Part shown: positions 1 through 64,000 of the stretch, piece after piece | Numbering within the stretch: the stretch's first letter is position 1 | Layout of the letters: every line of letters begins with the position of its first letter | Source: Pseudomonas chlororaphis subsp. chlororaphis | Lineage (GTDB): Bacteria; Pseudomonadota; Gammaproteobacteria; Pseudomonadales; Pseudomonadaceae | NCBI RefSeq assembly: GCF_003945765.1 | Contig: NZ_CP027712.1 | Span: 1,550,001-1,614,000 of the forward strand | Reading direction: 5' to 3' | DNA: 64,000 nucleotides | Notes under the pieces: model-generated | Database searches by the model: none | Told to the model about the DNA's origin: nothing | Seen by the model: the letters and a program-made list of their open reading frames with translations, nothing else | Translations under genes and position numbers: made by a program

Positions 1-38
1 GCCTTGGCCTTGCGGACAGTGAGGTCGGAGAGCGCCAT
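1..38 (-). CDS. P4-type tyrosine integrase, N-terminal fragment (cut by window edge)
   Basis: Read leftward, the first codons give MALSDLTVRKAKA, which I recognise as the usual opening of P4-family integrases with an N-terminal SAM-like or arm-binding domain. Only 12 full codons are inside the window, so no catalytic residue can be seen. The gene begins about 240 bases from the 3' end of tRNA-Gly, the normal place for the integrase of a tRNA-borne island. The inference is that an integrated element continues to the left. Confidence 0.7.
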   Translation of the reverse strand, partial: MALSDLTVRKAK

Positions 39-274
39 GTTCCAGCTCCTGAATTTGAGTCAGGAACCAGATGCTGATCACAGTCGATCCGCACTCCCAG
101 TAACAATCCGAACACCGCGCCACCCTAAAGATGGACTAAATAATGGACTAAAAAGTCCCGGCTTGGCGTGGATTTCAGTGGACGTCTCTGGATCGAGTCA
201 GAAGAGAAAAGTGTTTATCTTCAATGGCTTGAAATGCTCAGTGGACGTTCTTGGAAACCCGTGGAAAGTTGAAG

Positions 275-348
275 TGGAGCGGGTGAAGGGAATCGAACCC
301 TCGTTATCAGCTTGGGAAGCTGGAGTAATGCCATTATACGACACCCGC
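275..348 (-). tRNA. tRNA-Gly (anticodon CCC)
   Basis: The minus strand folds as a standard cloverleaf. The acceptor stem GCGGGTG pairs with CACCCGC, followed by discriminator T and an encoded CCA. The anticodon stem CAGC/GCTG holds the loop TTCCCAA (anticodon CCC), and the T arm contains GGTTCGATTCC. Its 3' end points at the integrase gene at the window start, so this tRNA is probably the attachment site of the element on the left. Confidence 0.95.
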
Positions 349-439
349 TCGGAGCGGCTGACTTTGTACCAGAAGTGCGCGCGGATTTGAAGTTTTTCTT
401 TGCCGGGCCTGTGTTTGCGAAGCGGTGGGAAATGCACGC

Positions 440-545
440 AGGTACGCTTCTACGCCGTCATCGCGGCGACGGGGCGAAGACCGGCTTGCGGTCTATCGCG
501 GGCAAGCTCGCTCCAAGGGCAGGGGACGAGTTGCTCGCGATGACG
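440..545. repeat. REP/REPIN-like palindromic repeat
   Basis: Inverted copies of a REP-like word (cgtcatcgcgg near 457 and its near-complement ctcgcgatgacg near 534) flank GC-rich spacer with the phrase atcgcgggcaag. A close relative of that phrase recurs at 6934. Such elements are typical of fluorescent pseudomonads. This one sits between tRNA-Gly and the 3' end of phaG and has no coding potential. Confidence 0.6.
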
Positions 546-550
546 CCACT

Positions 551-1435
551 TCAGATAGCCAGGGCATGGTGGTCCTGCAGGTAGTGATAGCGCGGACGAC
601 TGGTGTGCTGGGTCGGTTTGAGGAACCCCATCAGCGCGTTACGGCTGTCCCGGCAGGCGGCCTTGTGTTCCATGTCGAGGAAGTGCCCGGCGGCCTGGAT
701 GGTGCTGAACGTCGAGTGCCGGACATGGTTGCCGAACAGCCGGGCGTCATTGGCGGCGGTGTATTCGTCCCATTCACCGTTCATGAACAGCACCGGCACC
801 TCGATGTTCTTCGCCGCTTTCAGGTAGCACTGGCGGTCGCTGTTGAGGACATGGCTGATGTGGAAGTGCATCTGCCCGTATTCATGCTCGGCCAGGGTGC
901 TGACGTGGCGATAGTTGAAACGCTTGAACAGTGACGGCAGGTGCTTGCCGATGGTCTCGTTGACCAGGTGCCCGACACGGTCGCCGTCCCGGCTGCCGAG
1001 GTAATCGACACCGCGTTCGAGGTAGTCGCGCATCGGCTCGTTGATCACTGGCGAGAACGAGCTGATCACCGCCTTTTCAATGCGCCGCGGGCGCTGCGCC
1101 AGGGCGAGCAGCGTCGGCGCGCCACCCCAGGAGAACGACATCACGTGCTCGGCGGCGAAGTGGTCGATCAGCTCCAGGAGGATCTGTCCTTCGACTTCCT
1201 TGGTGAGCATTTTCTCGTGCCTGTTGTGGGCTTTCGAACGACCGGCATAGGGCTGGTCGTAGAGCACCACATTGAATTGCGGATGCAGGTTCTTCACGGT
1301 CTGCGCAAAAGACGCGGTGGTGGCCATTGAGCCGTTGACCAGAATGATGGTCTTTTCTGCGGCATCTGCGCGATAGAACTCCGTGTAAACCCGATACTGA
1401 CCTTGTATATCCAGCACAGCGATTTCTGGCCTCAT
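551..1435 (-). CDS. phaG: (R)-3-hydroxydecanoyl-ACP:CoA transacylase
   Basis: Alpha/beta-hydrolase-fold protein of 294 residues that matches remembered PhaG of P. putida almost from end to end (MRPEIAVLDIQGQYRVYTEF). PhaG links fatty-acid synthesis to medium-chain polyhydroxyalkanoate production by releasing or transferring 3-hydroxyacyl groups from ACP. The related RhlA makes hydroxyalkanoyloxyalkanoates. The likely triad is Ser102 (SFSWGG), Asp223 (NGEWDEY) and His251 (AGHFLD). The start is taken at the ATG with AGGAG nine bases upstream; a longer open frame to 1504 has no family support. The gene appears monocistronic. The precise name (phaG rather than an rhlA-like synthase) rests on overall similarity. 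Confidence 0.9.
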   Translation of the reverse strand: MRPEIAVLDIQGQYRVYTEFYRADAAEKTIILVNGSMATTASFAQTVKNLHPQFNVVLYDQPYAGRSKAHNRHEKMLTKEVEGQILLELIDHFAAEHVMSFSWGGAPTLLALAQRPRRIEKAVISSFSPVINEPMRDYLERGVDYLGSRDGDRVGHLVNETIGKHLPSLFKRFNYRHVSTLAEHEYGQMHFHISHVLNSDRQCYLKAAKNIEVPVLFMNGEWDEYTAANDARLFGNHVRHSTFSTIQAAGHFLDMEHKAACRDSRNALMGFLKPTQHTSRPRYHYLQDHHALAI

Positions 1436-1786
1436 GTCATAAGACTCCTGGCAAGCGGGTATGCGCGCAACCGAGGGTGCACGAGATTTGTGACAGGTAG
1501 GCATACGCCTGGAATTTTTTAGCCCATGTCGATCCGCACAGATGGTCGACGGGTGTTGTTATAGGCGGGCAATTTGCCGGACAACAGGAATGAGCACAGG
1601 AGGCTCGGACGGCAAAGGATTTCTTAGAAGTATGTTCGTGACTCATCGGTCACATTTCGGCCGACGGACTGATTCAAGCAGGGAGAACGCCGTCTCGCAA
1701 GTGCCGTTGGTAAATTGTTCGACAACTTCGGCTGAATGGTCATGGCATCGTCGATGGCTTACAGCGGCTACGGAAATTGTAGGCGC
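1436..1786. other. Intergenic region upstream of phaG
   Basis: About 350 bases between the 3' end of rsuA and the start of phaG, both leftward, so it should carry the phaG promoter. I see no convincing gene, strong terminator hairpin or clear -24/-12 element. The short open frames have poor starts and odd composition. Confidence 0.5.
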
Positions 1787-2479
1787 TCAGACCAGGCGGA
1801 TTTCTTCATCGGTCAGCGGCCGGTACTCGCCGGGCGCCAGGTTTTCGTCGAGGGCCAGCGGTCCCATGCGTTCGCGGTGCAGGCGCAAGACCTTGTTGTC
1901 GAAATGGCCGAACATGCGTTTGACCTGGTGGTAGCGGCCTTCGACGATGCTCAGCCGCGCACACCGGGGGCCGAGGATCTGCAGCTCGGCGGGCAGGGTG
2001 GTGAGGTCCTCGAAAGCGAAGTACAGGCCCCGGGCGAAGGTCTCGGCGTACTCCGGGCCTATGTCCTGTTCGGTCTCGACGTAGTAGCGCTTCGGCAGTT
2101 TGGTCTGCGGCTGGGTCAGGCGCCGCGACCAGCTGCCATCGTTGGTGAGGATCAGCAAACCGGTGGTGTTGTAGTCCAGGCGTCCGGCGATGTGCAGCTC
2201 GTGCTTGTCCGGTTCGTCCAGCAGGTCGAGCACGGTGCGGTGTTCGGGATCGCGGGTGGCGCTGACGCAGCCCATGGGTTTGTGCAGCATGAAATAGCGC
2301 GGCGGCTTGCCGGCCTGCAGCACTTCGTCGTCGAGCTCGACCCGGCTGAACTCGCGCACCTCGGCATGGGGATCGCTGACCACCTGGCCGTCGATACGGA
2401 TGCGCTTTGCCACCAGCAGCAGGCGCACCTGCTGGCGGTTGAAGCGGGGCAGGTTGCTGAGGAAGCGATCAACGCGCAT
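1787..2479 (-). CDS. rsuA: 16S rRNA pseudouridine(516) synthase
   Basis: A 230-residue protein with an N-terminal S4-type RNA-binding domain (about 1-55) and a pseudouridine-synthase domain. The motif GRLDYNTTGLL puts the catalytic aspartate at residue 102, the same number as in E. coli RsuA. The C-terminal motif EGRYHQVKRM is also characteristic. It converts U516 of 16S rRNA to pseudouridine during assembly of the small subunit. Length and motif order fit RsuA better than RluB, RluE or RluF. Confidence 0.9.
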   Translation of the reverse strand: MRVDRFLSNLPRFNRQQVRLLLVAKRIRIDGQVVSDPHAEVREFSRVELDDEVLQAGKPPRYFMLHKPMGCVSATRDPEHRTVLDLLDEPDKHELHIAGRLDYNTTGLLILTNDGSWSRRLTQPQTKLPKRYYVETEQDIGPEYAETFARGLYFAFEDLTTLPAELQILGPRCARLSIVEGRYHQVKRMFGHFDNKVLRLHRERMGPLALDENLAPGEYRPLTDEEIRLV

Positions 2480-2512
2480 GGCTATCGGCAGGCTGGCAAA
2501 AGGCTGCGCATC

Positions 2513-2746
2513 TTACGGGATCGGCCGGGCGGCCGCTTGCAGTTGCGCATCGACCCGGGCACAGCGCGGGCACAGGCAGGCACGATCGCGCAGCTCCGGC
2601 GGCAGGGCTTCGAGCACCGCCGGGTCGATGCTCACGCTGTAGCACCAGCAGGCCTGGTCGGCGGTACGCGGGTCGGCCAGGCTGCAGTCGTTGCGGGCGC
2701 CGCAGGCCGGGCAGAGGCTGGGGTTGTTCAGGGTCGGTTCATTCAT
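2513..2746 (-). CDS. Cysteine-rich CWC family protein
   Basis: Small protein of 77 residues with paired cysteines (LCPACG, NDC, ACWC, LCPRC) that look like a metal-binding knuckle. This is the CWC family found beside core genes in many gamma-proteobacteria, with no assigned biochemical role. The start at MNEPT overlaps the 3' end of the diguanylate cyclase gene by eight bases, so the two are probably co-transcribed and translationally coupled. rsuA follows 33 bases downstream. The ATG is supported by the overlap and by family length. Confidence 0.75.
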   Translation of the reverse strand: MNEPTLNNPSLCPACGARNDCSLADPRTADQACWCYSVSIDPAVLEALPPELRDRACLCPRCARVDAQLQAAARPIP

Positions 2747-4226
2747 AACGGGAGTGAGGCATTTCCATGCAGGTTCGGTTACGGCCGGTCTGCTTGGCAC
2801 GGTACATCGCATGGTCGGCGCGCGATAGCAGGCTGTGCAGGGTATCGTCCGCCTGCAGCGTGGTCACGCCGATGCTGACGGTCAGCCGCATATTCTTGCC
2901 CTCATAGGCGTAGTGCTGTTGCTCGATCAGCAGGCGGATTTTCTCGGCGATCTTCAGCGCCGTGGCGCTGTCGGTGTCCTTGAGCAGCACGATGAACTCT
3001 TCGCCGCCCCAACGGCAAACGATATCGGACTGGCGCAGGCAGCTTGCCAGGTGTCGGGCGAAGCCGCTCAACACCTGATCGCCGGCGAGGTGGCCGTAGG
3101 TGTCGTTGAGGCGTTTGAAGTGGTCCAGGTCGAGCAGCAGGGCGGCCAGCGGCTTGGGCTCACGCTGGGCTTCGAGCATGGCCTGGGCGGCCAGCAAGTC
3201 GAAGCCGCGGCGGTTGGGCAAGCCGGTGAGGCTGTCGAGGGTGGCCTGGGTTTCGATCTTGTGCTGGAAACGCCTGACCACGCGGTTGAGCAGGGTCAGC
3301 ACGATCAGGGTGATCGCCAGGCAGATCAGCAGGTTGAGGTACAGCGAGCGGCGGATATCGCCCAGGGCGCGGTCCTCGCGCTTGTCGACGAACAGGTACC
3401 AGTTCAGCTCGGGAATGAAACGCACATTGAGGAAGTGCCGCTGGTCTGGGGCGCTGTATTCGTAGTTGCCGCTGTGGGGCTTGGGCATCCTGGCCTGCAG
3501 GTCGCGCAGGTTTTCCAGTTCGAACAGCGACTGGCCGGCCCGAGCGCCCTGCGGGCCGCCTTCGGCCCCGGTGAGGACGATCCGGCCCTGGGTATCGACG
3601 AAATACACGCTGCGCTGATAACGCTGCTGGTAGCGGTCGATCAGCTTGACCACCGTATCCACCTTGAGGCCGACACCGGCGACGCCGATGAAATTGTCCT
3701 GGTAGTCGTAGACCTTGTAGTTGATGAAAAACGTCAGGTTGTTCTGGTTGGCCTGGTCCGGATCGACGTTGATTTCATACGGGGTGGCCATGTCGCGGAC
3801 CCGGAAATACCAGGCGTCGCGAGGGGTATCAGGGGCGATTTTCTTCAGCACGCCCTTGGCGTGGTAGTAGGTCAGGCTGCTGTTGGAGACGAAGAAGGCG
3901 GTGTAGGCGCCGTAGTGGGTCATCACCTCGTTGAGGTAGCGGGTCATCTGCTCGGGATCGTGTTCGCCAGCTATCACCCAGTCGCGCATGAAGGTGTCGC
4001 GGGACATCATCGAAGAGATCAGGATCGGCCGTACCAGGTCTTTCTGGATTTCCGAATACACGGTATCGGAGGTCAGCGGCAGCTCAGTGTTGACGATGTT
4101 GTCGCGGATCGAGGTTCGCGAGGCGTAGTAGCTGAGTAAGGACGTGGCCATAAAACCGCCGCCCAGCAGCACGATGAGCGTGATGATCAGCCAGCGTTGC
4201 GAATACAGCGGGGAGCTAAGCGGCAT
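2739..4226 (-). CDS. Membrane diguanylate cyclase (Cache-GGDEF)
   Basis: A 495-residue protein. It has an N-terminal membrane segment (about 12-33), a long periplasmic Cache-type sensor region (about 35-300), a second membrane segment (about 305-328) and a C-terminal GGDEF domain. The active-site motif is GGEEF, and five residues before it is RQSD, the RxxD inhibitory I-site. It should therefore make cyclic di-GMP from two GTP under product inhibition, in response to an unknown periplasmic ligand. The chosen start MPLSSPL has GGAG upstream; the frame open to 4319 adds a tail lacking family features. Confidence 0.9.
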   Translation of the reverse strand: MPLSSPLYSQRWLIITLIVLLGGGFMATSLLSYYASRTSIRDNIVNTELPLTSDTVYSEIQKDLVRPILISSMMSRDTFMRDWVIAGEHDPEQMTRYLNEVMTHYGAYTAFFVSNSSLTYYHAKGVLKKIAPDTPRDAWYFRVRDMATPYEINVDPDQANQNNLTFFINYKVYDYQDNFIGVAGVGLKVDTVVKLIDRYQQRYQRSVYFVDTQGRIVLTGAEGGPQGARAGQSLFELENLRDLQARMPKPHSGNYEYSAPDQRHFLNVRFIPELNWYLFVDKREDRALGDIRRSLYLNLLICLAITLIVLTLLNRVVRRFQHKIETQATLDSLTGLPNRRGFDLLAAQAMLEAQREPKPLAALLLDLDHFKRLNDTYGHLAGDQVLSGFARHLASCLRQSDIVCRWGGEEFIVLLKDTDSATALKIAEKIRLLIEQQHYAYEGKNMRLTVSIGVTTLQADDTLHSLLSRADHAMYRAKQTGRNRTCMEMPHSRYE

Positions 4227-4498
4227 GGGCGACTCCGTGGCAGTGACCCGATGCAAGCATTCTAGTGGCCGCGTCGACGGGTAGCTGCGCCATTTGATCG
4301 CTCGCCAGCAATGGCACACAGCCCGCGAAAACCGGGCGTTTTCGGATCCAAAATCCTTGCCTGGCGACTTGTATCAAGGTGTAACCGAAATCGCACCAGA
4401 CCCGGTTTTCGCGGTCAGATATTCCGTCAGCCAGAACATCCTTGGCTGCCGCCGGCCAGCGTCGCTGGCATGGCCCATCAGCGGTCCAGGAGGCCGCC

Positions 4499-4924
4499 AT
4501 GTATCGTCGAATTCTTCTCACTGCGTTCCTGGGTTTGGCTCTTTCTGCCTGCGTTCCCTATTACGACTACGACGGAGGTTCCACTTACTACCGCTCTGAG
4601 GTCTATACGACGCCGGCGCCGGTCTACTACGGCGGTTCCTATTATTCTTCCGGCCGCGGCTATTACGCGCCGCGTTATTACCAACCAGCGCCACGGTACT
4701 ACCAGCCCCGGTATTACCAACCGGCACCGCGTTACTACCAGTCGGCGCCGCGGGCCGTTTATCGCGCCTACCCGAACCGTGGCTGGGATGGCCACCGCCA
4801 GGGCTGGAACAATGACTATCGGCGCCATGACGGCCGCCGTGACTTTGACGGCCGGCGGGGTGGTCGAGACTGGAGCGATCGTGGTCGCGACGATCACCGT
4901 CGTGACCGCCATCACAACCGCTGA
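4499..4924 (+). CDS. Tyr/Arg/Pro-rich putative lipoprotein
   Basis: A 141-residue protein that starts with a signal peptide and lipobox (LALSAC), so it is probably lipid-modified at that cysteine. The mature part has tandem low-complexity units of the form RYYQPAP or RYYQSAP. It ends in a basic His/Arg/Asp-rich tail, a layout common in small Pseudomonas envelope proteins of unknown role. The start MYRRILL has CAGGAGG upstream; upstream in-frame codons lack a ribosome site. It ends at a hairpin terminator shared with the convergent gene. No function assigned. Confidence 0.75.
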   Translation: MYRRILLTAFLGLALSACVPYYDYDGGSTYYRSEVYTTPAPVYYGGSYYSSGRGYYAPRYYQPAPRYYQPRYYQPAPRYYQSAPRAVYRAYPNRGWDGHRQGWNNDYRRHDGRRDFDGRRGGRDWSDRGRDDHRRDRHHNR

Positions 4925-4941
4925 TCTGCCTATAACAAACA

Positions 4942-4967
4942 AGCGGCGCCTGGAGCGCCGCTTTTTC
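4942..4967. terminator. Bidirectional intrinsic terminator
   Basis: Stem agcggcgc / gcgccgct with a short loop, T-run on the plus strand. It lies between the lipoprotein gene and the convergent hydrolase gene and could serve both. Confidence 0.8.
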
Positions 4968-4978
4968 ATGGCTGGTTT

Positions 4979-6091
4979 TCAGAAGTCCGACAGATCCGCC
5001 AAGGGGTGACGGCCTTCCCAGGCCTTGTGGAAATGCGCCTCGACCACGGCGTCGGGGATGCTGTTGATATCCGGCCAGTGCCAACGGGGCTTGTGGTCCT
5101 TGTCGATCAGGCGCGCCCGCACCCCTTCGCTGAATTCGGGATGCCGGCAGCAGTTCAGGCTCAGGGTGTATTCCATCTGGAACACCTGGGCCAGGGACAG
5201 GTGCCGGGCCTGCTGGATCTGTTCCCAGACCAGGCAGGCGGTCAGCGGGCAGCCTTCGCTGAGGGTTTTCGCCGCCCGCGCCAGCAGGGCATCGGAGTGA
5301 TTGTGCAACTGGCTGATGGCTCGCCAGGCACAGCGTACGTCGCTGACGTCCAGCCACTCGTCGATCTGCTGGCGCCGTGGTAGCCACTGGGCAGCGGGCA
5401 TTTGTTCGACGGCCTCCTGTTGCAGGGCCTTGAGCAGACTGTTGAGCTGCATCGGCGTCTGTTCCTGCCAGTTGAGCTGCAGCAGCCCGTCGATCAGCGC
5501 TTCTTGCTGGTCGTCTCGCAGGAAGCGGTCGGCCAGGTCCAGGTCGATGGCGTCGCGGCCGTTGATGTGCGCGCCGGTCAGGCCGAGGAACAGCCCGAGC
5601 TTGCCCGGCAGGCGCGAGAGGAACCAACTGGCGCCGACATCCGGGTACAGGCCGATGCTGATTTCCGGCATCGCCAGGCGGCTGCTCGGTGTGACGATAC
5701 GAATGCTGGCGCCTTGCAGCAGGCCCATGCCGCCACCGAGCACATAGCCGTGGCCCCAGCAGATTAGCGGTTTCGGGTAGGTGTGCAGGCGGTAGTCGAG
5801 ACGGTATTCCGCGGCGAAGAACTGCGCGGCCAGCGTCGGTACTTCGCCGGGGTGGGCCAGGCAGGCCTGGACCAGGCTGCGCACTTCGCCGCCGGCGCAA
5901 AAGGCCTTGGCGCCGTTGCCGCGCAACAGCACACAGACCACTTGCGGGTCCTTGGCCCAGGCTTCCAGGCGGTCGCTCAACAGATGGATCATTGGCAGGG
6001 ACAAGGCGTTGAGGGAGTGTTCGGCATCCAGGCTGGCAATTGCGATGCGCGCGCCGTCGGTGCCGGTGAGTTCTTCGAAGTGCAGATTCAT
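4979..6091 (-). CDS. 3-hydroxyisobutyryl-CoA hydrolase-like (enoyl-CoA hydratase superfamily)
   Basis: A 370-residue crotonase-fold protein. The motifs GNGAKAFCAGGEVRSL and GYVLGGGMGLLQGA form the CoA oxyanion region, and MPEISIGLYPDVGASWF is typical of 3-hydroxyisobutyryl-CoA hydrolases, which are longer than ordinary enoyl-CoA hydratases (about 260 residues). That enzyme acts in valine degradation. No valine-pathway neighbours are present, so the substrate is inferred from family only. The gene is single and divergent from ung. Confidence 0.75.
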   Translation of the reverse strand: MNLHFEELTGTDGARIAIASLDAEHSLNALSLPMIHLLSDRLEAWAKDPQVVCVLLRGNGAKAFCAGGEVRSLVQACLAHPGEVPTLAAQFFAAEYRLDYRLHTYPKPLICWGHGYVLGGGMGLLQGASIRIVTPSSRLAMPEISIGLYPDVGASWFLSRLPGKLGLFLGLTGAHINGRDAIDLDLADRFLRDDQQEALIDGLLQLNWQEQTPMQLNSLLKALQQEAVEQMPAAQWLPRRQQIDEWLDVSDVRCAWRAISQLHNHSDALLARAAKTLSEGCPLTACLVWEQIQQARHLSLAQVFQMEYTLSLNCCRHPEFSEGVRARLIDKDHKPRWHWPDINSIPDAVVEAHFHKAWEGRHPLADLSDF

Positions 6092-6222
6092 CGTGACCTC
6101 GATCGGGAATTTGAGCGTTCAGTATGATCGCTATAGGCGAAAGTGGCGGTTCTGCGTCAGATCAATTGACAAGCGTGGTGGGCTTTCCTAGGGTGCGCCC
6201 ATTGATTTTACCGGGTGCAACC

Positions 6223-6915
6223 ATGACCGATGACGACCGTATCAAACTCGAACCCAGCTGGAAGCAGGCGCTGCGTGCCGAATTCGACCAGCCTTATATG
6301 GCGGAGTTGCGCGAGTTCCTGCGTCAGGAACATGCCGCTGGCAAGGAGATCTACCCGCCGGGCCCGTTGATCTTCAATGCGCTGAATTCGACCCCGCTGG
6401 ACAAGGTCAAGGTGGTGATCCTCGGCCAGGACCCTTACCACGGCCCGGGCCAGGCCCACGGCCTGTGCTTCTCGGTGCAGCCGGGCGTACCGGCGCCGCC
6501 GTCCCTGGTGAATATCTATAAAGAGCTCAAGCGCGACCTGAACATCGACATGCCCAACCACGGCTACCTGCAGAGCTGGGCCGACCAGGGCGTGCTGATG
6601 CTCAACACCACCATGACCGTGCAACGGGCCAACGCCGCGTCCCACGCGGGCAGGGGCTGGCAGCATTTCACCGACCGGATCATCGAAGTGGTGAGCCAGC
6701 ACCAGCCGCATCTAGTGTTCCTGCTGTGGGGGGCCCACGCCCAGAGCAAGCAGAAGCTGATCGATGCCACCAAGCACCTGGTGCTGACCTCGGTGCACCC
6801 GTCGCCCCTGTCGGCCTACCGCGGCTTTATCGGTTGCGGGCATTTCAGCCGGACCAACAAGTACCTCGAGCAGAATGGCGAGACGCCGATCGAATGGCGG
6901 TTGCCGTCGGTTTGA
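6223..6915 (+). CDS. ung: Uracil-DNA glycosylase (family 1)
   Basis: A 230-residue protein with all family-1 signatures: the water-activating motif [18 protein letters not shown] (Asp70) and the minor-groove loop [12 protein letters not shown] (His192). It removes uracil from DNA as the first step of base-excision repair. The start MTDDDRIKL gives the usual length of about 230; a longer frame back to 6124 has no support. The upstream region is shared with the divergent hydrolase gene. The gene is followed by REP sequences. Confidence 0.97.
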
Positions 6916-6924
6916 TGGGGTTTG

Positions 6925-7080
6925 AAGGCCGTCATCGCGGGCAAGCCTCGCTCCTACAGAGCCAACGCAAAACCCTGTAGCCGCTGCCGCAGGCTGCGAT
7001 AGGTCCGAAGGACCTCGGCGACTCTGAACATCGCGCCCCCTTCGGGGGCGATCGCAGCCTGCGGCAGCGGCTACAGGGGA
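6925..7080. repeat. REPIN-like element with perfect 26-bp inverted repeat
   Basis: Bases 6975-7000 and 7051-7076 are perfect inverted complements (26/26, core ccgctgccgcaggctgcg). A second nested hairpin (cgcccccttcgggggcg) lies at about 7034-7050. A REP word (atcgcgggcaag) precedes it at 6934. This fits a mobile REP doublet placed between ung and the AbrB gene. It may also terminate transcription or protect 3' ends. Confidence 0.85.
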
Positions 7081-7086
7081 CCGGCT

Positions 7087-8118
7087 TCAGTCCGGTTTCT
7101 TGTCCCAATGCCGGAACAGCGGCTCGGCCAGAAACAGCACGAACAGCAAGCGCATTACCTGCATCGCCGTCACCAGCGGCACCGACAGTTGCAGGGTCTC
7201 GGCCGTCAGGCTCATTTCCGCGATGCCGCCGGGCATCATGCCCAACGTCAGCGAACGCAAGTCCAGATGAGTCAAGGCGCTCAGGGCCACGGCCGCGAGG
7301 CTGGCGATCAGCATGGTCAGCGCCGTGCCGATCAGGGTGCGGCCCATGAACGAGGGCGCGCGGCGGAAGAACTGGCGATTGAAGTGACAGCCCAGGCCGC
7401 TGCCGATCAGCCACTGGCCGATCTGGCTGCCGCCGTCCGGCAGGCCGATATGCAGGTCCCAGCCGATACTGACCGCGGCGCTGACCAGCAGCGGCCCGAA
7501 CAGCCAGGGGTTGGGTTGGCGCAGACGTTGCCAGAGCCAGGCGAGCAGGGCGCCCGCCGGAAACAATACGGCCAGCCAGCGCCAATCGACGCTGGCCGGA
7601 TGCAGTTGGGGCACACCTTCACCGAGCAGGTACTTGAAGGCCGCCGGTACACATAAGACCACCACCAGCACCCGCAGGCTCTGCCCGGCCGCCACGCGGC
7701 TGAGCACCGCGCCGTTGCGCGCGCCGAGGTTGACCATCTCGCCGGAGCCGCCCGGCATGCTGGAGAAGAAGGCTGTGGCCCGGTCCTCACCGGTGCGCCG
7801 CAGCAGCCAGACCCCGACCACGCTGGACAGGCTGGTGACCAGGGCACCGAAGAAGATCAGGCCGAAATGGCTCATGACCTGTTCCATCACCACCGGGGTG
7901 AAGTGCAGGCCGATGCCGATCCCCACCACCCATTGCCCGCATTTGCGGCCGCCGGGGATTTCCCCCAGTTGCCAGGGCGTCAGGCAGCGCACCAGGATGA
8001 TCGCCAGCAACGAGCCGACCATCCACGGCAGCGGCCAGCCGATCTGGCTGGCGAGGTAACCGCCGGCCAGACCGACCAGGGGCGTCCCCCACCACTGTTT
8101 GAAGCTGGCCTCAGACAT
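7087..8118 (-). CDS. AbrB-family membrane transporter
   Basis: A 343-residue hydrophobic protein with two similar halves. Each half carries glycine-rich motifs (GSLLAIILV; MPGGSGEMVN; MMPGGIAEMSL) seen in the AbrB/ammonia-monooxygenase-like permease family, with about ten membrane segments. The repeated PGG-x-x-EM motifs mark the internal duplication. Its start overlaps the end of tctA by eight bases, so it looks like the last gene of the tct operon and may add an export or accessory role to tricarboxylate uptake. The substrate is unknown. Confidence 0.8.
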   Translation of the reverse strand: MSEASFKQWWGTPLVGLAGGYLASQIGWPLPWMVGSLLAIILVRCLTPWQLGEIPGGRKCGQWVVGIGIGLHFTPVVMEQVMSHFGLIFFGALVTSLSSVVGVWLLRRTGEDRATAFFSSMPGGSGEMVNLGARNGAVLSRVAAGQSLRVLVVVLCVPAAFKYLLGEGVPQLHPASVDWRWLAVLFPAGALLAWLWQRLRQPNPWLFGPLLVSAAVSIGWDLHIGLPDGGSQIGQWLIGSGLGCHFNRQFFRRAPSFMGRTLIGTALTMLIASLAAVALSALTHLDLRSLTLGMMPGGIAEMSLTAETLQLSVPLVTAMQVMRLLFVLFLAEPLFRHWDKKPD

Positions 8119-9625
8119 CGGCCACGGCGCGTTGCAGGGCCGAGCGCTTGCGCCAGATGCGGATCATCGGCATCAGCAGCATGATCACGGTCAGCACCCA
8201 GACGCCGACGGTGATCGGGCTGGACCAGAGGATTTCCATCGCGCCGTTGGAGATCGACAGCGCGCGGCGCAGGTTCTGCTCCATCAACCCGCCGAGGATA
8301 AAGCCCAGTAACACTGGCGACAGCGGGAAATCCAGCTTGCGCAGGATGTAGCCGAAGATGCCGATACCGACCATCAGGAACAGGTCGAAGGTGGTGGCGT
8401 GCACCGCGTAGACGCCGATCCCGGTGATGATTGCGATCACCGGCACCAGGGCCCAGTTCGGCACGGCGAGGATGCGGGTGAAGACGCGGATCATCGGAAT
8501 GTTGAGGATCACCAGCATGATGTTGGCGATGAACAACGAGGCGATCAGGCCCCAGACGATGTCCGGCTGCTGTTGGAACAGCAGCGGGCCCGGGGTGATG
8601 TTGTACAGCGACAGGGCGCCGATCATCACCGCGGTGGTGCCCGAACCCGGGACGCCGAGGGTCAGCATCGGTACCAGGGCGCCGCAGGCCGAGGCGCCGA
8701 TCGCGGTTTCCGGTGCCGCCAGGCCGCGCTTGTCGCCCTGGCCGAACTTGCCGCTGGCGCCGGCGATGCGTTTTTCGGTCATGTAGGCCACGGCGCTGGC
8801 CAGGGTCGCGCCGGCACCCGGCAAGACGCCCATGATGAAGCCCAGCAGGCCGCAACGGATGTTCACCACGAACACCGACGCCGCTTCCTTGAAGTTGAAC
8901 ATCATGCGCCCGGTGGCTTTCACCGCTTCCTGGCCGCGATGGGTTTTTTCCAGCAGCAACAGGATCTCGCTGATGGAGAACAAGCCCAGTACCAGCACCA
9001 CGAACTGGATGCCGTCGGTGAGGTGGATGTTATCGCCGGTGAAGCGGTACACGCCGCTGTTGGCGTCGATGCCGACCGACGACAGGAACAGCCCGATCAG
9101 CGCGGCGATAAAGGTCTTGATCGGACGATCGCCGGCCATGCCGCCGAGGCAGACTATGGCGAACACCATCAGCACGAAATACTCCGCCGGGCCGAAGGCG
9201 ATCGCCCATTTCGCCAGCAGCGGGGCGAACATCACCATGCCGCAGGTGGCGATCAAGGCGCCGATGAACGAGCTCCAGGCCGACAGCGACAAGGCCACCC
9301 CGGCCAGGCCCTGGCGCGCCATCGGGTAGCCGTCGAGGGTGGTCATCACGGTGGAAGCTTCGCCCGGGATGTTCAGCAGGATCGAACTGATCCGGCCACC
9401 GTATTCGCAACCCAGGTACACCGCCGCCAGCAGGATCAGCGCCGACTCCGGTGGCAGGCCGAGGGCGAAGGCGATCGGGATCAGCAGTGCCACGCCGTTG
9501 ATCGGGCCCAGGCCCGGGAGCAGGCCGACCACGGTGCCGATCAGGGTGCCGGTCAGGGCGGTGACCAGGTTGTAGGGGCTCAGCGCGACGCCGAAACCCT
9601 GGCCCAAATAACCAAGCGTATCCAT
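8111..9625 (-). CDS. tctA: Tripartite tricarboxylate transporter, large permease TctA
   Basis: A 504-residue integral membrane protein, the usual TctA size, with about twelve membrane segments. The conserved TctA glycine-rich signature near the N-terminus (GTVVGLLPGLGPINGVALLI) and its internal echo (GVLPGAGATLASAVAY) are both clear. TctA is the channel-forming subunit of the TTT secondary transporter, working with small subunit TctB and periplasmic receptor TctC. It starts one base after the tctB stop codon and overlaps the AbrB gene, showing tight operon packing. Confidence 0.95.
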   Translation of the reverse strand: MDTLGYLGQGFGVALSPYNLVTALTGTLIGTVVGLLPGLGPINGVALLIPIAFALGLPPESALILLAAVYLGCEYGGRISSILLNIPGEASTVMTTLDGYPMARQGLAGVALSLSAWSSFIGALIATCGMVMFAPLLAKWAIAFGPAEYFVLMVFAIVCLGGMAGDRPIKTFIAALIGLFLSSVGIDANSGVYRFTGDNIHLTDGIQFVVLVLGLFSISEILLLLEKTHRGQEAVKATGRMMFNFKEAASVFVVNIRCGLLGFIMGVLPGAGATLASAVAYMTEKRIAGASGKFGQGDKRGLAAPETAIGASACGALVPMLTLGVPGSGTTAVMIGALSLYNITPGPLLFQQQPDIVWGLIASLFIANIMLVILNIPMIRVFTRILAVPNWALVPVIAIITGIGVYAVHATTFDLFLMVGIGIFGYILRKLDFPLSPVLLGFILGGLMEQNLRRALSISNGAMEILWSSPITVGVWVLTVIMLLMPMIRIWRKRSALQRAVADV

Positions 9626-9626
9626 A

Positions 9627-10085
9627 TCAGTTCTCCAGAACGTCGAGCAGGCCCAGGGGTAGTGGCACGTCCATCACCCGGTCGAAGAGCACGTACAGAC
9701 CGATGGCCATCAGCGTTGTGACCACGGCGCTGGGCACCCAGCGGCCGCCGTACAGGCGCGCCATCGGAATGCCGATCAGGATGCTGCTGAGAATGAAACC
9801 CAGGGGTTCGAACAGACCGGCGAAGATCAGCAGCAGGAGCACACAGATGCTGATCTTGGTCAGGGTTTCACGGTCCAGTGGCGGCTCGTCTTCGCTGTGC
9901 TTTATCGGCGCCGGGCGAAACACCATGTACAGCAGCGCCAGGCCCATCAGGCCGAGCATCAGCAGGGGAAAGGCGCGCGGGCCGACCGGTTCGTAGGAAA
10001 AGGCGGCCTGGTAAGGCCAGGCCATCAGTGCCAGGCCCAGGCAGACCAGGAGCAGCAGCGAGGCGAAAAGGCGTTGTAAGAGCAT
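9627..10085 (-). CDS. tctB: Tripartite tricarboxylate transporter, small permease TctB
   Basis: A 152-residue protein with four predicted membrane segments and the weakly conserved TctB pattern (GPRAFPLLMLG after the first segment). It is the small membrane subunit paired with TctA for citrate-type tricarboxylates. It lies between tctC and tctA in the standard order tctC-tctB-tctA. Confidence 0.9.
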   Translation of the reverse strand: MLLQRLFASLLLLVCLGLALMAWPYQAAFSYEPVGPRAFPLLMLGLMGLALLYMVFRPAPIKHSEDEPPLDRETLTKISICVLLLLIFAGLFEPLGFILSSILIGIPMARLYGGRWVPSAVVTTLMAIGLYVLFDRVMDVPLPLGLLDVLEN

Positions 10086-10141
10086 GGGAAACTCCTGGGC
10101 CCCGCCCCCGCGAAAGGGGCAGGGCCGCTAGACAGGGGCGA

Positions 10142-11131
10142 TTACTGGATCAGGCCGAACTCTTTGGCCAGGGTCTTGTAGTCGGCCACCTGTTTCTTCA
10201 CGTAGGCGTCCAGTTCCGGCCCGGTCATGGCGAACGGGAAGAGCTCGCGCTGGTCGCGCAGCTTGGCGAACTCTTCGGAAGCCAGCAGCTTGTCGAAGGC
10301 GTCTTTCCACCAGGCGTAGTCTTCGTCGCTGACCTTCGGCCCGAGGTAGAAGCCGCGCACCACTGGCCAGACGATGTCGTAGCCCTGCTCCTTGGCGGTC
10401 GGGATGTCTTTCATTTCCGGCTCGTCCAGGCGCTTGTCGGAGAACACCGCGAGCAGGCGCATGTCGCCGCTCTGGATGTGCGGCATGGAGTCGGAAATGT
10501 CAGTACTGCCGACCTGGATGTGCCCGCCCAGCAGCGCGGTGGCGATTTCGCCGCCGCCTTCCAGGGCCACGTAGCGCAGGTCGCGCGGGTTGATCCCGGC
10601 GGCCTTGGCGATCAGCGCGGTCTGCATCCAGTCCTGGCTGCCGACGGTGCCGCCGGAGCCGATCACCACCGAGCTCGGGTCTTTCTTCAGCGCCTTGACC
10701 AGGTCGTCGAGGGTCTTGTACGGCGAGTCGCTCTTCACCGCGATGGCGCCATAGCTGGTGCCGACCGCGGCCAGCCAGCGCACCGCGCTTTCATCGAAGC
10801 GGCCGAACTTGCCCTGGGCCAGGTTCAGCAGCGAACCGCTGGACCAGGCCACCAGCGTGCCGGCGTCGGCAGGGCGCTGGGCCACCACCGCGTTGTAGGC
10901 CACCGCGCCGACACCGCCGGGCATGTAGGTCACGCGCATCGGCTTGGTCAGCAGCTTTTCGTTGACCAGCGCGCTCTGCGCCAGTTTGCAGGTCAGGTCG
11001 AAACCGCCGCCGGGGGAGGCCGGGGCGATGCATTCCGGGCGCTTGGGTTCGGCGCTGGCGGCGGCGAGCAGTTGACCGGCGAACAGCATACAGCCGGCGG
11101 CGAGGGCCAATTTACGCAGTGATGGGTTCAT
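10142..11131 (-). CDS. tctC: Periplasmic tricarboxylate-binding protein TctC
   Basis: A 329-residue protein with a signal peptide (about residues 1-25, ending LLAAASA). It has the Bug/TctC receptor fold signatures: PASPGGGFDLTCKLAQ near the ligand loop and IGSGGTVGSQDW. It captures citrate-like substrates in the periplasm for TctAB. The start MNPSLRK is preferred because it begins the signal peptide; the frame extends twelve codons further. The 56-base gap to tctB has no hairpin strong enough to split the operon. Confidence 0.93.
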   Translation of the reverse strand: MNPSLRKLALAAGCMLFAGQLLAAASAEPKRPECIAPASPGGGFDLTCKLAQSALVNEKLLTKPMRVTYMPGGVGAVAYNAVVAQRPADAGTLVAWSSGSLLNLAQGKFGRFDESAVRWLAAVGTSYGAIAVKSDSPYKTLDDLVKALKKDPSSVVIGSGGTVGSQDWMQTALIAKAAGINPRDLRYVALEGGGEIATALLGGHIQVGSTDISDSMPHIQSGDMRLLAVFSDKRLDEPEMKDIPTAKEQGYDIVWPVVRGFYLGPKVSDEDYAWWKDAFDKLLASEEFAKLRDQRELFPFAMTGPELDAYVKKQVADYKTLAKEFGLIQ

Positions 11132-11211
11132 GCTTGTCTCCACAGGAGTTGTTGTTGTGTGTTGCATGCCAGGGGCCTTGGCAGGCGTGGCGCCTGCCGA
11201 AGGTCGGTCGA

Positions 11212-12504
11212 TTACCAGAGCGCCAGGCTGTAGCTCACCAGCAGACGCACTTCATCCGCATCGCGGGCCGAATAGTTGGAGCGGTAGGTGGCGTTGCGCA
11301 GGCGCACCGCGACGTCCTTGAAGGTGCCGCTTTGCACCACGTACTTGATCTCGGTGTTGCGTTCCCATTCCTTGCCGGTATCGCCGTTTTTCAGGGCGAT
11401 GTTGTCGCCGCTCAGGTAGCGGGTCATGAAGGTCAGGCCGGGGATGCCGAGTTTGCCGAAGTCGTAGTCGTAGCGGGCTTGCCAGGAGCGTTCTTCGGCG
11501 CCGGCGAAGTCGTTGATCTGCACGAAGTTGACCAGGTACGGATCGGCCCCGTCGAGGTAGGGGAAGGCGCTGTCGCCGGACATGTGCTGGTAGCCGGCGC
11601 TGAGTTTATGCCCGTTCAGGGCGTAGCTCACCAGGCCGTTGAGGGATTTGTTGTCGATCTTGCCGCCGCGGGCCTGGCCCTGGTCGTCACTGACGGCGAA
11701 GCGCAGGTCCGTGGCGAAGGTGCCCGGGCCCATCGGCTGCGAGGCGAGCAGGCCGAAGAAGTGCTGGTTGTAGACCTCGGCGAGCTGGGCAAAGTGGTAG
11801 CTGCCGGTGATCTTGTCGGTGAACTTGTAGTCCAGGCCGCCGAAGTCGAAGTGCTTGCCGGCGACGGTGCCGGCGAAGCGGCTGTTCTTGTTGTTGAGGG
11901 CGATGTCTTCGAAGTCGGTGCTGTCGCGATCCTTGGCTTTCTCCAGGCGGCCGCCGGTGAAGGTCAGGTTCTTGATTTCCCTGGAGGTCAGCAGGCCGCC
12001 CTCGAAGGTCTGCGGCAGGATGCGCCCGTCGTTGGGCTTGATGGTCGGCAGTTCCGGGATCAGGCTGCCGATCTTCAGTTCGGTGGCGGAGATTTTCACT
12101 TTGCCGGTCAGGCCGACTTTGGAGTACTCGTCGGCGGCGCGCCCGTCGTCGTGGGTCGGCAGCAGGCCGGTGCCGGTGCGGTCGGGGCTGGAGTCGAGCT
12201 TGATGCCGAGCATGCCCAGCGCATCGACGCCAAAGCCCACGGTGCCGTCGGTGTAGCCCGATTGCAGGTTGAGCATGAAGCCCTGGGCCCATTCGTCGCG
12301 CTTGGATTGCTGGGCACTGGTACCGCTGCGGAAGTCGCGGTTGAAGTACATGTTGCGGGTTTCGAGGGTGGCGCTGCTGTCTTCGAAGAAGGCGGCCTGG
12401 CTGATCGGTGAGAAACCGGCAAGGGCGGCGGCGCTGGCGAGGGCGGTGTGGCTGAGACGGGAAAAACGAACAGGCTGGCAAGCCTGAGGCTGCATGGACA
12501 GCAT
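11212..12504 (-). CDS. opdH: OprD-family outer-membrane porin, probably the tricarboxylate porin OpdH
   Basis: A 430-residue protein with a signal peptide ending near residue 36 (SPISQA). The N-terminal OprD signature AFFEDSSATLETRNMYFNRDFR is split by the usual plug region, with beta-strand repeats to the C-terminal aromatic residue (YSLALW). Position is the strongest argument for OpdH: it lies directly upstream of tctCBA and divergent from tctDE, as in P. aeruginosa, where OpdH takes up cis-aconitate and tricarboxylates. Start MLSMQ has GGAG eight bases upstream. Another OprD paralogue cannot be excluded from sequence alone. Confidence 0.85.
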   Translation of the reverse strand: MLSMQPQACQPVRFSRLSHTALASAAALAGFSPISQAAFFEDSSATLETRNMYFNRDFRSGTSAQQSKRDEWAQGFMLNLQSGYTDGTVGFGVDALGMLGIKLDSSPDRTGTGLLPTHDDGRAADEYSKVGLTGKVKISATELKIGSLIPELPTIKPNDGRILPQTFEGGLLTSREIKNLTFTGGRLEKAKDRDSTDFEDIALNNKNSRFAGTVAGKHFDFGGLDYKFTDKITGSYHFAQLAEVYNQHFFGLLASQPMGPGTFATDLRFAVSDDQGQARGGKIDNKSLNGLVSYALNGHKLSAGYQHMSGDSAFPYLDGADPYLVNFVQINDFAGAEERSWQARYDYDFGKLGIPGLTFMTRYLSGDNIALKNGDTGKEWERNTEIKYVVQSGTFKDVAVRLRNATYRSNYSARDADEVRLLVSYSLALW

Positions 12505-12740
12505 CGTGTTGTACTCCGTTATTGTTCTTATTGGCGAAAACGCTTCGAGGCGTTTTTCGGGATGCCACCGGGAGGTAGCCACGGAAGTCGAAACAATCCG
12601 TGACAGGACTCTAAAGGGCCAACCTTTCGCTAACCTTTCAGCAGACTTTCACGGTTTTCGGGCTTCACAGCAGCGGTCCCGGCTGTAAACTCCGCGGCAA
12701 TAAAAAGTGCCGTCGATCCCCTGAACGAGGTAGGAAATCC
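12505..12740. promoter_or_regulatory. Divergent opdH / tctD control region
   Basis: 236 bases between opdH (leftward) and tctD (rightward). It must hold both promoters and, by analogy with known tct loci, TctD binding sites. The run agtcgaaacaatccgtgacag near the middle is a possible regulator site, but I cannot define a repeat with confidence. Confidence 0.5.
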
Positions 12741-13412
12741 ATGCGCGTGCTTCTCGTCGAAGACCACCTGCAGCTGGCTGAAAGTGTCGCCCAGGCGCTC
12801 AAGAGCACGGGTTTGACCGTGGATGTGCTGCACGACGGAGTCGCCGCGGACCTGGCCCTGAGCAGCGAGGATTACGCCATGGCGATCCTCGATGTGGGCC
12901 TGCCGCGCCTGGATGGTTTCGAAGTGCTGGCGCGCCTGCGGGCCCGGGGCAAGAACCTGCCAGTGTTGATGCTGACCGCGCGCAGCGATGTCAAGGACCG
13001 GGTCCACGGCCTCAACCTGGGGGCGGACGACTACCTGGCCAAGCCCTTCGAACTGACCGAGCTGGAAGCACGGGTCAAGGCCCTGCTGCGGCGCAGCGTG
13101 CTCGGCGGTGAGCGAGTACAGCGCTGCGGGGTGCTGGCCTACGACCTCGATACCCGGCGCTTTACCCTGGGTGAAGAGCTGCTGACCCTGACCTCCCGCG
13201 AGCAGGCGGTACTCGAGGCGTTGATCGCCCGGCCGGGGCGGGTCATGAGCAAGGAGCAACTGGCGTCCCAGGTGTTCGGCCTGGATGAAGAGGCCAGCCC
13301 GGACGCCATCGAGATCTATGTCCATCGCTTGCGCAAGAAACTCGACGGCCAACCGGTGGCCATCGTCACCTTCCGCGGGCTTGGCTACCTGCTGGAAAGC
13401 CGCGATGCATAG
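12741..13412 (+). CDS. tctD: Response regulator TctD (OmpR family)
   Basis: A 223-residue regulator. The receiver domain (1-115) has acidic residues at 7-8, phospho-acceptor Asp51 (AILDVGLPRLDG), Thr in MLTARS and Lys in YLAKPFE. The C-terminal OmpR/PhoB winged helix (about 125-220) contains SREQAVLEAL and IEIYVHRLRKKL. It should activate opdH-tctCBA when phosphorylated by TctE. Its stop overlaps the tctE start by eight bases, giving translational coupling. Confidence 0.93.
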   Translation: MRVLLVEDHLQLAESVAQALKSTGLTVDVLHDGVAADLALSSEDYAMAILDVGLPRLDGFEVLARLRARGKNLPVLMLTARSDVKDRVHGLNLGADDYLAKPFELTELEARVKALLRRSVLGGERVQRCGVLAYDLDTRRFTLGEELLTLTSREQAVLEALIARPGRVMSKEQLASQVFGLDEEASPDAIEIYVHRLRKKLDGQPVAIVTFRGLGYLLESRDA

Positions 13413-14790
13413 GCCCAGCAGCCTGCGCTGGCGCCTGCTGTGGAACCTGGCACTGCTGCTGGTGGTGCTGATGCTGGCCAGCGGCCTGAGTGCCTACTGG
13501 AACGGCCGCGAGGCAGCGGATACGGCTTACGATCGGACTTTGCTGGCCTCGGCCCGGACCATCGCCGCCGGTTTGTCCCAGCGTGACGGTGGCCTGAGCG
13601 CCAATGTGCCCTATGTCGCCCTCGATACCTTCGCCTACGACAGTGCCGGGCGGATCTATTACCAGGTCAACGATATCCATCAGAAGCTGATTTCCGGTTA
13701 CGAAAACCTGCCCGGTCCGCCGCCGGGCACGCCGCGCACCGACGATTATCCGGCGCTGGCGCGGTTCTACGATGCTACTTACCAAGGGCAGAACGTCCGC
13801 GTGGTGAGCCTGCTCAAGGCGGTCAGCGAGCCGAACATGAACGGCATGGCGGAGATTCGCGTGGCGGAGACCGACGAGGCGCGGGTCCGCATGGCGCGCA
13901 GCCTGATGGCCGATACCCTGTTGCGCCTGGGCATGCTGGCCATCGGTGCGTTGTTGCTGGTGTGGTTCGCGGTCAGCGCCGCGTTGCGTCCGCTGGAGCG
14001 TTTGCGCAGCGCGGTGGAGGAGCGCCAGCCCGACGACTTGCGGCCCTTGCCGCTGGTCGAGGTGCAACGCGAGTTGTGGCCCCTGGTGCGGGCGCTCAAT
14101 CACTTCACCGAGCGACTGCGTGGCCAGTTCGAGCGTCAGGCGCAGTTCATCGCCGACGCCGCCCATGAATTGCGCACCCCCCTGGCGGCGTTGAAGGCGC
14201 GCCTGGAATTGGGTCTGCGGGCCTCGGAGCCCGAGACCTGGCGCAATACCCTGGAAAGCGCCGCCCAGGGCACCGATCGCCTGACCCATCTGGCCAATCA
14301 ACTGTTGTCCCTGGCGCGGATCGAAAACGGCGCCCGGGCGATTGCCGAGGGCGGCGCGCAATTGCTCGATCTCAGCCAGTTGGCCCGCGAGTTGGGCATG
14401 GCCATGGCGCCCTTGGCCCACGCCCGGGGTATCGCCCTGGCCTTGGAAGCCGATGAGCCGGTGTGGCTGCGCGGTGAACCAACCCTCTTGAACGAACTGC
14501 TGAGCAACTTGGTGGACAATGCCCTGGCCCACACCAAGCCGGGCGGAAACGTGATCCTGCGGGTCAGCGCGCCGGCGGTGCTGGAGGTGGAGGACGACGG
14601 CCCGGGGATTCCCCTGGAGGACCGCGACCGGGTATTCGAGCGTTTCTACCGACGCAACCCCCATGTCGCCGGTTCCGGCCTGGGCCTGGCGATCGTCGGC
14701 GAAATCTGTCGTGCCCATCTGGCGCAGATCAGCCTGCATGATGGCGCGCAGGCGGGTCTGAAGGTGCGGGTGAGTTTTAACGCGGGCTAG
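13405..14790 (+). CDS. tctE: Sensor histidine kinase TctE
   Basis: A 461-residue membrane kinase. Membrane segment one is about 10-31. A periplasmic TctE sensor domain (about 35-165) is followed by membrane segment two (about 172-195), a short HAMP-like linker, HisKA with phospho-acceptor His254 (DAAHELRTPLA) and an ATPase domain with N box (NLVDNALAH) and G1/G2 boxes (EDDGPGIP; GSGLGLAI). It pairs with TctD to sense external tricarboxylates. The start MHRPSS overlaps tctD; the longer frame from 13285 would run inside tctD and is not credible. Confidence 0.92.
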   Translation: MHRPSSLRWRLLWNLALLLVVLMLASGLSAYWNGREAADTAYDRTLLASARTIAAGLSQRDGGLSANVPYVALDTFAYDSAGRIYYQVNDIHQKLISGYENLPGPPPGTPRTDDYPALARFYDATYQGQNVRVVSLLKAVSEPNMNGMAEIRVAETDEARVRMARSLMADTLLRLGMLAIGALLLVWFAVSAALRPLERLRSAVEERQPDDLRPLPLVEVQRELWPLVRALNHFTERLRGQFERQAQFIADAAHELRTPLAALKARLELGLRASEPETWRNTLESAAQGTDRLTHLANQLLSLARIENGARAIAEGGAQLLDLSQLARELGMAMAPLAHARGIALALEADEPVWLRGEPTLLNELLSNLVDNALAHTKPGGNVILRVSAPAVLEVEDDGPGIPLEDRDRVFERFYRRNPHVAGSGLGLAIVGEICRAHLAQISLHDGAQAGLKVRVSFNAG

Positions 14791-14805
14791 AGGCTGTGGT
14801 ACAGG

Positions 14806-14853
14806 TTCAGTAGAACATTGATTCAGTAGAGCATTGATTCAATAGAACATTGA
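14806..14853. repeat. Three tandem 16-bp repeats at the end of the HDOD gene
   Basis: Three head-to-tail copies at 14806-14821, 14822-14837 and 14838-14853, consensus ttcartagarcattga. The last copy contains the stop codon and final codons (SMFY) of the HDOD gene, so the array is a duplicated gene end. Confidence 0.85.
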
Positions 14854-15660
14854 CCGCGACTCGGCCAGATCGCTGCACATTGCCTTGTTCTCGGGGTCGA
14901 TCCCGAGTTTTTTGAAGGCTGGCACGCTGAGGATATCGATCTTCGCCAGTGGGTGGTCGGTGTCTTTGTGGCAATAGAGGCTGGCGATCTGCACCAGGTC
15001 GACATAGTCCAGGCGCTCGGACTGGCGCTGGAAGTCCAGGTACTGCCCCGGCAACTTGGCCAGCTGTTCCGGAAACTCCCAGACTTGCAGCAGCTTGTCG
15101 CCCAGCAATGGGTGGATGTGCTCGATCACGTGGTTGAGGCTGACCGGGTCGGACAGCAGCTCATAGTGATCTTCCGCATAGGTTAGGATCGGCAGTACGC
15201 CGATCTGGTGCACCAGCCCGCCGAGGGCGGCCTGGTCGGGCTTCAACTGGGTATGGCTGCGGCACAGGGCATAGCTGACTCCGGCCACTTCCAGGCTTTT
15301 GCGCCAGACGTCATGCATCTTTTGCGCGATCACCTCCGAGCGGGCATGGAAAATCTGTTCCATGACCAGGCCGATGGCCAGGTTGCTGCTGTAGTTGACC
15401 CCCAGCCGGGTAATCGCGGTGTGCAGGTCGGTGACTTCCTGGGTGGCGCGCAGCAGGGGGCTGTTGACCACTTTGATCAGGCGCGCCGACAGCGCCGTAT
15501 CACGGCCAATCACTTTGCTCAGGGTGCTGACGCTGATTTCCGGATCTTCAGCGGCCCGGCGAATCTGCAGGGCCACTTCCGGTAGCGTTGGCAGAACCAG
15601 GTCATCGTTGTCGATGGCCTCAACCAAATCCTGTTGGACCTTTTCCGCCAGCTCACTCAT
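14839..15660 (-). CDS. HDOD domain protein
   Basis: A 273-residue protein made mostly of one HDOD domain (about 20-220). It has the family pattern LPTLPEVALQIRRAAEDPEIS followed by ARLIKVVNSPLL. HDOD proteins resemble HD-domain phosphohydrolases without a full metal site and are thought to act as signalling scaffolds. The exact role is unknown. The gene stands alone, back-to-back with tctE across a short gap. Its last codons lie inside a 16-bp tandem repeat, so the C-terminus could vary by slippage. Confidence 0.88.
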   Translation of the reverse strand: MSELAEKVQQDLVEAIDNDDLVLPTLPEVALQIRRAAEDPEISVSTLSKVIGRDTALSARLIKVVNSPLLRATQEVTDLHTAITRLGVNYSSNLAIGLVMEQIFHARSEVIAQKMHDVWRKSLEVAGVSYALCRSHTQLKPDQAALGGLVHQIGVLPILTYAEDHYELLSDPVSLNHVIEHIHPLLGDKLLQVWEFPEQLAKLPGQYLDFQRQSERLDYVDLVQIASLYCHKDTDHPLAKIDILSVPAFKKLGIDPENKAMCSDLAESRSMFY

Positions 15661-15697
15661 TTCTGTTCTCTAGGGGTATTGCAGGAAGTTGCGGCGA

Positions 15698-16639
15698 TCA
15701 GCGCTGGATTTCTCGATCGCGATCCAGCTGGTAAGGCAGGTCCAGCAGGTGCAGCCCCGGACCTTCGAGCGCGCCAAGATGGAGATTGCCATCCTCTGCA
15801 GCTTCGGCTTGCAGTACGGCCAGGAGTTCAATGTTTTGTTCGGCACGCGCGGCGATCACTACCTCACCGATGGCGCTGCCGTGGGTCGGGGAGAACAGCG
15901 GGGTGCCGGGTTCCGGCAACTCTTCGGCGTTCAAGGCCAGGCGGTAGAGGCGGCGCTTGAGTTTGCCCAGGTACTGCATGCGCGCGACGATTTCCTGGCC
16001 GGTATAGCAGCCTTTCTTGAAACTGACGCCGCCGATGGCCTGCAGATTGAGCATCTGCGGGATAAACAGCTCACGAGTGGCCGGCATGACCTGGCCGATG
16101 CCGGCGCGGATCTGGCCCAGTAACCATTGATTGAGATCGCCTTCGGGCAGTTGCACGGCCAGCTTTTCGCGCAAGACCTCAGCTTTATCTGCGGGGGCCC
16201 AGAGCTCGGTCCGGTCCGCTGAAACACGAATGGCGATCAGGCCGTCGTTGCGGGCGACCGCGCCGTCTTCCGGCGGCAACTCCAGCCCGAGACCGGCCAG
16301 CAGCGTATTGGCGTTGCCCAGGCCGAAGCGCGCCCACAGGGCACTTTCATCGCTGAGCTTGGCCTTGGAAAACACGGCGTATTTTTTCAGGTCCGCCAGT
16401 TGCGGCTCCAGCAACTCGGTGGCCATGGCCAGCAGGCAGCCATCGCCTTCGAGCAGGATGCGAAAGCTCGATTGCATGCGGCCTTTCTGGGTGCAACGGG
16501 CGCCCAGGCTGGATTGGCTATCACTGAGGTAATTGAGATTGCAGGTCAGCTGGCCCTGAAGGAACTTGCTGGCATCAGGGCCGCGGACGGCGAGAACGCC
16601 CTCGTGGGACAGGGAGCAGAAAAAAGCGGAATCAGCCAT
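15698..16639 (-). CDS. ygfZ: Folate-binding Fe-S cluster repair protein YgfZ
   Basis: A 313-residue protein related to the T-protein of glycine cleavage (GcvT fold). The diagnostic motif KGCYTGQEIVARMQYLGK holds the conserved cysteine needed for YgfZ activity. It uses tetrahydrofolate and helps maintain certain iron-sulfur enzymes such as MiaB. It is divergent from sdhE-ygfX, the conserved Pseudomonas arrangement. Confidence 0.93.
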   Translation of the reverse strand: MADSAFFCSLSHEGVLAVRGPDASKFLQGQLTCNLNYLSDSQSSLGARCTQKGRMQSSFRILLEGDGCLLAMATELLEPQLADLKKYAVFSKAKLSDESALWARFGLGNANTLLAGLGLELPPEDGAVARNDGLIAIRVSADRTELWAPADKAEVLREKLAVQLPEGDLNQWLLGQIRAGIGQVMPATRELFIPQMLNLQAIGGVSFKKGCYTGQEIVARMQYLGKLKRRLYRLALNAEELPEPGTPLFSPTHGSAIGEVVIAARAEQNIELLAVLQAEAAEDGNLHLGALEGPGLHLLDLPYQLDRDREIQR

Positions 16640-16788
16640 GGGTCATCGCAGGGTAAAAAGTCTGGCGAACATCATAAGGGGGCGCCCTTGAAATGGGTAG
16701 TTCACAAAGGATGGGTGGTGACCGACCAAAGCCGACTGTTCTGGTGTCCGTCGGGCTGTATACTTGCGCTCTATTTGAGGAGCGCTCC

Positions 16789-17043
16789 ATGGTCGAAGAT
16801 GTTGAATTGAACCGCCTCTACTGGCACAGCCGCCGCGGCATGCTGGAACTGGACGTGTTGCTGGTGCCATTCGTGAAAGAAGTCTATCCGCATCTGAACG
16901 ATGTTGACCGTGCCTGCTACGTCAGGCTGCTCGAATGCGAAGATCAGGACATGTTCGGCTGGTTCATGGAACGCTCCGAATCCGAAGATCCCGAGCTGCA
17001 ACGCATGGTCCGCATGATCCTGGATCGTGTCCAACCCAAGTAA
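16789..17043 (+). CDS. sdhE: Succinate dehydrogenase flavinylation factor SdhE
   Basis: An 84-residue all-helical protein with the signature [11 protein letters not shown], whose Arg-Gly pair is needed for covalent FAD attachment to SdhA and FrdA. Length and fold match E. coli SdhE (YgfY/CptB). The start MVEDVELNR is preceded by GAGGAG. It overlaps the GTG start of ygfX by 17 bases. Confidence 0.93.
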
Positions 17044-17479
17044 CGCCTTCGAATGCCGCTGGCAGCCTTCCAGGCAATTGCTGGCGGCCTATCTTCTGGC
17101 CCAGCTGTTCGCGCTGGGCGCCTTGCTGATGCTCGATATTCCACTCTGGGCCCGTCTGCTCGGGGTTCTGCTGTGCCTGGGTCACGGAGTCTGGGCGTTG
17201 CCGCGGCGGATTCTGCTGAATCATCCCTCGGCTTTCAGCGGTCTGCGTCGTAATGCCGATGGCTGGCAGTTGTGGTGCGCCGGGCAGGGTTGGCGGCCGG
17301 TGCAACTGCGGCCTGACAGCCTGGCGCTGCCGCTGCTGGTGGTGTTGCGTTTTCGCCTGTCGGGCGAGCGCTGGGTGAGGTCGGTCTGTGTGCCGCGGGA
17401 CGCGCAGGCGGCCGATGTGCATCGGCGCCTGCGCGTGCGGCTCAAGTTCAGTCGCCGTAGGTGGGCGGCACCAGAATAG
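17027..17479 (+). CDS. ygfX: YgfX-like membrane protein (CptA)
   Basis: A 150-residue protein starting with GTG inside the end of sdhE. There are two membrane segments near the N-terminus (about 18-55), then a soluble beta-rich region. The sdhE-ygfX pair was described both as a toxin-antitoxin-like pair (CptAB) and as a flavinylation locus; the latter is now better supported for SdhE. The last 32 bases overlap the convergent nadB 3' end. Sequence conservation is low, so the name rests mainly on position and topology. Confidence 0.75.
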
Positions 17480-19064
17480 TGTCCAGTGCCTCGGGCAGCA
17501 GGTTTGGGTAGTCGAGGGTGTAGTGCAGGCCCCGGCTTTCCTTGCGCTCCATGGCTGAACGAATCATCAGCTCGGCGACCTGGGCCAGGTTGCGCAACTC
17601 GATCAGGTCACGGCTGACTTTGTAGTTGCTGTAGAACTCGTCGATTTCGTCCAGCAGCAAGCGTACCCGGTGCTGAGCCCGTTGCAGGCGCTTGTTGGTG
17701 CGTACGATGCCAACATAGTCCCACATGAATCGCCGCAGTTCGTCCCAGTTGTGCGCAATGATCACGTCTTCGTCGGAGTCGGTGACCTGGCTGGCGTCCC
17801 AGGCGGGCAGGGCGATCGGAATGGCGATCTGCGGCAGTTGTTCGAGAATGTCGGCTGCCGCGGAACGGGCATAGACGAAGCATTCCAGCAGTGAGTTGCT
17901 GGCCATGCGGTTGGCGCCGTGCAGGCCGGTAAAGCTGGTTTCGCCAATGGCATACAGACCCGGAACGTCGGTGCGGCCCTGCTGGTCGACCATCACCCCG
18001 CCGCAGGTGTAATGCGCGGCCGGTACCACCGGGATCGGCTGTTTGGTGATATCGATGGAGAATTCCAGGCAGCGCTCGTACACGGTCGGGAAGTGGCTTT
18101 TGATAAAGGCTTCCGGTTTGTGGCTGATGTCCAGGTACACGCAATCGATACCTAGGCGCTTCATTTCATGGTCGATGGCCCGGGCGACGATATCCCGTGG
18201 TGCCAGTTCGGCACGCGGGTCGAAACGCGGCATGAAGCGTTCGCCGTTGGGCAGCTTCAGGTGCGCACCCTCGCCGCGCAGGGCTTCGGTGATCAGGAAA
18301 CTCTTGGCCTGCGGATGGTAGAGGCAGGTCGGGTGGAACTGGTTGAACTCCAGGTTGGCCACCCGGCAGCCCGAACGCCAGGCCATGGCGATGCCATCGC
18401 CACAGGCCCCATCGGGGTTGCTGGTATAGAGGTAGACCTTGGCGGCACCGCCGGAAGCGAGGATGACAAAACGCGCACCGTAGGTATCGACCTCGCCAGT
18501 GGCGCGGTTGAGTACGTAGGCGCCGAGGCAGCGATCGCCTTCCAGTCCCAGGCGCTTTTCGGTAATCAGATCGACGGCGACCCGCTGTTCCAGCAGTTCG
18601 ATATTCGGGCGTTGCCGGGCCTGCTCCAGCAATGTAGTGAAGATGGCCGCGCCGGTGGCGTCGGCGGCATGGATGATGCGGCGATGGCTGTGGCCGCCTT
18701 CGCGGGTCAGGTGGAATTCGAAACCGCCGTCTTCATTGCCCGATTGCTCGTCACGGGTGAAAGGCACGCCCTGGTCGATCAGCCACTGGATCGCCTCGCG
18801 GCTGTGCTCGACGGTAAACCGTACGGCGTCTTCATGGCACAGGCCGCCGCCGGCATTGAGGGTGTCGTCGACGTGGGATTCGACGGTATCGGTGTCGTCC
18901 AGCACTGCCGCGACGCCACCCTGAGCCCAATAGGTCGAGCCATTGGCGAGATCGCCCTTGCTCAATACGGCAATGCGCAGATGACCAGGCAAGGTCAGCG
19001 CAAGGCTCAAACCGGCAGCACCGCTGCCTATCACCAGAACATCGTGTTGAAACTGTTGGCTCAT
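17448..19064 (-). CDS. nadB: L-aspartate oxidase
   Basis: A 538-residue flavoprotein of the fumarate-reductase/succinate-dehydrogenase flavoprotein family. The FAD dinucleotide motif [13 protein letters not shown] is near the N-terminus, and the motifs [14 protein letters not shown] and ALRGEGAHL are typical of NadB. It oxidises aspartate to iminoaspartate, the first step of de novo NAD synthesis. The start MSQQFQHD gives family length; the open frame to 19451 would add about 129 unsupported residues. It diverges from algU across a long control region. Confidence 0.95.
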
Positions 19065-19547
19065 TGGAAGATTCCGCTCAAAAGCGACCCGGGTCGGGGT
19101 TGGCGCAAGACGCCTGGATCGGCGAGTCAAAGCAGCCATGCAGCCCACTAGTATATAGAGGGGGGGATCGGCACAATAGCGGTGCCTTCGTGGCATTATG
19201 AAATTATGAGGGCGAGAAAAGCGGTCTTGCGAGGCAGTGATGGGTGGCTCGATTTTTCCGTCAAATCGGGGAGCTGGCGACTGTATCGAAGATGTAGCAA
19301 CCTTTTTCTCTTCATGGTTACACAATGTTCGCTCCGTACGGCTATAAAGATTGGGAACTTTTGACACGGCCCCAAGCTCAATAGAAGGTTGCCTGATAGA
19401 AGGGACAGCGTCGGTTTTATGCAGGACTTGTGTCGTGGTCATGCAGCTCAATTCGACGACAGGATTATTCGCGCAGCCGGCCTTGCCCGCGCTGCGTTTT
19501 TCGTGCGTGCCAAATCAGAGCCCGCAGGAAACTTGCTTGGAGGGGGA
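19065..19547. promoter_or_regulatory. nadB / algU divergent intergenic region
   Basis: Nearly 500 bases with no convincing gene. It contains the nadB promoter region and, at 19355-19360, a GAACTT box followed 16-17 bases later by ctcaat, a weaker second candidate for an AlgU-type promoter. Confidence 0.5.
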
Positions 19548-19573
19548 GAACTTTTGCGAAAAGCCCGAGTCTA
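19548..19573 (+). promoter_or_regulatory. AlgU-dependent (sigma-22/RpoE-type) autoregulatory promoter of algU
   Basis: The -35 element GAACTT at 19548-19553, an exact 16-base spacer and TCTa at 19570-19573 match the extracytoplasmic sigma consensus GAACTT-N16-TCTga. It lies 60 bases before the algU start. This fits the known positive autoregulation of algU. Confidence 0.85.
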
Positions 19574-19633
19574 TGTTTGCAAGCCTGATCGTTTAGTTAT
19601 GCAAGCCTCCTCCGAGCTTATCGAGGAGTGTTC

Positions 19634-20215
19634 ATGCTAACCCAGGAAGAGGATCAGCAGCTGGTCGAGCGCGTTCAGCGCGGTGACAAGCGAGCTTTCG
19701 ATCTGCTAGTGCTGAAATACCAGCACAAAATTCTCGGGTTGATCGTGCGTTTTGTGCACGACACCCATGAAGCCCAGGATGTTGCACAAGAAGCCTTTAT
19801 CAAGGCTTACCGTGCGCTTGGTAATTTCCGCGGTGACAGTGCGTTTTATACGTGGCTGTATCGTATCGCCATCAACACGGCGAAAAACTATCTGGTTTCG
19901 CGCGGCCGCCGGCCGCCGGATAGCGATGTCAGTTCCGAGGATGCGGAGTTCTACGATGGCGATCATGGCCTCAAGGATCTCGAATCGCCGGAGCGCGCAT
20001 TGCTGCGGGATGAGATCGAAGGCACCGTCCATCGAACCATTCAGCAACTGCCAGAAGATTTGCGTACGGCTTTAACTTTACGTGAATTCGATGGTCTGAG
20101 TTACGAGGACATTGCCAGCGTCATGCAGTGTCCGGTGGGTACCGTGCGCTCCCGGATTTTCCGCGCTCGGGAAGCCATCGACAAAGCCCTGCAGCCGTTG
20201 TTGCAGGAAACCTGA
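19634..20215 (+). CDS. algU: Envelope-stress sigma factor AlgU (RpoE/sigma-22)
   Basis: A 193-residue ECF sigma factor. Region 2 (about 20-95) contains DVAQEAFIKAYRAL and FYTWLYRIAINTAKNY. Region 4 (about 130-185) ends in the helix-turn-helix GLSYEDIASVMQCPVGTVRSRIFRAREAI. It directs transcription for envelope stress, alginate and osmotic tolerance and is held by anti-sigma MucA. The start MLTQEEDQQ is the family start. It is the first gene of algU-mucA-mucB-mucD. Confidence 0.97.
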   Translation: MLTQEEDQQLVERVQRGDKRAFDLLVLKYQHKILGLIVRFVHDTHEAQDVAQEAFIKAYRALGNFRGDSAFYTWLYRIAINTAKNYLVSRGRRPPDSDVSSEDAEFYDGDHGLKDLESPERALLRDEIEGTVHRTIQQLPEDLRTALTLREFDGLSYEDIASVMQCPVGTVRSRIFRAREAIDKALQPLLQET

Positions 20216-20246
20216 GACAGCGGCGACAGCCAAGAGAGGAACCGCC

Positions 20247-20834
20247 ATGAGTCGTGAAGCCCTGCAGGAATCGCTGTCCGCGGTGATGGATAACGAAGCG
20301 GACGAACTGGAATTACGTCGGGTATTGAATGCCGTCGACGAAGTGGAAACCCGTGAGACCTGGGCTCGTTACCAGATCGCCCGGGCGGCCATGCACAAGG
20401 AATTGCTGCTTCCGCGTCTGGACATCGCCGCGGCTGTTTCTGCTGCGCTGGCTGACGAAGCCGTACCGGCCAAGGCCACTCGTGGTCCATGGCGTAGCCT
20501 GGGTCGCCTGGCTGTTGCCGCATCGGTGACCGTTGCCGTATTGGCGGGTGTTCGCCTGTACAACCAGGATGAGATCGCTGGTGTCGAACTGGCACAGCAA
20601 TCGAACCAGCCAACCCTGGCCGCTCCTCAAGTAAAAGGCCCAGCTGTATTGGCCGGCTACAATGAGAGTTCGGAAGCCCCTGGCCCTATGGCCAACGGCG
20701 TATTGCAAGGTCAGCCAGGCTGGCACGATCAGCGTCTGCCAAGCTACCTGCGTCAGCATGCTCAACAAGCTGCACTGAAGGGCACTGAAAGCGCTCTGCC
20801 TTATGCTCGTGCGGCGAGCCTGGAAAACCGTTAA
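20247..20834 (+). CDS. mucA: Anti-sigma factor MucA
   Basis: A 195-residue protein. The N-terminal cytoplasmic domain (about 1-80, SREALQESLSAVMDNEADELELRR) binds AlgU. A single membrane segment lies at about 85-103 (LAVAASVTVAVLAGV), followed by a periplasmic tail. Regulated proteolysis by AlgW and MucP releases AlgU. Length equals the usual 194-195 residues, so the gene is intact and not of the mucoid truncated type. Ribosome site AGAGGA precedes the ATG. Confidence 0.96.
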   Translation: MSREALQESLSAVMDNEADELELRRVLNAVDEVETRETWARYQIARAAMHKELLLPRLDIAAAVSAALADEAVPAKATRGPWRSLGRLAVAASVTVAVLAGVRLYNQDEIAGVELAQQSNQPTLAAPQVKGPAVLAGYNESSEAPGPMANGVLQGQPGWHDQRLPSYLRQHAQQAALKGTESALPYARAASLENR

Positions 20835-20842
20835 GGAGGATC

Positions 20843-21805
20843 ATGCGCGCCATCCCTCTACTCTCGCTTCTGCTCAGTGGCTGGTTCATTGTTCCAGCCC
20901 ACGCCGACGAAGCTCAGGATTGGTTGAAACGTCTTGGGCAAGCCGAACAGCAGCAAAGCTTTCAGGGTACTTTCGTCTACGAGCGTAATGGTAGTTTTTC
21001 TACCCATAACATCTGGCATCGCGTCCAGGATGGCCAGGTCCGCGAGCGACTGATTCAGCTCGACGGTTCCGCTCAAGAGGTTGTGCGTGTTGATGGGCGT
21101 ACCCAATGTGTCAGCGGTACGCTGGTGGCTGGACTGGGGGACGCCCCCAACTCTTCGGCCCACTCACTCGATCCAGAAAAACTCAAGAATTGGTACGACC
21201 TTGCCGTCATCGGCAAGTCGCGTGTGGCTGGGCGCTCCGCGGTCATTGTTTCCCTGACCCCGCGGGACCAGCACCGTTATGGTTTTGAATTGCATCTGGA
21301 CCGCGAGACGGGCCTGCCGCTGAAATCGCTGCTGTTGAACGATAAGGGGCAGTTGCTCGAGCGCTTCCAGTTCACTCGCCTGGATACGGCGGATGTGCCG
21401 AAGGACAGCGAGCTGCAGGCCAGCGCCGAATGCAAGGCCGTGGCCCTGGACAGCGACAAGGCTTCCGCAGTGAAGGTTGCGCAGGCCTGGCATTCCGACT
21501 GGCTGCCGCCAGGCTTCGAGTTGACCAGCAGCAGTGCGCGTAAAGATCCCGACACCAAGACCATGGTCAACAGCCTCATGTATGACGATGGCCTGGCCCG
21601 CTTCTCGGTGTTCCTCGAACCGCTCAATGGCGCGACGGTGACTGACACCCGTACTCAACTGGGTCCGACCGTGGCGGTCTCCCGACGTCTGACCACGCCT
21701 GAAGGCGAGATGATGGTAACGGTGGTGGGTGAGATACCTATCGGTACTGCCGAACGGATCGCCTTGTCGATGCGTACCGACGCCGCTGCGCCCAAGGCGC
21801 AGTGA
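20843..21805 (+). CDS. mucB: Periplasmic regulator MucB (RseB family)
   Basis: A 320-residue protein with a signal peptide (about 1-21, cleavage after AHA) and the two-domain MucB/RseB fold: a lipid-sensing domain beginning FQGTFVYERNGSFST and a C-terminal MucA-binding domain. It protects MucA from AlgW cleavage until lipid or lipopolysaccharide signals displace it. The start lies eight bases after the mucA stop behind AAGGAGG. Confidence 0.95.
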   Translation: MRAIPLLSLLLSGWFIVPAHADEAQDWLKRLGQAEQQQSFQGTFVYERNGSFSTHNIWHRVQDGQVRERLIQLDGSAQEVVRVDGRTQCVSGTLVAGLGDAPNSSAHSLDPEKLKNWYDLAVIGKSRVAGRSAVIVSLTPRDQHRYGFELHLDRETGLPLKSLLLNDKGQLLERFQFTRLDTADVPKDSELQASAECKAVALDSDKASAVKVAQAWHSDWLPPGFELTSSSARKDPDTKTMVNSLMYDDGLARFSVFLEPLNGATVTDTRTQLGPTVAVSRRLTTPEGEMMVTVVGEIPIGTAERIALSMRTDAAAPKAQ

Positions 21806-22053
21806 GAGTACAGCCCCAGGTGTTCATCGAGCGTTAATGTTGGTTGTGTAAGAGGTCTGCAATGCCAGCTCTGCAATCGAGATATCTAAATGTTCGGTGA
21901 ACATTTTCATTTGCAAAACCCCCTGTTTTTTCTTATAGGTCAGAGCCACTAGGTTCTGGCCTTGTTTGTCGTTTCCGGGACAAAAGTACTGCGCGAGTCG
22001 CCTGGTATTTCTTGTCCCTATCGCTTAACCACGCTCGTTGTAATGGGAGCCGT

Positions 22054-23481
22054 ATGTCGATACCACGTTTGAAATCCTATCTCTCCATTTTCGCTACTGT
22101 GCTGGTGCTCGGTCAGGCCGTTACCGCGCAGGCGGCGGACTTGCCTGACTTCACACAACTGGTCGAGCAGGCGTCGCCTGCAGTGGTCAACATCAGTACC
22201 ACGCAGAAGCTCCCGGACCGCAAGGTTTCCGCCCAGATGCCGGACCTCGAAGGTCTGCCGCCGATGCTGCGCGAGTTTTTCGAGCGTGGCATGCCGCCGC
22301 AGCCGCGTTCGCCACGGGGCGATCGCCAGCGTGAAGCCCAGTCCTTGGGTTCTGGTTTCATCATTTCGTCGGACGGTTACATCCTGACCAACAATCATGT
22401 GATTGCCGATGCGGATGAAATCCTTGTCCGCCTGGCCGACCGCAGTGAATTGAAAGCCAAGCTGATTGGCACCGATCCACGCTCCGACGTGGCGTTGCTG
22501 AAGATCGACGGCAAGGACCTGCCGGTTCTGAAGCTGGGCAAATCCCAGGACCTGAAGGCCGGCCAGTGGGTAGTGGCTATCGGCTCGCCGTTTGGTTTCG
22601 ACCACACCGTCACCCAGGGCATCGTCAGTGCCATCGGTCGTAGCCTGCCGAACGAAAACTATGTGCCGTTCATCCAGACCGACGTACCGATCAACCCGGG
22701 TAACTCCGGTGGTCCGCTGTTCAACCTGGCCGGTGAAGTGGTGGGTATCAACTCGCAGATCTACACCCGTTCCGGCGGTTTCATGGGTGTGTCCTTCGCT
22801 ATCCCGATCGATGTCGCCATGGACGTTTCCAACCAGCTGAAAGCCGGTGGCAAAGTCAGCCGCGGCTGGCTGGGCGTGGTTATCCAGGAAGTGAACAAAG
22901 ACCTGGCGGAGTCCTTCGGCCTGGAGAAGCCGGCCGGTGCGCTGGTGGCCCAGATCCAGGACGACGGTCCGGCAGCCAAGGGCGGCTTGCAAGTGGGTGA
23001 TGTGATCCTGAGCATGAACGGTCAACCGATCATCATGTCGGCGGACCTGCCGCATCTGGTCGGTGCCCTCAAGGCGGGTGCGAAAGCCAATTTGGAAGTG
23101 ATTCGTGATGGCAAGCGCAAGAACGTCGAATTGACCGTTGGTGCGATTCCGGACGAAGACAAGGCCCTGGACGCCATTGGCAAGTCCGGTGCCGAGCGCA
23201 GCAGCAACCGTCTGGGCGTTGCGGTGGTCGAGCTGACCGATGAGCAGAAGAAAACCTACGACCTCAAGGGCGGTGTGGTGATCAAGGAAGTTCAGGATGG
23301 TCCAGCCGCGCTGATCGGCCTGCAGCCGGGCGACGTGATCACTCACCTGAACAATCAGGCGATCACTTCGACCAAGAACTTCACTGAAATCGCCCAGGCG
23401 CTGCCGAAGAACCGTTCGGTATCGATGCGGGTTCTGCGTCAGGGACGTGCCAGCTTCATTACCTTCAAGCTGGCCGAGTAG
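22054..23481 (+). CDS. mucD: Periplasmic serine protease MucD (DegP/HtrA family)
   Basis: A 475-residue HtrA protease. It has a signal peptide (about 1-28), a trypsin-like domain with triad His115 (NNHV), Asp145 (RSDVALLKI) and Ser218 (NPGNSGGPLF), and two PDZ domains (about 275-365 and 385-470). It degrades misfolded envelope proteins and lowers AlgU activation. The 248-base gap after mucB has no mucC gene but could hold a separate mucD promoter. A strong terminator follows. Confidence 0.96.
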   Translation: MSIPRLKSYLSIFATVLVLGQAVTAQAADLPDFTQLVEQASPAVVNISTTQKLPDRKVSAQMPDLEGLPPMLREFFERGMPPQPRSPRGDRQREAQSLGSGFIISSDGYILTNNHVIADADEILVRLADRSELKAKLIGTDPRSDVALLKIDGKDLPVLKLGKSQDLKAGQWVVAIGSPFGFDHTVTQGIVSAIGRSLPNENYVPFIQTDVPINPGNSGGPLFNLAGEVVGINSQIYTRSGGFMGVSFAIPIDVAMDVSNQLKAGGKVSRGWLGVVIQEVNKDLAESFGLEKPAGALVAQIQDDGPAAKGGLQVGDVILSMNGQPIIMSADLPHLVGALKAGAKANLEVIRDGKRKNVELTVGAIPDEDKALDAIGKSGAERSSNRLGVAVVELTDEQKKTYDLKGGVVIKEVQDGPAALIGLQPGDVITHLNNQAITSTKNFTEIAQALPKNRSVSMRVLRQGRASFITFKLAE

Positions 23482-23500
23482 TCCGTGTAGCGGATTGATC

Positions 23501-23546
23501 GCCCACAAAAAAGCCCGCCTCGAAAGAGGCGGGCTTTTTTGTGGGC
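23501..23546. terminator. Strong bidirectional terminator after mucD
   Basis: Perfect 21-bp arms around a gaaa loop, with the GC core gcccgcctc/gaggcgggc flanked by A and T runs on both sides. It ends mucD and the convergent protease gene. Confidence 0.95.
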
Positions 23547-23557
23547 GCCGGTTGGGC

Positions 23558-24991
23558 TCAGCGCATCATGTCCTTGACCATCTGCTCCTGGTCCATCAGC
23601 TCACGCTGACGTGCATCGATCCGTGAAGACAGGGGGAAGTTGCTGCCGGCGCGACGTTTGGCGAAATCCAGCTGCTGGATCGCCTGGCGATAGTCGCCGA
23701 CTAGGGCAAAGTATTCGGCCCGCGCCTGATGCAGGCCGATGATATTGCCCGACAGGCCACGGGTTTCCGCCACCGAGTACCAGACGTCCGGATCGTCGGA
23801 GCGGGTCTTGAGCAGGCTTTCCAGGGCCTTTTCGGCGTCCGCCGGGCGATTCTGCTTGAGCAGCAGGTCGACCCTGACCTGGTTCAGTGGGTAGTTGCCC
23901 GGATACTGCGCAAGCATTTTATCCACCCGGGCCTGGGCGTCGGAAAAGCGGCTGGTGGCGGTATCCAGGTCGATCTGGGCCAGGTTGTAAGTGATGTCGT
24001 TAGGTTGCTTGGCCAACAGCTGCTTGAGGTTTTCCCGGGCATCGTTGAACTGGCTGCCCTTGATCTGGGCGATGGCGAGGCCGTAGCGGGCGATGTCGTT
24101 TTTCGGATTTTCGTCGAGCTGGGCGCGGAAACGCTTGGCACCCATGCCGGGGGACTCTTCGTAGATCAGCTGTACTCGTGCGCGAATCAGCTGGTAACGC
24201 AGGCTGTCTTCCTTGCCGCCGGCCTTGGCCTGTTCGGCGCGGTTGCGGGTGTCGGCGATCCGCGATTCGGTGACCGGGTGAGTCAGCAGGAACTCCGGCG
24301 GCTTGGCGTCGAAACGGTACTGGCGCATCAGGCGCTCGAACATGGTCGGCATGGAGCGCGGGTCATAACCGGCCTTTTCCAGGTTGAGGATGCCGATGCG
24401 GTCGGCTTCCTGCTCGTTCTGCCGGGAGAAGCGCCGTTGTTCCTGGATGGCCGCGGCCTGGGTGCCGGCAATGGCGGCGATCCCGGCGTCGCCACCGCCC
24501 GCCGCGGCGATCACGATCCCGGCCAGCAGGGCGGCCATCATCGGCACCTGCATGCGTTGCGAAGCCTCGACGCCACGGGCGAAGTGGCGTTGCGACAGGT
24601 GCGCCAATTCGTGAGCCAGCACCGAGGCATATTCGCCTTCGGTCTGGGCGTTGAGGAACAGTCCGCCGTTGACCCCGACAATCCCGCCGGGAGCGGCAAA
24701 CGCGTTGAGCTGCGGGCTGTTGATCAGGATGAACTCGAGACGTCGGTCGTTGACCTGGCTGGTCTCGACCAGTTTGTAGACGCTGGTTTCGACGTAATCC
24801 TTGAGTTGCGGGTCGTTGAGTTGCGAAACCTGGCTGCGCAGCAACGCCAGCCAGGCGCGGCCCAGTTGGTGTTCCTGTTGGGGCGAGACAATGGCAGAAC
24901 TGGCGTCACCGAGTGATGGCAGGTCGTCGGCGAAGCCTGGTGAGGCGAGCAGGCAAGCGAGCGTCAGCAGGGTAGGGCGCAAAAAAGTCAT
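23558..24991 (-). CDS. bepA: M48 metalloprotease with TPR repeats (BepA/YfgC-like)
   Basis: A 477-residue protein with a signal peptide (about 1-21), an M48 zinc-protease domain with HELAHLSQRH (His127 and His131), and C-terminal TPR-like helices (about 310-470). This is the layout of BepA, a periplasmic protease and chaperone that monitors LptD and BAM assembly. The start is the ATG at MTFLRP; an upstream in-frame TTG would add seven residues. It is convergent with mucD, fitting the envelope-quality theme. Confidence 0.85.
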   Translation of the reverse strand: MTFLRPTLLTLACLLASPGFADDLPSLGDASSAIVSPQQEHQLGRAWLALLRSQVSQLNDPQLKDYVETSVYKLVETSQVNDRRLEFILINSPQLNAFAAPGGIVGVNGGLFLNAQTEGEYASVLAHELAHLSQRHFARGVEASQRMQVPMMAALLAGIVIAAAGGGDAGIAAIAGTQAAAIQEQRRFSRQNEQEADRIGILNLEKAGYDPRSMPTMFERLMRQYRFDAKPPEFLLTHPVTESRIADTRNRAEQAKAGGKEDSLRYQLIRARVQLIYEESPGMGAKRFRAQLDENPKNDIARYGLAIAQIKGSQFNDARENLKQLLAKQPNDITYNLAQIDLDTATSRFSDAQARVDKMLAQYPGNYPLNQVRVDLLLKQNRPADAEKALESLLKTRSDDPDVWYSVAETRGLSGNIIGLHQARAEYFALVGDYRQAIQQLDFAKRRAGSNFPLSSRIDARQRELMDQEQMVKDMMR

Positions 24992-25088
24992 GCACAAAGC
25001 CTTAGTCGACAAAGAGTCTACTGTAGCCGGACACCAGGCCTTGGACCAGATATTCTAGGCACCTCGACGACCCTCCCGGAGTGACGCA

Positions 25089-25328
25089 ATGACTGATGCT
25101 GTAGCCCACGACGCCGAGCTCGATGCCAGCGGACTGAATTGCCCGCTGCCGCTGCTCAAGGCCAAGATGGAACTCAATCGCCTGGCCAGCGGCGCGGTGC
25201 TCAAGGTGATCGCCACGGATGCCGGCTCCCAGCGCGACTTTCGCACCTTTGCCCGTTTGGCCGGTCATACCCTGCTTCGCGAGGAAGACGAGGCTGGGGT
25301 CTATCGTTACTGGCTGAAGAAGGCCTGA
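25089..25328 (+). CDS. TusA-family sulfurtransferase-like protein
   Basis: A 79-residue protein with the TusA/YedF fold signature ASGLNCPLPLLKAKMEL. Cys18 in the CPxP motif is the likely persulfide carrier. TusA proteins relay sulfur for tRNA thiolation or molybdenum cofactor, but several paralogues exist in Pseudomonas, so this one is named by family only. It precedes perM by 41 bases and is probably co-transcribed. Confidence 0.88.
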   Translation: MTDAVAHDAELDASGLNCPLPLLKAKMELNRLASGAVLKVIATDAGSQRDFRTFARLAGHTLLREEDEAGVYRYWLKKA

Positions 25329-25369
25329 ACCGACCCGGAAATCATCGCGCCTCTGTCTAAGGATCATTG

Positions 25370-26440
25370 ATGTTCAAAGTGTTACGCGACTGGATTCAGC
25401 GCTACTTCTCCGATGAAGAGGCCGTGGTACTGGCCGTTCTGTTGTTCCTGGCCTTCACCGCGGTGCTGACCCTGGGCGGCATGCTCGCGCCGGTGTTGGC
25501 GGGGATGGTGCTGGCCTATCTGATGCAGGGGCTGGTGCTCACGCTGGAACGCTGGCGTTTGCCTGGCGGGGCGGCGGTGGGCCTGGTCTTTGCCTTGTTC
25601 ATGGGGCTGCTGCTGGTGTTCATCGTGGTCGTCGTGCCGCTGTTGTGGCATCAGTTGATTACCTTGTTCAACGAGTTGCCGGGAATGCTTGCCAAGTGGC
25701 AATCGTTGCTTCTGTTGTTGCCGGAGCGTTATCCGCACCTGGTGTCCGACGAACAGGTGCTGCAGGCGATCGAGGTGGCACGCGGCGAGATCGGCAAGTT
25801 CGGCCAGTGGGCGCTGACCTTCTCGCTGTCCAGCCTGCCACTGCTGGTCAACATCATGATCTATCTGGTGCTGGTGCCGATCCTGGTGTTTTTCTTCCTC
25901 AAGGACCGGGCGATGATCAGCCAGTGGGTGCGCGGTTACCTGCCGCGCGAGCGGGCCTTGATCACCCGGGTGGCCCAGGAGATGAACCGGCAGATCGCCA
26001 ATTACATTCGTGGCAAGGTGATCGAGATCGTCATTTGTGGCGGGGTGACCTACATCGCCTTCGTGGCCTTGGGGCTGAACTACGCGGCGTTGCTGGCGTT
26101 GCTGGTGGGGATTTCGGTGGTGGTGCCCTACGTCGGGGCTGTGGTGGTGACCGTGCCGGTAGCGCTGATTGCCTTGTTCCAGTGGGGCTGGAGCGACCAG
26201 TTCATCTATCTGATGGCGGTCTACGGGATCATTCAGACCCTGGACGGCAACGTACTGGTGCCGCTGCTGTTCTCCGAGGCGGTGAACCTGCATCCGGTGG
26301 CGATCATCTGTGCAGTACTGTTGTTTGGCGGGCTGTGGGGCTTCTGGGGGGTGTTTTTCGCGATTCCCCTGGCCACCCTGTTCAAGGCGGTACTGGATGC
26401 CTGGCCGCGCAAGGAGCCGGTCGTGGCGCCCTTGCTCTAG
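25370..26440 (+). CDS. AI-2E/PerM family membrane transporter
   Basis: A 356-residue protein with about eight membrane segments and the AI-2E/PerM-family signatures (PYVGAVVVTVPVALIALFQWG; DGNVLVPLLFSEAVNLHP). Members move varied solutes, and sequence does not tell which. The start is the ATG behind AAGGAT; a TTG one codon earlier is less likely. It ends at a strong hairpin terminator. Confidence 0.88.
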   Translation: MFKVLRDWIQRYFSDEEAVVLAVLLFLAFTAVLTLGGMLAPVLAGMVLAYLMQGLVLTLERWRLPGGAAVGLVFALFMGLLLVFIVVVVPLLWHQLITLFNELPGMLAKWQSLLLLLPERYPHLVSDEQVLQAIEVARGEIGKFGQWALTFSLSSLPLLVNIMIYLVLVPILVFFFLKDRAMISQWVRGYLPRERALITRVAQEMNRQIANYIRGKVIEIVICGGVTYIAFVALGLNYAALLALLVGISVVVPYVGAVVVTVPVALIALFQWGWSDQFIYLMAVYGIIQTLDGNVLVPLLFSEAVNLHPVAIICAVLLFGGLWGFWGVFFAIPLATLFKAVLDAWPRKEPVVAPLL

Positions 26441-26461
26441 GGCGGCCCTGCTCTGGAAATG

Positions 26462-26499
26462 AAAAAGGGGGCGGCTGAATCAGCCGCCCCCCTTTTTTT
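26462..26499. terminator. Bidirectional terminator after perM
   Basis: Stem gggggcggctga/tcagccgccccc with a minimal loop, flanked by an A run and a T run. It lies between convergent perM and bcp. Confidence 0.93.
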
Positions 26500-26529
26500 A
26501 GTCGGTTACTTTTTAGTCGGCTACCACGC

Positions 26530-27003
26530 TCAGGCCTTGTTCAGCACCTGCGCAGCAGCCAGTACCGCATCCACGTGGCCTGGCACTTTCACGCCACGCC
26601 ATTCCTGGCGCAGCACGCCATTCTTGTCGATCAGGAAGGTGCTGCGATCGACGCCCATGTATTCCTTGCCGTAGAGCTTCTTCAGCTTGATCACGTCGAA
26701 CAGCTGGCAGACGGCTTCGTCCTTGTCGCTGATCAGCTCGAAGGGGAATTCCTGCTTGCACTTGAAGTTCTCGTGGGACTTCAGGCCATCGCGGGAGACG
26801 CCGAACACCTCGGTGTTGGCGGCCTTGAACGCGGCGTATTGATCGCGAAAGCCCTGGCCCTCGGTGGTGCAACCCGGGGTGCTGTCCTTGGGGTAGAAGT
26901 AGATCACCACCTGCTTGCCCTTGAGCGCGGCGAGGCTGACGGTCTGACCGCTGGTGGCCGGGGCTTCGAAGTGGGCAACAGGTTGGTCGATGGCAACGGC
27001 CAT
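26530..27003 (-). CDS. bcp: Thiol peroxidase of the Bcp/PrxQ family
   Basis: A 157-residue peroxiredoxin with peroxidatic Cys45 in DSTPGCTTEG. The second cysteine that many Bcp proteins have five residues later (position 50) is absent: the sequence reads CTTEGQ. Other cysteines occur at KCKQEF and AVCQLF and might resolve the sulfenic acid, or the enzyme may use a one-cysteine route. It reduces peroxides with thioredoxin-type partners. It is tightly linked to gcvR upstream (10-base gap). Confidence 0.92.
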   Translation of the reverse strand: MAVAIDQPVAHFEAPATSGQTVSLAALKGKQVVIYFYPKDSTPGCTTEGQGFRDQYAAFKAANTEVFGVSRDGLKSHENFKCKQEFPFELISDKDEAVCQLFDVIKLKKLYGKEYMGVDRSTFLIDKNGVLRQEWRGVKVPGHVDAVLAAAQVLNKA

Positions 27004-27013
27004 TGGGGCTTCC

Positions 27014-27574
27014 TTACATTGGGTTCTGTGGGCGCCAGGGTTCGATCAGCGCATCGAGATTCATTGCGTCGGCGAAGTCCAGGAACTGATCGCGCAGCCA
27101 GCTGATCTGAGTGCCGGCCGGCAAGGTCACGGTAAAGGTGGCGTTGAGCATGGTGCCGCCGGTCTGCGGGGCCTGATAGGTATCGCAGGTCAGGTTTTCC
27201 AGCTCGACATGGTGATCGATGAAGAACTGGCACAGTTCATTGACGATGTCCGGGCGGTAGGCGGCGCTGACGTAAGCCACATAAGGCAGGGCCTGCGGGC
27301 GGTTTTCCAGGGCCGCGCTGCGCACCACGTTGACGGTGAAGGCGTATTTCTTCGCCAGCGACGGCAGGCCGGCCTCCAGGCGCGCCAGGGCATCCCAGCT
27401 GCCGGAAACCTCCAGGACCAGCGCACTGCACTCACCATGGCGGGTCAGGCGGGAGGTCACCACGGCGCAGCGGTTTTCATGGCTGGCGCGGCACAGGACG
27501 TTGGTCAGCTCCATGGGGTTGGCGCCGAGGGCACTGATGACAAGGAATTGTTCGCGGACTGTGGGGGTGGACAT
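27014..27574 (-). CDS. gcvR: Glycine cleavage system regulator GcvR
   Basis: A 186-residue protein with two ACT domains (about 5-80 and 92-175) and no DNA-binding domain, as in E. coli GcvR, which controls GcvA when glycine is low. The opening TVREQFLVISALGANPMELTNVL is typical. It shares a divergent promoter region with dapA and forms an operon with bcp. Confidence 0.88.
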   Translation of the reverse strand: MSTPTVREQFLVISALGANPMELTNVLCRASHENRCAVVTSRLTRHGECSALVLEVSGSWDALARLEAGLPSLAKKYAFTVNVVRSAALENRPQALPYVAYVSAAYRPDIVNELCQFFIDHHVELENLTCDTYQAPQTGGTMLNATFTVTLPAGTQISWLRDQFLDFADAMNLDALIEPWRPQNPM

Positions 27575-27901
27575 GCAGCATTCCTAAAGCGATGAGCGGT
27601 CGATACTTTTGCAGGCTTGAGTACTGGGTAAACGTCCGGATGCGGTTTCAGAAGCCCTGAACCGCCAGGTTGCGACGAGCTCCATAAAAGGCGAGAGCGA
27701 AGGGCGGCAACGCAGGATTGGGGCTTCGGATGCCGAAAAGGGAGGCTGGAACCCGGCGTACAAGCTTAGCAGTACCGATCAAAGCCTGAAGGGTAGCGAA
27801 ATACATCGCTCAGGGGAATGCTCGCAGCGCGGTACTTCGCTTGTGCAAGCATCTTGGCGCCAGTACCATTACCGCTCTCTTTTTCCGGCAGGAGCGGTTG
27901 C
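27575..27901. promoter_or_regulatory. gcvR / dapA divergent promoter region
   Basis: 327 bases with no supported gene. It must contain promoters for both directions. GGCAGGAG near 27888 is the dapA ribosome site. No repeat or riboswitch-like structure is evident. Confidence 0.5.
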
Positions 27902-28780
27902 ATGATTGCGGGCAGTATGGTGGCACTGGTCACACCCATGGATGCACAGGGTCGTCTCGACTGGGACAGCCTGAGCAAACTGGTGGACTTCCACCTGCAA
28001 GAGGGCACCAACGCCATTGTGGCGGTCGGCACTACAGGTGAGTCGGCTACCCTCGATGTGAACGAACACATCGAAGTGATTCGTCGCGTGGTCGCTCAGG
28101 TTGCAGGGCGTATCCCGGTGATCGCCGGTACCGGCGCGAACTCGACGCGCGAAGCGATCGAGCTGACCACCAATGCGAAGATCGCCGGTGCTGACGCGTG
28201 CCTGCTGGTGACCCCTTATTACAACAAGCCGACGCAAGAAGGCCTGTATCAGCATTTCCGTGCCATCGCCGAAGCCGTCGATATCCCGCAGATCCTCTAT
28301 AACGTGCCGGGCCGCACCGCTTGCGACATGCAGGCCGAGACCGTGATTCGCCTGTCGACCGTGCCGAACATCATCGGCATCAAGGAAGCCACCGGTGACC
28401 TGCAGCGCGCCAAGGACATCTTGGCCGGCGTGAGCAGCGACTTCCTGGTGTACTCCGGCGACGACGCAACCGCCGTCGAACTGATCCTGCTGGGTGGCAA
28501 GGGCAATATTTCGGTGACCGCCAACGTGGCGCCAAAAGCCATGAGCGAGATGTGCGCCGCCGCAATGCGTGGCGATGCCGCCACCGCCCGGGCGATCCAC
28601 GAGAAGCTGATGCCGCTCAACAAGACTCTGTTTATCGAATCCAACCCTATTCCCGTGAAATGGGCCCTGTGCGAGATGGGCTTGATGGCGAACGGTATCC
28701 GTCTGCCGCTCACCTGGCTCAGTGCTGCCTGTCACGAACCGCTGCGGCAGGCCATGCGCCAGTCCGGCGTATTGGTTTAA
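27902..28780 (+). CDS. dapA: 4-hydroxy-tetrahydrodipicolinate synthase
   Basis: A 292-residue class-I aldolase. The Schiff-base residue Lys161 lies in IIGIKEATGD, with Tyr133 (ILYNVPGRT) and the substrate loop AVGTTGESATL. It condenses pyruvate with aspartate semialdehyde in lysine and diaminopimelate synthesis. The start MIAGSMVALVTPM is behind AGGAG. It is followed directly by bamC, the classical dapA-bamC pair. Confidence 0.97.
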   Translation: MIAGSMVALVTPMDAQGRLDWDSLSKLVDFHLQEGTNAIVAVGTTGESATLDVNEHIEVIRRVVAQVAGRIPVIAGTGANSTREAIELTTNAKIAGADACLLVTPYYNKPTQEGLYQHFRAIAEAVDIPQILYNVPGRTACDMQAETVIRLSTVPNIIGIKEATGDLQRAKDILAGVSSDFLVYSGDDATAVELILLGGKGNISVTANVAPKAMSEMCAAAMRGDAATARAIHEKLMPLNKTLFIESNPIPVKWALCEMGLMANGIRLPLTWLSAACHEPLRQAMRQSGVLV

Positions 28781-28797
28781 TTGAGGAAGTACTACGC

Positions 28798-29910
28798 ATG
28801 AAGCGATTGGCCGGACTTTCCGCACTTGCCTTGATTATCTCCAGCACCAGTGGCTGCGGTTGGATTTGGGGGCCGGAAGGCTACTTCCGTGACCGCGGCA
28901 GCGATTACCTGCAAGCGCAACAGACCGCACCGATGCAACTGCCGTCGGATGTCAGCACCTCCAAGCGCCTCGATCCGCTGTTGCCGATTCCGCGCAATGT
29001 GGCCGATGACACCGTCAAGGGCGAATACATCGTGCCGCGTCCGCAGCCGTTGGGCTCGGTGGCCGATGCCAGCGACTACACCCTGCAAAAGAGCGGTGAT
29101 GCGCGTTGGGTCATGGCCCAGCACGCCCCGGCCGAAGTCTGGCCGGTGGCCATGCAGTTCTTCCAGGACAACGGTTTCCGTATTGACGAGCAACGTCCGC
29201 AAACCGGCGAGTTCACCACCGCCTGGCAGCGTTCCGACGAACTCTCCGCATCCATGGCCAAGCGCCTGGGCAGCGTAGGTTCGGCCGATAACGAAACCCG
29301 CGTGCGGGTGCGTATCGAGCCAGGCGTGCAGCGCAATACCAGTGAAGTCTACGTGGTCAGCGCCGAACGTCCTGTCGGCAGCACCTCCAACGTCGATTTC
29401 ACCAATCGCTCGGTCAACACCAGCCTGGATGCCGCGCTGGTCGACGAAATGCTCGCCAGCATGAGCCGCAGCGCCGAGAAGGGCGGTTCGGTCTCCCTGC
29501 TGGCCGCGCGTGATTTCGATACCCCTAGCCGTGTCAGCCTCACCGAAGACGGCAGCGGCAACGTGGTGCTCAACCTCGGCGAAGACCTCGACCGCGCCTG
29601 GTCGAGCGTCGGCCGCGCCCTGGAACAGGGCGAGTGGCGCGTTGAAGACATCAACCGCAGCCTGGGCCTGTACTACATCAACCTGGCGGAAAAAGCCGAG
29701 AAGAAAAACGACGAGCCGGGCTTCTTCGGCAAGTTGTTCGGCAGCGCACCGGCCAAGGAAGAAATCGAGGCCCGCGCCGAGCGTTATCAGGTTCGCCTGA
29801 GCAAGGTGGGCGACAACGTCCAGGTCACCGTCGAGAAAGACATCAACACCGTTGCTCCGCCTGAAGTGGCGCGCAAGGTCTTGACTGTGATTCAGGACAA
29901 CCTGGGCTGA
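28798..29910 (+). CDS. bamC: Outer-membrane assembly lipoprotein BamC (NlpB)
   Basis: A 370-residue lipoprotein with a signal peptide and lipobox (SSTSGC, Cys20). An unstructured N-terminal stretch that binds BamD is followed by two helix-grip domains. It is an accessory part of the BAM complex that inserts beta-barrel proteins. It starts 17 bases after dapA behind GAGGAAG, so the two are co-transcribed. Confidence 0.93.
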   Translation: MKRLAGLSALALIISSTSGCGWIWGPEGYFRDRGSDYLQAQQTAPMQLPSDVSTSKRLDPLLPIPRNVADDTVKGEYIVPRPQPLGSVADASDYTLQKSGDARWVMAQHAPAEVWPVAMQFFQDNGFRIDEQRPQTGEFTTAWQRSDELSASMAKRLGSVGSADNETRVRVRIEPGVQRNTSEVYVVSAERPVGSTSNVDFTNRSVNTSLDAALVDEMLASMSRSAEKGGSVSLLAARDFDTPSRVSLTEDGSGNVVLNLGEDLDRAWSSVGRALEQGEWRVEDINRSLGLYYINLAEKAEKKNDEPGFFGKLFGSAPAKEEIEARAERYQVRLSKVGDNVQVTVEKDINTVAPPEVARKVLTVIQDNLG

Positions 29911-29914
29911 TCCG

Positions 29915-30673
29915 ATGCGTTTCGCCGTTCTCGGCAGTGGTAGTCAAGGGAATGGCACGCTGATAGCCAGTGACGACACCTACGTCCTGGTGGATTGTGG
30001 TTTCTCCTTGCGCGAAACCGAGCGGCGCCTGCTGCGCCTGGGGGTAGCCCCCGCGCAACTGAGCGCGATTCTGGTAACCCACGAACATGCCGACCACGTG
30101 CATGGCGTGGGTTTGCTGTCTCGGCGTTACAATTTACCGGTCTACCTCAGTCGCGGCACGTTGCGCGGGATGCGCAAACCGGTGGACGCCGCGGGTTTTC
30201 TCGCCGGGGGCGAGACGCTTCAGGTCGGTGCCTTGAGCATCGACGTGACCCGCGTCGCCCACGATGCGCTGGAACCTGTGCAGTACGTGTTCAGTGACGG
30301 CCGGCGGCGTTTCGGTCTGCTGACCGACCTGGGTTCTTACTGCAACACGGTGATCGACCGCTATCGCGGGCTGGATGCCTTGATGATCGAGGCCAATCAC
30401 TGCCGCGATATGCTGGCCCGAGGTTACTACCCGTATTTCCTCAAGCAGCGGGTCGGTGGGGAAATGGGACATTTGAACAACCATCAGGCCGCAAGCCTGG
30501 TGGCCGAGTTGGGCTGGCAGGACCTGCAGCATCTGGTACTGGCCCATCTCAGCAGCAAGAACAACCTGCCGCAGCTGGCCCGGCAATGTTTTGTCGACAC
30601 CCTCGGGTGCGACCCGGACTGGCTGCAACTGGCCGATCAAGATTCAGGGCTCGACTGGCGACACATCGCCTAG
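29915..30673 (+). CDS. Metallo-beta-lactamase-fold hydrolase
   Basis: A 252-residue MBL-fold protein with the metal motif THEHADHVHG and a later His/Asp set (DLGSYCNT; EANHC). It resembles the YycJ/VicX-type MBL group, often thought to be nucleic-acid or phosphodiester hydrolases, but the substrate is unknown. It starts four bases after bamC and precedes purC, the common Pseudomonas order. Confidence 0.85.
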   Translation: MRFAVLGSGSQGNGTLIASDDTYVLVDCGFSLRETERRLLRLGVAPAQLSAILVTHEHADHVHGVGLLSRRYNLPVYLSRGTLRGMRKPVDAAGFLAGGETLQVGALSIDVTRVAHDALEPVQYVFSDGRRRFGLLTDLGSYCNTVIDRYRGLDALMIEANHCRDMLARGYYPYFLKQRVGGEMGHLNNHQAASLVAELGWQDLQHLVLAHLSSKNNLPQLARQCFVDTLGCDPDWLQLADQDSGLDWRHIA

Positions 30674-30701
30674 CCCACCTACTTAGCAAGCGGAGCCCAT
30701 C

Positions 30702-31412
30702 ATGGAAAAACGTGAAGAACTCTACCGTGGCAAAGCCAAATCGGTTTACAAGACCGACGACGCCGATCGCCTGGTCCTGCTGTTTCGCAACGACACCTCG
30801 GCGTTCGACGGCAAGCGTATCGAGCAGCTCGATCGCAAAGGCATGGTGAACAACAAGTTCAACGCCTTCATCATGCAAAAGCTCGAAGAGGCCGGCGTGC
30901 CGACCCAATTCGACAAGCTGCTGGGCGACAACGAGTGCCTGGTGAAGAAGCTGGACATGATTCCGGTCGAGTGCGTCGTGCGTAACTACGCCGCCGGCAG
31001 CCTGGTCAAGCGCCTGGGTGTGGAAGAGGGCCTGAAGCTCAACCCTTATACCTTCGAACTGTTCCTGAAGGACGACGCCAAGGGCGACCCGTTCATCAAC
31101 GAATCCCACGTCGTGGCCTTCGGTTGGGGCACCGCCGAGCAACTGGCGCGCATGAAAGAGCTGTCGCTCAAGGTCAACGAAGTCCTGAGCAAGCTGTTCG
31201 ACGACGCTGGCCTGCTGCTGGTGGACTTCAAGCTGGAGTTCGGCGTATTCCACGGCCAGATCGTCCTGGGCGACGAGTTCAGCCCGGATGGCTGCCGCCT
31301 GTGGGACAAGGAAACCCGCAAGAAGATGGACAAGGACCGCTTCCGTCAGGGCCTCGGTGATGTGATCGAAGCCTACGAAGAAGTCGCAAACCGTCTGGGC
31401 GTACCGCTGTAA
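30702..31412 (+). CDS. purC: SAICAR synthetase
   Basis: A 236-residue ATP-grasp-like enzyme with the family motifs [28 protein letters not shown] and LVDFKLEFG. It joins aspartate to CAIR in purine synthesis. Length and motifs match bacterial PurC. It is the last host gene before tRNA-Ser. Confidence 0.97.
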
Positions 31413-31480
31413 TCGACGCAACCGACTGATAGCACGGAAAAAATTTGCCCGAGGGGCTTCGCTTCGGGCAAAGGTGCTGT

Positions 31481-31486
31481 TATGAT
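31481..31486 (+). promoter_or_regulatory. -10 element of the tRNA-Ser promoter
   Basis: TATGAT lies 10 bases before the first tRNA base and is followed by a GC-rich stringent-type discriminator (gcgcgcc). The -35 is poorly matched. Confidence 0.6.
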
Positions 31487-31496
31487 GCGCGCCGTT

Positions 31497-31586
31497 GGAG
31501 AGATGCCAGAGTGGCCGAATGGGACGGATTCGAAATCCGTTGTACCTTCGCGGGTACCTAGGGTTCGAATCCCTATCTCTCCGCCA
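31497..31586 (+). tRNA. tRNA-Ser (anticodon CGA), prophage insertion site
   Basis: A 90-base class-II tRNA. The acceptor GGAGAGA pairs with TCTCTCC, the anticodon loop is TTCGAAA (CGA), there is a long variable arm (tacc..gcgggta) and the T arm GGTTCGAATCC, with CCA encoded. Phage-type DNA begins immediately after it, so its 3' half is the probable attachment core and the phage keeps the gene whole. Confidence 0.97.
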
Positions 31587-31602
31587 TTATTGAAAAAGAT
31601 GA

Positions 31603-31640
31603 AGCCCCCGTAATCGTTACCGATTACGGGGGCTTTTTCG
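31603..31640 (+). terminator. Terminator after tRNA-Ser
   Basis: Perfect 14-bp stem agcccccgtaatcg / cgattacgggggct with loop ttac and a T run. It closes the tRNA transcript just inside or at the prophage border. Confidence 0.93.
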
Positions 31641-32042
31641 TTTTTAGCTTTTTGATTAGGGCATTTTTAGGGCAAATCGAGACCATTGAGAGCTGGCTGT
31701 AGGCCAGTTCAGATCTTCACTTACCGTTAAGGGCGGCAGGTAAGGGATTGGCGTTTTACCTGTTTTGCGACGCCTTGGGCTTTATGGCTCACCGCGGCAT
31801 ATGAACCGCACGAGACGGTCAAGGTTCGACCGCCGTAGGGCGTTCCTGGCAATGGAGTCTCAGTGAGTAAAACCAGAGGAAATGACGCCTAACGCGGGTG
31901 TCACAGTGCCACCAATATTGGTAGCGAGACGGAACTGAAAGCCATAAACTGTGCTAAATTTTAAGAAAATCTTTACGCTCGTTGATGGTTCAAGATCGAA
32001 TCTTAGAAAGCGGATTTTCTACAAACAGCAGGATGGTGTTAG
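31641..32042. promoter_or_regulatory. Leader region of the attL cassette
   Basis: About 400 bases without a supported gene. The first two thirds are GC-balanced with several short hairpins (for example ccaatattgg near 31911). The last third is AT-rich and should carry the cassette promoter. A palindrome AAGAT-cga-ATCTT at 31992-32004 lies about 40 bases before the first start codon and is a possible operator. Confidence 0.4.
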
Positions 32043-32750
32043 ATGACTGATTTGTTGATTAATGAGCAGTTGATTATTATAGGTGCCGTCGATATACCGT
32101 TGAACAACGATAATACGATGAAACTGCTGAAAGTTTTCGGTGAAATGGGCTACCTGCCTTCTGTAGTACAAGAAATTAATATGCAAACTGGTCAAGCTAT
32201 TAACCGGATGTCTTTGGTGAATAATGCTGATACCGCTATAACCTTCAATACAGATCGAATTTCATTTATTCGAAATCCAAATCCGGTTAACCCCGCACCT
32301 ACAGATTTTACTGATTTGATACGAGTGTTTGCGGATAGGCTTGCTGCAGAGTTTAATTTGAAGGCTAATCGCTGCGTTATTTCAAAAGAAATGTTGATGG
32401 GCGAATGTAGCGAAGAGAAAATGAATAAGACCGCAGCTTTGTTTCTGAATGCGGAAGCTAACGATGACGAGGATGTCTTCGAGTGGTTTGCTCGAAGGTC
32501 AATAGGATTTGAGCATAATGATGAAAAACTTTTAAAGGTTTCTGAAGTCGGCCGCGCTCAAGGTAAAATTCTCTTAAATTCAGTACTGACCGATTTCGAT
32601 AGGGTTCGAATTAAAGCTGAGGTTGGCACTGATTTTTATAATCAAGAGAATCGACTTGATATAAAAAATGTCTCGGCGTTGGTCTTAAGTTTGAGTGAGC
32701 TTCATGCGGACTTTATTTCTGGTCTTGTGAGGAATCATCATGAAAGCTGA
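32043..32750 (+). CDS. Unknown protein A of the attL cassette
   Basis: A 235-residue soluble protein, no signal or membrane segment, acidic. I do not recognise it. The middle part (about residues 50-110, INRMSLVNNADTAITF..DRISFIR then FTDLIRVFADRL) vaguely recalls TIGR04255-type accessory proteins, but this is only an impression. GC content is clearly lower than in both flanks. The ATG follows AGGAT. It overlaps the next gene by 11 bases, so the three genes form one operon. The site, between attL and the integrase, is where prophages often carry defence or fitness cargo. Confidence 0.75.
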   Translation: MTDLLINEQLIIIGAVDIPLNNDNTMKLLKVFGEMGYLPSVVQEINMQTGQAINRMSLVNNADTAITFNTDRISFIRNPNPVNPAPTDFTDLIRVFADRLAAEFNLKANRCVISKEMLMGECSEEKMNKTAALFLNAEANDDEDVFEWFARRSIGFEHNDEKLLKVSEVGRAQGKILLNSVLTDFDRVRIKAEVGTDFYNQENRLDIKNVSALVLSLSELHADFISGLVRNHHES

Positions 32751-33444
32751 GTTTTATTCAGATAATGTGCCTACCACAGTTACTATTCGGGGGGGTTATA
32801 TAAAAAAACCAGTTGTCCCGACTTCTGATGTCACTCTGACAGAGAAGCCTCGAATTGGCTTGTTTGCCAATAGTTTTGGCCGAGTAACTATTACGTCGCC
32901 CAGTTTTTTTTCTGATATCAAAACTTCACCGACAGGCATCGATGTCGAAAAGATTGGATCGTTAGGCAGAGATTCTAGTAAATACATCCAGACTAGTGAA
33001 GCCGTGAATAATCTTGCGGCTGAAAAAATCAATCTGCACGAATATCTCCTCGCATTCAGGCGTGCATCTAGATCCGGTAATTTAGAATACGGTATGGTAT
33101 CTAAATGCGATGAGCTCATTCTGCAATGGTTTGGTGAGTCAAATGAACAGCTTGGTAGGATAATCAGTCATATATTTATACAGTCTATGAATGATAAAAA
33201 TATTCTATTGTTTTTGTTAAAGGCTATAAGCAATGTTTCCTACGCAGCGATCTATCCTTTTGGGCAAACTGTAGCTGTTGCTGCATTGGTCAATCGAGAT
33301 ATCGAAGTAATCGAAGGGGGCATACGAGCATTCGAAAACTGGGGTAGCCGAGATGGGATTTCCGTATTGGAAAATACCAAATTGGCATTTGACTGGTTGG
33401 AAGTCTATCGTCGGCAGACTATAGATTATTTGCGAGAGTTCTAA
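32740..33444 (+). CDS. Unknown protein B of the attL cassette
   Basis: A 234-residue protein, not recognised. The first hundred residues look mixed and beta-rich (TTVTIRGGYIKKP; GRVTITSPSFF). The rest is helical, with a hydrophobic helix pair (NILLFLLKAISNVSYAAIYPFGQTVAVAALVN) followed by GIRAFENWGSRDGISVLENT, a pattern that could be HEAT-like. No catalytic motif is evident. It starts within gene A and ends two bases before gene C, so translation is coupled. Confidence 0.75.
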   Translation: MKAEFYSDNVPTTVTIRGGYIKKPVVPTSDVTLTEKPRIGLFANSFGRVTITSPSFFSDIKTSPTGIDVEKIGSLGRDSSKYIQTSEAVNNLAAEKINLHEYLLAFRRASRSGNLEYGMVSKCDELILQWFGESNEQLGRIISHIFIQSMNDKNILLFLLKAISNVSYAAIYPFGQTVAVAALVNRDIEVIEGGIRAFENWGSRDGISVLENTKLAFDWLEVYRRQTIDYLREF

Positions 33445-33445
33445 G

Positions 33446-33940
33446 ATGGAGCTAATACGTAAAATTAGTTTGGCTAAATGGAAGAACTCTCTCGCTGTTG
33501 GTCCTGAATATATCAGTGCAGATGCAGTAACAGGATGCTTGCGTACATCTGAAAATACTCTGTCTGTATGGAAGAATGAAAGTGAAGTTGAGTATGATCA
33601 GTCAGTACTCGCGCTTCTAGCATCCCTGACAAGCATGGAAACGATCGACATAGTTCGTTTGGGTGTTGAGGAGCTTGAACAGAAAAATCTCGAGCTTGCA
33701 GAAACTGAAGGTGATACACGGGCCAAGGGTCTAGAGAATTTGCATCGAGATATCATTAATCTCGATCACGCTGCTCTAAAAAGCGTCGCTGAGATAGTTA
33801 AGGCTAAAGTTGCTGAGAATAAGTCCATTCGGTTTCGTAAGCCGGACATTAAGGTTATTCTAAATAAAGCTGTCGCCGAAGGCGTGATTGATATTGATCT
33901 GCTGCCTGATAAGGTTCGCGCCGAATTACTTAAAAAATGA
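33446..33940 (+). CDS. Unknown protein C of the attL cassette
   Basis: A 164-residue mainly helical protein, not recognised, with a central Glu/Leu-rich stretch (GVEELEQKNLELAETEGD) likely to form a coiled coil and a basic C-terminal part. It starts one base after the stop of gene B. It is followed by a good hairpin terminator, which defines the cassette as A-B-C. It may be a small partner or regulator of A and B. Confidence 0.72.
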   Translation: MELIRKISLAKWKNSLAVGPEYISADAVTGCLRTSENTLSVWKNESEVEYDQSVLALLASLTSMETIDIVRLGVEELEQKNLELAETEGDTRAKGLENLHRDIINLDHAALKSVAEIVKAKVAENKSIRFRKPDIKVILNKAVAEGVIDIDLLPDKVRAELLKK

Positions 33941-33995
33941 GTGCCGTAGATTTGGCGTGCTATTGAGTCGTATTGCTGGCGAAGTACCATAATTT

Positions 33996-34045
33996 CCCTC
34001 CATCGGATGCTATTTGCGATGGAGGGTTGAGTTTTATTTTTCAAA
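33996..34045 (+). terminator. Terminator of the attL cassette
   Basis: Stem ccctccatcg / cgatggaggg with an 11-base loop, followed by ttgagttttattttt. It separates the cassette from the convergent integrase gene. Confidence 0.85.
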
Positions 34046-34079
34046 GTGGGAGATGTCTAATCAGACAAATGCTCCCGAC

Positions 34080-35315
34080 TTAATCTCCTTTATCTCTGAA
34101 ACCTAACATTTTCGATACTAAACCAGCCATGCTCTTGGTGTCTTTTGGTATCCATCTACCATAATGTTTTCTCACCATCGTAGTGTCTGCATGTCCGAGC
34201 TGTCTTGCAACCCACTCGACCGGCACATAGCTCGAGAGCATCTGGCTGGCGAATGTGTGGCGGCACTGGTTAGCCCCGCGGTGCCGGACCCCTATTTTTT
34301 TCAGATGAGCGGTAAACCACTTGCTCAGGGTTTTGCCGTTCCAAAGCATGGCGCTTTTTGAGTTGCGGAAGAGTAAGCGGACCTTCTGTTTCTTCGCTGT
34401 GATGTTGTCGCGCTGTATGACTTTGATTTCAACGGCCGGTGCGGCCTGAGCTGCAGCGACAATCTCGCGCATCAGTTCGAGTGCTGGGTCTATCAGCTCG
34501 ACGATCCGATTCCGTGATCGTTCCTTTGGCACCTTGAACTCTCCCACGACCAAGGCCCGGCGCACGTGAATGGTACCGGCGATGAGGTCTATGTCCTCCA
34601 GGGCCAGGGCGATGATTTCCGACATCGACAGGCCGGTCCAACAGTTGAAGGCGAGCATGCGAGCATCGGCCAAGCGCTCCGGGTCGCCCGTTGCAATCAG
34701 CTCGATTTCCTCGCGGCTGAACGGATCGGCGTGTTCTGAGTCGGAATCGGTGCCGACGTTGCTGATCCGGTCCAAGGGATTTGCTTTCAGGATCCCATCG
34801 CCGAAGGCGTCCGCCCAGACTCCGCGCACAATTGTGAAAATATCATTCACGGTCTTCGGGGCCAGGCCTTGCTTGAGCAGTTGCGCCTGGAACAGTTCGA
34901 GGTCGCTCTTACTGATATCGACGATACGTCTTTTACCGAACTTCGTGTCGACGTGTTTGGATTTGCTGACGTAGTTGTCGACTGTGCTGGTGGCGCGGAG
35001 GGCGCGTTGTACTTCCAGCCATCTTTCGATTCCTTCCTTGATGGTGCGTTTTGTCGAGTGGCCGCCCGTGCCCGAGAACATTGCCGCCCTCGGCGAGTCG
35101 GGGAAGTGCGCGGCGTAATCAAAGCGACCTTCCGCGATTTCGGTCAGGATCGTCCGGCGCTTGTTATCGGCGTAGGCAATAGATGCCTTGTTGATTTTGA
35201 TAATGCCGGGCACAGGTTCACGGCAGCGTTGCCCGTAGAGCATGAACCAGATGCGCAGCTTCTTTCCGTTCAGCTCCACGCCAGTGGGCAGCTTCTCCCC
35301 GATCTTCTCTGTCAT
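34080..35315 (-). CDS. int: Phage tyrosine integrase
   Basis: A 411-residue recombinase with an N-terminal arm-binding region, a SAM-like core-binding domain (about 100-190) and a catalytic domain. CRHTFASQML gives the second Arg-His pair, LGHADTT the following His, and VRKHYGRW the Tyr nucleophile. At the first catalytic Arg position the sequence reads TGLSMSEI, with Ser where TGLR is usual. The start MTEKIGEK overlaps the upstream excisionase stop as ATGA. It should act at the tRNA-Ser site. Confidence 0.93.
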   Translation of the reverse strand: MTEKIGEKLPTGVELNGKKLRIWFMLYGQRCREPVPGIIKINKASIAYADNKRRTILTEIAEGRFDYAAHFPDSPRAAMFSGTGGHSTKRTIKEGIERWLEVQRALRATSTVDNYVSKSKHVDTKFGKRRIVDISKSDLELFQAQLLKQGLAPKTVNDIFTIVRGVWADAFGDGILKANPLDRISNVGTDSDSEHADPFSREEIELIATGDPERLADARMLAFNCWTGLSMSEIIALALEDIDLIAGTIHVRRALVVGEFKVPKERSRNRIVELIDPALELMREIVAAAQAAPAVEIKVIQRDNITAKKQKVRLLFRNSKSAMLWNGKTLSKWFTAHLKKIGVRHRGANQCRHTFASQMLSSYVPVEWVARQLGHADTTMVRKHYGRWIPKDTKSMAGLVSKMLGFRDKGD

Positions 35316-35566
35316 GGTTGGCCGGCCATCCACTTTTCGATTTCCACGCGGTTGTAAACAATCACGTTGGCGGGATCGGTGCGCCATTGTTTCTCTTCCA
35401 GCCAGATGCCGCGATCTCGATACTTCCGCACGGCCTCAGTGCTCAGTCCGAAAACGGGGAACAGTAATTCCTTTCTAATCCATACGGCGGGTGTAATAAG
35501 AAGTTGCACCGCTTCGGAAGTTTGATTGCTTGCTTCGTGAATGGGTTTAACTTGTTGCTTGGCCAT
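35312..35566 (-). CDS. Excisionase-like DNA-binding protein
   Basis: An 84-residue protein with a winged-helix pattern (FPVFGLSTEAVRKYRDRGIWLEEKQW, then VYNRVEIEKWM) typical of phage excisionases that bend att DNA. It overlaps the integrase start by four bases, the standard xis-int arrangement. The N-terminal 25 residues look disordered. Confidence 0.82.
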   Translation of the reverse strand: MAKQQVKPIHEASNQTSEAVQLLITPAVWIRKELLFPVFGLSTEAVRKYRDRGIWLEEKQWRTDPANVIVYNRVEIEKWMAGQP

Positions 35567-35581
35567 AAAATATTCTCCGAC

Positions 35582-35803
35582 TTACCGAAGGGCGCGCAGG
35601 CGCTGCACCTGCTGGAGTTTCTTTGCGGCCACGTTGGCCATGTAGGATTCCCACTCGACGTTCTTCCGCTGCTGCCGGATCTTGCTGCAGCTGGCGTGAT
35701 TGCGGGTCGAGCGTGCTTTGCCACAGATGTCACATATCGTCGGCAAATCAAGGCGGTGAGTGGCCATGCGTGGTCTGATGAGCTGTGCCGCTTGTTCAGC
35801 CAT
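35582..35803 (-). CDS. Small zinc-finger-like phage protein
   Basis: A 73-residue basic protein with CDICG..C spaced like an HNH-associated or zinc-knuckle motif (CDICGKARSTRNHASC) and a basic C-terminal helix. Function unknown. The start overlaps the upstream gene's stop by eight bases. An internal ATG at 35767 is an alternative that would remove the first twelve residues. Confidence 0.6.
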   Translation of the reverse strand: MAEQAAQLIRPRMATHRLDLPTICDICGKARSTRNHASCSKIRQQRKNVEWESYMANVAAKKLQQVQRLRALR

Positions 35804-36794
35804 GGCTCACCTCACAGGCTTGATGATGGTTGAGGAGCGCGGCACAGAGGATTTCGTCAAACTCCTCGATGGCCAGGGGGTCCCATCGTCCATTGCGCAT
35901 CCTGTCGTGGTGCCACTTGATCCCGTTGTAAGTGACGCGCACATGCGTTGCGCTTATTTGAAGTTCAGCGACGCTGCCACTGCTGGCGGACTCCTCCATG
36001 GACTCCCTGATGCGCGATATTGTCACCGGCTTGGCGTGCTTGTTGTGCGCGGTCGATGCGTACGGCTCGCCACACTTGTTGCAACCGCTAGTGAAAGGGA
36101 TGAACTCATGAACGCAAGGCTTTGAGCTGGCGAGCAGGATTGCCGCCTCGGCAATAGCTCGTAGTGAGTCCTGATTGTTACTGCCGGCGATTCGCTTCAG
36201 TAGGGCGAAATATGCCTTCGCCTCTTGGCTTTTCTCGATACCGATCTGGCTAGCCTTTGTCAGCTTGGCACGTAGGGTGTCGCGCTCTTCTTTCAACAGC
36301 GCATAGCCCGTCTGGTAAATGCCGAGGTCGTCTTGCAGCCGCTCAGCTTCGCTCACAGAAGCATGGCTGGACACCGGTTTCCAGGCGCGGCGCATCCAAG
36401 CAGAAAAAACCGCTCGGTATGCGTAATGCTCACGGGCGAACTTGTCGGATGTGCTCGATCCGGCTGCTCGAATGTAGGTGTCGCGGTTTGCGCAGTACTG
36501 CAGGCCTTCCGGAACCGGAAATTCCCTCTCGTATTCGGCTCGTTCGTCACGCGGGAAGGGCTTATACCCCACAACTGGCTGCGCGGGCGGGCGTTCCCGA
36601 GCGATTAGCGTTGCATCAACACTGGCTGCCTCGCGCAGCTTTTCGTGGGGTATAAGTGCCTCGGCAGTGGCGCAGACAGGGTCAATAATGCCTGCTGCTT
36701 CGCAGCAGAGACTCTTTGTTTCTTGCGCGTCGACGCCGCAAGTGTTGCGGAGCAAAGCGGGCATAGATTGGGTGTTGGTCTGTTCGATCTTCAT
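35796..36794 (-). CDS. Phage protein of unknown function
   Basis: A 332-residue protein not recognised. The first 60 residues are low-complexity. A central helical segment (about 150-215) may form a coiled coil (ERDTLRAKLTKASQ). The C-terminal third carries a CNKCGEPY knuckle and aromatic-rich stretches. It is part of the leftward early operon. Confidence 0.65.
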   Translation of the reverse strand: MKIEQTNTQSMPALLRNTCGVDAQETKSLCCEAAGIIDPVCATAEALIPHEKLREAASVDATLIARERPPAQPVVGYKPFPRDERAEYEREFPVPEGLQYCANRDTYIRAAGSSTSDKFAREHYAYRAVFSAWMRRAWKPVSSHASVSEAERLQDDLGIYQTGYALLKEERDTLRAKLTKASQIGIEKSQEAKAYFALLKRIAGSNNQDSLRAIAEAAILLASSKPCVHEFIPFTSGCNKCGEPYASTAHNKHAKPVTISRIRESMEESASSGSVAELQISATHVRVTYNGIKWHHDRMRNGRWDPLAIEEFDEILCAALLNHHQACEVSHG

Positions 36795-36873
36795 GCCGCT
36801 TTACTCCGATGTTCGATTGCAAGTTGGTCCATCAGGTTGGGTGAAGCGCTTGCCGGTGTGGGGTGAGTCCGGG

Positions 36874-37095
36874 TCATGCGGCCTCCTTGACCAGATCGGC
36901 CAGCAGCAGGGCGTGTTCGGTGGTTTTACGGAGTTCGCGCAAGGCGTCGGCGCCGATCAGCACGGCCAGCTGGCGGTCGAACTCTTTACGGAAGCGCGAC
37001 AGTTCTTGCAGCTCGGTGGTGGCTTTTGTGCATTTTTCCTGCAGCTCGCCGGCCGCCTCTGGGCTCAAGCGCAGTAATGGGATAGGGCGCTTCAT
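36874..37095 (-). CDS. Small coiled-coil phage protein
   Basis: A 73-residue protein, almost entirely helical (SPEAAGELQEKCTKATTELQELSRFRKEF). Function unknown. Its start overlaps the upstream gene's stop by four bases (ATGA). Confidence 0.6.
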   Translation of the reverse strand: MKRPIPLLRLSPEAAGELQEKCTKATTELQELSRFRKEFDRQLAVLIGADALRELRKTTEHALLLADLVKEAA

Positions 37096-37496
37096 GCTGC
37101 GTCCTCCTGAGCTACCGGCTCCAACGCCTCGGCCATGGCAAGAACCTGGTCCTGCAAGGCGAGCGTTTCGCGGGTGATGGTCTTGCCGGTGCGCAGTGCG
37201 CCGAAGGTTGCGGCGGCAATCCTCAGCTTGTCGGCGACGTCCAACAGAAACTCCCGTGACTGGCCGGCCTTGAGCTTTTTGCAGTGCTGGGCGAGGTGCA
37301 GGTGATCGGCCTGGATGAATTGCAGGGAGGCCTTCAGTTCCCTGATGGTCTTTGCGTTTTCTGCTTGGGTAACTTCTTTTCCTTCCAGCAGGCCTTTCGC
37401 CTGGCCATCCTTGCGGCCGAAAAAATAGCCGAGGTTGATCAGCAGAATGGCGGCGAGTGTCAGGCCGATCAGTGCATAGATTTGAATCGCGGTCAT
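37092..37496 (-). CDS. Small membrane-anchored phage protein
   Basis: A 134-residue protein with one N-terminal membrane segment (about 5-26, IYALIGLTLAAILLINLGYFFG) and a helical cytoplasmic tail. Function unknown. The topology resembles short phage proteins that sense or alter the host membrane, but no family is recognised. Confidence 0.65.
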   Translation of the reverse strand: MTAIQIYALIGLTLAAILLINLGYFFGRKDGQAKGLLEGKEVTQAENAKTIRELKASLQFIQADHLHLAQHCKKLKAGQSREFLLDVADKLRIAAATFGALRTGKTITRETLALQDQVLAMAEALEPVAQEDAA

Positions 37497-37543
37497 GTGG
37501 TGTGCTCCTGGTGGTTTGCTGGCCGGTGGTGGCGGCCGTTGGG

Positions 37544-37861
37544 TTAGTCGTTTGCTTCGGCTTGTGCTCGAGGCATTTCCTCGTCCGCCCTGTAGGCTCT
37601 GATATCGATCAGCGCAGCGACATGTCGGATGTGCACGTATTTCGGCGCCTTGCGGCTGCTGTCCAGCGTGGTCACGGGTAACTCGATCCTGCCGCTGGTG
37701 ATCTCTGCCGCAAACGACTCCTTGTTGAGGTTGCGGAAATACTGCTCGCGCAGCCTTTCAAGGGGGATCAACACGTCACCGAAGGTTCGGTAGAGCAGTT
37801 CGACAGTGGATGAATCCGGTGCGGGGTGCAGTCGCAGCGGTGCTTGGCTGTTATTGCTCAT
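37544..37861 (-). CDS. PrtN-type pyocin/late-gene activator
   Basis: A 105-residue protein whose core (TVELLYRTFGDVLIPLERLREQYFRNLNKESF...GRIELPV...SSRKAPKYVHIRHVAALID) follows the pattern of PrtN, the activator of pyocin genes in P. aeruginosa. PrtN acts on repeated P boxes before lysis and structural genes. Start MSNNSQ is chosen at the ATG inside the end of the next upstream gene. In this prophage it is likely the switch from repressor control to late expression (see the repeat array at 45030-45083). Confidence 0.82.
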   Translation of the reverse strand: MSNNSQAPLRLHPAPDSSTVELLYRTFGDVLIPLERLREQYFRNLNKESFAAEITSGRIELPVTTLDSSRKAPKYVHIRHVAALIDIRAYRADEEMPRAQAEAND

Positions 37862-38033
37862 GGCTCTGTTGGGCCTCCTTGCGTTTGTGGCGTGCCGGGT
37901 GGTTCCAGGCATTCAGGCAGTGGCTTTTGGTCAACTCCCGCAGATGTTCCGGTACCTCAAGGAGCGCAGCGTTGCGCTCCTCTTTAGTACGCAGGGCTAA
38001 GATCTGGCGGGCGTATTCTCTAGGCCACGTCAC
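37851..38033 (-). CDS. Small phage protein (start uncertain)
   Basis: About 60 residues: VTWPREYARQILALRTKEERNAALLEVPEHLRELTKSH..., ending in a basic tail. The frame is open up to 38087, but the upstream part overlaps the next gene heavily, so the GTG at 38033 is the most sensible start. Recurrent small protein beside PrtN-like genes in Pseudomonas prophages, as I recall. Function unknown. Confidence 0.55.
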   Translation of the reverse strand: MTWPREYARQILALRTKEERNAALLEVPEHLRELTKSHCLNAWNHPARHKRKEAQQSHEQ

Positions 38034-38310
38034 GGCGGTCTGGAGTTGCCGGGATCTCCGGCATCTCCAGCCCCAGCTGTTCAGCAAGCCAGCGCAGGCC
38101 GGCTTGCTTCACTCGGGTGGACTGGCTGTATTGCATCCCGAAATCCGGGTGCCACCATTGGCCGTTCTTGATGCTCAAGTACTCCCGGTCCCGGTGGGGG
38201 TAGGCCGGCAGCTTTTTGTCGTTGAGCAGGCCCTTCTCGCGCATGAGCTTGATCAGCGTTGGGCGGGTGATGCCGAAGTACTTGGCGGTCTTTGCGAGGT
38301 CGCGTTCCAT
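38020..38310 (-). CDS. Small DNA-binding phage regulator
   Basis: A 96-residue protein with a helix-turn-helix-like start (LAKTAKYFGITRPTLIKLMREKGLL) followed by aromatic stretches. It resembles the C-terminal DNA-binding part of KilA/antirepressor proteins (KilAC-like). It probably regulates early phage genes. Target unknown. Confidence 0.65.
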   Translation of the reverse strand: MERDLAKTAKYFGITRPTLIKLMREKGLLNDKKLPAYPHRDREYLSIKNGQWWHPDFGMQYSQSTRVKQAGLRWLAEQLGLEMPEIPATPDRRDVA

Positions 38311-38319
38311 GGTTGCCCC

Positions 38320-38910
38320 CTATGCCGCGTGTGCTGCAGGAGTTGCGACTGCAGCCAGGTGGTTGATGGACTCGACGATCTTCTCGTACATCTCGGTGTC
38401 GCTACCGCACACGGTGAAGCACTTGGTGCGGGGCTTCTTCACACCAATGCTCATGATGGTCGTCACGGCTTTGCGCGTGATGTTGCGATGGAGGGCAATG
38501 TGAATGGGGAGGTCGAACCCCATGTCCAGGCTGAGGGTGCCGCCTGTGCGCACCAGCTCAAACACCTGCTGCCGTTGTTCGGCTTCAAAGGTGCCGAAGC
38601 GGCGGCTTGCATGAGGAAGTGTCAGCAGATCGCCTGAACTGCTTGGGTCGAAGGGGCCGTTTACGATCTCCTCGATAAAGTCGGCCAGCTTGAGGTGCAT
38701 CTTCTTTTCGTTCGGTAGGGTCAGCGTGTGGCGTTCGCTACCCAGCTCGACAGTGAAGAGCGTGTCGGATTTGCTGCGTTCAACCTTTAGGCGGAACGAC
38801 AGCACATCACGCCGCGGGGTGGACCGAAGCGTATGAGTAAAGGTTTCGGTCAGATTGACCTGGGCGTTTAGCAGCCGCAGCGTGCGATTGTCGAGTTTGT
38901 ACTTCCTCAT
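38320..38910 (-). CDS. Phage protein of unknown function
   Basis: A 196-residue protein, not recognised: basic N-terminus (MRKYKLDNRTLRLLNAQVN), mixed alpha/beta body. The start at 38910 overlaps the upstream gene's stop as ATGA, supporting it over the frame open to 38994. Part of the leftward early operon. Confidence 0.65.
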   Translation of the reverse strand: MRKYKLDNRTLRLLNAQVNLTETFTHTLRSTPRRDVLSFRLKVERSKSDTLFTVELGSERHTLTLPNEKKMHLKLADFIEEIVNGPFDPSSSGDLLTLPHASRRFGTFEAEQRQQVFELVRTGGTLSLDMGFDLPIHIALHRNITRKAVTTIMSIGVKKPRTKCFTVCGSDTEMYEKIVESINHLAAVATPAAHAA

Positions 38911-39083
38911 GCTGCATGCCCTCCGCCGTTCGGGCTGAATGGAGTAGGGGTGCTGCGGGGTTTTTGCTTGGATTTGCTTGCGACGAATTCGCACCCGCTC
39001 TCACGGGCCAGGCGGCGGACTTCAAAGGTGCGGAAGGGGTCAGCAGCGGCCGGGTGGACGTGCAGGGTTGCTGTGGTGTGCAT
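38907..39083 (-). CDS. Small phage protein, first gene of the leftward operon
   Basis: A 58-residue protein (MHTTATLHVHPAAADPFRTFEVRRLARESG...). Not recognised. It is the promoter-proximal gene of the operon ending at the excisionase and integrase, and lies directly below the paired operators at 39122-39159. Confidence 0.6.
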   Translation of the reverse strand: MHTTATLHVHPAAADPFRTFEVRRLARESGCEFVASKSKQKPRSTPTPFSPNGGGHAA

Positions 39084-39121
39084 GGTATTGCCTCGCTCTG
39101 TGGTGGAAGAGTGAGGCAAAT

Positions 39122-39159
39122 ATCAACCGATGGTTGATTGTTGTCAACTGATGGTTGAT
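39122..39159. promoter_or_regulatory. Two phage-repressor operators upstream of the leftward operon
   Basis: Two 17-bp palindromes: ATCAAC-cgatg-GTTGAT at 39122-39138 and GTCAAC-tgatg-GTTGAT at 39143-39159, centres 21 bases (two helical turns) apart. The same pattern recurs at 40769-40785 before cro. They should bind the S24 repressor and shut the PrtN-containing operon. Confidence 0.85.
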
Positions 39160-39265
39160 CAGTGCGTGGGGTGGCGATTTAATGGCTTTGTCGTGGAGTA
39201 CCACATATTCTTGATTTTTAGCCTTACTGGGCACAGGTCAGTAAGGCGCCAGATGGGGATATGTT

Positions 39266-39982
39266 GTGACTGAGATTTGTAAGTGTAAGCGTCAAGATTC
39301 TTTAAGTGTTTTTTTTCAGAATTACATTGGACATTTTGTTACTTTGCTTGCGGTAGTTATTACTGTCATTGGTGGATTCTTGACGTTCAATCATCAATGG
39401 GAAATGAATCGTCATGATCGATTGGTATCGGATGCGCATAAGGTTTCTGATGAGCTGACCGTGTTATTGTTCAACGATCTTAAATACTTGAAGGTTCTAA
39501 ATGATAGCATTTCAAAGGGTGAAGATTGGGAGAGGTTTGTGCAAGGCCCATATGCAGAGTATCTAACTCGCAAGGAGGTTTGGCGCAGAGATGTAATCAT
39601 TATGCATTATAAAGTCGAACGCTACTTCGGTAGCGACATTGCAAATGATCTCATAAATACCGAAAAGCTCATTTCTGGCGCTTCTTATGAGGATCTCAGT
39701 AGTCCCTCTCCTTGCGCTACGCCAGCAGATGCTGAGCGCAGCCTTATGGTGACGTCTGACGTGATTGAGTGCCAGATCCGCATGGCTGCTTATCTGAAGA
39801 TGAAACTATCGAAAGATTCAGACGACGTATTTGGTGATATCACTCGAGATATTAACCTGTCTCGAAATAACGCTGAGAATATGAGATTGTATGACAGAGG
39901 TATCGTTTCTTATATCCGAGCGATTAATTCAAGGCTGACTAGTTTGGGGGAGGTAAGTGTTCAGCCGCTAATTGATAACTAG
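39266..39982 (+). CDS. Single-pass membrane moron protein
   Basis: A 238-residue protein with one membrane segment (about 21-41, NYIGHFVTLLAVVITVIGGFLTF) after a short basic Cys-containing N-terminus, then a large helical domain. GC content is markedly lower than in the neighbours. It is transcribed against both flanking regulatory genes and sits between the repressor and the early operon, the usual place for lysogenic-conversion or superinfection-exclusion genes. The start is GTG behind GGGGAT. No family recognised. Confidence 0.72.
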   Translation: MTEICKCKRQDSLSVFFQNYIGHFVTLLAVVITVIGGFLTFNHQWEMNRHDRLVSDAHKVSDELTVLLFNDLKYLKVLNDSISKGEDWERFVQGPYAEYLTRKEVWRRDVIIMHYKVERYFGSDIANDLINTEKLISGASYEDLSSPSPCATPADAERSLMVTSDVIECQIRMAAYLKMKLSKDSDDVFGDITRDINLSRNNAENMRLYDRGIVSYIRAINSRLTSLGEVSVQPLIDN

Positions 39983-39988
39983 CACGAG

Positions 39989-40720
39989 TTATTCAGGGAT
40001 GAATGAGCCTACCACCTTTCCGCAAATGTGCGTTTCTTCTGTGATGTCAATGATTGGATATTGCGGATTGATTGGCCTTAGGAACTGACGTCCTGCATCT
40101 TCGACCAGAATTTTAAATGTAGCTTCATTGGTGCGAGGAACTCTTGCAATAACTCTATCGCCAGTCTTGGTTTCTGCTTCAGGGTCCACAAATAGGATGC
40201 AGCCAGCCGGGTAGCTTCTCCCCGGTCCAGGATTCGTCATCGAGTCGCCAAGGACTTTTAGTGCGTATCCGTGGTTGCTGATCGGAACAGGGCAAGAAAG
40301 CCAAGAATCAGCATCATATGATTCAAAATTTGAAATCGCCTCGCTCCAAGCGCCTGCCTGCACCCACGAGATCAATGGAACCTTGCCAAAGCGTTGGTTA
40401 ACTTCACTAACGTTACTCTCGTCACTGACAACCAGCTGGCGCACATTGCTTTCGCCGGTCTGTTCTTTCGGCAGTACGCCATATTCAAGCCACTCCCGGC
40501 GTACTTTCAGCCAGGAGCAAAGTGCAACCATACTGTCTGCTTCGGCGATGGCTTCGCCGTTGAGCCATTTACTGACAGCTTGAGTTGTCTTATCGACCCC
40601 CAAACTTTTCAATTTACGATGGATATCGACCCCTCGGCCTCGGCTGCGTACGCCGGCATCGTCGAGAGCTTCATGAAGGCGCGAGCTGAAAGCGGCGCGG
40701 AGTGCATTTTTATCAACCAT
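39989..40720 (-). CDS. LexA/CI-type S24 phage repressor (PrtR-like)
   Basis: A 243-residue repressor. The N-terminal helix-turn-helix (about 20-75, HRKLKSLGVDKTTQAVSKWLNGEAIAEAD) is followed by an S24 peptidase domain. The domain has the cleavage site Ala-Gly in SWVQAGAWSEA, the catalytic Ser in VLGDSMTNPGPG and the catalytic Lys in ATFKILVEDAG. RecA-stimulated self-cleavage after DNA damage should lift repression. The start MVDKNAL is taken because it begins the DNA-binding domain; the frame is open to 40876 across the operator. It closely resembles PrtR in layout. Confidence 0.93.
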   Translation of the reverse strand: MVDKNALRAAFSSRLHEALDDAGVRSRGRGVDIHRKLKSLGVDKTTQAVSKWLNGEAIAEADSMVALCSWLKVRREWLEYGVLPKEQTGESNVRQLVVSDESNVSEVNQRFGKVPLISWVQAGAWSEAISNFESYDADSWLSCPVPISNHGYALKVLGDSMTNPGPGRSYPAGCILFVDPEAETKTGDRVIARVPRTNEATFKILVEDAGRQFLRPINPQYPIIDITEETHICGKVVGSFIPE

Positions 40721-40768
40721 GGGTTGAGAGTGCCACGGAGCTTGCGCAATAGTCAGTTGATGTTTAAT

Positions 40769-40785
40769 ATCAACTCCAGGTTGAT
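40769..40785. promoter_or_regulatory. Repressor operator between cI and cro
   Basis: ATCAAC-tccag-GTTGAT, a perfect 6-5-6 palindrome of the same design as the pair at 39122-39159. A half-site GTTGAT lies at 40756-40761. It sits about 49 bases before the repressor start and 15 bases before cro, able to control both. Confidence 0.85.
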
Positions 40786-40799
40786 AAATGGAGGGTGTC

Positions 40800-41060
40800 A
40801 TGCTGGACCCCGCAGATTTTCCGAATGCTATTGCGTTCGCTTTTGAAGCTGTAGGCGGCATTGGGGCCGCCGCCAAGGTCTGTGACAGGAGTTATCAGGC
40901 GCTGAACAAATGGCGTCAGGCTGCTTGTTTGCCACGAACCGACTACACCGGTGAGACCCAGTACGCTGTGCTCTTGGCAACAGAGGCTAAGCAGAAGGGG
41001 AACGGCTTTGAACCGGCCTGGCTGCTGAGCGCATCTTCACCACATAGAGCTGCCGCATAG
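40800..41060 (+). CDS. Cro-like DNA-binding protein
   Basis: An 86-residue protein with helix-turn-helix AVGGIGAAAKVCDRSYQALNKWRQ, divergent from the S24 repressor and behind the shared operator. The ATG follows GGAGGGTGTC. By position it is the lytic-side Cro/CI-family regulator. Confidence 0.85.
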   Translation: MLDPADFPNAIAFAFEAVGGIGAAAKVCDRSYQALNKWRQAACLPRTDYTGETQYAVLLATEAKQKGNGFEPAWLLSASSPHRAAA

Positions 41061-41069
41061 TTTAGTTAG

Positions 41070-41093
41070 AAAAAAGGCGACCTAAAGGCCGCC
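41070..41093 (-). terminator. Minus-strand terminator facing cro
   Basis: On the minus strand, GGCGGCC-TTTA-GGTCGCC is followed by TTTTTT. It implies a leftward transcript from the region between cro and cII that ends just past cro. Confidence 0.65.
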
Positions 41094-41399
41094 CAGTTCC
41101 TCCCGGCACGCACCACCACAGCGCTGTCGGGTCGCGGTAAAAGGTAGGCGGGCACACCACATGCGAACCGCCGACTCTTACCGCGCTTTCCAAGATACGG
41201 ATACCTTGGGTTGCTGCCTTTCTCCACCACAGATAGGGCAGCTGTTGCGCCAGAGGTGAGCGACGGATCGCTTGCCTCGGCACGGTGCCGGTGTCGGTCT
41301 TGCGGACCTAGCCGGCGTTTGGGCCTCTTCAAGCCACGCGGCAAATGTATCACCACTGCATGTCGCGCGGCACTGGCAACTTACAAGGATTAATGCCAT
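41094..41399 (-). ncRNA. Candidate leftward regulatory RNA / Ash-like leader (c4-type?)
   Basis: This 300-base gap between cro and cII has no supported rightward gene, but the minus strand is structured and ends in an intrinsic terminator. A minus-strand frame (41066-41356) reads ..AVVVRAGRNWAAF, which reminds me of the VRAGQP-type motif of Ash/Icd proteins from P4- and P1-like phages. In those phages the matching RNA is the c4 antisense RNA. This is inference from pattern memory only. Confidence 0.35.
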
Positions 41400-41916
41400 G
41401 AGCCGTATCGCTCTGAGTTCAATCGACCGGGCACAGCAGGAAATCCTGCCGCTCGATCTCGCGCTTTACCATGCTGCTCGGGACTACCCGGGCGGCGCCG
41501 CAGCCATCGCCGCCACCACCGGCAGAAACGCCACCACCCTGCAGCACAAACTATCCCCGACCCACCCCAGCCACACCGTGAACATTCAAGAGTTCGGCGA
41601 GATCCTGGAACTGACCAAGGATCGCCGCATTCTGGATGCGGTGCATGCACTGGTCGGAGACACGACTTGGCAGGAGCTGGCTGAGGCGTACACCAACGAC
41701 ATGCCCGAGACCCTGACCACCGGCATTGCGGAGTATTTCCGGCAGGTGGCCGCCCTGGCCGAGACTTGGGCCAAGAGCATCGGCGATGGGGTGGTGAGCG
41801 ACCAAGAACTGGCCGCGATTCGCCTGCAGGTGTTCCGCGGTATTCAAGGGCTGCTGGGGTTGTTCAACCGCGCTACCTATGTCAACCAGACAACGCGGGG
41901 TGCTGACCGTGGCTGA
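41398..41916 (+). CDS. CII/CP76-type phage regulatory protein
   Basis: A 172-residue protein of the Phage_CP76 regulatory family (ALYHAARDYPGGAAAIAATTGRNATTLQHKLSP...HTVNIQEFGEILELT). It has a lambda-CII-like helix-turn-helix in the first 70 residues and a helical tail. It probably sets the lysis-lysogeny choice or replication timing. The start MSRIALSS follows AAGGAT. Confidence 0.88.
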   Translation: MSRIALSSIDRAQQEILPLDLALYHAARDYPGGAAAIAATTGRNATTLQHKLSPTHPSHTVNIQEFGEILELTKDRRILDAVHALVGDTTWQELAEAYTNDMPETLTTGIAEYFRQVAALAETWAKSIGDGVVSDQELAAIRLQVFRGIQGLLGLFNRATYVNQTTRGADRG

Positions 41917-42136
41917 CATTGCCGACTTTGCCAACGACCTGGTGCAGGAGCGTATCGACCAGGCGCTTGCTGCACGTAACGCCGCCAAGCCTGCTTTGGC
42001 AGCGCATTCGTTCATGTTCTGTGAGGGATGCGATGAGCCAATCCCGGAAGCACGCCGTTTAGCTTCTCCGGGGTGCACCCAGTGTGTGGGCTGTCAGGCA
42101 GTCGACGAAGCGTGGGAGGCCCGCCATGCTCGATGA
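41909..42136 (+). CDS. TraR/DksA-type zinc-finger protein
   Basis: About 75 residues: VADIADFANDLVQERIDQALAARN, then a four-cysteine zinc finger (CEGCDEPIPEARRLASPGCTQCVGC) as in TraR/DksA. Such short phage homologues bind the RNA-polymerase secondary channel and mimic the ppGpp/DksA effect on host promoters. The likely start is GTG overlapping the CII stop (GTGGCTGA); an ATG at 41879 is an alternative. Confidence 0.85.
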   Translation: MADIADFANDLVQERIDQALAARNAAKPALAAHSFMFCEGCDEPIPEARRLASPGCTQCVGCQAVDEAWEARHAR

Positions 42137-44342
42137 AGTGTTGGGGCAATTCGCAGACTACGGCCTTGAGCCCGCGCAGCCGCTGGTTTTCGGCAAGCTG
42201 ACACGCTGCAAAACCTCGCAGGACAAGGGCAAGGAAAAGAACGGTTGGTACGTCGTCCATGAGCATCGGACTGAGAAAGGCGAGACGCTGATTTTCGGCA
42301 GCTTCGGTGACTGGCGCTCGGGCGAGACGCAGAAAATCAAGGTCAAGGTCGGGCGGATGTCACCGGAGGAGCGCGAGGTTATGCGCGCTCGGCAGGAAGA
42401 GGCCAAGCGCCGCGCCGCCGAGATCGCGGCTAATGCCGCACGTCGGGCGGCGAAACGGGCGGCAGGTATGTTCAACCGCATGCCGGAAAAGGGTCGCAGC
42501 GACTATCTGGATCGCAAACAGATCGTCGGCTTCGGCGTTCGCTATGCGCCGCGGTCTGGGTCTTTCCTGGTGCCGATGTGCAACGTACGGGACGAGATTG
42601 TCGGCCTGCAGGTGGTCTTTCCATCGAAGCAGGAGGACACCGGCCGGGACAAGTCCTATTGGCCCTACGGGATGTCGAAGGAGGGGGCGTTTCACTTGAT
42701 CGGCCCGCATCCGGATCCTGGGGAGCCTGTGCTGGTCTGTGAGGGATACGCTACCGGCGCCAGCCTGCATATGGCGACTTCGCTGACAGTCGCCGTCGCG
42801 TTCGATGCGGGCAACCTATTGGTGGTCTGCAAGGCCATGCGCGAGCGCTTTGCAGGCTGCCCGCTGATCATCTGCCGAGACGATGACTGGAAGACCACGA
42901 AGCCGAATGGTGATCCATGGAACCCTGGCGAGGAGAAGGCCAACAATGCCGCGCTGATCGTCGGTGGCCAAGTGGTTGCGCCGATCTTTTCCGGCGAGCG
43001 ACAAGAGAAGTGGACCGACTTTAATGACCTGCATGTTGCCGAAGGCCTGGAGGCGGTACGTCGCCAGGTATTGGCGGTGGTCAAGCCGCCTGCAGCCGGC
43101 GGCTGGAAGGATCTGTTGGCTCGTAGCGAAAGCGGCGCATTGATCGCCCATATGCAGAACGTCGAGCTGATCCTGGCCAATGACGAACGCTGGGCCGGGG
43201 TGATCAGTTACAGCGCCTTCAGCTCGAAGATCGTTAAGTTGCGTGCGGCCCCTTATGGCGGTGGCACGGGCGATTGGGCCGACATCGACGATATGCGTGT
43301 CATGAAGTGGCTCGCGCAGCAGTATAACTTGCGGGTCAAGGCGTCCCACGTGATTGAGGCGGTCAGTGTGGTTGCCCATGACCATGCCTTTCACCCGGTG
43401 CGCCAGTATCTGCAAAAGCTGGAATGGGACCGAGTGCCACGCCTGGAAAGCTGGTTGACTGACGTCATGGGCGTGAAGCCCAGCGACTACACGTCCAAGG
43501 TCGGCAAACGCTGGATGCTCTCGGCTGTTGCCAGGGTGATGAAGCCCGGCTGCAAGGCCGACTCGGTGATGATTCTCGAAGGGGCTCAGGGCGCTGGTAA
43601 GTCAACGGCGATGAGCATCCTCGGCGGCGAGTGGTTCATGGACACGCCGTTCGCCTTGGGCGACAAGGACGGTTTCCAGGCAATCCGCGGTAAGTGGATC
43701 GTCGAACTGGGCGAGCTGGACAGCTTCAACAAGGCCGAGTCGACCAAGGCCAAGCAGTTCTTCTCGGCATCCACTGATACCTACCGCGAGAGCTACGGCC
43801 GCAGGACTATGGACGTGCCACGCCAGTGTGTTTTCGTGGGTACGACCAACCAGGACGAGTACCTGAAGGACGCCACGGGCAACCGCCGCTATTGGCCGGT
43901 GGCATGTACCAAGGTCGAGCTCGAGCTGCTGCGGCAGATCCGCGATCAGCTGTGGGCCGAGGCCATGTTCTGCTACGAGGCAGGCGACCTCTGGTGGGTA
44001 ACGTTGGACGAGGCGGCGATGTTCGGCGAAGTACAGGACGAACGCTTCGTGGTGGATGAGTGGGAAGGTCCAATCCTGACCTGGCTTGAAGAGTCGCAGA
44101 TCGGCGAAACCACCACTGGCAGTGAGGTGCTGGCCAGTGCGCTGAAGCTCGACTACGGGCATTGGGGCAAGCCGGAGCAGATACGGGTCGGCGCGATCAT
44201 GCACCGGCTGGGTTGGCGGCGTGTGCGTTTGCCGGCGTTGGTGAAAAGCGGTCAGCGGCCCTGGGCTTACAAGAAGCCGGCCGGGTGGGGCGGTGCGTCA
44301 GCGTTGCAGCGGGAAGCGTTCGAGGAGCCTTGCTTTGATTAA
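42126..44342 (+). CDS. Phage primase/helicase of the VapE type
   Basis: A 738-residue replication protein. The N-terminal half holds an Arg/Ala-rich linker and a Toprim-like domain (VLVCEGYATGASLHMAT; PLIICRDDDWK). The C-terminal half is a P-loop helicase/VapE domain with Walker A LEGAQGAGKSTAM and a following GELDSFNKAE acidic motif. Together these are typical of temperate-phage primase-helicases that start replication. The ATG lies at the end of the zinc-finger gene (11-base overlap). Confidence 0.9.
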   Translation: MLDEVLGQFADYGLEPAQPLVFGKLTRCKTSQDKGKEKNGWYVVHEHRTEKGETLIFGSFGDWRSGETQKIKVKVGRMSPEEREVMRARQEEAKRRAAEIAANAARRAAKRAAGMFNRMPEKGRSDYLDRKQIVGFGVRYAPRSGSFLVPMCNVRDEIVGLQVVFPSKQEDTGRDKSYWPYGMSKEGAFHLIGPHPDPGEPVLVCEGYATGASLHMATSLTVAVAFDAGNLLVVCKAMRERFAGCPLIICRDDDWKTTKPNGDPWNPGEEKANNAALIVGGQVVAPIFSGERQEKWTDFNDLHVAEGLEAVRRQVLAVVKPPAAGGWKDLLARSESGALIAHMQNVELILANDERWAGVISYSAFSSKIVKLRAAPYGGGTGDWADIDDMRVMKWLAQQYNLRVKASHVIEAVSVVAHDHAFHPVRQYLQKLEWDRVPRLESWLTDVMGVKPSDYTSKVGKRWMLSAVARVMKPGCKADSVMILEGAQGAGKSTAMSILGGEWFMDTPFALGDKDGFQAIRGKWIVELGELDSFNKAESTKAKQFFSASTDTYRESYGRRTMDVPRQCVFVGTTNQDEYLKDATGNRRYWPVACTKVELELLRQIRDQLWAEAMFCYEAGDLWWVTLDEAAMFGEVQDERFVVDEWEGPILTWLEESQIGETTTGSEVLASALKLDYGHWGKPEQIRVGAIMHRLGWRRVRLPALVKSGQRPWAYKKPAGWGGASALQREAFEEPCFD

Positions 44343-44697
44343 GCGAATCGACGACATGCTCAAGTTGTGGGCCGAGGATCTGCACAACCCGCACGAAGGT
44401 GGCTCGGAGTTGGGCGGCGGCAACATGATTGCGATGCTGATGGAGTGCAAGGGCGAGTTGATACGAGGGACTCGCGGCAGCCGGGTGTTGCTGGACGAGT
44501 CGGCGGATATCGAGCTGATCGTGAACAAACATATGCCTGCGCAGCTGTCGGTTCTTGTCCGGGAGCACTACTGCAACCACGACAGCTTCTTGTCGCAGAA
44601 GATGTTGCATTGTGGATGCAGTGCGCCGACCTACTACCGCCGCTTGCAGGAAGCTCATGTACTGATCGACGGCATGCTGATGGGGAAGGCTGCGTGA
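44335..44697 (+). CDS. Q-like late-regulator candidate
   Basis: A 120-residue protein from a TTG start behind GAGGAG, overlapping the primase by eight bases. The C-terminal part has paired cysteines and a helix-turn-helix-like stretch (LVREHYCNHDSFLSQKMLHCGCSAPTYYRRLQEAHVLI), a pattern seen in small phage antitermination or ArpU-type proteins. Position just before the late leader, which contains a terminator, supports an antiterminator role. Confidence 0.6.
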   Translation: MIKRIDDMLKLWAEDLHNPHEGGSELGGGNMIAMLMECKGELIRGTRGSRVLLDESADIELIVNKHMPAQLSVLVREHYCNHDSFLSQKMLHCGCSAPTYYRRLQEAHVLIDGMLMGKAA

Positions 44698-45029
44698 CCC
44701 CAGGCATGACCTCGGCTGTCACTGTCCCATTGGCCCGTGTTTGCCCCATTGCGTTTAGGTGCGATGGGACAAGCGCGGGCCTTGTGTTTGTTGGCGTGTC
44801 CCATTGTCCCATCAGGAACACCACCCGCCCGCATGAGCGGAGCGCAGACCTGTACGCGCTATCGCGCGCATGCGTGTTTTTAGATTTTCTTCTTTACACG
44901 AGAAAAAGAAGAAATAGATAGGACAATGGGGCAGAGCCCCGAATTTAGGCGCTCTCAGGAGTCCCATACTCAGGTTGAGGTATGGGACATATGAGACGCC
45001 GCCGAAGCAACAGAATGCCGTGGGGAGAT

Positions 45030-45083
45030 ATTCGCCGACATTCGCCAGACGTTCACCCGGTGTTACCCACTTATTCACCGGGT
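45030..45083 (+). promoter_or_regulatory. Five tandem 10-11-bp repeats, P-box-like activator site
   Basis: Consecutive units attcgccgac, attcgccagac, gttcacccggt, gttacccactt and attcaccgggt (consensus RTTCRCC plus 3-4 bases). They start 196 bases before the holin with helical-turn periodicity. Pyocin P boxes, the PrtN targets, are likewise four or five short repeats without gaps, and this phage encodes a PrtN-like protein. Binding is inferred. Confidence 0.65.
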
Positions 45084-45181
45084 GGCATTAAAGTGGGGTT
45101 GCTGCCATGAGAATCGACCTGTAAAAAGTAGCCATCTTCGATAGGTGCGACCGCAGAGAGCGGCAGACACCACACTCACCA

Positions 45182-45206
45182 AACCCGGCCCTTGTGCCGG
45201 GTTTTT
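45182..45206 (+). terminator. Intrinsic terminator in the late leader
   Basis: Stem aacccggc / gccgggtt with a T run, ending 20 bases before the holin start. It could be a late-gene attenuator bypassed by antitermination. Confidence 0.85.
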
Positions 45207-45225
45207 GCGTTTAAGGGGCAGGGGA

Positions 45226-45573
45226 ATGACGAACGAGCAGCAAACGCTGGTGGACATGCCGATCTGGATGCTGATTGTGCTTTCACTGGTCGGCGGTGTT
45301 TCCGGAGAGATGTGGCGAGCCGACAAGGCGGGCGCCCGGGGCTGGTCCTTGGTTCGCCGCCTGGCACTTCGGTCGGGGGCCTGCGTGGTCTGCGGGCTTG
45401 GCACCATCATGCTGCTGCATGCCGCTGGGGTTTCGATCCTTGCTGCAGGCGGGATCGGATGCCTGACAGCCATGGCCGGCGCCGATGTTGCGATTGGCCT
45501 GTACGAACGCTGGGCCGCAAAGCGGTTGGGCCTCGGGCAAGTGCCGCCGGCCAATGGCGAGGCGGGACAGTGA
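45226..45573 (+). CDS. Holin resembling the pyocin-cluster holin
   Basis: A 115-residue membrane protein with three hydrophobic segments (about 12-30, 50-72 and 74-92). The wording GEMWRADKAGARGWSLVRRL and GCLTAMAGADVAIGLYERWAAKRLGL matches, from memory, the P. aeruginosa R/F-pyocin holin PA0614. It should make the membrane lesion that frees endolysin at lysis. Ribosome site GGGGCAGGGGA precedes ATG. Confidence 0.85.
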   Translation: MTNEQQTLVDMPIWMLIVLSLVGGVSGEMWRADKAGARGWSLVRRLALRSGACVVCGLGTIMLLHAAGVSILAAGGIGCLTAMAGADVAIGLYERWAAKRLGLGQVPPANGEAGQ

Positions 45574-45710
45574 CCCGGCCAGGGGGCGGGGGTGGGGGCC
45601 GGTTTTTTTGGGTCCTCCCCCCGGCCCGCCCCCTACACGGGTGCGCAGACTCGCGGTTTCCCTGCAGCTGAGATTTCGGCAGGGATGTCCGTCTTTTCAG
45701 GGACTTAGTG

Positions 45711-46232
45711 ATGGGCAAGACAGTCAGCAAGGTTGAACTGGGCGAGATCGTCGGTCGAGACGAAAGAACCCTGAGCCGGTGGCAGAAGAGTGGCATGCCG
45801 GTGATCGAATTCGGCGTGGGGCGCGGCAACGAAAACCAGTACGACACCCAGGAGGTGATCGAATGGCTGATGCGCCAGGCCGCATTGAACGGCAAGAAAG
45901 AATCCACCCGCGACCGACTCGACAGGCTGCGCGGAGATCGCGAGGAACTGGCGTTGGCCAAGGACTTGGGTGAAGTCGTGATCGAAGCCGAGATGGTCGA
46001 GCGCTTCGAAGCGGTGATCACCGCGGCCAAGATCGAACTGCTGAATACCTTCCCTGATGAGCTGGCGGCAACCCTGTCCGCCCAGTACGGCGTGCAGGTC
46101 GACGACCAACTGATCCGCGATCCCATCGAATCAATACTGAGGAGGTTGTCCGCGTATGACGAGGATGACGATCTCGCTGGGGATCCTGACGAGTCGGACG
46201 ACGAGGAGGGCTCTGAGGAAGACGGCGAGTAA
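45711..46232 (+). CDS. Small terminase subunit (Nu1-like)
   Basis: A 173-residue protein. The N-terminal winged helix-turn-helix (VSKVELGEIVGRDERTLSRWQKSGMPVIEFG) recognises phage DNA. A central coiled coil (about 60-110) allows oligomers, and the tail is very acidic (Asp/Glu-rich). It guides the large subunit to cos or pac, which may lie in the leader upstream. ATG at 45711 is preferred over the overlapping GTG. Confidence 0.88.
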   Translation: MGKTVSKVELGEIVGRDERTLSRWQKSGMPVIEFGVGRGNENQYDTQEVIEWLMRQAALNGKKESTRDRLDRLRGDREELALAKDLGEVVIEAEMVERFEAVITAAKIELLNTFPDELAATLSAQYGVQVDDQLIRDPIESILRRLSAYDEDDDLAGDPDESDDEEGSEEDGE

Positions 46233-48162
46233 AGCGATGGGCCGGGTCTGCCGCAAGTGGGCGCCGCCCCCGCGCATGACCATTATCCAGTGGGCGGACA
46301 AGTTCCGCTGGCTGGCCCCTGAAGAGTCAGCCACACCCGGTAAGTACCGGTTCGACAAGACACCGCACCTGATCTGGCCCGGTGGTCCACTGGAGGCGCT
46401 GGACGATCCGAACGTTGGCGAGATCGTGGGCCGCAAGTCGGCCCAAGTGGCCTGGACGTCGGGCGTGTTGGGCAATGCCCTCTGCAAGTGGATCGACCTC
46501 GACCCATCCCCGATCCTGATCCTGTTCCCCAAGGCCGAAGCAGCCAAGCAGTATGTCGGCGAGAAGCTCGAGCCGATGATCGAGGCCACGCCGCGGCTGC
46601 GCAAGAAAGTCGACCTGCGCAGCCGCAAGCTGCAGCAGCGCCAGGACTTCAAGCGGTTCCCCGGCGGCTTCCTGAAAATGGTCGGCTCCAACAGCCCGGC
46701 CAGCGTGAAATCGACGCCGGTACCGCGGGTCGCCATCGAAGAGCCCGACGACTGCAACCTGAACCTGCGGGGGCAGGGGGACAGCATCAAGCTGGCCAAG
46801 GAGCGTCTCAAGACGTTCCGGCGGTCGAAGATCATCATCGGCGGCACCCCGACCATCAAAGGGCTGTCGGCGATTGATGCCGAGTTGGAGCTGTCGGACA
46901 AGCGCGTGGGTCTGGTTCCGTGTCACGGCTGCGGCCAGGCGCACGCGCTGAGCTTCGACCATCTGCATTGCGACGAGGACGAGCACTACTTCCATGAGGT
47001 GTACGGTAAGCGCCGCCCGGAAACGGCGTACTACGCATGCCCTCACTGCGGCGAGATCTGGGATGACCACCAGAAGAACGCCAACCTCAAGCGTGGGCGC
47101 TGGGAGGCAACTGCCGAGTTCCGCGGCATCGCCGGCTACATCCTCAACGAGCTGTATGCCACGTTCCATGGCTCGCGCTTCGAAGTGCTGATGGAGAAGA
47201 AGCTGCAGGCCGAACACGCAGCGTCGCTTGGCAACATCGGCCCGATGATCGCCTTCACCAACAGCTCGATGGGCGAGAGCTACGAGTACAAGAGCAACGC
47301 GCCGAAAACGGACGAACTGGAGAAGCGTGCCGAACCCTACGCCGAGTTGACTGCCCCGAAGGGCACGCTGCTGGTCACGGTCGGTGTCGACGTCCAGGGC
47401 GACCGCCTCGCGCTGGTCATCGTGGGTTGGGGGCGAGGGGAGGAGTCCTGGCGGTTGTACTGGGGCGAGCTGCCCGGCAACCCGATCGACCCGAATGACG
47501 GGGTGTGGACGGAGCTCGACAGGATCATCGCCACGCCGATCCCCACTGAGAGTGGTGCGCAACTGGCCGTGTCGGCGGTCAGCATCGACAGCTCCGACGG
47601 TAACACCAGCGACGCGGTGTACACCTACGTACGGGATCGCCAGCGCTTCAACATCATGGCGATCAAGGGCGCGTCCATCGACAGCCGGGACCGGGAGATC
47701 TTCACCAAGCCGGCCCAGTCAGCGGATACCAGCCAGGACAACACCAAGGCCGCCAGGTATGGCCTGCGCGTGTTCATCGTCGGTACCCACAAGGCCAAGA
47801 CGCTGATCGATGGCCGGATGCGCCTCAAGGGCAGCGGGCCAGGGCGCATGCACTGGTACAGCGAGATCCGCGCGGACTACTACGAGCAGGTGACCAACGA
47901 AGTCCTGGCGCCGCACCCGCGCAACCCCAGCAAGATGGTCTGGCAGAAGAAGGCCGGCCGGCGCAACGAGGCGCTGGACTGCGAGGTGTACGCCTTGCAC
48001 GCGGCCCGCAGCCTCAAGACCCATCTGCTGCGCGACAACGAATGGGACCAGCTGGAGCAGCAACTGCTTCAGCCCACCCTCTTCACTACTGAACAGGCGG
48101 TGGCGCCGATTCCTCGTCGCGTGGTTTCGCGCGGCAGGGGCACGCGGAGCCGCGTCAGCTAA
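46156..48162 (+). CDS. Large terminase subunit, lambda GpA family
   Basis: A 668-residue packaging ATPase-nuclease. The N-terminal ATPase motor has IVGRKSAQVAWT in place of a classical Walker A (as in lambda GpA) and the Walker B-like VAIEEPDDC. A zinc-binding insert (CHGCGQ, YACPHCGEIW) and C-terminal nuclease acidic residues (GVDVQGDR) follow. The start has AGGAGG ten bases upstream and overlaps the small subunit by 77 bases; ATG at 46237 is a weaker alternative. Confidence 0.95.
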   Translation: MTRMTISLGILTSRTTRRALRKTASKAMGRVCRKWAPPPRMTIIQWADKFRWLAPEESATPGKYRFDKTPHLIWPGGPLEALDDPNVGEIVGRKSAQVAWTSGVLGNALCKWIDLDPSPILILFPKAEAAKQYVGEKLEPMIEATPRLRKKVDLRSRKLQQRQDFKRFPGGFLKMVGSNSPASVKSTPVPRVAIEEPDDCNLNLRGQGDSIKLAKERLKTFRRSKIIIGGTPTIKGLSAIDAELELSDKRVGLVPCHGCGQAHALSFDHLHCDEDEHYFHEVYGKRRPETAYYACPHCGEIWDDHQKNANLKRGRWEATAEFRGIAGYILNELYATFHGSRFEVLMEKKLQAEHAASLGNIGPMIAFTNSSMGESYEYKSNAPKTDELEKRAEPYAELTAPKGTLLVTVGVDVQGDRLALVIVGWGRGEESWRLYWGELPGNPIDPNDGVWTELDRIIATPIPTESGAQLAVSAVSIDSSDGNTSDAVYTYVRDRQRFNIMAIKGASIDSRDREIFTKPAQSADTSQDNTKAARYGLRVFIVGTHKAKTLIDGRMRLKGSGPGRMHWYSEIRADYYEQVTNEVLAPHPRNPSKMVWQKKAGRRNEALDCEVYALHAARSLKTHLLRDNEWDQLEQQLLQPTLFTTEQAVAPIPRRVVSRGRGTRSRVS

Positions 48163-48174
48163 CCGAGGTTCACC

Positions 48175-48390
48175 ATGACAGATGCACAACAACGCCTTGC
48201 CGATGTCCGGGCGGCGATCTCGCGCGTCCTGAAGAACGGCCAGCGGCTGCGTCGGCAGGATCGCGAGGTCCAGCTGGCCGAGCTCAACAGCTTGCGCTTG
48301 CTGGAGAAACAGTACGCCGAAGAGGTCGTCGCAGAGCAGGCCCTGCTTCAGGGCCGGGGCCGTAACCGCATTTCCTACGTGGGGATCTGA
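48175..48390 (+). CDS. Head-tail joining protein, gpW family
   Basis: A 71-residue helical protein with lambda gpW pattern (QQRLADVRAAISRVLKNGQRLRRQDREVQ...LRLLEKQYAEEV). It plugs the portal after packaging. It sits between terminase and portal exactly as in lambda. Confidence 0.88.
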   Translation: MTDAQQRLADVRAAISRVLKNGQRLRRQDREVQLAELNSLRLLEKQYAEEVVAEQALLQGRGRNRISYVGI

Positions 48391-48392
48391 CC

Positions 48393-50000
48393 ATGTGGCC
48401 GTTCAGTAAACGGGAGTCGGCTGCCGAGCAACTGATGACCGAAGCGATCCGCGTGGCCAGGGCATCGGTCGATGGGCAACAGATCGTCGCCCAGGGCGGC
48501 GGCGGTGGGGTTGAAACCCGTTGGCGCGGCGCGTCGCGGGTATTGCGCAGCGTAGCCAGCTGGCTGCCTGGCCTCGGCAGCCCACGGCGCGACTTCAATC
48601 AGAACGAGCGCCGGATGCTGGTGGCGCGCTCCCGTGATGCCATGCGTAACCACCTGGTGGCCCGCGCGGCCATCACACGGCTACGCACCAACGTCGTGGG
48701 CACGGGGCTGGTCTGTCGCGCCCAGGTCGACCATGAAGCGCTGGGCCTGACCGAAGAGGAGGCCGAACAGCTCAACGCTAAGCTGGACCGGTTGTGGTCG
48801 CTGTATGCCGATGACCCGAGGGAGTGCGACGCCGAAGCGACACTCAACCATTACCAGCTGCAAGCCCTGGTGCTGGTGTCGTCGATGGTGGCGGGTGACG
48901 TGTTCGTGGCCAGCCCGGACCAGGAGCGCCCCGGTTGCATCTTCAGTACGCGGCTGCAGCTGATCGAGTCCGACCGTGTCGGCAACCCGAACGGCGGCAT
49001 GGACCGCGCGGACCTGGTGGAAGGGGTCGAGTTCGACGGGCTGGGTTCGCCTGTGGCGTACCACGTGTGTTCCGGCTACCCCGGCGAGCATTTGGCGGGT
49101 AAGGCACTGCATTGGGAGCGGCTGACCGTGTTCGGTGCTGAGACTGGGCGGCGTCGCGTGCTGCACGTCATGGCCGACAAGGAGCGGCCTGGGCAGAAGC
49201 GCGGAGTACCGTACCTGTCCCCGGTGCTGGAGCCCCTGCAGAAGCTGGAGCGCTACAGCAGCGCCGAGCTGATGGCGGCGGTGATCTCGGCAATGTTCAC
49301 CGTGTTCATCAAGAAGAGCAACGACTTCAACACCAGCAACCTGCCGATGTCGGCGCTGACTGAAGAACAGCCCGGAGGCGATGACAGCTCTGACGGCACG
49401 CTGGCTCTGGGTGAAGGCGCCATCGTGGATCTCGGCGTGGGTGAGGAACCGATGGTGGCCAACCCCGGCCGCCCAAACGCCCAGTTCGACCCGTTCTTCA
49501 CCGCGGTGGTGAAGGAGATCGGCGCGGCACTGGAACTGCCGCTGGAAGAGCTGCTGTTGCACTACAGCAGCAGCTACAGCGCCGCCCGTGCCGCGATGCT
49601 CCAGGCCTGGCGCTTCTACAGCTTGCGCCGCTGGTGGCTGGCCTGCGACTTCTGCCAGCCGAGCCGCGAGCTGATCATCGATGAGGCTGTGGCCAGAGGG
49701 TTGATCGACCTGCCCGGATACAACATTCCGGCCAGGCGCAAAGCCTATTGCCAAGCCATCTGGATTGGCCCGGCCCGTGGCGCCATCGATGAGCTCAAGG
49801 AAGCCAACGCTGCCGGCAAGCGCATCGAGATCGGCGTGAGCAACGAGACCCTGGAAACGGCGGCCATGACCGGTGAGCCCTGGCAGCAGGTCATTCGTCA
49901 GCGAACCCGCGAAGTCACCTATCGCCGTACACACAACATGCAGGCCCTGCCCAAGAGCGGGCTCGAAACCCCGCCTGACCCCAACCCCGAAGAGGAATAG
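48393..50000 (+). CDS. Portal protein, lambda GpB family
   Basis: A 535-residue portal with typical motifs of lambda-type portals (VARSRDAMRNHLVARAAITRLRTNVVGTGL; ELPLEELLLHYSSSYSAARAAMLQAWRFY; RRWWLACDFCQP). It forms the dodecameric ring for DNA entry and exit. It starts two bases after gpW and is followed two bases later by the protease gene. Confidence 0.95.
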   Translation: MWPFSKRESAAEQLMTEAIRVARASVDGQQIVAQGGGGGVETRWRGASRVLRSVASWLPGLGSPRRDFNQNERRMLVARSRDAMRNHLVARAAITRLRTNVVGTGLVCRAQVDHEALGLTEEEAEQLNAKLDRLWSLYADDPRECDAEATLNHYQLQALVLVSSMVAGDVFVASPDQERPGCIFSTRLQLIESDRVGNPNGGMDRADLVEGVEFDGLGSPVAYHVCSGYPGEHLAGKALHWERLTVFGAETGRRRVLHVMADKERPGQKRGVPYLSPVLEPLQKLERYSSAELMAAVISAMFTVFIKKSNDFNTSNLPMSALTEEQPGGDDSSDGTLALGEGAIVDLGVGEEPMVANPGRPNAQFDPFFTAVVKEIGAALELPLEELLLHYSSSYSAARAAMLQAWRFYSLRRWWLACDFCQPSRELIIDEAVARGLIDLPGYNIPARRKAYCQAIWIGPARGAIDELKEANAAGKRIEIGVSNETLETAAMTGEPWQQVIRQRTREVTYRRTHNMQALPKSGLETPPDPNPEEE

Positions 50001-50002
50001 AG

Positions 50003-51223
50003 ATGCCTCGAGCACTTGAGCTGGCTGCCTCGCAGCCCTGGCTGATGCTGCCTGACGCGCTGGACAACCTGCTGACCATCTCCGACCGCATGGGCGATCC
50101 GGTGGCGCTGGCGACCAAGCGCGGCGAGCAGCTGGAGGACACCCGCAAGGTGACCATGCGCAACGGCGTGGCGGTGGTGCCGGTCGTTGGGCCGATCTTC
50201 CGTTACGCGAACCTGTTCACCGAGATCAGCGGTGCGACCAGCACGCAGATCCTGGCCACGGACATTCAGCGAGCGCTGGATGACCCCAAGGTCAGGTCGA
50301 TCGTACTCAACATCGACAGCCCCGGTGGGGTCGCGTCGGGCATCAACGAGCTGGCCGAGATGATCTACGCCGGCCGCGCGCGCAAGCGCATCGTCGCGTA
50401 CATCGGCGGGATCGGGGCCAGTGCGGCCTACTGGATCGCCTCGGCGGCCAGCGAAATTGTCATCGACGAGGCCAGCCTGGCCGGCAGCATCGGCGTCGTT
50501 GTTGAGGCGGTAGTCGAGAACGAGAAGGTGAGCGGGCGGACCCGTTACCAGATCGTCAGCCGCAATGCCCCCAACAAGCGCCCGGACCTCAACACCGAGG
50601 AAGGCCGGGCGAAGCTGGGCGAGACCATCGACGCCCTGGGCGAAGTCTTCGTGGGCAAGGTTGCCCGCAACCTCGGCGTGACTGCCGAGAAGGTGCCCGA
50701 GATGGGCGATCACGGCGGGATCCGCGTCGGTGCTGATGCCGTCAAGCACGGCCTGGCCCATCGCGTGGGCTCGCTCGAATCCCTGATTACTGAACTGGCC
50801 AAGCCGGCCCTCAACTCCCCAAGGATACACACCATGACCACCGTCACTACCACGGCAGAACTGCGCACGGCGATTGCAGCTGGCACCGACCCCAACACCA
50901 TCGAGATCGCTCAGGCGGCCCAGCCTGACACCGCGGCGATCCGCACCGAGGCTGCCACCGCCGAGCGTGAGCGCATCAAGGGCATCAACGCCCTGGCCGC
51001 CAAAGGCTTCGAGAAGGAAGTCGGGGCGGCCATCGACGATGGCAGCTCTGTAGAAGCCACCGCCCTGGTGCTGTTCAAGGCGGCCCAGGACCGCGGTATC
51101 TCGCTGGCTGCCATCAAGGGTGATGCCCAAGGCGTCACCAGCACTTCCCCATCCACTGACAGCAAGCAAGCTGACCGCAAAGCCGCTGTCAGCGCCATTG
51201 TGGCCGGCGCGTCGCGCCGCTGA
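50003..51223 (+). CDS. Head maturation protease, S49 (lambda GpC) family, with C-terminal scaffold
   Basis: A 406-residue protein. The first ~275 residues are a ClpP/SppA-type S49 protease with NIDSPGGVASGINE and GGIGASAAYWIAS (catalytic Ser) and the downstream Lys region (IVSRNAPNKRPD). The last ~129 residues are a separate Ala/Thr-rich helical domain that also has its own start at 50834 (see that entry). The protease should cut scaffold and capsid pieces during head maturation. Confidence 0.92.
   Translation: MPRALELAASQPWLMLPDALDNLLTISDRMGDPVALATKRGEQLEDTRKVTMRNGVAVVPVVGPIFRYANLFTEISGATSTQILATDIQRALDDPKVRSIVLNIDSPGGVASGINELAEMIYAGRARKRIVAYIGGIGASAAYWIASAASEIVIDEASLAGSIGVVVEAVVENEKVSGRTRYQIVSRNAPNKRPDLNTEEGRAKLGETIDALGEVFVGKVARNLGVTAEKVPEMGDHGGIRVGADAVKHGLAHRVGSLESLITELAKPALNSPRIHTMTTVTTTAELRTAIAAGTDPNTIEIAQAAQPDTAAIRTEAATAERERIKGINALAAKGFEKEVGAAIDDGSSVEATALVLFKAAQDRGISLAAIKGDAQGVTSTSPSTDSKQADRKAAVSAIVAGASRR
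50834..51223 (+). CDS. Nested scaffold protein (Nu3-like) by internal start
   Basis: In-frame ATG at 50834 (TMTTVTTTAELRTA) follows AAGGAT with eight bases of spacing, inside the protease gene. It would yield a 129-residue helical protein identical to the protease C-terminus, the arrangement of lambda C and Nu3. The helices (AATAERERIKGINALAAKGFEKEV) fit a scaffold. Confidence 0.7.
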   Translation: MTTVTTTAELRTAIAAGTDPNTIEIAQAAQPDTAAIRTEAATAERERIKGINALAAKGFEKEVGAAIDDGSSVEATALVLFKAAQDRGISLAAIKGDAQGVTSTSPSTDSKQADRKAAVSAIVAGASRR

Positions 51224-51234
51224 AGGAGAGTTTC

Positions 51235-51585
51235 ATGAGCAACCCCGAACGCAAGACCTACCTGCCGAGCCAGCTCTCGGCGGGCGATTTCCCCATCGTG
51301 ATGGACATCGGCGTTATCGCAACTGGCCAGAAGCTGGCCCGCGGTGCGGTGCTGGGCCAGGTCACCACCACCAGTGAGTACCTGTTGTGCAAGGCCGCTG
51401 CCGAAGACGGCTCGCAGGCGCCCGCGGTGATCCTCGATCAGGACGTCGACACCACCGACGGCGCCAAGAGCGCGCCGATCCGTCTGACCGGCCAGGTGCT
51501 GGGCAGCCAACTCACCTTTGGCGAGGGCCTGACCCTGGCCGCTGCGAAGGCCGCTCTGCGTCCTCTCTGCCTCTTCATTCGTTGA
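51235..51585 (+). CDS. Head decoration protein, lambda gpD-like
   Basis: A 116-residue beta-rich protein with gpD-family wording (GDFPIVMDIGVIATGQKLARGAVLGQVT; APAVILDQDVDTTDGAKSAPI). It stabilises the expanded capsid at three-fold sites. It lies between scaffold and major capsid as in lambda. Confidence 0.9.
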   Translation: MSNPERKTYLPSQLSAGDFPIVMDIGVIATGQKLARGAVLGQVTTTSEYLLCKAAAEDGSQAPAVILDQDVDTTDGAKSAPIRLTGQVLGSQLTFGEGLTLAAAKAALRPLCLFIR

Positions 51586-51596
51586 TCGGAGCACCC

Positions 51597-52628
51597 ATGA
51601 CTGACATTTTCGACACCCTGACCATGCTGGAAGCCGTCGAGCAGATGGTGACGCCGCGGCGCTTCCTCATGAACACTTTCTTCAACGGCGGCGCTCCCGA
51701 GACCTTCGGCACCGAAACGGTCTCCATCGACATCGTGAAGGGCCAGCGCAAGATGGCGCCGTTCGTACACCCGACCCTGCCAGGCAGCGTATCGCAGCGT
51801 ACCGGCATCAACTCGTCGACCTACAAGCCGCCGTACATTCAGCCGAAGCGCGAAACCCGTGCAGAGCTGATCCTGAAGCGCGGTGCGGGCGAGAACCCAT
51901 TCTCGACACGCACTCCGCTTGAGCGAGCCGGTGAGCTGCTCGGCCGTGACCTGGTGGACCTCGATGACGAGATCACTCGCCGCGAGGAGTGGATGTGCGC
52001 CCAAGCGCTGACGACCGGGCGTATCCGGGTAGTCGGCGACGGTGTGGATGACACCATCGACTTCCTCATGGAAGACACCCACAAGGTCACGCTTGCCACC
52101 GGTCGCTGGAACACCGAGGGCTCTGACCCGATCGCCAATATGCGCCAGTGGCGCCGTCTGATCGCCAAGGACTCCGGTCGATCGGCAAACGTGGCGGTGT
52201 TGAGCGCCGAGGCGCAGGACGCCTTCCAGAGCAACAAGACGGTGCTGGCACAACTGAACAGCCGGCGCGTGGACATGGGGATGATCAAGCCCGAGGAGCT
52301 GCCGGACGGGGTGACCTACCTCGGTTACCTCAACGATCCGGGCATCGATCTGTACGTCTACGACGAGTGGTACCTGGACGCAGCCGATACCGAACAGCCG
52401 GTGATTCCAGCTGGCGGCTTGATTCTGGGTTCCACCTCGACCCGCAACGCCATGCTTTACGCGGCCATTCAGGATCTGGAAGCCATCGAGAGCGGCCTGG
52501 TCGAAGCGGCGCGCTTCCCCAAGAGCTGGGTCACCCAGGAGCCGAGCGTGCGTTGGTTGAAGCTCCAATCGGCTCCTCTGGCCGGCATGCTGGAACCGAA
52601 TGCTTTCCTCTACGCAAAGGTGGTGTGA
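51597..52628 (+). CDS. Major capsid protein, lambda gpE family
   Basis: A 343-residue HK97-fold protein of the lambda gpE family (FFNGGAPETFGTETVSIDIVKGQRKMAPFVHP; LGRDLVDLDDEITRREEWMCAQALTTGRI). It is the main shell protein. Start MTDIFDTL follows GGAG. The wider frame from 51387 runs inside the decoration gene and is rejected. Confidence 0.95.
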   Translation: MTDIFDTLTMLEAVEQMVTPRRFLMNTFFNGGAPETFGTETVSIDIVKGQRKMAPFVHPTLPGSVSQRTGINSSTYKPPYIQPKRETRAELILKRGAGENPFSTRTPLERAGELLGRDLVDLDDEITRREEWMCAQALTTGRIRVVGDGVDDTIDFLMEDTHKVTLATGRWNTEGSDPIANMRQWRRLIAKDSGRSANVAVLSAEAQDAFQSNKTVLAQLNSRRVDMGMIKPEELPDGVTYLGYLNDPGIDLYVYDEWYLDAADTEQPVIPAGGLILGSTSTRNAMLYAAIQDLEAIESGLVEAARFPKSWVTQEPSVRWLKLQSAPLAGMLEPNAFLYAKVV

Positions 52629-52629
52629 C

Positions 52630-52809
52630 ATGGCAGTGAAAACGGAATACGTGGTGGTGGACGGTTGTCTTCAGGACGGCGCCAAGGTGACCCGCCAAGG
52701 TGAGGTCTACGACCCGCCCAGCAAGGAAGTCGCCGAGCTGCTGGTGGCCGAAGGCAAGATCGCTCGCCGCGGCCAGCTGCCGAAAGGTGATCAGGACGGC
52801 GGTGACTGA
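52630..52809 (+). CDS. Small head-region protein
   Basis: A 59-residue protein (MAVKTEYVVVDGCLQDGAKVTRQGEVYDPPSKEVAELLVAEGKI...). Small proteins of this pattern follow major capsid genes in many Pseudomonas phages. The exact role is unknown. It starts one base after the capsid stop and overlaps the next gene's GTG start. Confidence 0.75.
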   Translation: MAVKTEYVVVDGCLQDGAKVTRQGEVYDPPSKEVAELLVAEGKIARRGQLPKGDQDGGD

Positions 52810-53131
52810 CGTGGGCTTCCGCGATCAGGTGGCGGGCATGGATGCTGCGCTACTGGAAGAGCTGGGTGATGAGGTCGAAATCGAAGGTTTCGACGAGCCG
52901 GTGAAGGGGTTCATGTCCGTGCCGTGGCAGCAGCCAAAGGTCGGCACGATCAACACCGGCCTCCGTCAACCTGTCTTCTCTGTGCGTGTGGGTGACGCCG
53001 CGGGCATCAAGGAAGGCCTGCACCTGGTCTGCGATCTTGCCCCTGCGGATGGCGGTGGACGGTACGTCATCGCCAAGCGTGACCCGGACGGTACGGGTTG
53101 GATCAATTTCGCTTTACGGGAGGTTCGATGA
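52802..53131 (+). CDS. Head-tail attachment protein, FII-like
   Basis: A 109-residue protein starting with GTG inside the previous gene. Its pattern (PVKGFMSVPWQQPKVGTINTGLRQPVFSVR) matches lambda FII-type head-tail attachment proteins. It should sit at the junction of portal, gpW and tail. Confidence 0.72.
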   Translation: MTDVGFRDQVAGMDAALLEELGDEVEIEGFDEPVKGFMSVPWQQPKVGTINTGLRQPVFSVRVGDAAGIKEGLHLVCDLAPADGGGRYVIAKRDPDGTGWINFALREVR

Positions 53132-53790
53132 ATGTCGGCAGCTATCACAAGCAGTCCTCCGACACCGGCCTGATCACACTGCAGGCGAACCCTCGACAGG
53201 TGAAGGAGTTCGAGCAGTTTGCCGGGCTGGTGCCCAAGGCGATCAACGCAGCCCAGCGCCGGGCCATCAACAAGACCTTGCGCTGGCTGCGGACCCATGT
53301 CGCGCGTTCGGTAGGCCAGCAGGAGCGCATTGCCATCGCGGCGGTGCGGCAGCGCCTGCGGGCCTACACGGTGGGCAGCAACGGGCAGGGCAGACTCTGG
53401 TTTGGCCTCAACCCGATCGAGGCCAGCCGTGCTGGCCGGGCCAGGCAGACCCGCGCAGGTGTCTCGGTGGCGGGGCGGCGATATCAGGGCGCGTTCTATC
53501 GGCAGGTGTACGGCGGCAATCCAGACATCTGGATCCGCACGGCCAGCAAGCACTTTAGAGCGAGCGACTATCCCGAGAGCGAGGTTTCGAAAGCGGGTGG
53601 GGCCAGCTCGGGCTGGATCGCCGAGAACGACAGTCGCTTTCCCTTGGCCAAGGCGAAGATCTCACTCGAGGCGGTGAGGCCTCACTTCGAGTCATGGACG
53701 AACAAGGCTCACCAGCGGTTGCTGGTGGTGATGGAGCAGGAGCTGAACTTCGAAATGCACAAACTCTTACGGAGAACTGGTAATGGCTGA
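53128..53790 (+). CDS. Prophage minor tail protein Z-like
   Basis: A 220-residue protein of the GpZ family (PKAINAAQRRAINKTLRWLRTHVARSV...). In lambda, Z matures the tail end that joins the head. Start MNVGSYHK overlaps the previous gene as ATGA. It bridges the lambda-type head block and the P2-type tail block. Confidence 0.85.
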   Translation: MNVGSYHKQSSDTGLITLQANPRQVKEFEQFAGLVPKAINAAQRRAINKTLRWLRTHVARSVGQQERIAIAAVRQRLRAYTVGSNGQGRLWFGLNPIEASRAGRARQTRAGVSVAGRRYQGAFYRQVYGGNPDIWIRTASKHFRASDYPESEVSKAGGASSGWIAENDSRFPLAKAKISLEAVRPHFESWTNKAHQRLLVVMEQELNFEMHKLLRRTGNG

Positions 53791-54316
53791 TGATCCGATC
53801 CCTCTGGCGAGGGTGTACGCCGCGATGGAGGAGGCCATAGCTCAGGCCATTCCTGGCCTGCACTACGTGGGCACGATGCCCGGAATGCTTCAAGCCATCG
53901 CCGTCCCTGGGATTGTTCTGGAGCTGTCCGGGTTCGAGCCCGCTGACTATGACCGAGGCACGGGCGAGGTAGCGATCGAGGCGCGTTTCGAGGCACGGGC
54001 TATCGTCGGTACCGAGCATGACGATCATCTACACGTCGCGGCGTTTATCGCTGCTCAGCTGGCGGTGCTGCTGCGTATGCAAACCTGGGGGATAGAGGTT
54101 GAGCCAGCTCAGCTGGTTCGGGCTGAACCCGACTGGAGCAGGCCAGAGCTGGACGGGCTGGCGGCTTGGGTGGTCGAGTGGACCCAGGTCATCTACCTCG
54201 GTGAAGAAGAGTGGCCCTGGCCCAATCAGCCACCAGGCTCGCTTGTCTGGGGTTTTGTTCCTGACACCGGTCCGGGCAGTGAAGGCAGTTACCTGCCACC
54301 GGAGGCCATGGGATGA
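53783..54316 (+). CDS. Phage tail-completion-region protein
   Basis: A 177-residue acidic, Trp-rich protein ([20 protein letters not shown]; ending PPEAMG). I recognise it only as a type often placed between Z and the baseplate spike gene in Pseudomonas contractile-tail prophages. Likely structural (tail terminator or completion). The start overlaps Z by eight bases. Confidence 0.7.
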
Positions 54317-54894
54317 GCTACGCATCTTCAATGCACGACCGCATGCTCTCCAGCCTGGTGATCCCTTGTCGGGTGGTCGCGGTCGACCTCGCCGCCGCCA
54401 TGGTCCGGGTCTCGGACGGCAGCGGTTGGACCAGTGCCTGGGTGCGTTGGCATAGCCAGGCGGCGGGGAAGGCGCGTCACTGGCGGGCACCGAGCCTGAA
54501 TGAGCAGGGTGTCCTGATCAGCCCGAGCGGCGAGCCCGCTCAGGGCACCTTCGTTGCGGGGTTGTACGGCAACGCCGGTGCTCAGCCGGACAACCGCGAC
54601 CACGTCGAGACCTGGCGCTTCGACGATGGCGGCTCGCTGATCTACGACTGGCAGGCCAAGAGCTACACCATTCAGTTACCCAGCGGCACCGTGACCGTTC
54701 AGGTGGGCGCCTCGCAGGCGGTTCTGACGGACGAGGCCATAACGGCGAAGTCCAGCAGCATCAGCGCGCAGGCCGAGACGATTACGTTGACCGGCCAAGT
54801 GACGATCAACGGTCCGCTCACGGTGACGGGTGACATTAACGGAGGTGGCCGGATCATCGACACCGCCGGTAACACGGCAAATCACAAACACTGA
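54313..54894 (+). CDS. Baseplate spike protein V
   Basis: A 193-residue protein with an N-terminal OB-like domain, then beta-helix repeats ([30 protein letters not shown]) and a C-terminal tip ending NHKH, like the HxH iron-binding tip of P2 gpV spikes. It punctures the outer membrane on contraction. Confidence 0.9.
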
Positions 54895-54898
54895 CCAG

Positions 54899-54922
54899 AG
54901 CCCGCCCCGCGCGGGCTTTTTT
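54899..54922 (+). terminator. Hairpin with T run inside the late operon
   Basis: Stem agcccgc / gcgggct followed by six Ts, between V and the next small gene. It is likely a weak or antiterminated stop, since the operon continues. Confidence 0.6.
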
Positions 54923-54937
54923 ATGCCTGGAGGTTCC

Positions 54938-55153
54938 ATGGCCAAGACACAGAAAGAAACCGGTGAGGTCGTCGAGCCCTTACCGCAACCCAGCAAGGCA
55001 GTCACCTTCATCGACCAGGAGTACACCCGACGCACGCTGGTCCTGCCCGATTGGCTGGTGCTCGAGGTTGTCCAGGGGCAGGTCACCCTCGCGGGCGATG
55101 ATGCCCCTGGCTTGGCCTATATGCGCAACCGGGCCGACTTCAAGGAGGCCTGA
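54938..55153 (+). CDS. Small baseplate-region protein
   Basis: A 71-residue protein (MAKTQKETGEVVEPL...TFIDQEYTRRTLVLPDWLVLEVVQGQVTLAGDD). Function unknown. Start follows GGAGG. Confidence 0.7.
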   Translation: MAKTQKETGEVVEPLPQPSKAVTFIDQEYTRRTLVLPDWLVLEVVQGQVTLAGDDAPGLAYMRNRADFKEA

Positions 55154-55155
55154 CC

Positions 55156-55482
55156 ATGATCGGCATGGATCGTCGAACGGGGCAGCCGGTCTCCGGCCTG
55201 GCGCACCTGCGGCAGTCCATCGAGGACATTCTCGGTACCACGGTCGGCAGCCGGCGGATGCGTCCGGAGTATGGGTGCCAGTTACGCCGCTACGTGGACT
55301 TGCCGGTGAATGAGGGGTGGAAGAGTGCGGTTCAGGCCGAAGTCGCCCGTGCCCTTGGGCGATGGGAGCCGCGGCTGCGGTTGGAGCGCGTGCGCGTTGT
55401 GGCTGTTGTCGATGGCCAGATCAGCTTGCAACTGACCGGCGAGTACCTGGGTGACAGCGCAGTGATGGAGGTGAGTGTATGA
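55156..55482 (+). CDS. Baseplate protein W (GpW/gp25 family)
   Basis: A 108-residue gp25-like protein (GLAHLRQSIEDILGTTVGSRRMRPEYG; EPRLRLERVRV). Wedge component linking hub and sheath start. It overlaps J by four bases. Confidence 0.92.
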   Translation: MIGMDRRTGQPVSGLAHLRQSIEDILGTTVGSRRMRPEYGCQLRRYVDLPVNEGWKSAVQAEVARALGRWEPRLRLERVRVVAVVDGQISLQLTGEYLGDSAVMEVSV

Positions 55483-56360
55483 GCGCAGTGGACCTATCGC
55501 AGCTCCCGGCGCCGCAGGTGTTGGAGAGCCTGGACTTCGAGGGGATTTACGGCGAAGAGCTGCAGCGCTTCCGCGAGTACATGGGCGACAAGTGGGATGC
55601 GCTGCTCGAGAGTGACCCGATCACCAAGCTCCTCGAGCTGGGCGCGTTCCGCCGGATGCAGAACCGTGCGCGGGTCAACGATGCTGCGAAGTCTCTGCTA
55701 CTGGCATATGCAACGAAGGCCGATCTCGACCAGTTGGCCGCCAATGTGAACCTGCAGCGGCTGGTGGTGCAGGCTGAGGACTTGAACGCGGTACCACCGG
55801 TGGAACGGGTTCTCGAGGCGGACGATGCACTGCGTGAGCGCGTGCAACTGGTGTATGAGGGGCTCACCACCGCCGGCCCGCGAAACAGCTACATCCTGCA
55901 TGCGCGCAATGCTTCGGGACGTGTGGCAGATGCTACAGCAGAGAGCCCGGCCCCGGCCGAAGTGGTGGTGACAGTGCTGGACTTGGAGGGCACAGGGCTG
56001 GCTCCGCCTGAGCTACTGGAGACTGTGCGCTTACATCTAAGTGACGACGATGTACGACCTGTTGCCGATCGGCTCACCGTCCAATCTGCACAGATCCTGA
56101 CTTATCGGGTCGAGGCCCTCGTTTACCTGTCGGGTACTGGACCGGAGAACGAAGCCATCCTCGCCGAATGCAGGCAGCGCATCGAGGCCTGGGTGAACCC
56201 CAGGCGCCGCTTGGGCTTGGAGGTAGCGCGGTCAGGGGTGGATGCGCAGTTGCACATTGCTGGGGTCAGCCGGGTGGAACTGGTGGGGTGGTCTGATATC
56301 CGTCCCACCAAGGCCCAGGCGGCCTGGTGTGAAGACATCCGCGTGACGCGAGGTGGCTGA
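55479..56360 (+). CDS. Baseplate protein J
   Basis: A 293-residue Mu gp47/P2 J-type protein (GIYGEELQRFREYMGDKWDALLESDPITKLLE; AATKADLDQLAANVNLQRLVV). It forms the arm of the baseplate wedge together with W and I. Confidence 0.93.
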   Translation: MSAVDLSQLPAPQVLESLDFEGIYGEELQRFREYMGDKWDALLESDPITKLLELGAFRRMQNRARVNDAAKSLLLAYATKADLDQLAANVNLQRLVVQAEDLNAVPPVERVLEADDALRERVQLVYEGLTTAGPRNSYILHARNASGRVADATAESPAPAEVVVTVLDLEGTGLAPPELLETVRLHLSDDDVRPVADRLTVQSAQILTYRVEALVYLSGTGPENEAILAECRQRIEAWVNPRRRLGLEVARSGVDAQLHIAGVSRVELVGWSDIRPTKAQAAWCEDIRVTRGG

Positions 56361-56361
56361 C

Positions 56362-56973
56362 ATGAAAAGTCTGCTGCCGTTGAACAGCACCCTGCTGGAA
56401 CGGGGCATTGAAGTCGCCACGGAAGAAGTGACCGAGATCCCGCTTCGGACGCTGTACAACCCCGATACCTGTCCGGTTCATCTGTTGCCTTACCTGGCCT
56501 GGGCCTGGTCGGTTGACAGGTGGGACCCGAGCTGGGCCGAGCCGGTCAAGCGTGCGGCGATCAAGGCCTCGTATTACATCCATGCGCACAAAGGCACCAT
56601 CGGGGCTTTGCGGCGTGTGGTCGAGCCATTGGGTTATCTGATCGAGATTATCGAGTGGTTCAACGCCGTGCCTGAAGGCGTGCCTGGAACCTTCGCGTTA
56701 AAAGTGGGGGTTCTAGAAACCGGTATTACTGAAGAAATGTATCGAGAGCTGGAGCGCCTGATCGACGATGCCAAGCCCGTGAGTCGGCAGTTAACCGGAC
56801 TCGACATCATTTTAGAAAGCCGCATCGACGCCTTCGTGGGTGTGGCCATTTATGACGGTGACGAAATCGACGTGTACCCCTGGAGCAATCCTGACATCGA
56901 TATGGTGGTCCAGGGCTACAGCGGCGTAAGCGTTTACACCCTCGACGAACTGGATATGTATCCCTATGGTTGA
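56362..56973 (+). CDS. Tail protein I
   Basis: A 203-residue P2 I-type protein (LLPYLAWAWSVDRWDPSW; ASYYIHAHKGTIGALRRVVEPLGY). ATG at 56362 has GAGG about eight bases upstream; a GTG at 56353 overlapping the J stop is the alternative. It joins the baseplate to the tail fibre. Confidence 0.92.
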   Translation: MKSLLPLNSTLLERGIEVATEEVTEIPLRTLYNPDTCPVHLLPYLAWAWSVDRWDPSWAEPVKRAAIKASYYIHAHKGTIGALRRVVEPLGYLIEIIEWFNAVPEGVPGTFALKVGVLETGITEEMYRELERLIDDAKPVSRQLTGLDIILESRIDAFVGVAIYDGDEIDVYPWSNPDIDMVVQGYSGVSVYTLDELDMYPYG

Positions 56974-58513
56974 TCAGAACACTATGTTCGGCGGCATGCT
57001 GACAACGCTCGGTGCCGCCAAGAAAACAAACTGCGATGCCTTGGGCATTCCTTGGGAGCCCAAGTACATGTTGATTGGCGACGGGGGAGGGGCTGACCCA
57101 GTCCCGAGCCCGACGCAAACCAAGCTCGTTAACCAAGTCTATCGCGCCCAGCTCAATCAGCTGCGGGTTTCTCCGACTGACTCCAATGTGCTTATTGCTG
57201 AGCTGGTGTTACCGGCTGACATCGGTGGCTGGTGGATGCGCGAGCTGGCCTTGGAAGACAAGGATGGTGTGTTTTCCGCGGTGGGCAATATGCCCCCCAG
57301 TTACAAGCCTCTCTTGCCGCAGAATTCTGGGCGCAACCAGGTAGTGCGGATGCACGTCATCACCAGCGGTACGTCGAACATCCAGTTGAAAATCGACCCG
57401 TCTGTGGTCCTCGCGACTCGTGAGTATGTCGACCAGCGGATCATGGAAGAGCTGTACAAGCTCGACACTAAGCAGTCGGTACGGGTGGCCACAACTGCCA
57501 ATATCGCGCTGGCAGGGCTTCAGTCGGTCGATGGTGTGGCCCTTGTGGCAGGCGACCGGGTACTTGTGAAAAACCAGGCCGCGGCCAAGGATAACGGCCT
57601 GTATGTCGCGGCGGCTGGTGCCTGGGCTCGGGCGGCGGATGCTGATACCAGTTCCGAGGTTACTTCGGCCCTACTGGTCTCCGTTGAGCAGGGTACATCT
57701 CAGGCTGATACGCGCTGGCAGTTGATCACCGATGGGGTAATTGTCTTGGGCACCACTGCCCTGACGTTCCAGAACGTGACGCAAGGATTTGCGCCGATCA
57801 ACTCCCCTGCATTTATGGGTACTCCAACAGCCCCGACGCCTGCGCGATTTGATAAAACTCCACTCTTGGCAACTACAGAGTTTGTTCAACTTTCAAAGGG
57901 CGGCTACAGCGGATACGCAGAATATCAAGCGGCTAGCGGGAGTATTCCGGTAAGCGATGCAGGGAAGTACATCGGCTTCAACTCTGGCGGGGTTCAATCC
58001 TATTCGTTGCCCGATGCAAACACGCTTCCGCTTGGGGTAAGTTTTTTTATTGAAGCTGTAGGGCCGGCTTCTGTTTTGACCTTGACCGCGCCTAATACAA
58101 CTTTCACAGGGGTAAGTGCGCAAGCGCCTTCTAGTTCTTTCAGGCTTCGTGACAGTGCGTGCGAGTTTATCGTTATTGGTGGGTCATACAGAGTGGTTGG
58201 AGGAGGCGGTAAATCTCTGGTCGCGAGAAATGGTTATGAGCGTATGTCAAATGGCCTGATCCGTATGTGGGGGGACGGCGGTGCTGGTGGTCATGCAAGT
58301 CACTGTGCATTCGGCAACTCGATTGCCAAAACGACCTATAACGCCTTTCCGATCCCATTTCCTAACGAGTTATTTGGCGTTGTCGCCAATCACAATAGCG
58401 CTGGGGTTTCAACAGTATCTATCGTAACCACGGGGGAGACCGTTAACGGATTTTATGCCGCTGCTAGCTGGTCTGTTGATTGCTCTGTCCGCTGGTCTGC
58501 CATTGGGAGGTAA
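56966..58513 (+). CDS. Tail fibre (H-like)
   Basis: A 515-residue receptor-binding fibre. The conserved N-terminal attachment part (DUF3751-like, about 1-160) is followed by repeats of the collar type (ADTSSEVTSALLVSVEQGTSQADTRWQLI) and a C-terminal distal domain (about 310-515) rich in Gly/Ser/Tyr. The distal part is clearly lower in GC, as expected for an exchanged host-range module. Confidence 0.9.
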   Translation: MVDQNTMFGGMLTTLGAAKKTNCDALGIPWEPKYMLIGDGGGADPVPSPTQTKLVNQVYRAQLNQLRVSPTDSNVLIAELVLPADIGGWWMRELALEDKDGVFSAVGNMPPSYKPLLPQNSGRNQVVRMHVITSGTSNIQLKIDPSVVLATREYVDQRIMEELYKLDTKQSVRVATTANIALAGLQSVDGVALVAGDRVLVKNQAAAKDNGLYVAAAGAWARAADADTSSEVTSALLVSVEQGTSQADTRWQLITDGVIVLGTTALTFQNVTQGFAPINSPAFMGTPTAPTPARFDKTPLLATTEFVQLSKGGYSGYAEYQAASGSIPVSDAGKYIGFNSGGVQSYSLPDANTLPLGVSFFIEAVGPASVLTLTAPNTTFTGVSAQAPSSSFRLRDSACEFIVIGGSYRVVGGGGKSLVARNGYERMSNGLIRMWGDGGAGGHASHCAFGNSIAKTTYNAFPIPFPNELFGVVANHNSAGVSTVSIVTTGETVNGFYAAASWSVDCSVRWSAIGR

Positions 58514-58515
58514 GC

Positions 58516-58947
58516 ATGAAATTTAGCCCTAGCAACCTTCAGTTTTATCCTGATGATATTGGCTACGAAATGACGGATGTACCGGGCGATGTTATCGACG
58601 TTCCGCCAGAGGATTTTGCGGCGGCGATGGATCGCGCTCCGGGGGAGTTGCTCAAATTTGAGAATGGTCGTGTCGTTATTATCCCGGCACCTGAGATCGA
58701 TACTGTTGAGCGGTTGGTCGCGCTTGAACGCTATTGGCGTTCGCAGCAACTTACGCAAACAGATGCTGTTGTGACACGTCATCGCGACGAGCTGGAGGAT
58801 GGCTCGGAAACTACATTGACACCTGCACAGTACAGCGAGCTTCAGGCGTACCGCCGAGGGCTTCGCGACTGGCCCGAAAATGGCGAGTTCCCGCTTGCGG
58901 AGCATCGCCCCATGGCTCCGCCTTGGCTGGCTGGCCAGCTTCAATAA
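58516..58947 (+). CDS. Tail-fibre assembly chaperone
   Basis: A 143-residue protein with the C-terminal pattern ELQAYRRGLRDWPENGEFPL..RPMAPPW typical of tail-fibre assembly proteins. It follows the fibre gene by two bases and shares its lower GC at the start, so the pair probably moves as one unit. Confidence 0.88.
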   Translation: MKFSPSNLQFYPDDIGYEMTDVPGDVIDVPPEDFAAAMDRAPGELLKFENGRVVIIPAPEIDTVERLVALERYWRSQQLTQTDAVVTRHRDELEDGSETTLTPAQYSELQAYRRGLRDWPENGEFPLAEHRPMAPPWLAGQLQ

Positions 58948-58972
58948 ACGCCCCGCACTGACGGGGCGTTTT
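58948..58972 (+). terminator. Terminator after the fibre module
   Basis: Stem acgccccg / cggggcgt with loop cactga, followed by tttt. A second hairpin lies at 59004-59029. Confidence 0.85.
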
Positions 58973-59003
58973 CATTTCCGCAACTTGAAATCCTCACCCA
59001 CCA

Positions 59004-59029
59004 AAGCCTCGCTCATGCGGGGCTTTTTC
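59004..59029 (+). terminator. Second hairpin before the sheath gene
   Basis: Stem aagcctcgc / gcggggctt (one G-T pair), loop tcat, T run. With the preceding terminator it brackets the fibre module and lies just before the sheath ribosome site. Confidence 0.7.
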
Positions 59030-59045
59030 GTATCTGGAGACTCTA

Positions 59046-60215
59046 ATGAGTGGCTTCTTTCACGGCGTTACAGTAACGAACGTTGACACCGGAGCGCGCA
59101 CCATCGCGCTGCCGTCGTCATCGATCATTGGCTTGGTCGACACCTTCACCCCTGGCGCGGATGCCACCGCCAAGGTCAATGACCTGATGCTGATCACCAA
59201 CGAGCGCGAGGCGGTTGCCGCGTTCGGTTCTAACTCGGCCATTACCAAGGCCTGTCGCGCTATCTATGCCCGCGCCAAAGCGGTCATCGTTGCCTGTGGC
59301 GTGGCCAAGACGGAGAGCAGTGCCGAACAAGCTTCGGCGATCATCGGCGGCGTGCTGGCCGACGGCAAGCGTACCGGTATGCAGGCGCTGCTCGACGGCA
59401 AGAGCCGCTTCAATGCGCAACCGCGGTTGCTGGTAACACCGAAGCACAGCGCGACCCAAGCCGTGGGCACCGCACTGGTGGCCTTGGCCGACAAGCTGCG
59501 CGGCCTCGCCATCATCGACGGTCCGAATACCACCGACGAAGCGGTCATCGCTTACGCCGGCGAGTTCGGCGCCAAGCGGGCCTTTCTGGTTGACCCTGGT
59601 GTGCAGTACTGGGACACGGACACCAGCGCGACCGTCAACGCGCCCAGCTCGGCCTATGTCGCCGGCCTGTTCGCCTGGACCGACAGTGAGTACGGCTTCT
59701 GGGCTTCGCCCTCGAACAAGGAGTTCGTCGGCATCACCGGTACAACGCGCCCGGTCGAGTTCCTCGACGGTGACGAGACGTGCCGTGCGAACCTGCTCAA
59801 CAACGCGAACGTGACGACCATTATCCGCGACGACGGCTACCGCCTGTGGGGCAACCGCACCCTGTCGAGCGATCCGAAATGGGCCTTCGTCACCCGCGTG
59901 CGGACCATGGATATCGTGATGGACGCGATCCTGTACGGCCACAAATGGGCTGTCGACCGATCGATCACGGCCACCTACGTCAACGATGTGACCGAGGGGC
60001 TGCGAGCGTTCATGCGCGACCTGAAAGCTCAGGGCGCGATCATCAACTTTGAGGTGTACGCCGACCCAGAGTTGAACACCGAGAGCCAGCTGGAGCAAGG
60101 CAAGGTGTACTGGAACATCCGCTTCACCGACGTCCCGCCGGCCGAAAACCCCAACTTCCGCGTCGAGGTCACTAAGCAGTGGCTGGGCGAAGTCCTCGAC
60201 AACAACGCCGCATAA
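59046..60215 (+). CDS. Tail sheath protein FI
   Basis: A 389-residue contractile sheath subunit (TPGADATAKVNDLMLITNEREAVAAFG; INFEVYADPELNTESQLEQGKVYWNIRFTDVPPAENP). It drives contraction of the tail. Length matches P2 FI (396). Confidence 0.95.
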   Translation: MSGFFHGVTVTNVDTGARTIALPSSSIIGLVDTFTPGADATAKVNDLMLITNEREAVAAFGSNSAITKACRAIYARAKAVIVACGVAKTESSAEQASAIIGGVLADGKRTGMQALLDGKSRFNAQPRLLVTPKHSATQAVGTALVALADKLRGLAIIDGPNTTDEAVIAYAGEFGAKRAFLVDPGVQYWDTDTSATVNAPSSAYVAGLFAWTDSEYGFWASPSNKEFVGITGTTRPVEFLDGDETCRANLLNNANVTTIIRDDGYRLWGNRTLSSDPKWAFVTRVRTMDIVMDAILYGHKWAVDRSITATYVNDVTEGLRAFMRDLKAQGAIINFEVYADPELNTESQLEQGKVYWNIRFTDVPPAENPNFRVEVTKQWLGEVLDNNAA

Positions 60216-60227
60216 GGAGCGCACCCG

Positions 60228-60737
60228 ATGGCAATGATTCCCGAAACCTTGGCGAACCTGAACCTGTTCGTCGATGGCGTCAGTTTCCAGGGCGACGTGC
60301 CCAGCCTGACTTTGCCCAAGCTCACCCTGAAGATGGAAGAGCATCGAGCCGGCGGCATGGATATGCCGGTGGAGCTGGACCAGGGCATGGAAAAACAGGA
60401 GGCCGGCTTCACCACCACCGGCGTGCGCCGTCAGTCGCTGAAGTTCTTCGGCCTGGCTGACGGCACCGCCTTCAACGGCACTTTCCGCGGGGCTTACAAG
60501 GGCCTCAAGGGCAAGATCACCCCGGTCATCGTCACCCTGCGCGGGGCGTTGAAAGAGGTCGACATGGGCGACTGGAAGCCAGGCGACAAGGCCGAGATCA
60601 AGCACAACGTCGCAGTGACCTACTACAAGCTCGAGGTCGACGGACGCGTGGTCTACGAGATCGATGCGCTGGGCATGAAACGGGTCATCAACGGTGTCGA
60701 TCAGCTCGCCGCGCAACGCCAGGCCCTGGGCCTGTAA
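60228..60737 (+). CDS. Tail tube protein FII
   Basis: A 169-residue tube subunit (MIPETLANLNLFVDGVSFQGDVPSLTLPKL; PGDKAEIKHNVAVTYYKLEVDG). It forms the inner tube inside the sheath. Confidence 0.95.
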   Translation: MAMIPETLANLNLFVDGVSFQGDVPSLTLPKLTLKMEEHRAGGMDMPVELDQGMEKQEAGFTTTGVRRQSLKFFGLADGTAFNGTFRGAYKGLKGKITPVIVTLRGALKEVDMGDWKPGDKAEIKHNVAVTYYKLEVDGRVVYEIDALGMKRVINGVDQLAAQRQALGL

Positions 60738-60761
60738 CCCTCACTACAAGGACAAACTCCC

Positions 60762-61058
60762 ATGACTAAGAAAATCCCCGCTTTCCTGCAGGTCGACGTC
60801 GACCGCGTCACCGTCAAGTTGAGCAAGCCGAGCGAGTGCAACGGCGTCACGGTCGACACGCTGACCCTGCGGGCGCCGACTGTTCGAGATATCCGCACTG
60901 CCCAGGTTACCGCCGATGGCGATGATGAGCAGCGTGAACTGAATCTGTTTGCCTCGCTGGCCGAAGTCAGTGTGAAGGATCTCGAAGGGTTGGCACTGAA
61001 GGACTACACCCGTCTACAGGCCGGCTATTTTCGCCTGGTGCAAGACGACGAGCTTTGA
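60762..61058 (+). CDS. Tail assembly protein E (upstream frame)
   Basis: A 98-residue protein of the P2 E family (TVKLSKPSECNGVTVDTLTLRAPTVRDIRTAQ). It acts as a chaperone for the tape measure. The last codons CTT TGA form a frameshift site that can fuse it to the next frame (see the 61054-61170 entry). Confidence 0.9.
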   Translation: MTKKIPAFLQVDVDRVTVKLSKPSECNGVTVDTLTLRAPTVRDIRTAQVTADGDDEQRELNLFASLAEVSVKDLEGLALKDYTRLQAGYFRLVQDDEL

Positions 61059-61170
61059 CCCGCAGACCCAGAAGCAGCTGGCCAAACGGCTGGCTGCCGA
61101 GCTGGGCTTCTCGGCAGCAGAGATCTCTACGATGTCCTGGATAGACATCGTCTGGTGGCTCACGGATTGA
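61054..61170 (+). CDS. E' extension reached by ribosomal frameshift
   Basis: In the +1 frame relative to E, codons read FDPQTQKQLAKRLAAELGFSAAEISTMSWIDIVWWLTD, with no usable start codon. This resembles the E' part of P2-type E+E' chaperones. The overlap is CTT TGA C, where a +1 slip from CTT to TTT bypasses the stop and yields a product of about 136 residues. The shift is inferred from sequence. Confidence 0.8.
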   Translation, partial: FDPQTQKQLAKRLAAELGFSAAEISTMSWIDIVWWLTD

Positions 61171-61189
61171 GCCTGCAGGAGGGTAGCGC

Positions 61190-63790
61190 ATGGCAAAGCT
61201 GGCGATAGCGCTGGAAATCGGCGGCGCCGTTGCAGCATCGCTCGGTGCGGCATTCGGCACTGCCCAGGGACATATCAAGAAGCTCGAGGACAAGGGCAAC
61301 CGGGCCAAGGTGTTGAAGAACACCATCGGCGAAACAATCAAGCTCAGGGACGAATGGAAGAAGGCCCATGACAGTGGGTCGTCAGCAGCATCCGGTCTGC
61401 TGCGTCGCTTGGAAGGCAATCTCGATGCCCTGAAGAAACAGGGCGTCGAGGTCGGGCGCCTTGCTCGGGAGTACCAGCGCCTTGGGCGCGAAGCGAAAGC
61501 AGCAGATCTGCAGCAGAAGGGACGGCAGCAGATCGATGCGGGCAAGTCTTCGCTGAAGTCAAACATCGGCGCCGCGGTTGTCGGCGTTGGCATGGCTGCG
61601 ATCCCAACGAAGATCAGCGCGGATTACCAGGCTGTGATCCGCGACATTGCGATCAAGGCCGACGTGGCCAACAAACCCGAGGAGGCCCAGCTGACCAGGA
61701 CGGTCATCGATACGGCCAAGGACACGGGCATGTCGCGCAACGACGTTGCCGACCTGGTCAACCAGCTCGTCGGTGCCGGTATGGAGCTGGACAAGGCACT
61801 GGCCTATGCCCCTACCGCAGCCAAGTTCGCGGTCGGGCAGGGTGCCAGTGGCGTCGATACGGCATCGATGATCATGGCGCTGCAGCAGAACGCCAAGATC
61901 ACCGACCCCAAGGTCATGCAGCAGGCGCTCGAGGCCATCGCGTACCAGGGCCAGGCGGGCAGCTTTGAGGCCAGTGACATGGCCCGCTGGTTTCCGCAGC
62001 TGTTGGCTGGCATGGAGAAGAGCGGCAGCACGGGGCTAGAGGCAGTGACGTCTCTGGGGTCGATGCTGCAAGTGCAGATGAAAACTGCCGGCAGCTCGGA
62101 TGAAGCGGCGAACAACTTCAAAAACTGGATCGAGAAGATTGGCTCTGGCGAAGTAGTCGATGCCTACAAGAAAGCTGGCATCGACTACCAGGCCTCGCTG
62201 AACACCGGCATCCAGAAGGGCATGTCGACGATCGAGTCATCGATGGCCCTGGCCCTGAAGTATGTCGAAGCCACGGACCCGGCCAAGGCGAAAAAGATCA
62301 AGGATGCCCAGGCCGGTATCAGCAAGGAAGCTGACCCGGAGAAGGCCAGGGCTGCCCTGGATGCGTTGGAGAAGTCCCTGCGTACCGGGGACTTGTTCGC
62401 GGACATGCAGGTCAAGGCGGCGCTCACGGCCTATGCGCAGAACAGAGGTTTGTACACCCAGCTCAAGAACGACTCGACCAAGGCCACCGGAATTCTAGAC
62501 AAGAACCTGGCCGAGCGGCGCGAGACGTCGTCGCAGATCTGGAAGGAGACGCTGCAGTCGGTCGATGACAGCATGCGCAGTGTCGGCGACGCCATTCGGC
62601 CGGTGACAGACAAAGTCGGGCAGGGCATCAACTTTGTGGCACGCAAACTGACGGAGCTGTCGGACAAGGCGCCGGGCGTAGTGATGGGCATTGCCGGCAT
62701 CACTGCTGGTATCGGTGCGCTGCTCACTCTGTACAGCACAGCGAAGATCGGGCGCGGCGTTTGGAATGTTGCGCGTGGCCATCGCTTGGGACGCGGTGCT
62801 GCTGGCGGTGGCGGCGTTCCTCAGACCGGCAACAAGGCGGTGGATGCCGGCCTTGGCGTGCTTGGCAAAGTGTTTGGTGGAGCTGCTGCAAACGATGCTG
62901 GTGGCGTGCTTGGCAATGAGCCGCAGCGAGTCTTCGTCGTCAATGCCAGGGATCTCGGCGGGTTGGGTTCTTCGGTAGGTTCTGCAGAACCAGGTGGCCG
63001 GCGCCGCCGCAGGCAGCGAAGGGGGCGTGGTGGTTCGGTGACGCGCAGGTCCCCTGGTGCAAGTTCAGTCGGGCGGGTGGTGCGTGGAGGTGCTTCGACC
63101 GGATTGGTGGCCGCGAGCGCGGTTGCGGATGCGACTCAGGTCGGGCGGATGGGGCGGGTGCTGGGTACCGTCGGCAAGGCTTCCAAGTTCGTTGGCAAAC
63201 TGCCGGGCGGGAAAGTGCTCGATGCCGGCATGACCCTGGTCGACACGGCCCTCAACGCGAAAACCCAGGACGAGAAAGCCGAAGGCTATGGCACCGCGGC
63301 GGGCGGTTTGGCCGGTGCCCTGGCGGGTGGTGCTGTAGGGGCGGCGATTGGCTCGGTCGTGCCGATCATTGGTACCGCCATCGGGGGTGCCATTGGTGCA
63401 GCCTTCGGCGGTATGGGCGGGGAGGGCATAGGTGGTTGGCTCGGTAAGAAGCTGTTCGGCGAGGACGAGCAGTTGGCCAAGGCCGACAAGGACAAGGGCG
63501 CGGCACCTGGTGACGTGGCTCGCTCGATCGCAGCCGCAGCGCCGGCACCGACAGCTCCGGCAGTCGCCCAGGCCCTCGAGCAGGCCAAGCCCAAGTCTGA
63601 TCCGCCCAAGGTCGACCAGCAGTTCTCCTACATGCCGAATATGCCGATCACCGTTCAAGGCGATGCCAAGGATCCGCAACAGTTGTTCCGCTCGCTCGAA
63701 GGGTTCATCCGCAATAGCTGGGATACCTGGTCGCGGGAAAACCTTGCTCGGCAGGCTGCTGGGCAACTGTTCGATGAACCCCATGTTTAA
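61190..63790 (+). CDS. Tail tape-measure protein T
   Basis: An 866-residue tape measure: coiled-coil N-terminus, phage tail tape-measure core (TKISADYQAVIRDIAIKADVANKPEEAQ), hydrophobic segments (for example about 505-525 and 700-740) and an unusual Arg-rich patch (GGRRRRRQRRGRGG, near residue 605). Length sets tail length. Start follows GGAGGGTAGCGC. Confidence 0.95.
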   Translation: MAKLAIALEIGGAVAASLGAAFGTAQGHIKKLEDKGNRAKVLKNTIGETIKLRDEWKKAHDSGSSAASGLLRRLEGNLDALKKQGVEVGRLAREYQRLGREAKAADLQQKGRQQIDAGKSSLKSNIGAAVVGVGMAAIPTKISADYQAVIRDIAIKADVANKPEEAQLTRTVIDTAKDTGMSRNDVADLVNQLVGAGMELDKALAYAPTAAKFAVGQGASGVDTASMIMALQQNAKITDPKVMQQALEAIAYQGQAGSFEASDMARWFPQLLAGMEKSGSTGLEAVTSLGSMLQVQMKTAGSSDEAANNFKNWIEKIGSGEVVDAYKKAGIDYQASLNTGIQKGMSTIESSMALALKYVEATDPAKAKKIKDAQAGISKEADPEKARAALDALEKSLRTGDLFADMQVKAALTAYAQNRGLYTQLKNDSTKATGILDKNLAERRETSSQIWKETLQSVDDSMRSVGDAIRPVTDKVGQGINFVARKLTELSDKAPGVVMGIAGITAGIGALLTLYSTAKIGRGVWNVARGHRLGRGAAGGGGVPQTGNKAVDAGLGVLGKVFGGAAANDAGGVLGNEPQRVFVVNARDLGGLGSSVGSAEPGGRRRRRQRRGRGGSVTRRSPGASSVGRVVRGGASTGLVAASAVADATQVGRMGRVLGTVGKASKFVGKLPGGKVLDAGMTLVDTALNAKTQDEKAEGYGTAAGGLAGALAGGAVGAAIGSVVPIIGTAIGGAIGAAFGGMGGEGIGGWLGKKLFGEDEQLAKADKDKGAAPGDVARSIAAAAPAPTAPAVAQALEQAKPKSDPPKVDQQFSYMPNMPITVQGDAKDPQQLFRSLEGFIRNSWDTWSRENLARQAAGQLFDEPHV

Positions 63791-63799
63791 GGAGGTGCC

Positions 63800-64000
63800 A
63801 TGGCCTACATGGAGTCTATGCAGTCGACGCTGTCTTCGTTGATTGCCGCGGGGGAGGCTGGCCGTACCAGCCTCGACGGCATGCTCGGGCCGCTGACCGG
63901 CGCTGTGAGCGATATGACGGGGGCTGCTGCCGAGCTGGAGGGCTTGCCGATCCTCGGCCCGGCCCTTGGCCAGAAGCTGCAGCGCACAATGCGGGCGATC
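63800..64000 (+). CDS. Tail protein after the tape measure, N-terminal part (U-like; cut by window edge)
   Basis: 67 codons visible (MAYMESMQSTLSSLIAAGEAGRTSLDGMLGPL...LEGLPILGPALGQKL). The reading frame stays open to the window edge. By order in P2-type tails this should be U (tail-tube completion). ATG behind AAGGAGG. Confidence 0.7.
   Translation, partial: MAYMESMQSTLSSLIAAGEAGRTSLDGMLGPLTGAVSDMTGAAAELEGLPILGPALGQKLQRTMRAI

Follow-up and report, generated by a model that had tools for sequence, protein, structure and literature searches.

Three consecutive genes in a prophage of Pseudomonas chlororaphis subsp. chlororaphis, here called A, B and C, form a putative self-contained and horizontally moving anti-phage defence module. 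We assign this reading, which draws on genomic context, a probability of roughly 0.68. The genes are probably anti-phage because they travel together widely and because they sit in a slot that sometimes holds defence genes. They were analyzed within a window of 64,000 nucleotides (contig NZ_CP027712.1, positions 1,550,001 to 1,614,000 of the forward strand), the term denoting the whole stretch of DNA studied. The main features are listed in Table 1.

Table 1. Features of the A-B-C region, in window coordinates.
Feature	Position	Strand	Length	Remarks
tRNA-Ser (CGA), integration target	31497..31586	+		ARAGORN
attL, direct repeat	31561..31594	.	34 bp	Exact second copy lies 40.2 kb away in this genome
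Hairpin with T tail behind the tRNA	31601..31636	+		In the left flank common to sister elements
Cargo	31677..34093	.	2417 bp	Present here, missing from empty sister elements; GC 0.42
Leader of A	31677..32042	+	366 bp	Without obvious gene or promoter match
Gene A	32043..32750	+	235 aa	ORF
Gene B	32740..33444	+	234 aa	ORF; 11-base overlap with A
Gene C	33446..33940	+	164 aa	ORF; 1-base gap after B
Intrinsic terminator of the operon	33996..34041	+		10-pair stem at 33996-34026, then U-rich tail; z = -3.7
Prophage tyrosine integrase	34080..35387	-		Convergent with A-B-C; family assigned from sequence by eye

The ORF coordinates bear out a preliminary description of this DNA, according to which the three genes overlap or abut and point against the integrase. 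Their low GC content, also claimed there, sets them apart from their surroundings: A, B and C have values of 0.393, 0.406 and 0.424 (0.41 for the whole operon), compared with 0.605 for the window and 0.557 for the integrase gene. Just three of 1243 sliding stretches of operon length in the window are equally AT-rich, and the minimum GC content among stretches entirely beyond 31500-34200 is 0.474. When the same bases were shuffled 300 times, the longest open run on the operon strand reached 141 codons; three tandem ORFs of 164-235 amino acids are therefore not due to chance. The operon had further been credited with its own leader and terminator. The terminator and a gene-free leader are present, and no promoter-like site lies inside the leader; the count of such sites across the region is at the level of shuffled sequence. 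The terminator is not among the matches of a consensus terminator scan, and in an Rfam scan of 31300-34300 the tRNA alone reached the gathering score.

The element holding A-B-C is an integrated prophage of about 40 kb. This is evident from the repeat at the 3' end of the tRNA-Ser gene, which recurs exactly and confirms the attachment site proposed earlier, and from the DNA similarity of the interval between the repeats to the tail sheath and tail tube genes of phage PS17. The host genome contains one copy of A-B-C. Elsewhere in the window, another AT-rich patch (39266-39982, plus strand) has a membrane-bound-looking ORF, beside which lies a repressor-like ORF (39989-40876, minus strand; S24/LexA-like by eye).

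Comparison with related prophages shows that the point between the attachment site and the integrase is a slot of exchangeable cargo. Of 398 genomes of the genus, 109 contain an integrase relative at E <= 1e-30, counting the genome studied here, and the att side of the best 20 others (63-82% identical) was collected as a set of sister elements. Alignment to the window succeeded on both sides for 19; the other, L171, was set aside for an att-side match on the other strand. On the left, the common flank stops at 31674-31677 in 15 of the 19, directly after the hairpin behind the tRNA, and on the right it starts at 34090-34099 in 16, at the extreme end of the integrase gene. Seven slots are empty (L156, L160, L161, L165, L170, L172, L173), with 31-161 bp separating the matched flanks. 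The other 12 are filled with 0.7-3.0 kb of cargo, representing about ten kinds as judged by eye. HMM searches for A, B and C found none of them in the 20 sister elements.

Part of this cargo is related to defence genes. We scanned ten cargo proteins from eight of the 12 filled sites with PADLOC and obtained matches to known or candidate defence models at three of the eight (raw count): NsnA of Menshen (2.3e-50) and PD-T4-2_A (1.5e-29) in L164; an endonuclease effector (1.5e-10), PDC-M68A (3.1e-9) and PDC-M68B (4.9e-9) in L157; and PDC-S60 (2.7e-28) in L159, the PDC families being candidate defence families and not tested systems. The slot therefore accepts defence genes among other cargo. A relative of the first gene of Menshen (NsnA)/PD-T4-2 thus fills the same slot in a sister element, but no sequence relation between that system and A, B or C was found. 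No defence model was matched at the other five scanned sites (L158, L163, L166, L169, L174); this includes the one protein scanned from L174, whose cargo looks phosphoribosyltransferase- or DprA-like by eye. Among other readings made by eye, Pfam confirmed DUF4325 in the L166 cargo and did not confirm two defence-like names, DUF4062 in L159 and DUF3800 in L169. Cargo proteins without a known function in the sister elements include those of 778 amino acids in L158, 302 in L163 and 382 in L169.

The trio is conserved across many phyla and is inherited as a unit. GTDB species genomes were scanned with patterns from a C profile, which returned 50 candidate stretches, 27 of them encoding C; because such a scan covers patterns only, C is encoded at 27 loci at least. 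Two previously collected loci, L004 and L006, lie within L061 (Azomonas agilis) and L050, and were counted once. By record title, the loci belong to Bacteroidota, Bacillota, Planctomycetes, Chloroflexi (Dehalococcoidia), Spirochaetes, WOR-3, KSB1, Victivallales and several classes of Proteobacteria. B is located just upstream of C in all 27, with a weak call in L060 (6.5e-4) and incomplete ones in L047 and L058. A is upstream of B in 23 of the 27 (22 by HMM, among them L040 with a contig-end fragment, and L056 by eye); searches for it in L042, L057, L060 and L058 gave nothing, the contig of L058 starting inside B. The co-occurrence of the three genes elsewhere, which the preliminary description had named as a check, is therefore clear. 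Identity to the window over the distant loci is 25-39% for C, 16-28% for B and 11-25% for A. In the 23 cases with all three genes (the window, one phage and 21 genomes), correlations between the distance matrices are 0.87 for A-B, 0.81 for A-C and 0.78 for B-C, values that none of 5000 permutations reached. The trio is therefore an old coherent unit that moves as a unit. C is the right bait for such searches because A and B diverge too fast: a genome scan with B alone gave no match, nor did tblastn searches of phages with A and with B.

Mobile elements carry the trio as well. Four Acinetobacter phage records came up when phages were searched by tblastn with C; Ab105-1phi has the order A-B-C close to the end of the phage record, and Acba_1 retains remnants of A and C only. 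Decayed Acinetobacter copies include L003, which consists of A and C remnants only. C is encoded at 27 loci in IMG/VR, which amount to two or so independent cases because L007 is the window copy (100% identity), L008-L030 form a single near-identical lineage with all three genes, and L031-L033 are cut copies. L032 and L033, from Acinetobacter phages or prophages, have A, B and a C cut to 62 amino acids; the sole remnant in L031 is C cut to 130 amino acids, near transposase ORFs. Nine PLSDB records match, seven of which are plasmids (three Klebsiella, two Enterobacter, two Acinetobacter). The other two, NZ_CP077849.1 and NZ_CP064203.1, are A. baumannii records of chromosome size (3.66 and 3.97 Mb) inside the plasmid collection. 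Five of the seven plasmids were read (4.4, 8.1, 7.5, 134 and 5.0 kb), using profiles built without them, and all five contain A, B and C in order, the A frame of L038 being cut by the record start. In the smallest carrier read, a 4375-bp Klebsiella plasmid, A-B-C is the sole clear cargo.

The trio is a conserved, sporadic and mobile multi-gene unit. It is rare, occurring in two of 298 family genomes and two of 398 phylum genomes, with the genome studied here included in both counts. At the DNA level, the Klebsiella version had no match in 5,426 E. coli genomes.

The surroundings of distant copies vary. Neighbour scans covered ten of the 27 GTDB loci, picked by eye; the other 17 were only viewed, and look like ordinary chromosome. 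In L053 (Planococcus), the order is HsdR, HsdM, HsdS, A-B-C and then a PDC-S26 nuclease, with matches to type IV restriction (weak, 4e-7) and NERD (2.6e-8) further on. A-B-C lies directly behind type III Mod and Res in L065, and a DNA methyltransferase is upstream of the trio in L062 and L056. As a result, association with known defence genes, or with a slot that holds them, applies to part of the copies: L053, L065 and the window slot with its three of eight scanned sites. An integrase lies beside the trio in L043, L054 and L045. L043 is an independent case of the layout found in the window, with a tRNA (Arg), A-B-C and a convergent integrase in succession; both the tRNA and the integrase differ from those of the window. 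Phage capsid (L039) and plasmid replication and resolvase genes (L059) were found near other copies, and the one neighbour protein scanned in L061 had no match. PIN/VapC-like ORFs, recognized by eye, lie directly downstream of the trio in two unrelated hosts (L050, 4574-4948, minus strand; L061, 10733-11113, minus strand).

The three proteins carry no established annotation. The window proteins have no match above the curated cut-offs of Pfam or NCBIfam, and comparison with the defence catalogue PADLOC-DB 2.0.0 gave no credible match for 19 trio proteins, the one Cas7c match (0.0098) being at chance level. In PHROGs, each of the three matches families to which no function is assigned (C 1.6e-34, B 1.8e-7, A 1.3e-4), and A, B and C of several members match PHROGs 19817, 21208 + 14576 and 10743, respectively, which are phage protein clusters only. 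The operon was thus rightly called unrecognized with respect to Pfam, NCBIfam and PADLOC, but not with respect to PHROGs. That none of the genes resembles a known phage structural or replication gene was upheld, as profile searches revealed no structural, replication or transposition homology. The profile and structure searches proposed earlier yielded these PHROGs matches and a weak fold match for A, but no named function.

The very confidently predicted structure of C (pLDDT 96.3, from 29 sequences) has no PDB match at E <= 0.001 in Foldseek; the best BFVD match is A0A3G5AC22, an uncharacterized protein of the giant virus Hyperionvirus (E 0.016, probability 0.98, TM 0.40/0.49). Eight residues are invariant in all 29 sequences: R5, W12, D26, T29, T34, S40, W42 and H100. 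Conservation of R5-W12 and A25-T34 is partly selected because these stretches served as search bait; S40, W42 and H100 lie outside the bait, and all eight are also kept in the plasmid sequences, a set retrieved by tblastn. A RES or ADP-ribosyltransferase-like toxin, an idea prompted by the strand order and an LVRKI...LSVW pattern, was not supported for C (hhalign probability 1.3% against nine RES sequences; NarE at only E 1.5).

A was modelled from 24 sequences (pLDDT 89.6) and conserves R110, E161, D193-x-N195-T196 and R204. Its best PDB match is trypanosome AdoMetDC/prozyme (E 9e-6, probability 1.00, TM 0.35), and it also matches phage SAM lyase (E 0.011, probability 0.93). The A fold may therefore resemble these enzymes, a weak lead, yet the TM-scores of its matches are low (0.21-0.35) and an AdoMetDC relationship was not supported by profile comparison (hhalign probability 0.1%, 13 AdoMetDC sequences). 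An internal repeat in A was not significant. B has a variable N-terminus and a conserved C-terminus that looks helix-rich; a profile search of the PDB found nothing significant for it (best E 0.016 and 0.088). No defence protein is among the fold matches of A and C.

Two further resemblances deserve mention. A appears to be a distant relative of TIGR04255, an uncharacterized and sporadic NCBIfam family, as in L004 the A protein scores 33.1 bits, above the curated cut-off of 30; however, the window A has no match, and comparing profiles with 12 members gave a weak result (probability 27%). TIGR04255 loci were rejected as further carriers of the trio, with B or C in none of 25 over the roughly 1.5 kb examined. 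Rousset 2022 (PMC9122126) describes a three-gene system without clear domain in the P2 hotspot that protects against P1. By that description, it resembles A-B-C in having three small, domain-less genes in a variable prophage slot, although the likeness is one of description only. TIGR04255 and the accession and cluster names of the trio are not mentioned in the literature searched, outside which lie subscription journals and bioRxiv; this is not proof that the system is undescribed. Nor did a phage-resistance test of any trio member turn up in these searches.

The fold matches of A bear on a different reading, namely that A-B-C is a counter-defence system shielding its mobile element from host restriction or immunity, for example by acting on S-adenosylmethionine or restriction enzymes. 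Anti-restriction genes usually ride on prophages and small plasmids, some trio copies adjoin restriction genes, and both SAM lyase and AdoMetDC are among the A matches. We nevertheless consider this reading unlikely, given the low TM-scores and negative AdoMetDC comparison, the chromosomal copies that have no visible mobile genes around them, and the fact that known anti-restriction needs fewer than three co-evolving proteins. Residence on small plasmids and prophages, together with the strict joint inheritance of the genes, would also fit an addiction or toxin-antitoxin-like maintenance module with C as the toxin. This is improbable for a set of three genes of 160-250 amino acids each, without toxin, antitoxin or DNA-binding families in Pfam, NCBIfam or PADLOC, and present in many chromosomes. 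Equally improbable is a prophage or host function unrelated to other phages (lysogeny control, host fitness): much sister-element slot cargo lacks a known function, but the trio is widespread outside phages, on plasmids and in restriction gene clusters, unlike a gene set of one phage.

Anti-phage defence is the best explanation of these observations. The preliminary description had considered the layout consistent with a multi-protein defence module, and this is partly supported, by the conserved co-occurrence, the cargo slot and the restriction-modification neighbours of some distant relatives, though not by any PADLOC match. In the proposed mechanism, the module would ride as a cassette in the slot between att and integrase, its proteins would work together in the cytoplasm, and the trio would protect the lysogen against other phages. 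The route may be abortive infection, to which we give less weight than to defence itself. A could act as the sensor, in keeping with its large two-sheet fold and fast evolution; B as an adaptor, link or inhibitor, given its variable N-terminus and conserved C-terminus; and C, with its invariant polar residues, as an enzyme that stops the infected cell. This division of roles is a guess that we hold tentatively. More doubtful is a fuller version, in which the trio would be a cross-phyla immune system, C a new-fold enzyme (R-D-T-T-S-H) and A an AdoMetDC/SAM-lyase-like sensor of phage interference with S-adenosylmethionine or a related nucleotide.

Being widely spread, fixed in order and unnamed, this gene set stands out as a strong candidate for an immune system not yet described, one whose enzyme would have an unknown fold. 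In addition, the slot offers a route to more systems, since at one exact point the sister prophages that share this integrase hold further cassettes, some of them unknown.
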